Below are positions 1-23,379 of a DNA stretch of 23,379 bases, one piece after another. Origin of the DNA: a virus; the IMG/VR virus record IMGVR_UViG_3300005253_000320, positions 1-23,379 of that record. One strand, 5' to 3'. Numbering within the stretch: the stretch's first letter is position 1; each line of letters begins with the position of its first letter. The notes under the pieces were generated by a model. It saw only the letters and a list, made by a program, of their open reading frames with translations, did no database searches and had not been told where the DNA came from. The position numbers and the translations under genes were made by a program.

Positions 1-587
1 TCCCGATTGGCCAAGTCCTCCCGGATTGCTTTCTTGGCGGTCTTAATATCAGGAGCCGCTGCCACCAAGGGATCATCGAGGAATTCCGTAAGAAGAATAG
101 CATCAGCCACTTCCTGAGCCGGAGTACCAAGGGCCTCGTGACCAAGAATTTCTGTGGCGGTGGCTTTGATCGTTTGTCCCTCACCAGTACTTCTATCGTA
201 CTGTCCTCGCTGGCCCACACGGAACGTATGCAACGCGGCAATCGCTCTTGCTCTTTCTTGCCAAGATAGATTGACTCGTATTGCGTTCTCAGCAAGTTCA
301 GCCTCGTGGAGTTGCTCAGCAGAGAGTTCATCGACTGTGACAAATGGTATTGTCCCACTAGCAACAGTTTCTCCGTCATGTTGGTAATCTCCTTTTATGT
401 CTGCGACAGCCCGGAGTCTTCGCTCTCCGGCTACAAGTGTGACTTCGTCATTCCGAAGGACTATCGGTTGGAGCAGGCCAATTTCTGAACTGATAGAGCT
501 TCCCAATTCCGATAACGTCTTCTTGTCGAAGTCTCGCCTTTGCCTTCCCTTGGACACGACAACGTTTTGGATCTGAATCGTCTTCAT
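1..587 (-). CDS. ParB/Spo0J-like N-terminal-domain protein (3' end off window)
   Basis: The minus-strand frame is open from ATG at 587 to the left edge (195 codons visible). Residues 37-44 read GLLQPIVL and 54-60 read GERRLRA, the hallmark box of the ParB/Srx fold. Residues 97-117 carry the family's AEN-x4-NLSWQERARA segment, followed by a helix-turn-helix-like stretch (about 142-190). The start is fixed by the usual family N-terminus just upstream of these motifs. ParB proteins bind DNA and hydrolyse CTP in partition systems, but phage copies are also nucleases or regulators, so the role here is open. No parA or parS is visible. The first 140 bases overlap the sulfotransferase gene in another frame. 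A purine-rich GGAAGGAC lies about 12 bases upstream, a weak ribosome site. Confidence 0.85.
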   Translation of the reverse strand, partial: MKTIQIQNVVVSKGRQRRDFDKKTLSELGSSISSEIGLLQPIVLRNDEVTLVAGERRLRAVADIKGDYQHDGETVASGTIPFVTVDELSAEQLHEAELAENAIRVNLSWQERARAIAALHTFRVGQRGQYDRSTGEGQTIKATATEILGHEALGTPAQEVADAILLTEFLDDPLVAAAPDIKTAKKAIREDLANR

Positions 588-1098
588 AGAATCTTTTTAA
601 GTCCTTCCGGTAACGGCGAGCGACCTTGGCCGCCTGCTCTGTTGTATATTCAGGCATCTTCTGCTTGGTCTTTCCAATGAGTTTTAATTTGAGACTCAGC
701 CCGAACATATAGTTCAGCCGAATGATTTCATGCTCTAAGTCCTCAAAGTAAAACACTTCACAATCCCTTGGTACTACGTGATCGGCTCCCCAAACGTGGT
801 GATCACAGTAGGGTTCTCTAGTGGCACATACGCAGTCGAGGAAGTCATCCCACGGGATTCCTCTGTAGCAGCCGAACTCACGCAATGGTGGATAGTCAGC
901 ATCTCGTGCCCAAAGTGAGGCCAGCCGGTCGAACGGAGATCGTACCACTGTCAGTTTTTGGATACCCGACGGTATCAATCTCATATCGACCGGCGTGCCT
1001 CCCCAAGCATCTTGGAACGAGCTAGTTGCAGCCTTCCGCACCGGATACCATGCCAGGTTGTCCGGCCGAAGCCATACTCTGTAGCTCGCTAGGTCCAT
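448..1098 (-). CDS. Sulfotransferase-family protein
   Basis: The 216-residue protein has the two PAPS-binding elements of cytosolic/Golgi-type sulfotransferases. A 5'-phosphosulfate loop reads RKAATSSF (residues 21-28) and a 3'-phosphate element reads VVRSPFDRLASLW (51-63, with R53 and S61). A later YFEDLEHEI segment resembles the family's ExL region. The family transfers sulfate from PAPS to a hydroxyl or amino group. The acceptor here is unknown and could be host surface glycan, a small metabolite or a protein. The ATG directly follows the stop of the 1099-1593 gene, so the gene is in the same operon. The last 46 or so residues are read across the ParB gene start in another frame and are probably not part of the catalytic fold. 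Family assignment is fairly sure; function is not. Confidence 0.8.
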   Translation of the reverse strand: MDLASYRVWLRPDNLAWYPVRKAATSSFQDAWGGTPVDMRLIPSGIQKLTVVRSPFDRLASLWARDADYPPLREFGCYRGIPWDDFLDCVCATREPYCDHHVWGADHVVPRDCEVFYFEDLEHEIIRLNYMFGLSLKLKLIGKTKQKMPEYTTEQAAKVARRYRKDLKRFYEDDSDPKRCRVQGKAKARLRQEDVIGIGKLYQFRNWPAPTDSPSE

Positions 1099-1593
1099 TT
1101 ATGCCAGGGCTGCTACCTTGTTGACATTAGCATACACGATCTCCGGGTCTTTCTTGTCCGGCGTATGCTTGACGGCAACTATGCAGGCTTGCCCGAGAAG
1201 GGCTCCGAACGAGAACGCCTGTCCTGGCTGGTTCAATCCTGTTGCCTCACGGAGGCGGCCCAGGTTGACGTTCTTGCCTTTGCCTGTCTCGAGTGTACCC
1301 CCCTCGTTGAGATCGAGGAAAATCGACTGACGAATCGTTGGTTTCGGTAAGCCAGTCTCCTCCCGTACAGCTTGATCATCAATGCCATACGTCACATCGA
1401 GTATCGTCCAGAGTTGCGCTGGATCGTTGGGGTTCTGTTGCTGGCGAGCTTCCACTTTGGTGATTAGGGCAGGGTATTCACCTGCCGGAATCAAGATGAA
1501 CTGCGTGTCCATCTGCTCGCTGGTTTCTTGCATGAGGAACGATGCAGGGTCAAAGGTCAGTGGTGCTGGTACTTGTGCTTCAGGTACGTTCAT
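1099..1593 (-). CDS. Probable phage single-strand DNA-binding protein (DUF669-like)
   Basis: A longer frame is open to 1701, but the ATG at 1593 is preferred. It forms an ATGA junction with the stop of the Sak4-like gene and has GGAG nine bases upstream. The 164-residue product has the layout of DUF669-like phage proteins: a GEYPALITKVEARQ strand, a WTILDVTYGI strand, a variable loop, IFLDLNEGG, then a helical NLGRLREATGL segment and a C-terminal beta strand ending near VNKVAALA. Such proteins commonly lie beside phage annealases and are thought to bind single-stranded DNA. There is no acidic SSB tail. Its coupling to the Sak4-like gene supports a joint role in recombination. The call rests on pattern and context rather than a catalytic motif. 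Confidence 0.6.
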   Translation of the reverse strand: MNVPEAQVPAPLTFDPASFLMQETSEQMDTQFILIPAGEYPALITKVEARQQQNPNDPAQLWTILDVTYGIDDQAVREETGLPKPTIRQSIFLDLNEGGTLETGKGKNVNLGRLREATGLNQPGQAFSFGALLGQACIVAVKHTPDKKDPEIVYANVNKVAALA

Positions 1594-2396
1594 TGTGTCT
1601 TTCTCCATTGGTCTAGGATGGGAACAAAGCTTGGCTGTTGATTGTCTTTCCAAGGAAGGTTCCGCGCTTTGGTATCTGCTCCGGCTGAAGCCGTTGACCA
1701 ACTGAAATTCGCTCCCTCTCGAACTGTGTGTATAACGTCCGAGAAGAAACGGGGAACGGCTGGGCCTAGCTTTTTGCCGAGGGCACTTACCATTAGTTTG
1801 ATACCGCCGAGCACTTCATCTACTTGTCGGTCAACGTGAGCCGACAAAACAAAGTGACATTGAGTACCGAGACATAGCTTGTTGATGAACCTTTCTTCAT
1901 TGTCCATAGCTATGCCCCAATCCGGGAGTGTCCGTATTGGCTTGCCACCGACGACAAGATCGAGAAGCATAATGTTCAAACCGCTCAAACTGTCGAAGAC
2001 AAAAGCCTTGTCCGTGCCGAAGGAATCGACGGGACCATAATCCTTATCGACTCTTTGACAATGGAAGTTGTTACAGACATTTAATACGTCAATAAACTGG
2101 GAGTAGGCCGCCTTGTTCATGCCGGGCATCTTCTGCAATGTGGCATTATCGAACTGGTTGACCAACTTTGCGTTCTTTATCATTACATCCCACTCCGGTT
2201 GGGCTGGAGCAACGTAGTGCCAGTGGACTTGATCCGGGTCAGTATCTCCCAAGATCTCCATACCTGGCTCGGTGAAAACGATAAAGACTTCTAACCCAGC
2301 ATCTACTAGGGTACGAATGCAGTGCGTCTTGCCAGTGCCTGGCGCACCCATTAGTAGAATGTTAACACCGGGGATGGTGCCTGCTGGAATTGTCAT
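1590..2396 (-). CDS. Sak4-like RecA-fold ATPase (single-strand annealing protein)
   Basis: The 268-residue product has a Walker A motif GAPGTGKT at residues 17-24 and a Walker B strand AFVFDSLSG near 130-138. A later LSAHVDRQ strand resembles the RecA-core sensor region of the phage AAA_24/Sak4 group. Sak4 proteins are short RecA/RadB-like ATPases that promote single-strand annealing and usually work with the phage SSB. Here the next gene is a candidate SSB and overlaps it by four bases. The ATG at 2396 overlaps the stop of the preceding small gene (ATGA). The length is typical for the group, and no Lon-like or helicase domains are present. Confidence 0.82.
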   Translation of the reverse strand: MTIPAGTIPGVNILLMGAPGTGKTHCIRTLVDAGLEVFIVFTEPGMEILGDTDPDQVHWHYVAPAQPEWDVMIKNAKLVNQFDNATLQKMPGMNKAAYSQFIDVLNVCNNFHCQRVDKDYGPVDSFGTDKAFVFDSLSGLNIMLLDLVVGGKPIRTLPDWGIAMDNEERFINKLCLGTQCHFVLSAHVDRQVDEVLGGIKLMVSALGKKLGPAVPRFFSDVIHTVREGANFSWSTASAGADTKARNLPWKDNQQPSFVPILDQWRKTQ

Positions 2397-2584
2397 CCCT
2401 CTGCTGTCTCAGACGCGAACTCCACTACGTTGTTGACTTCCGTGCTGAGATCGTCCGTTGCAGTCTCAAGGACTTGCAGACGTTTGTCCACAGAGAACTC
2501 GAGTTCCTCGTTGTCTGAGATTTGGTTCATCGTGCCATTAAGGTCTGCGACTATGTCGGCTATGCGTGCGATTGTATCTCTCAT
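2393..2584 (-). CDS. Small acidic helical protein, unknown function
   Basis: The 63-residue acidic product (MRDTIARIADIVADLN...) is predicted almost entirely helical, with heptad-like spacing of I, L and V that would allow a short coiled coil. It is coupled by ATGA junctions on both sides, to the zinc-binding-like gene upstream and the Sak4-like ATPase downstream. This makes it a real cistron and a possible accessory to the recombination genes. I do not recognise a family. Confidence 0.65.
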   Translation of the reverse strand: MRDTIARIADIVADLNGTMNQISDNEELEFSVDKRLQVLETATDDLSTEVNNVVEFASETAEG

Positions 2585-2970
2585 GTTGATGTCTCCAAAC
2601 GGGCTAATAACTCTGAGTAATCAGGTCGGTAACGGACGCCCCTGTCTACTTTGACTCCGGCGGCGTCCAGTCGAAGTCTGTTGTCGTACAGTTGCATAAA
2701 GTTATGGATGAGCACTTCTTTCGGGGCCAGGTCGATATACTCCGGGAAGTAATACACATCTATAACTCCATCATAGATACCATATTCGGTGCTGCGCGCA
2801 CAGTCTTTACACCATCCTTCTTCTATCCTGTGGTAGTCCCCCGGCTCGCAGATTATCCTTCCCCAAACCTCACCACAACTAGGACAGAAAAGATGATAGC
2901 TTGGGAGCGTTGGATGATCGCTGGCGTCGTGCGAGCCGAGGAACATTTCTTGTGAGAAGTAGGCAATCAC
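2581..2970 (-). CDS. Hypothetical protein with two CxxC zinc-knuckle pairs
   Basis: The 129-residue product starts at a GTG (2970) that overlaps the upstream stop as GTGA. It contains FCPSCGEVWG near residue 29 and WCKDCAR near residue 53. These two CxxC pairs about 25 residues apart are the spacing of a zinc ribbon. The remainder is aromatic-rich (IDVYYFPEYIDLAPKE) and ends with a basic RYRPDYSELLARLE helix. It may bind DNA or protein through the zinc site. No family was recognised. Confidence 0.7.
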   Translation of the reverse strand: MIAYFSQEMFLGSHDASDHPTLPSYHLFCPSCGEVWGRIICEPGDYHRIEEGWCKDCARSTEYGIYDGVIDVYYFPEYIDLAPKEVLIHNFMQLYDNRLRLDAAGVKVDRGVRYRPDYSELLARLETST

Positions 2971-3170
2971 TTGCAGCGGGCACCTCGCAGGTCCATCAAA
3001 GTGTATCCCTTTTTAGCTCCGCTGTACTGCCGACGGGTTACAACAAAGGTGCCGCCGCGTTGTGCACAAGCGTCCCGTAGTTCTATGAACTTGTCATAGG
3101 CTTCGTCAGGGGCGTGTTCATTTGCTGCACAGGCCATAAGCAATAGTGGGAGTATGAGTAGTTTCTTCAA
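2967..3170 (-). CDS. Small predicted lipoprotein
   Basis: The 67-residue product begins with a TTG at 3170 that overlaps the upstream stop (TTGA). The N-terminus MKKLLILPLLLMACAANE is a textbook lipoprotein signal: two lysines, a hydrophobic core and the lipobox LMAC, with acylated cysteine at residue 14. The mature part is about 54 residues with two more cysteines (DACAQRGG and a C-terminal RGARCK) that could form a disulphide in the periplasm. Early phage lipoproteins are sometimes superinfection-exclusion factors; that role is inference here. Confidence 0.72.
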   Translation of the reverse strand: MKKLLILPLLLMACAANEHAPDEAYDKFIELRDACAQRGGTFVVTRRQYSGAKKGYTLMDLRGARCK

Positions 3171-3391
3171 TTTAGTCTGTCCGCCACGATTGTCACTGGA
3201 ACGTGGAAGCTAAGGGTTACCTCTTCCCCGCTCTCGGCGTCTAGTGACTTGCTATGTTCAAAGTCTGCTTCAAAGGTTGGTAAGCCCGACAGATCCAACG
3301 TCGCCAAGGGCGCTCCATCCAGTGAGATAACCGTAGCTGTTCCTTTCAGGGTGATCCTTGCTGACCCTTGGAAGCTGTAGATGCGTTTCAT
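3167..3391 (-). CDS. Hypothetical small beta-rich protein
   Basis: The 74-residue product (MKRIYSFQGSARITL...) has alternating hydrophobic residues that suggest a small beta barrel: ARITLKGTATVISLDG, VTLSFHVPVTIVAD. It is joined to the upstream gene by ATGA and to the lipoprotein gene by TTGA. No catalytic motif or known family was identified. Confidence 0.65.
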   Translation of the reverse strand: MKRIYSFQGSARITLKGTATVISLDGAPLATLDLSGLPTFEADFEHSKSLDAESGEEVTLSFHVPVTIVADRLN

Positions 3392-3672
3392 TTGGCTACG
3401 TCATCCAGGTAGTGTTTCTTTCCACACAGAACGCACTTGAAATAGACTCCATGCTTCGGGTCTTTAGCTATCTTGAAGAACTGGTTGTCGTTGCAGGTGC
3501 AGGTATATACCTGATGCTTGTCAGGCACAAGATAGAGCTGGTCCTCGATGACTGAATATGATGTGCATTTGGGGCAGCGAGGCTCTACTCCGTGCCAATG
3601 TTCGTGGCAAATAAGACAGGCCCAGAGCTTGCCACCTTCCTTCTTGCCGATGCTTACTACTTTGTCAGTCAT
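3388..3672 (-). CDS. Double zinc-ribbon-like hypothetical protein
   Basis: The 94-residue product has four cysteine pairs: CLIC, CPKC, CTC and CVLC. They are arranged as two successive ribbon-like units (about residues 19-45 and 60-82) and would bind two zinc ions. The start is uncertain. ATG 3672 overlaps the 3' end of the upstream gene by eight bases, whereas an in-frame ATG at 3696 would add eight residues. Neither has a strong Shine-Dalgarno, so translation probably depends on reinitiation after the upstream gene. The protein could bind nucleic acid, but no family was recognised. Confidence 0.7.
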   Translation of the reverse strand: MTDKVVSIGKKEGGKLWACLICHEHWHGVEPRCPKCTSYSVIEDQLYLVPDKHQVYTCTCNDNQFFKIAKDPKHGVYFKCVLCGKKHYLDDVAK

Positions 3673-3958
3673 CTTTGACCACGGTAACACTGCCATCTGC
3701 GTTTATACGGGTACGTCCGGGCTCACTGTCCAAGATGTCTTCAAGCTCATGGATCGTTGGCTTGTGGTCTAAAATGCTGGTTTCGTTGTGATTCCAACCA
3801 GCGCAGAAAGTAGCCCACAGAGAACCATCGACGTGCTCTTCTTGCAGCGCCCATTTGCGGGCATTCGCGTAATCGTCAGTTTCCTTGTAAGAGTCGAAGG
3901 CGACCTTCATTGGGTGGTCATCAGCGATCTTCGCCATTACTTTGCTGTCTTGCATCAT
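3665..3958 (-). CDS. Hypothetical protein, 97 residues
   Basis: The frame is open far upstream, but the ATG at 3958 is chosen. It overlaps the stop of the nuclease gene as ATGA and has GGGAG six bases upstream. The upstream extension would lie inside the nuclease gene and reads as low-complexity Arg/Ser. The product is acidic, with an aromatic centre (WATFCAGWNHNET) and a C-terminal strand RINADGSVTVVKDD. It may be an accessory to the nuclease because of the coupling. No family was recognised. Confidence 0.68.
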   Translation of the reverse strand: MMQDSKVMAKIADDHPMKVAFDSYKETDDYANARKWALQEEHVDGSLWATFCAGWNHNETSILDHKPTIHELEDILDSEPGRTRINADGSVTVVKDD

Positions 3959-4917
3959 CTTATCTCCCGAATGATTGGGTCCCAGCGAGCGTGTTGGAAA
4001 TACACAGGCAGATAACCTGTTGGCTGGATGCTCTCGCAGAGCACCTGATAGGAGCAGCCGCCGTACTGACCACAGCCCCCATTCTCCATTCCATACTGAG
4101 GCCAGTATCCGCTGTGCCACATCTCTACCATGCGCTCCGCGTCGTGGATCAACCTCTCCTTCCATGCCGCCACGATGTGTGGGGGCCTGTGGACTATGAC
4201 TTCTGCGAGGTTGTACTTTGTCTTGAGGATCGCAATTCCTCTGATGATAGCACCGACAACCGCGAAACCATGCTCTTGAGCGCCAACAGTGTATGCGGTA
4301 AACTGGGATCGGAGTCTCCACTGATTAGCCCAGCTCGGTCCGAGGGAGCCTGTTGTCTTATCATCAAAGATAAAGAGTCCCTTGTTGTATTCAGAAAGCA
4401 TGTCACATCTTCCGCTGAATAACAGTGGGTTGCCGGTAACCGGGTGAGGTACTTGCGGGATCTCAATTGTGAAGGAGAACTCGACTCTGGGTTCACCCTG
4501 AAACATGGATGGTTTGCAGCTATCTGTTTCAGGGGGGTACTGAAGAGTGTATTCGACCAGTGCTCCAATAAGTCGCTCATAGTTCTTAGCAGACCCTTCA
4601 GGAGGTTCGTAGTCTCCGTAGTTGACGATCGCGGCATATACTCCGTCAGCAAGAGAGTGAGATAATCTGTCAGAAGGAGACATCTCTCGATACTTTGATC
4701 CGTAGTAAGAGCGTCGATATGTCTCAAGTCCGGCGGCATATGCACTCCCAAACTTGAGGTGCTCGTTTTCTTCTTTGGGGATGTATCCATTGATCTGCTC
4801 CCATTGGAACTTGCGGGGGCATAGACTATATGCCTCGCGGATTGAAGAAGATAGTACAGGTGGGAACTCAGGCTCAAGTGCTGGAATGGTTCCGAAGGTT
4901 GGTTCAGAGCTGCTCAT
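3955..4917 (-). CDS. Cas4/RecB-like PD-(D/E)XK exonuclease with Fe-S cysteines
   Basis: The 320-residue product shows the RecB-nuclease motifs in order: SGRCDML with D172, FIFDDKTT with D185 and K187, and QFTAY (Q205...Y209), the QxxxY motif. C33 (SLCPRKF) and the C-terminal C282, C288 and C294 (CX5CX5C) match the four-cysteine iron-sulphur arrangement of Cas4/AddB-type nucleases. These enzymes resect DNA ends 5'-3' and feed annealing proteins, so the enzyme fits with the Sak4-like ATPase and the helicase in the same block. The ATG at 4917 has AGGAG six bases upstream. It overlaps the 44-residue gene upstream by 14 bases and the next gene by four. Confidence 0.87.
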   Translation of the reverse strand: MSSSEPTFGTIPALEPEFPPVLSSSIREAYSLCPRKFQWEQINGYIPKEENEHLKFGSAYAAGLETYRRSYYGSKYREMSPSDRLSHSLADGVYAAIVNYGDYEPPEGSAKNYERLIGALVEYTLQYPPETDSCKPSMFQGEPRVEFSFTIEIPQVPHPVTGNPLLFSGRCDMLSEYNKGLFIFDDKTTGSLGPSWANQWRLRSQFTAYTVGAQEHGFAVVGAIIRGIAILKTKYNLAEVIVHRPPHIVAAWKERLIHDAERMVEMWHSGYWPQYGMENGGCGQYGGCSYQVLCESIQPTGYLPVYFQHARWDPIIREIR

Positions 4918-5038
4918 TTCGGCTCCTAAATGGAATTGTAATTAGCAGCGTAGGTAACGGACAGACGTAAAGGATTCTTTTCTTGTAATCCCAAAACACT
5001 CCGATCCAGAGGTCATACCATACAAATTTAATGCTCAC
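4904..5038 (-). CDS. 44-residue aromatic protein with WYDLWIG motif
   Basis: This short frame starts at a GTG (5038) overlapping the stop of the upstream gene and ends inside the nuclease start. The product reads MSIKFVWYDLWIGVFWDYKK, then RILYVCPLPT and ITIPF. The order W-YDLWIG, a charged turn, LYVCPLP and a final beta strand matches a very small protein that I have seen recurring in tailed phages of Gram-negative bacteria, always without a known function. The pattern and the tight fit between two genes argue that it is real. The size suggests a small beta-sheet protein, possibly a host-takeover factor. Confidence 0.72.
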   Translation of the reverse strand: MSIKFVWYDLWIGVFWDYKKRILYVCPLPTLLITIPFRSRNEQL

Positions 5039-5294
5039 TGAGCTTCTCCACGAACTCGGCCTTCTTACTCTGTAACTTAAGGACCGTGTCTTTGATTGAC
5101 ATTTTTATCGACATGACCGTGTCGTACAGAGCTTTGGTTTTGGGCAAGGCATCTCGTACTGCGTAGCGATATTTATAGAGTTCTACTCTGAAGGCAACGG
5201 CCTTCCCATGCGAGGAGAACATCATAAGAACCGGAACCTTTGCGGCCTTCTGAAACATTTGCCGATATTCAATCGGGTACTTGTCGTATCTCAT
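5028..5294 (-). CDS. Hypothetical basic protein, 88 residues
   Basis: The product is lysine- and tyrosine-rich. The first half may form strands (VPVLMMFSSHGKAVAFRVELYKYRYAV) and the second half a long basic helix (IKMSIKDTVLKLQSKKAEFVEKLSEH). It resembles small phage proteins that bind DNA or modulate host enzymes, but no family is recognised. It is coupled by ATGA to the upstream gene and overlaps the 44-residue gene by 11 bases. Confidence 0.65.
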   Translation of the reverse strand: MRYDKYPIEYRQMFQKAAKVPVLMMFSSHGKAVAFRVELYKYRYAVRDALPKTKALYDTVMSIKMSIKDTVLKLQSKKAEFVEKLSEH

Positions 5295-5479
5295 CCCAGC
5301 AGATCGTCCAAGTCCACCTTGACTGATGGGGTCTTGGTAGCTTTTTTGTTTGCTGCTGCGTGGGCGGCGATGCGCTCGCCAGTGAGGGTTTCGATTGCGC
5401 TGCGCAGTTCGTCTTGAGAGACGTCTTCATCTGCAAGGATTTTACGGCGCAGATCGTTTAGTTGATCGGCTGTCGGCAT
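5291..5479 (-). CDS. Small helical protein with LDDLLG C-terminal tail
   Basis: The frame is open to 5509, but ATG 5479 is preferred. It has AAGGA nine bases upstream and lies just downstream of a good promoter (5505-5533) whose -10 would fall inside the longer version. The 62-residue product has two helices (ADQLNDLRRKILADED, QDELRSAIETLTGERIAAHAAANKK), a linker, and a terminal VKVDLDDLLG. The last seven residues nearly match the ends of two unrelated early proteins in this window (7604-7828 and 14742-15206), suggesting a shared docking tail. Confidence 0.7.
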   Translation of the reverse strand: MPTADQLNDLRRKILADEDVSQDELRSAIETLTGERIAAHAAANKKATKTPSVKVDLDDLLG

Positions 5480-5504
5480 GGTCAGGTATCCTTTTGTTGC
5501 TGTC

Positions 5505-5533
5505 AGCATACAGGAGTTTTACGGAGAGGTCAA
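5505..5533 (-). promoter_or_regulatory. sigma70-like promoter for the 5479 gene
   Basis: On the minus strand TTGACC (5528-5533) is followed by a 17-base spacer and TATGCT (5505-5510). This gives five of six and four of six consensus matches. The predicted start near 5498 leaves a leader of about 20 bases before ATG 5479. The bases just after the -35 (TCTCCG) resemble those at other minus-strand promoters here. Confidence 0.6.
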
Positions 5534-5537
5534 GTAA

Positions 5538-5705
5538 TCAGTGGCAAACGTATTGCTGCTCCAGTTGACCAGTAATCGGGTTAACGACCTGGACATAGCG
5601 ACACTGTGGCGGGTTGGCGTCACAGGGTGGATGTGCTTCGGTCAGCCCACTGTAGAATACGGCACCCAAGAGTGCTGCCAAACAGTACATGAGAAATGAT
5701 TTCAT
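5538..5705 (-). CDS. Small secreted cysteine-containing protein, 55 residues
   Basis: This is a short frame from ATG 5705, one base after the upstream stop, to TGA at 5538. The N-terminus MKSFLMYCLAALLGAVFYSG is a signal peptide or membrane anchor, with likely cleavage after SGLTEA. The mature part is about 31 residues, starts HPPCDANPPQC, and has three cysteines (28, 35 and 54). It is probably exported to the periplasm. No family was recognised; a role in superinfection exclusion or envelope alteration is only inference. Confidence 0.62.
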   Translation of the reverse strand: MKSFLMYCLAALLGAVFYSGLTEAHPPCDANPPQCRYVQVVNPITGQLEQQYVCH

Positions 5706-5706
5706 T

Positions 5707-6075
5707 TTAGTCCACCTTCTTTAGATCCATGAAGTCTAATAGTTCTGTTGCGCCCTTTTCCAGGCGGGCGTGAGCCTTTACAAATTCGTACATGCATGGC
5801 ATGTCGATCATGATTGGTCCGTTAAAGACCATGATCCTTGGGTCGGTGTAGACTGTTGCTTCTACACCTTCAATTTCCTTGAGTTGCTCTGCCCACTTCG
5901 CCGTGTGGCAGACGATCAGACCCTTGGTTGCTTTCGCAGCTTTGACTAGGGCCGCCGTGTTGTGCTGCCCGCGTGTCTTGTTGTATATTCGTTCGAGAAC
6001 ATCAATGAAGCTTATGGACTTCCCGATCCGGGTACGCAGTTCTTTCTTGAGATACTCCATTTTCGTTAGTTTCAT
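5707..6075 (-). CDS. Hypothetical alpha/beta protein, 122 residues
   Basis: The product has a basic N-terminal half (MKLTKMEYLKKELRTRIGK, about residues 1-20). A Rossmann-like alternation follows: GLIVCHTAKWAEQLKEI, VEATVYTDPRIMVFNGPIMIDMPCM. It ends in an acidic helix (ELLDFMDLKKVD). The strand-helix-strand pattern is reminiscent of a minimal helicase- or nucleotidase-like fold, but no Walker motif is present, so no function is assigned. The start at 6075 has AGGA eight bases upstream, formed by the end of the preceding lipoprotein gene. Confidence 0.68.
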   Translation of the reverse strand: MKLTKMEYLKKELRTRIGKSISFIDVLERIYNKTRGQHNTAALVKAAKATKGLIVCHTAKWAEQLKEIEGVEATVYTDPRIMVFNGPIMIDMPCMYEFVKAHARLEKGATELLDFMDLKKVD

Positions 6076-6076
6076 G

Positions 6077-6433
6077 TCAACATCCTAAGTCTAGTTGGCA
6101 GTTATTGATTGCAGTAATGCCGTGGGCGGCAGTTTGAGTGACCTGCAAGTACGGACGCCACTCGCTGGGTAGTGCTCGACTGATGAAGTATGAGCTTATC
6201 ATCAGAGTCCCCATGTACATCCATACGTCTGACGTTGAGGGCTGGGGGCCAAGGAACTGCTTGGCAATCACTCCCTTCTCGTATACGCCTGGAGTTTCGA
6301 GAATCTTGGACGTGGTATAGCCGTCGGCTGTCATAGCTATGGTGACGGCTATTTGGAATTTGGTGTCTTGGCTGGTCCATTCGTCTTGATGGGCACAGCC
6401 CAGGAGGAACGGCAGCAGGAGAAGGTACTTCAT
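6077..6433 (-). CDS. Predicted lipoprotein with an internal hydrophobic segment
   Basis: The N-terminus MKYLLLLPFLLGCAHQDEW is a lipoprotein signal with lipobox LLGC (acylated Cys13). The mature part contains ADGYTTSKILETPGVYEKG, a D-x2-TT...G-x2-E arrangement seen in small phage and bacterial membrane proteins. It also has a hydrophobic stretch VWMYMGTLMISSYFISRAL (about residues 70-88) that may span or lie on the membrane. Two cysteines are near the end. It is coupled by ATGA to the 41-residue membrane protein upstream, and the pair may act together at the envelope. Function unknown. Confidence 0.72.
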   Translation of the reverse strand: MKYLLLLPFLLGCAHQDEWTSQDTKFQIAVTIAMTADGYTTSKILETPGVYEKGVIAKQFLGPQPSTSDVWMYMGTLMISSYFISRALPSEWRPYLQVTQTAAHGITAINNCQLDLGC

Positions 6434-6555
6434 GTTCTAGTCCAAACTGCTAGAAGCACGACCAATCCTGAGATGGCTGTCGCCACCATTGCATTGTCAC
6501 CTGAGGTCAGCCCTATCACTAGAGCAATTACTGCTATGGTTGTCATTGCTTTCAT
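6430..6555 (-). CDS. 41-residue two-helix membrane protein
   Basis: A short frame joins its neighbours by ATGA at both ends (ATG 6555, TGA 6432-6430). The product has two hydrophobic segments, TTIAVIALVIGLTSG (about residues 5-19) and AMVATAISGLVVLLAVW (22-38), separated by a short GDN turn, so a membrane hairpin is likely. The perfect junctions, with no other gene covering these bases, support it being translated. It may be a small holin-like or exclusion protein; the sequence alone does not decide. Confidence 0.65.
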   Translation of the reverse strand: MKAMTTIAVIALVIGLTSGDNAMVATAISGLVVLLAVWTRT

Positions 6556-6869
6556 GTCTTGCCCGCCCCAATAGGTCGTACCCGCACACCAAGTCCTCTT
6601 GAAGTGATAAGTCTATGGACGCGAAGGGTTGAGAGGTCACGGTCTTCGACCTCAATGGAGTTGACTCCAATTGGATCTCCGCTCTCCCAATCACGTGCCA
6701 AACCGGCACGACCGGCTGCCCACCAACGAGCTGCGGATTCCGCTGCACTTATATTGGCGAATGTTCGTGGAGTATCACTTAGGTCTCGGCCTGTCGTGGA
6801 ATGTCCTGCTCGGACAGGTGGAATGAATTTACCTGTCTTTCTGTCTCGGACTATGAATAGTTCGTCCAT
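6552..6869 (-). CDS. Hypothetical protein, 105 residues
   Basis: The ATG at 6869 shares its A with the upstream stop (TAATG) and has GGAGG about eight bases before it, so the longer open frame to 6932 is not used. The product starts MDELFIVRDRKTGKFIPPVR, then has an Arg/Ala-rich helical middle (SAAESAARWWAAGRAGLARDW) and a C-terminal beta part (VEDRDLSTLRVHRL). The first part resembles short phage proteins with a display-like strand pair. No family or catalytic residues were recognised. Confidence 0.68.
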   Translation of the reverse strand: MDELFIVRDRKTGKFIPPVRAGHSTTGRDLSDTPRTFANISAAESAARWWAAGRAGLARDWESGDPIGVNSIEVEDRDLSTLRVHRLITSRGLGVRVRPIGAGKT

Positions 6870-7090
6870 TAGTCTGCCTCCAAAAGAATCAACGCCTCTT
6901 TCAGTTGTGCAACGATCCGCAGGTCGAAGCATTGAACAGACATTGGGTCACTCATGAACTCGGCATTGATAATGTCAGCGAGACGAGCGATCTCTACGAG
7001 GTTAGTAAAGTGCCGAGTTACTACAGACAGATCGACAGTCTGCTCGTCGTCTATGGCTTTGATGTATTCTTTCAGTTGGTATGGGTTCAT
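6869..7090 (-). CDS. Hypothetical small helical protein, 73 residues
   Basis: The product is mostly helical (MNPYQLKEYIKAIDDEQTV; HFTNLVEIARLADIINAEF; RIVAQLKEALILLEAD) and acidic. Both ends are TAATG overlaps with neighbouring genes. The three-helix size suits a small regulatory or anti-host protein, but no family was recognised. Confidence 0.65.
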   Translation of the reverse strand: MNPYQLKEYIKAIDDEQTVDLSVVTRHFTNLVEIARLADIINAEFMSDPMSVQCFDLRIVAQLKEALILLEAD

Positions 7091-7302
7091 TAGAAGAATC
7101 CTTTCAGTGGGTCTTCAGTTTTAGTTGGCTCCTGTGGTTTCTCAGCAGGAGGACTAGGGATAAATTTGTGTTTGGCAAGCTCAGCCTTCTTCTGTCTCTT
7201 TAGCATCTTCCTTGCTATGATCCTGCCACGTTCTTTAGCGTATTGTGGGTTATGCTTTTGTTTCTCTCGTCTGCCACGGACGTTGCGAGTTCTCTTGCTC
7301 AT
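7090..7302 (-). CDS. Very basic small protein, 70 residues
   Basis: The first 45 residues are strongly basic (MSKRTRNVRGRREKQKHNPQ; IARKMLKRQKKAELAKHK), and the tail is Pro/Lys/Glu-rich, ending DPLKGFF. It probably binds nucleic acid non-specifically or acts as an intrinsically disordered protein. It is coupled by ATGA upstream and TAATG downstream. No family was recognised. Confidence 0.65.
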   Translation of the reverse strand: MSKRTRNVRGRREKQKHNPQYAKERGRIIARKMLKRQKKAELAKHKFIPSPPAEKPQEPTKTEDPLKGFF

Positions 7303-7607
7303 TCGTTGAAGTCCAGTGGGGTGTAGCCTCTGTGGCGACGTCCTAGACGGAACTCCGGATCGAACTCGTCACCGCGTGTGGCTCGGGTGCGTCGAGCCCT
7401 GTCCATTATTGTGTCGATCGAAGGCCCATAGAAGATTTCCTCTCCGTCTGGTCTGGTATTGTCCCACTCGCACCAATGTAGACTGGCATAGTTTTCCTCA
7501 TATCTTTTCCTCCATCTCTCTCGTCTGTACGCAGCAACCAACTCAGGTTCATTGCGCTTACGAATGACAGGTCTGGGAACCCAGAAGTCTGCGGCTTTGC
7601 TCTTCAC
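7299..7607 (-). CDS. Hypothetical basic protein, 102 residues
   Basis: The gene starts at GTG 7607, overlapping the upstream stop as GTGA, and ends in an ATGA overlap. The protein is Arg- and Trp-rich (LVAAYRRERWRKRYEENYAS; HWCEWDNTRPDGEE), with a second basic stretch (IMDRARRTRATRGD). Its composition suits a nucleic-acid-binding or virion-independent early protein. No family was recognised. Confidence 0.65.
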   Translation of the reverse strand: MKSKAADFWVPRPVIRKRNEPELVAAYRRERWRKRYEENYASLHWCEWDNTRPDGEEIFYGPSIDTIMDRARRTRATRGDEFDPEFRLGRRHRGYTPLDFNE

Positions 7608-7828
7608 ATCAAATCGTCCAAGTCAACTATCTTGGGTTGGTGGTGGACCTCTGGTACTTCGCCACAGGCCCACTTGTGAAGAAGACTCTCAACCAGCTCA
7701 GTCCAAGCTCCGTATCGAGGCTTGCCTGTTAGGGGGTCAGCCAGCTGAGAGTCTATTTCCTTTACGATAGATGTCCGAAGCGACAGCTTCTTGTCTATTG
7801 GTCTGTCAACCAGACGAGGGCGTGGCAT
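7604..7828 (-). CDS. Small ribbon-helix-helix-like protein with LDDLM tail
   Basis: The 74-residue product begins with a basic arm (MPRPRLVDRPIDKK), then a predicted strand KLSLRTSI, a helix VKEIDSQLADP, a turn GKPRYG, and a second helix AWTELVESLLHKW. This order is that of small ribbon-helix-helix proteins that phages and plasmids use as transcription regulators, so DNA binding is likely. The C-terminus KIVDLDDLM nearly repeats the tail of the 5291-5479 and 14742-15206 proteins. It starts inside the end of the upstream gene (overlap 23 bases). Confidence 0.65.
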   Translation of the reverse strand: MPRPRLVDRPIDKKLSLRTSIVKEIDSQLADPLTGKPRYGAWTELVESLLHKWACGEVPEVHHQPKIVDLDDLM

Positions 7829-8024
7829 CTTCCCAAACCTCCTTGAAGGTTTTTCCTGAATTGTAGTCGCGGTAGCCTTCCTTTATCCAGTCTTGGAAGG
7901 AGGTGAGTACGCCGGGATCTAAGGCGAGGGTATCACTCGCGGGAGTGTGCACTCCGTCGCCATTGGCCAGTAACCAAACGTGATAGCCGTCGAACTTAGC
8001 GTAAAGGCCGTCGCCCAGATACAT
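7806..8024 (-). CDS. Conserved-looking phage protein with YLGDGLYAKFDGYHVWL motif
   Basis: The N-terminus reads MYLGDGLYAKFDGYHVWL, followed by a small loop and DTLALDPGVLTSFQDWIKEG. This is a short protein type that I have repeatedly seen in tailed phages, with an LGDG-x-YA-x-FDG signature and no known function. The open frame extends to 8138 but would overlap the upstream gene by 100 bases. ATG 8024 begins exactly at the conserved motif, and a GTG near 8048 is an alternative with a purine-rich sequence upstream. The product from 8024 is 72 residues. Confidence 0.68.
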   Translation of the reverse strand: MYLGDGLYAKFDGYHVWLLANGDGVHTPASDTLALDPGVLTSFQDWIKEGYRDYNSGKTFKEVWEDATPSSG

Positions 8025-8037
8025 CTGTGTGGCTAGC

Positions 8038-8340
8038 TCAGGCACAGAACTGGTCTCGTTTGCGCTGGAGCTTTTCTTGGTCTTTCTTGTTGAGAGGACG
8101 GAGGGGTAGAGCTTTTCCAAGATAGAGACCAGTTTCATCGCTGGCGCGTGGCATGAGATAGCCGGTCGTTGAGGGTTTGATTATCTTGAAACGCCCAAAG
8201 TCATTATTTGGTTGGACGATAGCCCCAACGATGCAATATCTACTCCCAGGCTTTTCGTACCAGACATCGCCTTCTTCAACTTCTGTGATCTCATAGAAGC
8301 GGTCTTGATCCAAGTTGTTGTCACTACTCTTCATCTTCAT
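8038..8340 (-). CDS. Hypothetical protein, 100 residues
   Basis: The product has a beta-rich core (FYEITEVEEGDVWYEKPG, RYCIVGAIVQPNN) and a basic helical end (LNKKDQEKLQRKRDQ). It starts 17 bases inside the helicase gene; ATG 8334 is an alternative. It could be a small partner of the helicase because of the overlap, but that is inference. No family was recognised. Confidence 0.65.
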   Translation of the reverse strand: MKMKSSDNNLDQDRFYEITEVEEGDVWYEKPGSRYCIVGAIVQPNNDFGRFKIIKPSTTGYLMPRASDETGLYLGKALPLRPLNKKDQEKLQRKRDQFCA

Positions 8341-9814
8341 ACTCCATCATAAACACAAGATTGTTCTTTGCGCGGGTGATTGCGACGTATCGCAAGTTTT
8401 CTTCCTGACTGTATTCTTTCGACTCCGGGTCTATCCAGGGGCCAGGCACGAGGTCCGGCCGAAGAAGAAACGCATGTTCAGCTTCCATCCCCTTCGCCTT
8501 ATGAATAGTGCATAGACGTGGCCCGGTGTCTGATCGAAGAAGCCGTTCGAGTGCTTGGACGACCTGAGCCTTAATGCGATATTCGTCACAGAAGGGTAAG
8601 AGGGAACGCGCCTTATCGTTAATGCGATTGATCTTGTGGAATAGCTCTCGACTTTCGGCTTCCGCAATTTCCTTCTTTCTCCACTTCTCGATTTCATTAG
8701 CTAGGTCCTCTGTTGTAGTCACCTCGAACGAGTTGACAAACTTAATCAGTTGCTCCCCAAAATTGGATACTACGAGGCAGGGTATCTTATACTTGAGGAA
8801 CTGCACAGCATAGCGGAACATCGGAGCGTTTGTCCGACACATGACGATACTGTCGTCTGGTATGTCCTTGGGATGGATGCCGTCGTCTAGTTCAACGATG
8901 CTTCCATCAGATGCCGTCGACGACCACTCGATTTGCGGGACTATAGCTTGGGCAAGTTTCACGATACCTTTTGCACAGCGATAGCATACGCTGAGTGGAT
9001 ACTCAACACATTCAAACATCGAGTTGAGTTCTTCCATACTGTTGGTAAGTGCACCGCGAAATCCATAGATCGCTTGGCGACTGTCGCCGACGGCAATTAT
9101 CCTTGCGCCGCGTTCGGCTAGTTTCGACAACATCATGTGTTGGATTGGGTTTAGATCCTGAGCCTCATCAACGAACACTGTGTCGTAGTTCGGGAAGGTC
9201 ATGTCCCAGTACACAGGCATGTACAGTTGATCGTCGAATGTGAAGACATTCTCAACGTCGAGCGAAGCAAGCCAAAGCTCTTCGAGTATCATAGAAGCGT
9301 AGTCGATACGATCCATCGGCACTTCAGAGTGCTCGACATAGTTCTGGAAGTCCTTTGGCATCGGCGGCTCAAGCATTCCAGCTCCCTTCATCGAGCCGAT
9401 AATTTTGATAAGTTCGAAGCCAAACTCACGGTACTCAGTTGAGGACATGCGGGGCTTGAGGAGCTTTGACAACTTCCACTTGTCGAGCTGACTCGCAGGC
9501 ATTTTGCGCTTGAGCAGCGCATGGCCAAGAGCATTGAAGGTCTTACAGTCAGTGCCCATTGGAGTCTTTTCGCGTAGCTCTTGTGCGATTGCACGATTAA
9601 ATGCTAAGAATAGCACACTACCACGGACAAGGTTCATCGCGTATAGTATAGTTGTGGTCTTACCGCTTCCAGCTACTGCTTCAATGGAGATGTTCTTTGT
9701 TTCATGCTGCACAGCATCAAAGATAGCCCGTTGCATTGGGCTCCAGTCAGTCCCTGGAAGTTTTTCTTCTGAGCCTTCTTTCATAGACTCAGGGATTAGT
9801 TTATCCATGTCCAT
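8324..9814 (-). CDS. UvrD/Rep-type SF1A DNA helicase
   Basis: The 496-residue protein has all main SF1A motifs: a Q-like SPMQRAI (25-31), Walker A AVAGSGKTT (46-54), motif II VFVDEAQD (213-220), motif III AVGDSRQAIYGFRGA (241-255), an YPLSVCYRC motif IV (272-280), a late TIHKAKGMEAEHAFLL motif V and YVAITRAKNNLVFM motif VI. It is an ATP-driven 3'-5' translocase/helicase, shorter than cellular UvrD (about 720), as is usual for phage copies. No nuclease domain is attached; the RecB-like nuclease is a separate gene in the same block. The start ATG 9814 forms TAATG with an upstream frame and has GGAAG six bases before it. Confidence 0.9.
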   Translation of the reverse strand: MDMDKLIPESMKEGSEEKLPGTDWSPMQRAIFDAVQHETKNISIEAVAGSGKTTTILYAMNLVRGSVLFLAFNRAIAQELREKTPMGTDCKTFNALGHALLKRKMPASQLDKWKLSKLLKPRMSSTEYREFGFELIKIIGSMKGAGMLEPPMPKDFQNYVEHSEVPMDRIDYASMILEELWLASLDVENVFTFDDQLYMPVYWDMTFPNYDTVFVDEAQDLNPIQHMMLSKLAERGARIIAVGDSRQAIYGFRGALTNSMEELNSMFECVEYPLSVCYRCAKGIVKLAQAIVPQIEWSSTASDGSIVELDDGIHPKDIPDDSIVMCRTNAPMFRYAVQFLKYKIPCLVVSNFGEQLIKFVNSFEVTTTEDLANEIEKWRKKEIAEAESRELFHKINRINDKARSLLPFCDEYRIKAQVVQALERLLRSDTGPRLCTIHKAKGMEAEHAFLLRPDLVPGPWIDPESKEYSQEENLRYVAITRAKNNLVFMMEYEDEE

Positions 9815-10061
9815 TAGCTATCTTCCATGTGTTCACTTCTCCACGAAGCGTTGTGACTAAAGTGCCATGTTCAAGAAAACGAACACCGCCAGTCTTGAGG
9901 TTTGTGCAGAAGCTGTGTCTTCGAGGTTTAGCTTGAGTGATGTCCTTGCACTTAAATTGTGATTTAATGTAAGTGTGTCCATCAAATGAGAATGGTTGAC
10001 CGTAGTCCAAGCCGTAAATCTCCGTCTCTGTGGAGGGCTGTGCTATCATTTTTACGTGCAT
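9801..10061 (-). CDS. Small beta-rich phage protein, 86 residues
   Basis: The product (MHVKMIAQPSTETEIYGLDY...) is a beta-rich small protein. GQPFSFDGHTYIKSQFKC, HSFCTNLKTGGVRFLEHGTLV resembles small phage proteins with a GxxFxYxGxxYxK signature and no assigned role. AGGAG precedes ATG 10061 at a good distance. It overlaps the helicase start by 14 bases, so it is probably translated together with the helicase. Confidence 0.68.
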   Translation of the reverse strand: MHVKMIAQPSTETEIYGLDYGQPFSFDGHTYIKSQFKCKDITQAKPRRHSFCTNLKTGGVRFLEHGTLVTTLRGEVNTWKIANGHG

Positions 10062-10070
10062 TATTGTCTC

Positions 10071-10304
10071 CTATTCATGTCCATAGTTAGCTAGATTCCA
10101 TGCAGCGGTATAGTGACCAAAGATAGCCACTCCATTTGAAACAGACTCCATTCCTTGCTTTATCTGTTCCCAATCTTGTTTACCGGCTTTCCATTCCCGT
10201 ATGTCGTCACTTCTGGAGTATCTCCAGTCGTGTTGTTCAAGCCTTTTTAGCAGTTGCACAGGGCTTTCTATTTTTCCCCGTGACGATGACGATTCCGTCC
10301 CCAT
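10071..10304 (-). CDS. Hypothetical protein, 77 residues, overlapping start
   Basis: ATG 10304 has GGGAG nine bases upstream but lies inside the preceding gene, giving a 68-base out-of-frame overlap. The product has a helix (PVQLLKRLEQHDWRYSRSDD) and an IREWKAGKQDWEQIKQGME segment, then FGHYTAAWNLANYG. It looks protein-like across its length, including the overlap. No family was recognised. Confidence 0.6.
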   Translation of the reverse strand: MGTESSSSRGKIESPVQLLKRLEQHDWRYSRSDDIREWKAGKQDWEQIKQGMESVSNGVAIFGHYTAAWNLANYGHE

Positions 10305-10500
10305 TTTTGTCTACTCCCAGAGTGAGGTATTCCCAGAGAACGTCTGTGGGAAGCAGGCGCAGAGATTGGAGCGAACGGATCATTCGCTTAAACTCAGTCC
10401 GTCGCCTAACCTTACTGGGTTCGGTTTGGGCGGCTCCGAGCTGGTTCAGGAATGCTAAGCCCGTGTCCCTTGGGTGTAGCCTTATCATTCGGCCTGTCAT
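10237..10500 (-). CDS. Hypothetical basic protein, 87 residues
   Basis: ATG 10500 has GGAGG six bases upstream. The product is basic (RRRTEFKRMIRSLQSLRLLP) with a short strand DGIVIVTGKNRK near the C-terminus. Both ends lie in overlaps with adjacent genes (89 bases upstream and 68 downstream), so about 60% of the gene is read twice. No family was recognised. Confidence 0.58.
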   Translation of the reverse strand: MTGRMIRLHPRDTGLAFLNQLGAAQTEPSKVRRRTEFKRMIRSLQSLRLLPTDVLWEYLTLGVDKNGDGIVIVTGKNRKPCATAKKA

Positions 10501-10693
10501 GTTGGTCCTCCAATTGCTGAATTGCTGCGCGTAGCGTGGCGCGCTGGTAGGACGTCTCCAAGCGAATACCTTCGAATATGGTATTCTTCAGGCGAACACC
10601 TGGAGCCGTCTCAAGGTACATTATGAAACGGTCAAGATGTCGCAGGTGGTTGATCAGAACTGACCTGAGTGCTCTGTTCTGTGCTGGCGTCAT
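10412..10693 (-). CDS. Hypothetical helical protein, 93 residues
   Basis: ATG 10693 has AGGA six bases upstream, inside the upstream gene. The N-terminal two thirds is helical and amphipathic (NRALRSVLINHLRHLDRFIM; YQRATLRAAIQQLEDQHDR), and the tail is Arg/Pro-rich. It overlaps its neighbours by 62 and 89 bases in other frames. No known family was recognised. Confidence 0.58.
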   Translation of the reverse strand: MTPAQNRALRSVLINHLRHLDRFIMYLETAPGVRLKNTIFEGIRLETSYQRATLRAAIQQLEDQHDRPNDKATPKGHGLSIPEPARSRPNRTQ

Positions 10694-11066
10694 TGTGTTC
10701 CTCTATGACTTCACCTAATGCTTGGACGGCTATGTCCAAGCAGGCAATGAATTTAGTCTTGAAGGCTTCTTTGTCTGCCTCCTGCTCTATGTCCAGGTAA
10801 GAGCAAGCGGCCTCACAAAGAAGTGCGGCGGTCATTCCATTGATTCCTCTGGAGTCTATTCGGTCGATACTACAGTGCAGGAGTGCTCCGGCGTGAGGGT
10901 CTCCTTCTGCGTCGAGCGCAGCTCTGGTGACACTGTAGGCAAGCCGAGAGCTTCGGTACTGACGATCTTCGGCTTCCTCTTTCGAGCAGCGTTGAGGTTC
11001 CATGGCCTCTCCGATTTCTTTGAGTAGGCCTTCGATATCGTCGGATGTGATTCTAAGCACTTTCAT
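10632..11066 (-). CDS. Hypothetical helical protein, 144 residues
   Basis: The product starts MKVLRITSDDIEGLLKEIGE and is helical throughout, with a Cys/Ala-rich middle (GMTAALLCEAACSYLDIEQE) and a Ser/Thr/Gln-rich, probably disordered tail (about 125-144). The tail is the part read through the overlap with the next gene, so it may have arisen by extension. ATG 11066 overlaps the upstream gene by 14 bases. No family was recognised. Confidence 0.65.
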   Translation of the reverse strand: MKVLRITSDDIEGLLKEIGEAMEPQRCSKEEAEDRQYRSSRLAYSVTRAALDAEGDPHAGALLHCSIDRIDSRGINGMTAALLCEAACSYLDIEQEADKEAFKTKFIACLDIAVQALGEVIEEHNDASTEQSTQVSSDQPPATS

Positions 11067-11436
11067 TGAATAAATCCCCTTGATGGTCTTGGGCGAGTTG
11101 TGTCTCTGCTAGGCAGCTCGGACAGTGTGAAATGCAAATGTGATTTGCTTCGATACGTCTTGGTAGGTCTGCATGATTGACTGGTAAATACTTCTGATAA
11201 ACGCTAGCAACTACCTTCTCATAGTAGTATTGGTCGTAGCGCGTGAGGGTGTCTCCGTAAGTTGGTTGCTCGTAGCGCCGACCGCAGTTGCAAGTCCAAT
11301 CGGTCCAGAATAGCACGACTTCTCGGGCTACTCGGCTTCGGCGTGGCGCTCGGAGCAGATCATCAAACGAGATGACGTTGCTCGGCTTGGCGTCGCCAGA
11401 CAGTAGATCGCTGAGGTCAACCTTTATCTGTTTCAT
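11053..11436 (-). CDS. Zinc-binding-like protein with LSDLL/FDDLL motifs and QGDLF end
   Basis: Of two adjacent ATGs (11445 and 11436), the second is preferred because GGAGG lies ten bases before it and only one base before the first. The 127-residue product begins MKQIKVDLSDLLSG and then has VISFDDLLRAPRR, two copies of the LDDLL-like motif found at the tail of other early proteins. CNCG near residue 50 and CISHCPSCL near 105 could bind zinc. The end reads HQGDLFNESA, close to the clamp-binding pentapeptide QL(S/D)LF. Replication-related docking is a reasonable but unproven reading. Confidence 0.68.
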   Translation of the reverse strand: MKQIKVDLSDLLSGDAKPSNVISFDDLLRAPRRSRVAREVVLFWTDWTCNCGRRYEQPTYGDTLTRYDQYYYEKVVASVYQKYLPVNHADLPRRIEANHICISHCPSCLAETQLAQDHQGDLFNESA

Positions 11437-11590
11437 TGATTGCATCCTCCAGAGCGATGAATAGTTTACGCAGGGCTGACGCGGTTTCTACGTCAGGTAT
11501 GTCACCGAGTGTGACCTTGCCGATGAATGATCGGAGGGCCACGGCTTCGGGTCGGTCTAGACTTGCCTCTATGACTTGAGTGTCTTGCAT
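11417..11590 (-). CDS. Small acidic protein, 57 residues
   Basis: A short frame runs from ATG 11590, sharing its A with the upstream stop (TAATG), to TGA at 11417. The product (MQDTQVIEASLDRPEAVALR..., ...ALRKLFIALEDAINETDKG) is helical and acidic. It fills an otherwise empty 150-base gap and overlaps the next gene by 20 bases. No family was recognised. Confidence 0.6.
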   Translation of the reverse strand: MQDTQVIEASLDRPEAVALRSFIGKVTLGDIPDVETASALRKLFIALEDAINETDKG

Positions 11591-11820
11591 TAGACAAATT
11601 CCTTCATGAGTTGTGTATAGTCACGGCATAATTCTTCAATCTCGTCAGAACGCTTGATAGTGCTAGGTCGCATTGTGAAGGGATGGCGCACGACTATGGT
11701 TGTCCGTGTCTCTGGTGGCAGCAAATGGAAATGCTGGAGGAATCTGTCCCGGCGTATATAGTCCGGGAGCAGATCCACTTCAGCTTTTGCTGGCTGCGTT
11801 AAGGTTATCGTGGTTTTCAT
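11590..11820 (-). CDS. Hypothetical protein, 76 residues
   Basis: The product begins MKTTITLTQPAKAEVDLLPD and continues with YIRRDRFLQHFHLLPPETRT and a helical end (RSDEIEELCRDYTQLMKEFV). It is coupled by ATGA to the upstream gene and by TAATG to the 57-residue gene. A small strand-plus-helix fold is likely. No family was recognised. Confidence 0.62.
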   Translation of the reverse strand: MKTTITLTQPAKAEVDLLPDYIRRDRFLQHFHLLPPETRTTIVVRHPFTMRPSTIKRSDEIEELCRDYTQLMKEFV

Positions 11821-12143
11821 CGCTCTATGAGTGCCTCCTGCAGCGCTTTGTTAAAGCCATACTGAGCCAAGGCCACTTCGAGAGTTCTTACCGTCTCCTC
11901 TTTCTGTAGCTCCTTTGACCCGCCGAGGGGCATTAGGTCTTGTGGGCGATAGCAGAGCCTGGCACCGGCGAAGATTCGTTGACTTTCCTCCACCATGTGA
12001 ACATTCCACCACTTGCCTGTCCGCACGTGCTTCGCTTCTATTAGCTCGCTGGTCACAGTGGTCGCATGACCAACGAGCCTACGGTGGTTAGGACTGATCC
12101 CGCCCACGACTAGGACGGGATCTCCGATGTGAAACACGTTCAC
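11817..12143 (-). CDS. Small phage protein with an SH3-like GDPVLVVGG start
   Basis: The gene starts at GTG 12143 (GTGA overlap). The first half (FHIGDPVLVVGG, LVGHATTVTSEL, KWWNVHMV) has the strand pattern of a small SH3- or KOW-like barrel, as in other phage proteins of the same type. The second half is helical (KELQKEETVRTLEVALAQYG). Such barrels often bind nucleic acid or protein, but the role here is unknown. Confidence 0.66.
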   Translation of the reverse strand: MNVFHIGDPVLVVGGISPNHRRLVGHATTVTSELIEAKHVRTGKWWNVHMVEESQRIFAGARLCYRPQDLMPLGGSKELQKEETVRTLEVALAQYGFNKALQEALIER

Positions 12144-12304
12144 GACTGTATCCTTAAGCAGCCGAGGCCAAGCGCCCTGTCATGCTTCATCTGAAGCTTG
12201 TGGCTCTCGGCTTTGGCCTTGTTGACGGACTTGAATTGAATGGACTGGTTGCTACGCAGATCCGTGATGGTCAGACCTTGTCTTGTGAAGATTTGCGGCT
12301 TCAC
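12140..12304 (-). CDS. Small basic protein, 54 residues
   Basis: A short frame begins at GTG 12304 and ends at TGA 12140, with GTGA junctions at both ends. The product (MKPQIFTRQGLTITDLRSNQ, then SIQFKSVNKAKAESHKLQMK) has two strands and a basic helix. The exact junctions and protein-like composition in the only gap between two genes make it credible. No family was recognised. Confidence 0.62.
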   Translation of the reverse strand: MKPQIFTRQGLTITDLRSNQSIQFKSVNKAKAESHKLQMKHDRALGLGCLRIQS

Positions 12305-12483
12305 GCTTTGGTGACCTCCACGCTAATCTGCATTGGTTCTTTCCCGTCAAAGCAATGCTTGCGAATGTAAAGAGTCGGGATCTTCACGAGCATATCAATG
12401 GGGATGTCGCCCGAATCGTCGATTTCCTCGAACACATATGTGTTCTTAGTGGACTTTTTATAACGCATTAAAATCTTAATCAT
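12301..12483 (-). CDS. Small beta protein of a widespread phage type, 60 residues
   Basis: The product has KSTKNTYVFEEIDDSGD and IPTLYIRKHCFDGKEP in series, then a final strand ISVEVTKA. This K-x-T-K-NTYVF...PTLYIRK layout is a small beta barrel that I have seen in phages and actinobacteria, of unknown function. A promoter lies just upstream (12532-12560), and GGAG sits seven bases before ATG 12483, so this is the first gene of its transcript. Confidence 0.7.
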   Translation of the reverse strand: MIKILMRYKKSTKNTYVFEEIDDSGDIPIDMLVKIPTLYIRKHCFDGKEPMQISVEVTKA

Positions 12484-12531
12484 GGTTGTCTCCTAGTTGT
12501 AACGTCTTGTACTCAACCTTCCTAAACCTCT

Positions 12532-12560
12532 ATTTTACTCCTTTTCGGGGCCGGAGTCAA
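12532..12560 (-). promoter_or_regulatory. sigma70-like promoter for the 12483 gene
   Basis: On the minus strand TTGACT (12555-12560), a 17-base spacer and TAAAAT (12532-12537) give five of six matches at both boxes. The -35 lies within the last codons of the upstream lipoprotein gene. It would drive the long leftward block from 12483. Confidence 0.68.
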
Positions 12561-12774
12561 GCTGTCCGAGTGCGACACACGCTATAAGATACTCACGTTT
12601 TAAGGCATATCGACGACCACCTTTCTGAGTAAAGACAATCTCACCTGTCTTTTCTAGATCGTGGTTTGACACTTCGTACAGTCCAGGCATATGATCGAAT
12701 GTACAACTGTACCAATGCTGGTGATCGCAGCTTGCTATGAGCACAAGTATTGATATTGTCAGTAGCTTTCTCAC
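12535..12774 (-). CDS. Small predicted lipoprotein, 79 residues
   Basis: The gene starts at GTG 12774. The N-terminus MRKLLTISILVLIASCDHQH carries a basic start, hydrophobic core and lipobox IASC (acylated Cys16). The mature part has two further cysteines (SCTFDHM and LIACVALG) and a YALKREYLIAC strand-helix. A periplasm-facing lipoprotein is likely. Its 3' end contains the promoter of the next gene. Role unknown; phage lipoproteins of this size can block receptors. Confidence 0.68.
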   Translation of the reverse strand: MRKLLTISILVLIASCDHQHWYSCTFDHMPGLYEVSNHDLEKTGEIVFTQKGGRRYALKREYLIACVALGQLDSGPEKE

Positions 12775-12802
12775 GTGAACCGGCCTCTCTGTGGCTGAGA
12801 TT

Positions 12803-12830
12803 GGGGAGAAGCCACTATTGACTTCTCCCC
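12803..12830 (-). other. Perfect 9-bp stem hairpin, possible weak terminator or processing site
   Basis: GGGGAGAAG (12803-12811) and CTTCTCCCC (12822-12830) form a perfect nine-base-pair stem with a ten-base loop, in the 149-base gap between the 12924 and 12774 genes. No T-tract follows on either strand, so it is not a standard rho-independent terminator. The rest of the gap holds no gene, only a near-palindrome GTTTCTTTAAGGAAAC (12874-12889). Confidence 0.5.
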
Positions 12831-12923
12831 TCTCTTCCTAACTTCCTGTTGATTAGACTTTTTTTAAGTCGAGGTTTCTTTAAGGAAACTCTGTTTCGTG
12901 AAGTCCCTCCTCTGCTGCTTCAG

Positions 12924-13457
12924 TTATGCCGCTGGTGCGGCAGTCTCTTCGACTGTCTCTGTTGCTGCGCCAGCCAAATCGGACAGATCCGCCACTTCCT
13001 CGCCTTCACGAGCTTCGCGGATTGTCTTGGCCAACTCAACGATCGAGGAATGGCCAAGGATCTGGTCTCTGGCTGCCTTGTCGTAACGACGCAGCGCAGC
13101 TTGAGCCTGTGGAATGCTGATACCCTTGAACTGAGCAAGAGCTTCGACCTCGGCGGAGACAGTCGGTGCGCCAACCTTGCGCTCTTTCTGCCACTGACCG
13201 CTGGCCAGTTGCTCAGCAACTCCTTTCATAGCTGAGAGCTTCTCGGGTCCAGTCTTGACATCGCTGGACCGATCTTGCAGCAACTTGCTTAGGCCATACA
13301 GCGCCGTCAGTTGCTTCAGATCATCGTGGATATCACCTGCCTTGAAGGACGCTGTGTCGATAACTTCTTCGGTTTCACGTTCCCTCACTGTCACGTCGAC
13401 GGACATTGCTTCAGCGTTGAGGTCTACGGACAGGGCATACGGATTGTTTCTTGTCAT
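12924..13457 (-). CDS. Paralogue A of a two-member small phage family
   Basis: The 177-residue product shares a central block with the 14742-15206 protein: LYGLSKLLQDRSSDV, then GQWQKERKVGA, then EALAQFKGISIPQAQAALRR. Upstream of this is an N-terminal beta-like segment (SVDVTVRERETEEVIDTASF). The C-terminus is acidic and Ala/Glu/Thr-rich (VADLSDLAG then ATETVEETAAPAA), probably disordered. The fold after the beta part is mainly helical. No catalytic motif is visible; I recognise no family beyond the internal paralogy. It has its own promoter (13508-13536), and GGAG lies nine bases before ATG 13457. Confidence 0.75.
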   Translation of the reverse strand: MTRNNPYALSVDLNAEAMSVDVTVRERETEEVIDTASFKAGDIHDDLKQLTALYGLSKLLQDRSSDVKTGPEKLSAMKGVAEQLASGQWQKERKVGAPTVSAEVEALAQFKGISIPQAQAALRRYDKAARDQILGHSSIVELAKTIREAREGEEVADLSDLAGAATETVEETAAPAA

Positions 13458-13507
13458 GCGGTTCTCCAGTTAAGTTACTTTATCCGGGCATTGCCGCCCG
13501 TATTCTC

Positions 13508-13536
13508 AATTTACGCCTAAGTAGCGGACAGGTCAA
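13508..13536 (-). promoter_or_regulatory. sigma70-like promoter for the 13457 gene
   Basis: On the minus strand TTGACC (13531-13536), a 17-base spacer and TAAATT (13508-13513) form a five of six plus four of six match. The -35 overlaps the stop codon of the upstream gene. TGTCCG follows the -35, as TCTCCG does at 5505-5533. Confidence 0.62.
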
Positions 13537-14246
13537 GCACTTTTTTTAGATTGTTTCTTCTCCTGCGCTCGTAGCTTCTTGGACGATTTAAGTGCCTCTT
13601 CCATGTAGTCTGGAGTCGGCTCATCGACCTGAATACTCGGAGTAATTAGGTCAGTTAAATCTGTCCTATCAATAGGGACACCCTTGAGTATCTCGTCAGC
13701 CATTTCCTCTGTCATGTCTGGATCGACTGCGGTCTTGACTCCACCAAAGAAGTGCGCCACGGGGCTATCCGCGTCTCTCATCTTGGCTGTATCGACTGCC
13801 TGCATAGGTTGTCCCTGTAATCGCCGAAGGATCTCATCTCTCGACAAATCCCCGCGCTCCTCTGCCTTGGCTATCATGATGTCCAGTTGTTCAATGCCTT
13901 CGCGCTGTCTCTCGTCCATGCCGCGCAAGATAAACCTTAGTTGCACGGTTTCCAGCTCCGGGTTGGGTTCGGGATCTATCACAACTAAATACCTTCGCAT
14001 TACATCCTCACGTCGAGAAGCATACTCAAGCATCTTGATCTTACTCTCGGGTGTCAATGCCTTGTTGCCAGGTATGCTCTTTCCATGACACTTCCACGCA
14101 TTGATGTACGCATAGAAGTTGTTTCGATGATAGATCGCCAGCTTGCCTGACATGGTTAGCTGTATCTCATGCTGACCTCTGTCCATTAGCTCTGCGAGCT
14201 TATCATAGAATGGTCCGTAGTTCCTTGGGTCTTTACTGCGAGGCAT
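13533..14246 (-). CDS. Hypothetical protein, 237 residues
   Basis: The product begins MPRSKDPRNYGPFYDKLAEL and has an N-terminal part (about 1-55) with a strand IQLTMSGKLAIYHRNNFYAYIN, suggestive of a DNA-contacting winged or ribbon fold. The middle is a long acidic and basic helical region (ERQREGIEQLDIMIAKAEE), and the end is lysine-rich. DRTDLTDLITP near 200 is again a DL-x-DL sequence. A run of seven A lies in the last codons. GGGAG sits seven bases before ATG 14246. No family was recognised; a regulatory or replication role is inference. Confidence 0.7.
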   Translation of the reverse strand: MPRSKDPRNYGPFYDKLAELMDRGQHEIQLTMSGKLAIYHRNNFYAYINAWKCHGKSIPGNKALTPESKIKMLEYASRREDVMRRYLVVIDPEPNPELETVQLRFILRGMDERQREGIEQLDIMIAKAEERGDLSRDEILRRLQGQPMQAVDTAKMRDADSPVAHFFGGVKTAVDPDMTEEMADEILKGVPIDRTDLTDLITPSIQVDEPTPDYMEEALKSSKKLRAQEKKQSKKSA

Positions 14247-14418
14247 TTAACAACTCCCTGAATTCCTCTTGCGTGGAGACGAGAAGTTGAGCGGTCCAGA
14301 AGGCATTGGAGAACTTCAATGCAACCTCTTTGATTGCGATGAGTTCATCAAACTCTTCCTTTTCGATAGTAATCGTGTGATCATCGATACTATATTGTCT
14401 TAGTCTAGGCTGTTCCAT
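14233..14418 (-). CDS. Small acidic protein, 61 residues
   Basis: This is the first gene after the 14449-14477 promoter. AGGAAG precedes ATG 14418 by eight bases. The product has a strand HTITIEKEEFDELIAIKE and a helix VALKFSNAFWTAQLL, and ends in EEFRELLNASQ. It overlaps the next gene by 14 bases. Leading position suggests an early regulator, but no family was recognised. Confidence 0.62.
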   Translation of the reverse strand: MEQPRLRQYSIDDHTITIEKEEFDELIAIKEVALKFSNAFWTAQLLVSTQEEFRELLNASQ

Positions 14419-14448
14419 GTCTTTGCTTCCTTGTCCACGCCTTCCTAC

Positions 14449-14477
14449 ACGATACCACGTACGCCCGGAGTAGTCAA
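14449..14477 (-). promoter_or_regulatory. sigma70-like promoter for the 14418 gene
   Basis: On the minus strand TTGACT (14472-14477), a 17-base spacer and TATCGT (14449-14454) form a five of six plus four of six match. The leader to ATG 14418 is about 25 bases. Confidence 0.62.
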
Positions 14478-14709
14478 GCTGTTTGTCCTTACATTCCCTT
14501 ATTTCCCCTTAATGCCTTGGGATTTGCTTGGACCCCCATACCGACATAGGGACTATATTAAAAAAAAGAAAAAAAAAAAAGGACATCCCTACTATGAATA
14601 GGGGGGTGGGGTCGATATTCTCTGAAATAAGGGGAAATCAGGGGTAATATGGTCTATTAAGCAAGATATGTCGCGTCAAACATTGCCTTCATCTAAGAAA
14701 CGCACAAGG
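14478..14709. repeat. Gene-free control region with an inverted repeat of about 16 bp
   Basis: The gap between 14419 and 14741 has no gene. CCCTTATTTCCCCTTA lies on the plus strand (14496-14511). On the minus strand, around 14628-14643, there is CCCTGATTTCCCCTTA, with one mismatch. The shorter CCCTTATTTC (14496-14505) and GAAATAAGGG (14624-14633) are exact inverted copies 118 bases apart. Between them lie an A-tract and a short GGGGGGTGGGG run (14601-14611). The arrangement could be an operator pair, an origin element or a looped control site; no iterons of the usual sort were found. Confidence 0.5.
14560..14580. other. A-tract (T-tract on minus strand)
   Basis: The plus strand has eight A, one G and twelve A. 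On the minus strand this T-run follows a five-base-pair hairpin (CCCTA 14587-14591, TAGGG 14599-14603), so it could be a second rho-independent terminator. It could equally be a bent or easily melted DNA element of an origin. Confidence 0.45.
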
Positions 14710-14732
14710 AAAAAGGCCCGTCCTTGGGCCTT
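14710..14732 (-). terminator. Rho-independent terminator after the 14742 gene
   Basis: AAGGCCC (14713-14719) and GGGCCTT (14726-14732) form a seven-base-pair stem with a six-base loop. On the minus strand it is followed by five T (14714-14710). It lies nine bases past the stop of the 14742-15206 gene, so transcription of that gene ends here and the 14418 gene starts anew. Confidence 0.75.
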
Positions 14733-14741
14733 AATCTCCTT

Positions 14742-15206
14742 CTAGCTGAGTAGGTCGTCCAGACCAACCTCAGCCGCCTTCGACCGGGCTTCCTCAATAG
14801 CCGAAATCGTCTCGGCTAAGTTGCCCTTGAGCACAATTCGCTGCTCATCGTCGAGTCCACGATACGCTGCTTGCGCTGCGGCTACCGAACAGCCCTTAAT
14901 CTGGGCTATGGCTTCGATAACTGTGGGCAGGAACCGGGCACCAGCTACTCGCTCGGCCTTCCAGTCACCGGCTAGAAACTGCTTAACCAGTTCCTTAGCC
15001 TGATCCATTTTCAGGTCGCTGCTGACCTGACTCAGCCGGTCGTCAATGATCTTCGAAATTCCATAAACGAAGATTTCTGCTTGGATCTTTTCCGGGAACG
15101 AGTTCCCGTCGATTTCCAAGGCCGTGTTTGTCTTGCTATCGACTTTGATGGCAAGACCCTTGTCGGCATTACGCTGCCAACTATAGCGTTGCTTGGCTTT
15201 CGCCAT
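14742..15206 (-). CDS. Paralogue B, small phage family, with LDDLLS tail
   Basis: ATG 15206 is preferred over GTG 15215: AGGTGA lies six bases upstream and the mature-looking start is MAKAKQRYSWQRNA. The 154-residue product shares with the 12924-13457 protein the blocks VYGISKIIDDRLSQV, GDWKAERVAGA and EAIAQIKGCSVAAAQAAYRG. It ends EVGLDDLLS, a tail similar to those at 5291-5479 and 7604-7828. It is the sole gene of its transcript, between the 15276-15305 promoter and the 14710 terminator, so it may be expressed separately and strongly. Function unknown; abundant DNA-associated protein is a guess. Confidence 0.75.
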   Translation of the reverse strand: MAKAKQRYSWQRNADKGLAIKVDSKTNTALEIDGNSFPEKIQAEIFVYGISKIIDDRLSQVSSDLKMDQAKELVKQFLAGDWKAERVAGARFLPTVIEAIAQIKGCSVAAAQAAYRGLDDEQRIVLKGNLAETISAIEEARSKAAEVGLDDLLS

Positions 15207-15275
15207 GATAATCACCTAGTTGTTAAAGAACCCCGGGGCTTACCGGGTGGCCAGCGGAACTGCCAGCCAACCTAT

Positions 15276-15305
15276 AGACTAGCATGAATCAGGGGTCGAA
15301 GTCAA
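15276..15305 (-). promoter_or_regulatory. sigma70-like promoter for the 15206 gene
   Basis: On the minus strand TTGACT (15300-15305), an 18-base spacer and TAGTCT (15276-15281), preceded by TGC, form an extended -10 candidate. It is weaker than the others in the -10. It lies in the divergent region, with about 65 bases of leader before ATG 15206. Confidence 0.5.
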
Positions 15306-15376
15306 ATTAGTCAATAGAATCAGTAGGTTACGCGTGACCTAGTCGCTCAGGTGCGCGTTGCATTGCAACATCGAGG

Positions 15377-15402
15377 CCCCCACCCCTGACCACCCATGCC
15401 CC
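15377..15402 (-). promoter_or_regulatory. Putative G-quadruplex motif
   Basis: The plus strand has C runs at 15377-15381 (five), 15383-15386 (four), 15393-15395 (three) and 15399-15402 (four), with loops of one, six and three bases. On the minus strand this fits the G3+N1-7 rule for a G-quadruplex. A further C5 run lies at 15413-15417. It is upstream of the leftward -35 and opposite to the rightward promoter. Confidence 0.5.
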
Positions 15403-15539
15403 TACCAAATGTCCCCCATTTATGCCCATTTCCACCAATCGACAAGGATGTGGGGAACTCCGATCAGTTCATGTCCTTGAAAGGGTCGAATTACCTGGAG
15501 TATTTCGGTCGGTTAACTAAACTTAGCTGACGTTAGGGA

Positions 15540-15568
15540 TTGCCACGTCCGGCGGGAAGGCGTATCCT
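15540..15568 (+). promoter_or_regulatory. sigma70-like promoter for the head-gene block
   Basis: TTGCCA (15540-15545), a 17-base spacer and TATCCT (15563-15568) match the consensus at five and four of six positions. The predicted start near 15575 leaves about 50 bases before ATG 15625. Confidence 0.55.
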
Positions 15569-15580
15569 GTATGTAAGCGT

Positions 15581-15600
15581 GGATAAGTCTATCCGCGATA
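15581..15600. repeat. Short inverted repeats in the head-block leader
   Basis: GGATA-AGTC-TATCC (15581-15594) and TATC-CGC-GATA (15590-15600) overlap just downstream of the rightward promoter. Either could be a repressor site or leader hairpin; both are short. Confidence 0.3.
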
Positions 15601-15624
15601 TTTACGATCTATGGAGTAGAAGAA

Positions 15625-15840
15625 ATGAAAGACTTTCAAGGTGGTTGGAGTGGCTTGAAGGAATATGCCATTAAGGCTGGTGTCGCCACAGTGGACGACG
15701 GTGACGACTCTGTCGCAGCGAAGATCAAGGCTGTGATTCAAGGTACTCTGCCGGAGGACGAAGCGACTGAGCCGGTGGAGGAGACGTCTGAGAGTCTGCT
15801 TGGTAAAGTTGCAGACACCCTGGGACTCGGAGGGGAGTAA
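15625..15840 (+). CDS. Small acidic protein, 71 residues
   Basis: This is the first rightward gene. GGAG lies eight bases before ATG 15625. The product starts MKDFQGGWSGLKEYAIKAGV, has an acidic, probably disordered middle (PEDEATEPVEETSES) and ends LLGKVADTLGLGGE. No family was recognised. Its position before the terminase genes and the TAATG junction to the next gene place it in the packaging/head transcript. Confidence 0.66.
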   Translation: MKDFQGGWSGLKEYAIKAGVATVDDGDDSVAAKIKAVIQGTLPEDEATEPVEETSESLLGKVADTLGLGGE

Positions 15841-16202
15841 TGACTGCGCAAGTCCGAACGATCGTATTGCACGAAAGTGCGAATGAGACGGCAGGTGGAA
15901 ACTCCGACGACACTCCGGAGATTCCATCCGACGGACCGAGTGTCATGTATTTGGACATCACGGCGGTTGGCGGAACAGCCCCAGTTCTGGACATCGACAT
16001 TGAGGTGAGAGATCCGATAAGTGGAGAGTATATCGTTCTAGTGGCGATTCCTCAGAAGAACGCGACTGGTTTCACTCGGTTTACCGACGCCCTGCTGGAT
16101 GAACTGCGGGACGCTATTTATCGAATTGTCTGGACCATTGGCGGAACGGCAAGTCCAAACTTCACGTTCAGTCTTGCGTGGGTATTGAAGGATCGTGGCT
16201 AA
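15840..16202 (+). CDS. Hypothetical beta-sandwich-like protein, 120 residues
   Basis: The product has an alternating hydrophobic pattern of an all-beta fold: VMYLDITAVGGTAPVLDIDI, EVRDPISGEYIVLVAIPQ, YRIVWTIGGTASPNFTFSLA. It resembles small phage structural or decoration-type proteins, but no family is certain. The start shares its A with the stop of the preceding gene (TAATG). A virion role is inference from position and fold. Confidence 0.66.
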   Translation: MTAQVRTIVLHESANETAGGNSDDTPEIPSDGPSVMYLDITAVGGTAPVLDIDIEVRDPISGEYIVLVAIPQKNATGFTRFTDALLDELRDAIYRIVWTIGGTASPNFTFSLAWVLKDRG

Positions 16203-16674
16203 CTCAGTCCAAATCAAAAGCATGAAGCCACAGCACGATGCTATCATCGACTGGCTGTTGGCCAACCCTGGGACTAAAACTCTGAACCCGCTCTGTGCAG
16301 CGATGAGCAGATCGCGTAGTTGGATCTCCATCGTCATGACGAGTGACTGTTTCAGGGAAGAGTACACTCGACGGCGGATGCTTCACAACACCGAGCTTAC
16401 AAAGCAGCTCGTGGAGAGGCAACTCAAGGTCACTTTGAAGGCACTGAGTAAGGTCGACGACTTTCTGGACGACACCAATGAAGTCGATCTACGAAGTGCC
16501 CTCGAGGTGGCAGATCGAACCGCCAAACATTTGGGATTCCACCCGAGGCCGGGATTGAGTCCAATGATTGAGGAAACCAGAGAACGAGTAGTCCGAACTG
16601 TCGACGCTGGTACTCTCCACGAAGCCCGTGAGACCATTAAAAGGGTAACTCATGGTGCACTTGCAACGGATTGA
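16195..16674 (+). CDS. Probable terminase small subunit
   Basis: The gene starts at GTG 16195, overlapping the preceding stop by eight bases. The 159-residue product has an N-terminal helix-turn-helix-like part (DAIIDWLLANPGTKTLNPLC, AAMSRSRSWISIVMTSD) followed by FREEYTRRR. This is the usual order in small terminase subunits, which recognise the phage packaging site. A central helical region (QLVERQLKVTLKALSKVDDF) would form the oligomer ring. Location ahead of the large subunit supports the call, with only the nuclease gene between. Sequence signals in this family are weak, so confidence is moderate. Confidence 0.68.
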   Translation: MANSVQIKSMKPQHDAIIDWLLANPGTKTLNPLCAAMSRSRSWISIVMTSDCFREEYTRRRMLHNTELTKQLVERQLKVTLKALSKVDDFLDDTNEVDLRSALEVADRTAKHLGFHPRPGLSPMIEETRERVVRTVDAGTLHEARETIKRVTHGALATD

Positions 16675-17158
16675 AAATGTTACAGCCGTTGAAATCTTGC
16701 ACGGAGTCCCGCCCTTCATTAAGAAGCGTAGGCGTCGAGGAGCAAAGGGAGTCGGACTCCGGTATGAAGCCAAGGTGCAACGGTATTTCGTCGGCGAGTT
16801 TGGCTATGAATATATACCCGGACCCTGGTTTATGTACCGAGTTCGAGAACGTCCGAAAGTTACTAACTACGCTCAGCCTGATGGACTCCTTATCCAACCT
16901 CATCGGGGAGCCGTTACTATCGTCGAAATCAAATACAATCACTGTTCGGATAGTTACTTTCAACTTGTGGACAAATATCTCCCGTTGGTTAAGGCACTTT
17001 TTGGAGATGCCCTTTGGGTGTTTCCGCTTGTCACCGTTGTCAAATGGTACGATCGCGACACTGACTATCCAGCGAGCATACGATTGCGCGACAGCATTGA
17101 GAAGTGTTCAACAGCTCAGATTGGCGTGCATATCTGTCGACCTGACAGAAATAAGTAA
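16652..17158 (+). CDS. PD-(D/E)XK nuclease-like protein between the terminase genes
   Basis: The 168-residue product has a basic N-terminal arm (PFIKKRRRRGAKGVG, about 21-35) and then E39 in LRYEAKVQRYF. D77 follows in QPDGLL, E92 and K94 in TIVEIKYN, and Q104 with Y109 in FQLVDKYL. This is the catalytic order of a PD-(D/E)XK fold (E...D...ExK...QxxxY). Such enzymes cut DNA with metal ions. The start ATG 16652 has AAGG nine bases before it and overlaps the small terminase gene by 23 bases. The role could be in packaging, in genome-end processing or in host-DNA breakdown. Confidence 0.78.
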   Translation: MVHLQRIENVTAVEILHGVPPFIKKRRRRGAKGVGLRYEAKVQRYFVGEFGYEYIPGPWFMYRVRERPKVTNYAQPDGLLIQPHRGAVTIVEIKYNHCSDSYFQLVDKYLPLVKALFGDALWVFPLVTVVKWYDRDTDYPASIRLRDSIEKCSTAQIGVHICRPDRNK

Positions 17159-17226
17159 TGAGCAATCCGCAAAAGCTGCAAGGTTGTTCTTCAAGGAACG
17201 TGCAGTAGAGATATTACGAGGCGAAG

Positions 17227-18729
17227 ATGTTTGACTCTGTACAAGTCCCAGTAGATCCGATCGAAGCTGTAAAGCTAGGTGCTGTCGATAGTACCTTCTA
17301 TGGGCATTACTTCTTCCCTGAGGTAACTCGACAAGCCTCTCCAGACTATCATGTAGGCGTCTGGGATCTGTTTGAGAATCCACTCAATAGGTACGCCAAT
17401 GTCGAAATATTCCGAGGCGGAGCCAAGACGACACTTGCGAGACTCTTCATGTCCAAGAGAATCGCCTATGGGATCAGTCACACCATATTGTTCCTCGGGA
17501 AATCCGAAGGCCACGCAGCGAGATCCATCGAATGGGTCATGCAACAAGTCGAATATAATACCTTGTGGGCAGAAACCTTTGGTCTACGGAAGGGCAAAAA
17601 GTGGACGGCTACGGACTGCGAAATCTATCACGGGACGGACAGTTACCCGATCCGTATCCTTGCACTTGGGATCACTGGTAGTGTCCGTGGAATTATCGTG
17701 GGTGCCTACCGACCCGACCTCATTATAGTGGATGACCCTTGTGACGAAGAAAATACAGCGACACCAGAGCAACGGGATAAGACGACGGGTTTATTCTTCT
17801 CAGCCATCAAAGAGAGCCTCGTTCCCGCTTCTGAAGACCCGACCGCAATGCTTGCACTCTTGCAGACCCCGTTGGACGCTGAAGACCTTTCTGCAGTGTG
17901 TACGGAATCGCCCGAGTTCGCATCGATGCGAGTCGGAATCTTAACAGATGAGAATGAAGAAGCAGCCGAAAGTGCCTGGCCAGAAAGATGGACAAAGGAA
18001 ACTATCCTAGAAGAAAAGATGGCCGCTATCGCTCGAAACCAGCTAAGCATCTGGACCCGGGAGAAAATGTGCCTAATCATTTCCAGAGAAACGTCAAGTT
18101 TCTTAGAGGAGTGGTTGGAGTTCTTCACAGTCCTACCGCCCAACGCTCGATATGTTATGGCTATCGACCCCACGCCAATACTAAGCGACAAAGCAAGAAT
18201 GACTGGGCAAAAGACGGACTTGCAAGCCGTGATGGTGAAGGCGTACTGGAAGATGAAACAGTACATTGTCGAGTACGCTACGAACCGTGACGAAGATCCA
18301 GATCAGTTAGTCATGAACATGGATAGACTTTGCAGGAAATACCCCATCCTGCGGTGCGGAGTTGAAGGGGTTGCCTATCAGAGGAATCTGAAATGGTTCA
18401 TAGAGCGTCAGATGAAACGTGGACGGCTAAAGACCATGCATGTTATGGAGCTTGGCCCAGAAATGATTCCGGGGGCGAAGAGCAAGTATGATCGAATTGT
18501 GCAGGCACATACCGGTGTGGCGTCACAAGGGTTGCTCTTCGTCCGTCCAGAGATGACTGAGTTCATCTCTCAGTTCAACACGTTTCCTAACTGCAAGTAC
18601 AAGGATCTTCTAGATGTAAGTGCTATGTGTGACGCCACGATTAGCTCCCGGCAGGAGGGGTACTTGAGTACGATGGACTTCGATGAGGAAGATATCGAAG
18701 AATTAAAGTGGGAGAGAGCAGCACCATGA
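17227..18729 (+). CDS. Terminase large subunit
   Basis: The 500-residue protein has the packaging ATPase Walker A FRGGAKTT (62-69) and Walker B LIIVDDPCDE (165-174, catalytic E in the DDPCDE run). The C-terminal RNase-H-like nuclease has YVMAIDPTP (D314), acidic residues at 331 and near 384 (GVEGVAY), and D in KDLLDVSAM near 472. It powers DNA entry into the prohead and cuts the concatemer. The length is at the compact end for the family. GAGG lies six bases before ATG 17227. The 68 bases between the nuclease stop and this start are not assigned. Confidence 0.92.
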   Translation: MFDSVQVPVDPIEAVKLGAVDSTFYGHYFFPEVTRQASPDYHVGVWDLFENPLNRYANVEIFRGGAKTTLARLFMSKRIAYGISHTILFLGKSEGHAARSIEWVMQQVEYNTLWAETFGLRKGKKWTATDCEIYHGTDSYPIRILALGITGSVRGIIVGAYRPDLIIVDDPCDEENTATPEQRDKTTGLFFSAIKESLVPASEDPTAMLALLQTPLDAEDLSAVCTESPEFASMRVGILTDENEEAAESAWPERWTKETILEEKMAAIARNQLSIWTREKMCLIISRETSSFLEEWLEFFTVLPPNARYVMAIDPTPILSDKARMTGQKTDLQAVMVKAYWKMKQYIVEYATNRDEDPDQLVMNMDRLCRKYPILRCGVEGVAYQRNLKWFIERQMKRGRLKTMHVMELGPEMIPGAKSKYDRIVQAHTGVASQGLLFVRPEMTEFISQFNTFPNCKYKDLLDVSAMCDATISSRQEGYLSTMDFDEEDIEELKWERAAP

Positions 18730-19079
18730 CTACTATTGGAAAGAACACTGTTGTTGGTGTAAGCGTAGGAACACTCGTTGCAGGACTGTTTGCCATTTGG
18801 ATGGTTTCCGGTATAGGCCGTCCACTGTTCGCATCGGATTTGGTAATAATCGAACAAAGCATCGAGAGGTTGGACAAGAAGACTTCTGTTGCTGTTTTGA
18901 ATCTGGCGAAGCAAAACCTTCAGACGGAACTGCGAGGGATCAAGCGAGAGCTTCGGCTAGACCCAAACAATGGTGATATCGAGGACGATGTCGTTGTAAT
19001 CGAGAACGAGATCAAGGAGATCGACACCAAAATTGACTGCTATCGCAGGAAAGATTGCGATATGGAAGAGGATGTCTAA
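18726..19079 (+). CDS. Membrane-anchored coiled-coil protein, 117 residues
   Basis: ATG 18726 overlaps the terminase stop as ATGA; the longer frame from 18708 is less likely. A single membrane segment lies near residues 8-28 (VVGVSVGTLVAGLFAIWMV). A long charged helical region follows (LVIIEQSIERLDKKTSVAVL; ELRGIKRELRLD), then two cysteines (DCYRRKDC). This is the layout of a membrane-anchored periplasmic coiled coil, as in i-spanins, and the holin gene is nearby. A spanin role is inference; no outer-membrane partner was found. Confidence 0.62.
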   Translation: MTTIGKNTVVGVSVGTLVAGLFAIWMVSGIGRPLFASDLVIIEQSIERLDKKTSVAVLNLAKQNLQTELRGIKRELRLDPNNGDIEDDVVVIENEIKEIDTKIDCYRRKDCDMEEDV

Positions 19080-19240
19080 TGCCTAGCACTTCTGTAAAAC
19101 AGAAGAAGACTATGGCGGCTATCGCTCACGGTTGGAAGCCGACCGGAAAGGCGAAGGGCATTCCTAAGAAGGTTGCAGAGGAATTTCATCGGGCTGATCG
19201 GAAGAACGACGGTCATAGACTAACAGGGAAGAATCAGTAA
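19079..19240 (+). CDS. Small basic protein, 53 residues
   Basis: ATG 19079 overlaps the upstream stop (TAATG), and AGGA lies seven bases before it; a start at 19055 would be inside the preceding gene. The product reads MPSTSVKQKKTMAAIAHGWK, then GIPKKVAEEFHRADRK. This KQ-x-KTMAA...GIP-KVA-EF-x-AD layout is a small basic phage protein type that I have seen near head genes, of unknown function. It is coupled to the holin by TAATG. Confidence 0.68.
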   Translation: MPSTSVKQKKTMAAIAHGWKPTGKAKGIPKKVAEEFHRADRKNDGHRLTGKNQ

Positions 19241-19683
19241 TGGCTATTCCATTCCTAGGGAAGATCATTGAAACGGTTATCGGGAAAGGCTCCGAGATCA
19301 TCAAGGAACTTGTCACTGACAAGGATCTTGCGAAGCAACTCGACCACGCGTTTCGTACGCAGATGGCCGCGAATGCAGCATCCTTCAGAACTCTCGAGCT
19401 TCAATCCGAGCAATCCATGTTTGAGGCTCAGCAAAAGACAGTCCAAGCGGAGCTTCATCAGAGTGACTTATACACGAAGCGCACCCGCCCCAAGATAGCT
19501 CGGCAGTCCTGGTATATCACAGCGGTGTATGCCTTATCGAGTATGCTGTTACCTATGGCTCCCGAGACCTGGGGGTTGGGTGCGCCTGTCATTCAGTGGA
19601 ACATATTCCTTGTGCTGGCAAGTCCAGCATTAACATACATGGGCGTGCGTGGATTCGAGAAGTGGAAAAATGCCAGAACTTAA
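19240..19683 (+). CDS. 3TM-type phage holin
   Basis: The 147-residue product has an N-terminal soluble helical part (about 1-80, ending near KRTRPKIARQ). This is followed by hydrophobic segments WYITAVYALSSMLLPMA (about 91-107) and IQWNIFLVLASPALTYMGV (about 118-136), with a possible weak third in GLGAPVI. The RTRP motif before the first membrane segment and the late position fit the 3TM_Phage_holin family, which forms the membrane lesion at lysis. AGGGAAG precedes ATG 19240. The gene sits between terminase and portal rather than with an endolysin; no endolysin is in the window. Confidence 0.72.
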   Translation: MAIPFLGKIIETVIGKGSEIIKELVTDKDLAKQLDHAFRTQMAANAASFRTLELQSEQSMFEAQQKTVQAELHQSDLYTKRTRPKIARQSWYITAVYALSSMLLPMAPETWGLGAPVIQWNIFLVLASPALTYMGVRGFEKWKNART

Positions 19684-21619
19684 GAAACTACTGAAATTCG
19701 GCACTCGTCACCACCAGTTTGTCCGCGAGGCAGTCTGGAAGCGTAAGCGTTTCTCTGAGGACAAGATGAGAATGCGCTACGAGCGCTGGCGCAAGGACGA
19801 GGAGTCGTTCATTTTCTATATGCCAGAAAAGGATGTCGACGCCCAGCGACGGGTTTTGAGAGAGAGTGGGGGCCAGCCCCAAATGACGACGCTAAAAGTG
19901 CCCTATGATTACGCTGTCTTAATGTCAGCGCATACTTACTGGACGAGCGTCTTTCTGGGGCGGGACCCCATCTTTCAATACGCTGGTAGAGAGGGTCAGT
20001 CGCAAGATGCGACCCTTGCAATGGAGGCTTTGGTCAACCACCAGATTACAGCTGGGCGCTGTATCCCTCCACTTTATATCTGGCTTTTGGACGTGGGTAA
20101 ATATGGCGTCGGTATCATTGGAGATTTCTGGGATGAAGAGAAGAATGTCGTTGCAAAGATCGTTGATGTTCCCGACGAATACCTTGGAATACAGCTTGGC
20201 ACTTTCACAAAGCAGATCAAGCGAGTTCTCGTTGAAGGATTCCAAGGCAATCGTGTTTACAATGTACGGCCATACGATTTCTATCCTGATCCCAGAGTCA
20301 CGATACTCAATCTCCAGGAAGGAGAGTTCTGTGGAAGACGAGTACCCGTGGGATGGAACCAGATCATCAAGCGCGCAGCGACGGGGAAATACTTCAATAT
20401 CGGGCAGTTGAGGAAGTGGCGTCATAAGAACTATCGGTCTGTAGAAGAAGGCAGCGCCCAGATCATGCGTCCGGTACGCCCCGGAGACGAGACGTGGATT
20501 GAGACGATGGACATGTCCAATGTCGAGCTATTGGAGATGTACATTGAGATCATTCCTAAGCAATGGAAGCTTGGGGATTCGACATACCCAGAAATCTGGG
20601 TGTTCACGCTTGCCAACGACGAAATAATCATTGGTGCTCAACCGCTAGGACTGTACCATAACAAGTTCCCGTTCAGTGCGCTGGAACTTGAGCCAGATGG
20701 CTACGCCATGTTCAAGCGGTCGATGCTTGAGATCGCAAAACCGATGACAGACATTATCACCTGGCTCGTGAACACCCACTTCTACAATACCAGGAAGGCT
20801 CTTAATGACATGTTCGTTGTCGATCCATCTAAGGTCGTAATGAAGGATGTCCTTGATCCGAAGCCTGGCAAGATCATCCGTCTGAAAGACGAGATGTTTG
20901 GGCAGGACGTCAGAAGTGCGATTACTCAGTTCCAGGTGACTGATGTAACTCAAGGGCACATGAACGACGTTCAGTCGATAGCTAACATGCTTCAACGCAT
21001 TACTGGTGTCAGTGACCCAGTGATGGGTATGCCAAGTCAGAAGGGGCGGCAGACTGCCACGGAGGTTCGGACTTCGTCCACGTTTAGTGTTAATCGCTTG
21101 AAGACAGTTTCAGAGTGGTTCTCACACACAGGCTTCACAGACCTGAGCTACATGCTTGTCGCGAACAGCCAACAGCTTTACGACAAGTCACAGAAGGTTA
21201 GAATCGCGGGTGATATGTGGAACTACAAGGGCGGGCAGCGCTTCCTCGAGGTCACCCCAGACATGATTGCTGGCGGGTGGGACTTTGTTCCAGTGGATGG
21301 TACATTGCCTATCGACCGGTTCGCACAGGTAAATATGTGGACTCAGCTGTTACAACAGATGGCTCAGAGTCCACAAGTGCTACAGGAGTTTGACCTCGGT
21401 CAGATATTCAGCTGGGTAGCACAATTGGGTGGGTTGAAAAATATCAATCAATTCAAGATTGAAATTGGCGACCCAGCGGCATTAGAGCAGCAAGCTGCTG
21501 CAGGAAACGTGGTACCTATTAGTGGACAATCAAGTGGAAGACGGCCTGGAGGAGATACGGCAGAGGCTGGAGGCGCTCCAATCCCTGCTCAAGTACCCGC
21601 CGTGGGCCCAGGTGGTTGA
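19670..21619 (+). CDS. Portal (head-tail connector) protein
   Basis: The 649-residue product begins MPELKKLLKFGTRHHQFVRE and has the helical/beta features of large portals: a wing region with VPDEYLGIQLG and YNVRPYDFYPDPRV, and the family's GVSDPVMGMPSQKGRQTATEV stem-region loop near 450-470. Its size and position before the scaffold and capsid genes match podovirus-type portals, which form the dodecameric DNA entry ring. ATG 19670 is preferred; it overlaps the holin gene by 14 bases, with only a weak GGA upstream. The C-terminal end (about 615-649) is Gly/Ala/Pro-rich and overlaps the next gene. Confidence 0.85.
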   Translation: MPELKKLLKFGTRHHQFVREAVWKRKRFSEDKMRMRYERWRKDEESFIFYMPEKDVDAQRRVLRESGGQPQMTTLKVPYDYAVLMSAHTYWTSVFLGRDPIFQYAGREGQSQDATLAMEALVNHQITAGRCIPPLYIWLLDVGKYGVGIIGDFWDEEKNVVAKIVDVPDEYLGIQLGTFTKQIKRVLVEGFQGNRVYNVRPYDFYPDPRVTILNLQEGEFCGRRVPVGWNQIIKRAATGKYFNIGQLRKWRHKNYRSVEEGSAQIMRPVRPGDETWIETMDMSNVELLEMYIEIIPKQWKLGDSTYPEIWVFTLANDEIIIGAQPLGLYHNKFPFSALELEPDGYAMFKRSMLEIAKPMTDIITWLVNTHFYNTRKALNDMFVVDPSKVVMKDVLDPKPGKIIRLKDEMFGQDVRSAITQFQVTDVTQGHMNDVQSIANMLQRITGVSDPVMGMPSQKGRQTATEVRTSSTFSVNRLKTVSEWFSHTGFTDLSYMLVANSQQLYDKSQKVRIAGDMWNYKGGQRFLEVTPDMIAGGWDFVPVDGTLPIDRFAQVNMWTQLLQQMAQSPQVLQEFDLGQIFSWVAQLGGLKNINQFKIEIGDPAALEQQAAAGNVVPISGQSSGRRPGGDTAEAGGAPIPAQVPAVGPGG

Positions 21620-21830
21620 TCTAGTTGAACGACAATGTGCAGCTCGATCGATCTCTTTTAAAGACAAGCCAGTGGCATCAGTGGACGAAGCTCTGGTCAT
21701 GAACTACGAGAAGGGAATCGTCGCAGGGATGCGATTGGCAATGCACCAGCCAGTAACAATGGTGGAGATACTGCGAGAGCAGTTTAACGCGAAGCTAACA
21801 GAGGAAAGAGCAAATGTCACGAACCAGTGA
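21522..21830 (+). CDS. Small helical head-region protein, 102 residues
   Basis: The frame is open from GTG 21522, 98 bases inside the portal gene; GTG 21534 is an alternative, and neither has a clear ribosome site. The helical product (EEIRQRLEALQSLLKYPPWA; NYEKGIVAGMRLAMHQPV) resembles small phage proteins that sit after portals and end with an NYxKG...GL region. It overlaps the scaffold gene by 17 bases. Its role is unknown; a head assembly partner is likely from its place. Confidence 0.62.
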   Translation: MDNQVEDGLEEIRQRLEALQSLLKYPPWAQVVDLVERQCAARSISFKDKPVASVDEALVMNYEKGIVAGMRLAMHQPVTMVEILREQFNAKLTEERANVTNQ

Positions 21831-22923
21831 AGAAATTACAGCCATGATGACCAAGGCGGCTGGGAAGATACCAGCTAATCCCGAGGTCCAGGCAAAGATG
21901 GCAACAGAAACGCTCCAGCCGGAGCAGCCTGTAGCAACGCCGCCAGAGGTCCCAGTGGCCACGCCGGTCGAGCAGGGCTTAGAACCAGGAGCTGCGGATT
22001 TCTTCGGGAATCTTGCAGATTCTATGGATGCCGAAGTTTCTGGCGTCCCCTTGCCTGAGCCTGTGGTTCCGGCGCAACAGCCACGAGCGGTAGTCGCTCC
22101 CGTGGTAGAGTTGCCCTATGAACCTCCGGTTACACAACGTCAACCGGGAGAACTCCCGGAGTCCTTGGAGCCACAGCCAGTAGTGGAACCTGTTCCGTTA
22201 GAAGCCGCGATCGAGCGACCTATAGCAGAAGAGGAAGTCCGACTGACTGCGGAACAATGGGCGGCACAACAGCAGACGTTGGCGCCAACCCCTCAGGCAC
22301 CTGCTCCAGTTGAGCAACCGAGATTCGATCCTGCCGAGCTTGAAGCGAAGGCAATCGAACAGTTGACCACCACGGAGTATGCGCTGACCCCAGAAGATAA
22401 GGTCGCGTTAATCGCGGAACCAGACACGGTGATTCCCCGATTGGCAGCACGAATGCATGTAAGAATGCAAGTGCAATTGGCACAACAGATCGCACAGATC
22501 CTTCCGGGGATCGTACAGGCTCAGCTCACACAAGCTAACAAAGTAAGCAGGCTCGAAACAGCCTTCTTTGGTCAGTACCCTGAGCTGGACAAGCCTCAAT
22601 TCCATCAGACTGTTCAGGAGTCGCTAGCGATGATTCGCCAAGTGAATCCACAGGCTACTCGGGAAGAGGTAATGCGAGATGGTGCGGCTTTGGCCGCTGT
22701 CCGATTGAGAACTAGACTAGGTGCTGTACAGGAGCAGGCTCAGTTGCCAGCCCTGCCACAGATGCCTTTGGCACCGAGTGCTGTTCCAGCGCTTATACCT
22801 GCTCCAGTTCAACCTCAGGCTCCGTTTACTCCAGCACAAAGTGGAGGAGCGAGCGAACCTGTCGTGCCCACCGATCCGAATCAGAATATCTTCGCTGATC
22901 TAGCGATGGATCCTGACTGGTAA
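21814..22923 (+). CDS. Scaffold-like protein, Pro/Ala/Gln-rich
   Basis: The 369-residue product is rich in Pro, Glu, Ala and Gln in the first half (about 30-175), probably disordered. A helical domain (about 178-320) follows, with ALTPEDKVALIAEPDTVIPR and RMQVQLAQQIAQILP. A second Pro/Gln-rich stretch and an acidic end FADLAMDPDW complete it. An acidic, helical, disordered protein located directly before the major capsid gene is typical of internal scaffolds, which guide head assembly and are removed. GAGGAAAGAG precedes ATG 21814. No protease domain is visible. Confidence 0.72.
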   Translation: MSRTSEEITAMMTKAAGKIPANPEVQAKMATETLQPEQPVATPPEVPVATPVEQGLEPGAADFFGNLADSMDAEVSGVPLPEPVVPAQQPRAVVAPVVELPYEPPVTQRQPGELPESLEPQPVVEPVPLEAAIERPIAEEEVRLTAEQWAAQQQTLAPTPQAPAPVEQPRFDPAELEAKAIEQLTTTEYALTPEDKVALIAEPDTVIPRLAARMHVRMQVQLAQQIAQILPGIVQAQLTQANKVSRLETAFFGQYPELDKPQFHQTVQESLAMIRQVNPQATREEVMRDGAALAAVRLRTRLGAVQEQAQLPALPQMPLAPSAVPALIPAPVQPQAPFTPAQSGGASEPVVPTDPNQNIFADLAMDPDW

Positions 22924-22938
22924 TTGTGAGGTAAGATC

Positions 22939-23379
22939 ATGGCTGCAGTAGCAGGCCTTCGCGGTACCGGGGACTGGGGCACAGATGAACGACCGAAGAA
23001 CTTTCGGGAGCTTATCATGTTTCGGAATCCAAATGGTTCCGCACCGCTGTTTGCATTAACAGCACGCATAGCTTCAGAGTCAGTAAATGACCCTGAGTTT
23101 AATTGGTGGGACGAGCCAAATGACCTGATTCGATTGCAGATCAACGGTGTCTTGACTGCGACGGCGACAGCCATCGTAGTTGATAGCCCCGATCCGTCTG
23201 CGTCGAGCCCAGGCATTCCATATGGCACGGCACAACACCTGAAGCCCGGCGATCTTCTGATGGTTGAGAAGACCGAAGTGGTGGTGATGGATAACGAACT
23301 TATCCAAGTCACGGCGGTAGCTTCAGCCACGGCGTTCACCGCCGATCGTGGTGTTGCTGGCTCCACCGCCGCAGGGATT
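22939..23379 (+). CDS. Major capsid protein candidate (3' end off window)
   Basis: The frame from ATG 22939 is open to the right edge (147 codons). GAGG lies eight bases upstream. The N-terminus (MAAVAGLRGTGDWGTDERPK, FRELIMFRNPNGSAPLFALT) and NWWDEPNDLIRLQ, followed by a beta domain with TAFTADRGVAG, resemble capsids of the SU10/DUF5309 type, where an RG-x-GT/S-x-A turn is frequent. Location after the scaffold supports a coat protein. Only about a third to half of the usual length is present, so identity is moderately sure. Confidence 0.75.
   Translation, partial: MAAVAGLRGTGDWGTDERPKNFRELIMFRNPNGSAPLFALTARIASESVNDPEFNWWDEPNDLIRLQINGVLTATATAIVVDSPDPSASSPGIPYGTAQHLKPGDLLMVEKTEVVVMDNELIQVTAVASATAFTADRGVAGSTAAGI

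Follow-up and report, generated by a model that had tools for sequence, protein, structure and literature searches.

A pair of paralogous early proteins, A and B, is a new and well-defined feature of a large group of phages. We identified the pair in a 23,379-base stretch of phage DNA (the window), which comprises a complete IMG/VR record. Practically every member of the group carries two copies, and the proteins have neither a named function nor a solved relative, which suggests that they act in an overlooked but essential step of infection. Both copies bear an acidic-hydrophobic tail that recurs on an otherwise unrelated third early protein, and the three tails vary together from genome to genome. 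We propose that A and B are a fixed early adaptor pair and that the tails of the three clients dock on one shared hub, a reading that we rate at about an even chance.

Genes and predicted structures of the pair

The window represents part of the genome of a tailed phage and encodes an SU10/P22-like portal. Its terminase shares 40% identity with that of Microcystis phage Mel-JY34 and 35% with that of Vibrio phage VS-ABTNL-3. B is the first gene and A the fourth in the leftward early half, and the pair adjoins the divergent early/late boundary (Table 1). A Shine-Dalgarno-like GGAGA or AGGTG precedes the ATG of each gene. The early genes also include a module with a Sak4-like recombinase, a protein that recurs in 15 of 15 related records. 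Of 18 records tested, 16 have a relative of the separate SSB-like protein, whose C-terminus in about 33 relatives follows right after the fold, without an acidic-hydrophobic tip. A sulfotransferase-like protein (448-1098, minus strand) lies at the end of the early operon; its match to PF03567 (E=6e-5) is just above the cut-off. An Rfam search of the window gave no match.

Table 1. Features of the window discussed in the text.
Feature	Position	Strand	Basis and remarks
SSB-like protein	1099-1590	-	phrog_378, E=1.3e-3; no acidic tip at end
Sak4-like recombinase	1590-2396	-	phrog_124, E=2.5e-15; conserved neighbour module
PD-(D/E)XK exonuclease	3955-4917	-	PF12705, 4.4e-13; same module as Sak4-like recombinase
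Third protein (gamma), 72 aa	5291-5509	-	small helical head, Lys-rich linker, tail KVDLDDLLG at 5294-5317
Small early protein, 74 aa	7604-7828	-	ends KIVDLDDLM (7607-7627); no Pfam match
UvrD-like helicase	8324-9814	-	phrog_1967, 5.8e-96; same module as Sak4-like recombinase
Early protein, 130 aa	11053-11445	-	KVDLSDLLSG near N-terminus (11401-11421); no Pfam match
Protein A (alpha), 177 aa	12924-13457	-	ORF; downstream, more conserved copy
Tail motif of A, VADLSDLAG	12969-12995	-	14 residues before C-terminus; sequence, hhalign to third-protein profile
Promoter-like site upstream of A, TTGACC-17-TAAATT	13536-13508	-	9 of 12; consensus match only
Terminator-like hairpin directly after B	14732-14713	-	consensus match only
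Protein B (beta), 154 aa	14742-15206	-	ORF; upstream, faster-evolving copy
Tail motif of B, VGLDDLLS	14745-14768	-	C-terminal; predicted short helix, residues 149-153

The original prediction, made from the window sequence, described A and B as paralogs on the strength of four aligned blocks. Both reading frames and all four blocks are present as described. BLASTP aligned the two proteins over 109 amino acids with 37% identity and 57/109 positives (E=9e-17), and the Smith-Waterman score of 160 compares with 35 +/- 6.5 in shuffles (z=19). With alignment scores this far above chance, A and B are, as judged from their sequences, true paralogs. The copies differ in how well they are conserved: A is 50-59% identical to the alpha copies of the relatives L013-L016, and the best identity of B to any relative is at most 34%.

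The layout of A consists of a three-stranded N-terminal sheet, a helical hairpin with the sequence YGLSKLLQDR, a GxWxxxR linker and a four-helix C-terminal domain, and B is laid out alike. AlphaFold2 models of A and B (mean pLDDT 91 and 87) have a common order of elements, namely strands, helical hairpin, linker, four-helix C-terminal domain and a short tail helix. The agreement speaks against unrelated folds, with the qualification that both models derive from one 79-sequence alignment and are not fully independent. Three strands precede the helices in A and two in B, and neither model contains a five-stranded barrel. The tails are modelled at low confidence (about 63-64 in A, about 70 in B). 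Both proteins are acidic, with pI values of 4.8 and 5.6.

Searches of the PDB with the models gave no convincing fold match (Foldseek E>=8.8e-3; VIA-align Z<=4.4, with one half of the protein covered), a result that is not proof of a new fold. We dismissed the DnaK substrate-binding domain, XLF and RuvC, which appeared as partial PDB matches with rmsd values of about 17-25 A, as noise. A PDB profile search returned nothing below E=0.1, and Pfam and NCBIfam scans of the 79 family members returned just isolated, single-member matches at chance level.

Two copies throughout a phage group

As single queries, A and B brought up next to nothing, and single-protein scans of IMG/VR found no relatives. 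One PHROG family, phrog_28928, was matched by A (E=2.5e-6, residues 27-97) and only at 0.0037 by B; both proteins belong to the enlarged family. This PHROG has no annotated function and includes both copies from Vibrio phage vB_VspS_VS-ABTNL-3 (41293-41826 and 42572-43159). We built the family stepwise, by aligning A, B and the two Vibrio copies and retrieving IMG/VR relatives; later rounds added Mel-JY34 and MW202489, then 76 further contigs, and then a side group. phrog_28928 covers the Vibrio-like branch only and matched 14 of the 79 members, whereas most of the relatives found here lie outside it. A literature search found no paper naming the two isolated relatives.

The copies recur as a pair, as the original prediction had suggested might be checked in related phages. 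Each of these rounds brought up the same arrangement of two copies, usually 0.3-6 kb apart. Exactly two are present in 55 of 56 related records of at least 38 kb (28/28 and 27/28) and three in none, as counted by profile search over whole records that had been picked for presence of the family and not for copy number. The sole long exception, L120 / G052 (43.5 kb), has one detected copy; its second copy may have been lost or may be too diverged. The other single-copy records are fragments of 11.5-32 kb. From these observations, we consider a central task for the pair, as originally predicted, to be likely: the pair is real, lies on the early side and is conserved as a pair in related phages.

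We scanned 84,980 bacterial species genomes with a side-group profile (L090/L091), a scan aimed at that branch only, and obtained one match. This near absence points to a lack of prophages, and the phages look lytic. The single match, L099 (MAG RFGN01000635.1), contains a convergent pair at 265-741 and 909-1367 and is probably a phage contig binned with a bacterium. Its copies end in DADLPI and DSDLPI, which are SSB-tip-like.

The two-copy state has a complex history. In the largest group, downstream and upstream copies fall into separate clades; the downstream clade (HGAEQK type) is conserved, and evolution is faster in the upstream one. Across the three deep lineages (the window group, Vibrio-like phages and the large group), the copies cluster by lineage. 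Forcing a single ancient duplication for all phages made the tree about 99-104 log-likelihood units worse, and AU tests rejected it under three copy labelings (p=4.7e-5, 1.4e-5 and 1.3e-5). Lineage clustering and the rejection of an ancient duplication together indicate that the phages arrived at two copies, or had them homogenised, on more than one occasion. Either duplication occurred repeatedly and independently, always stopping at two, or homogenisation took place in the distant past. We excluded recent gene conversion: nucleotide identity between copies is about 0.45-0.54, and the codons of identical residues mostly differ.

A tail motif shared with an unrelated protein

The tails of the family follow the consensus [VI]DxDxLL, with VDTDALLxEL in the large group, FDxDSLF or DLSDLL in Vibrio-like phages and VxLDDL in the window group. 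When we searched the last 30 residues of 2259 non-family ORFs from the same loci for the motif, we found 20 matches, compared with 0.7 expected from shuffled sequences and 1.9 from the internal rate. Nearly all of the 20 come from a single family of proteins some 70 residues long whose linker is rich in Lys; its member in the window is the third protein of Table 1, and a search of whole related records recovered the family in 49 of 52 (E<=1e-6). Two further early proteins of the window have the motif, the one at 7604-7828 at its C-terminus and the one at 11053-11445 close to its N-terminus. A profile of the third protein alone also retrieves the tails of the A/B pair. With hhalign, the third protein and the pair align over 15 tail columns only (P=1.7e-5). 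The third protein is not a fragment of the pair; the cores do not align, and no match remains once the tails are cut off. A literature search for a shared early-protein motif of this kind in phages found nothing relevant.

The motif is often internal. It can be followed by as many as 39 residues in one copy of the pair and 49 in the other (median 6-8.5), and a motif that need not be terminal is expected of a docking peptide more than of a degron. Tails look different in the side group (L090, L091, L099, L101-L104 and L107), where some pair members end in DADLPI, DSDLPI or ADLPL. We take these ends to resemble the SSB tip and regard the resemblance as a lead.

Tails and C-terminal domains are matched within genomes

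Tails from one genome, whether those of the two copies or of the third protein, resemble one another more closely than tails from different genomes do (z=6.4, 7.1 and 6.5). The effect persisted at z=5.1 to 5.7 when genomes were pruned to core identity below 70%, and at p=5e-5, 1.3e-3 and 5.9e-3 in the 7-8 genomes at below 60% core identity; these p-values are best read as a ceiling on confidence, since the permutation tests count genomes rather than independent events and shared ancestry inflates the statistics even after pruning. Individual genomes illustrate the pattern, with tails of type KF in L035 and L036, LM in L043, L056 and L057, and LF in L045. An amino-acid composition control on the heads showed no such within-genome effect.

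We also compared the two copies region by region within and between 54 genomes of the large group. Within-genome similarity was in excess in the C-terminal domain (z=6.8) and in the last 14 columns, which form the tail (z=8.5). No excess was found in the N-terminal parts of the same genomes (z=0.5 for the sheet and 1.35 for the hairpin). The confinement of excess similarity to the C-terminal domain and tail indicates that the heads diverged while the C-terminal parts were kept matched. Old gene conversion could explain the C-terminal excess as an alternative to co-adaptation.

A proposed docking model and its alternatives

In the model that we propose, the head of each copy would consist of the three-stranded sheet and the helical hairpin with its conserved YG/HGxxxK..D motif, and a flexible linker would join it to the small helical domain and the acidic-hydrophobic tail. 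The diverged heads of A and B probably bind different targets. Their C-terminal domains and tails probably dock on the same partner, which would differ between phages. The same tail on an otherwise unrelated third protein suggests one hub with at least three clients, and tails that change in step within each phage are what is expected if three proteins plug into one partner. The constant presence of the Sak4-like recombinase, SSB-like protein, exonuclease and helicase leads us to infer a hub in replication-recombination or in its coupling to transcription; replication-recombination is our first guess and coupling to RNA polymerase our second. A fuller version is possible but rather unlikely. 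It would be an undescribed docking system in which a pocket on a phage- or host-encoded hub receives at least three early clients, the tail co-evolves with the hub, and the pair supplies tips for the tip-less SSB-like protein. The tail peptide offers a ready bait for the hub, and under this model tail swaps between phages predict working combinations.

Comparable tails are found in well-studied systems. The C-terminal tip of SSB is acidic and then hydrophobic, is carried on a flexible linker and docks in a hub-type manner. A, B and the third protein likewise have an acidic-hydrophobic tail on a flexible linker. In contrast to the SSB arrangement, the phage SSB-like protein itself lacks the tip, which is borne by these three proteins and is frequently non-terminal. 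In phage T4, gp43, gp55 and gp33 share one sliding-clamp-binding C-terminal motif, and their tails are interchangeable, with one also working internally (PMC2988020). As in T4, at least three non-homologous phage proteins share one acidic-hydrophobic tail here. The T4 clamp-binding motif is LDFL, and bacterial beta-clamp binders have the consensus QL(S/D)LF (PMC9690074). The tail described here, [VI]DxDxLL, differs from the T4 motif, and the heads of the proteins that carry it are not sigma- or polymerase-like; unlike bacterial beta-clamp binders, the tail contains no Q, and the Q-x-x-L/LF pentapeptide is absent.

The likeness to T4 late transcription, where two separate early factors likewise have a common acidic-hydrophobic tail (PMC2988020), raises the question of a transcription switch. 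A and B would then redirect host RNA polymerase to middle or late phage promoters by binding it or its sigma factor, and the tail would anchor them to a hub that tracks along DNA or is bound to polymerase. The position of the pair beside the divergent early/late boundary fits this explanation, but we recognised no sigma-like or RNA polymerase-binding domain in A or B and identified no late-promoter motif. Nor did we find a phage-encoded DnaN-type or T4-type sliding clamp (PF00712, PF02916) in 15 records, although none of the 14 control genomes gave an informative positive control for the T4 profile. We regard a transcription switch as unlikely. There is a small chance that the tails instead mimic the SSB tip, filling the pocket for that tip on repair and replication proteins of the host or the phage and recruiting or blocking these proteins. 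The tip-less state of the phage SSB-like protein in its relatives would suit such mimicry, as would the side-group ends described above. However, SSB tips are strictly terminal whereas the main motif, VDxDxLL, is often internal, and a clear likeness to SSB tips is confined to the side group.

It is improbable that A and B inactivate two different host proteins as agents of host takeover or counter-defence. Their early position and the fast evolution of one copy could be explained in this way, but the pair is retained across hosts as different as Vibrio and Microcystis, the partner copy evolves slowly, and the tails are matched to a third phage protein. These three observations point instead to a partner within the phage. 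Single-strand DNA binding, which the original prediction offered as an example of a central task, is disfavoured and in our judgement very improbable. The proteins are early, paired and near a recombination module, as ssDNA-binding proteins might be; yet the phages have a separate, conserved SSB-like protein, A and B are acidic, and their predicted architecture lacks the layout of an OB fold. We consider it just as remote that the tail is a proteolysis signal limiting the lifetime of early proteins. Several early proteins do carry it near the C-terminus, but the extensions that follow it can be long, and in one protein of the window (11053-11445) the motif is near the N-terminus.

Control signals and DNA around the pair

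The original prediction held that each gene has its own promoter and is expressed as a near single-gene unit, and that the two flank a control region. These proposals were borne out in part. A promoter-like site lies upstream of A, but no promoter of that grade (9 of 12) was found upstream of B. Expression as a single-gene unit is plausible for B, which is followed by a terminator-like hairpin, and weakly supported overall; the region contains three terminators against 3.0 in shuffles, which is no excess. The interval between A and B does include about 320 non-coding bases, but it also contains two ORFs (13533-14246 and 14233-14418). The first of these, on the minus strand, encodes a 237-amino-acid protein that matches nothing in Pfam and PHROG only weakly.

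In L013, L014 and L016, which are near relatives of the window, the two copies lie on opposite strands, face to face. Joint transcription of the pair is thus not required. Just 3' of A in the window is a strong imperfect palindrome (12798-12835) with 17-nt arms, a 4-nt loop and no T-run. The non-coding DNA between B and the next ORF (14419-14741) contains inverted arms of 16-19 nt that flank a long A-rich tract. The arms (14487-14511 and 14624-14643) are up to 94% complementary and 116 nt apart, and together with the A-rich tract they could form an origin or a regulatory site.
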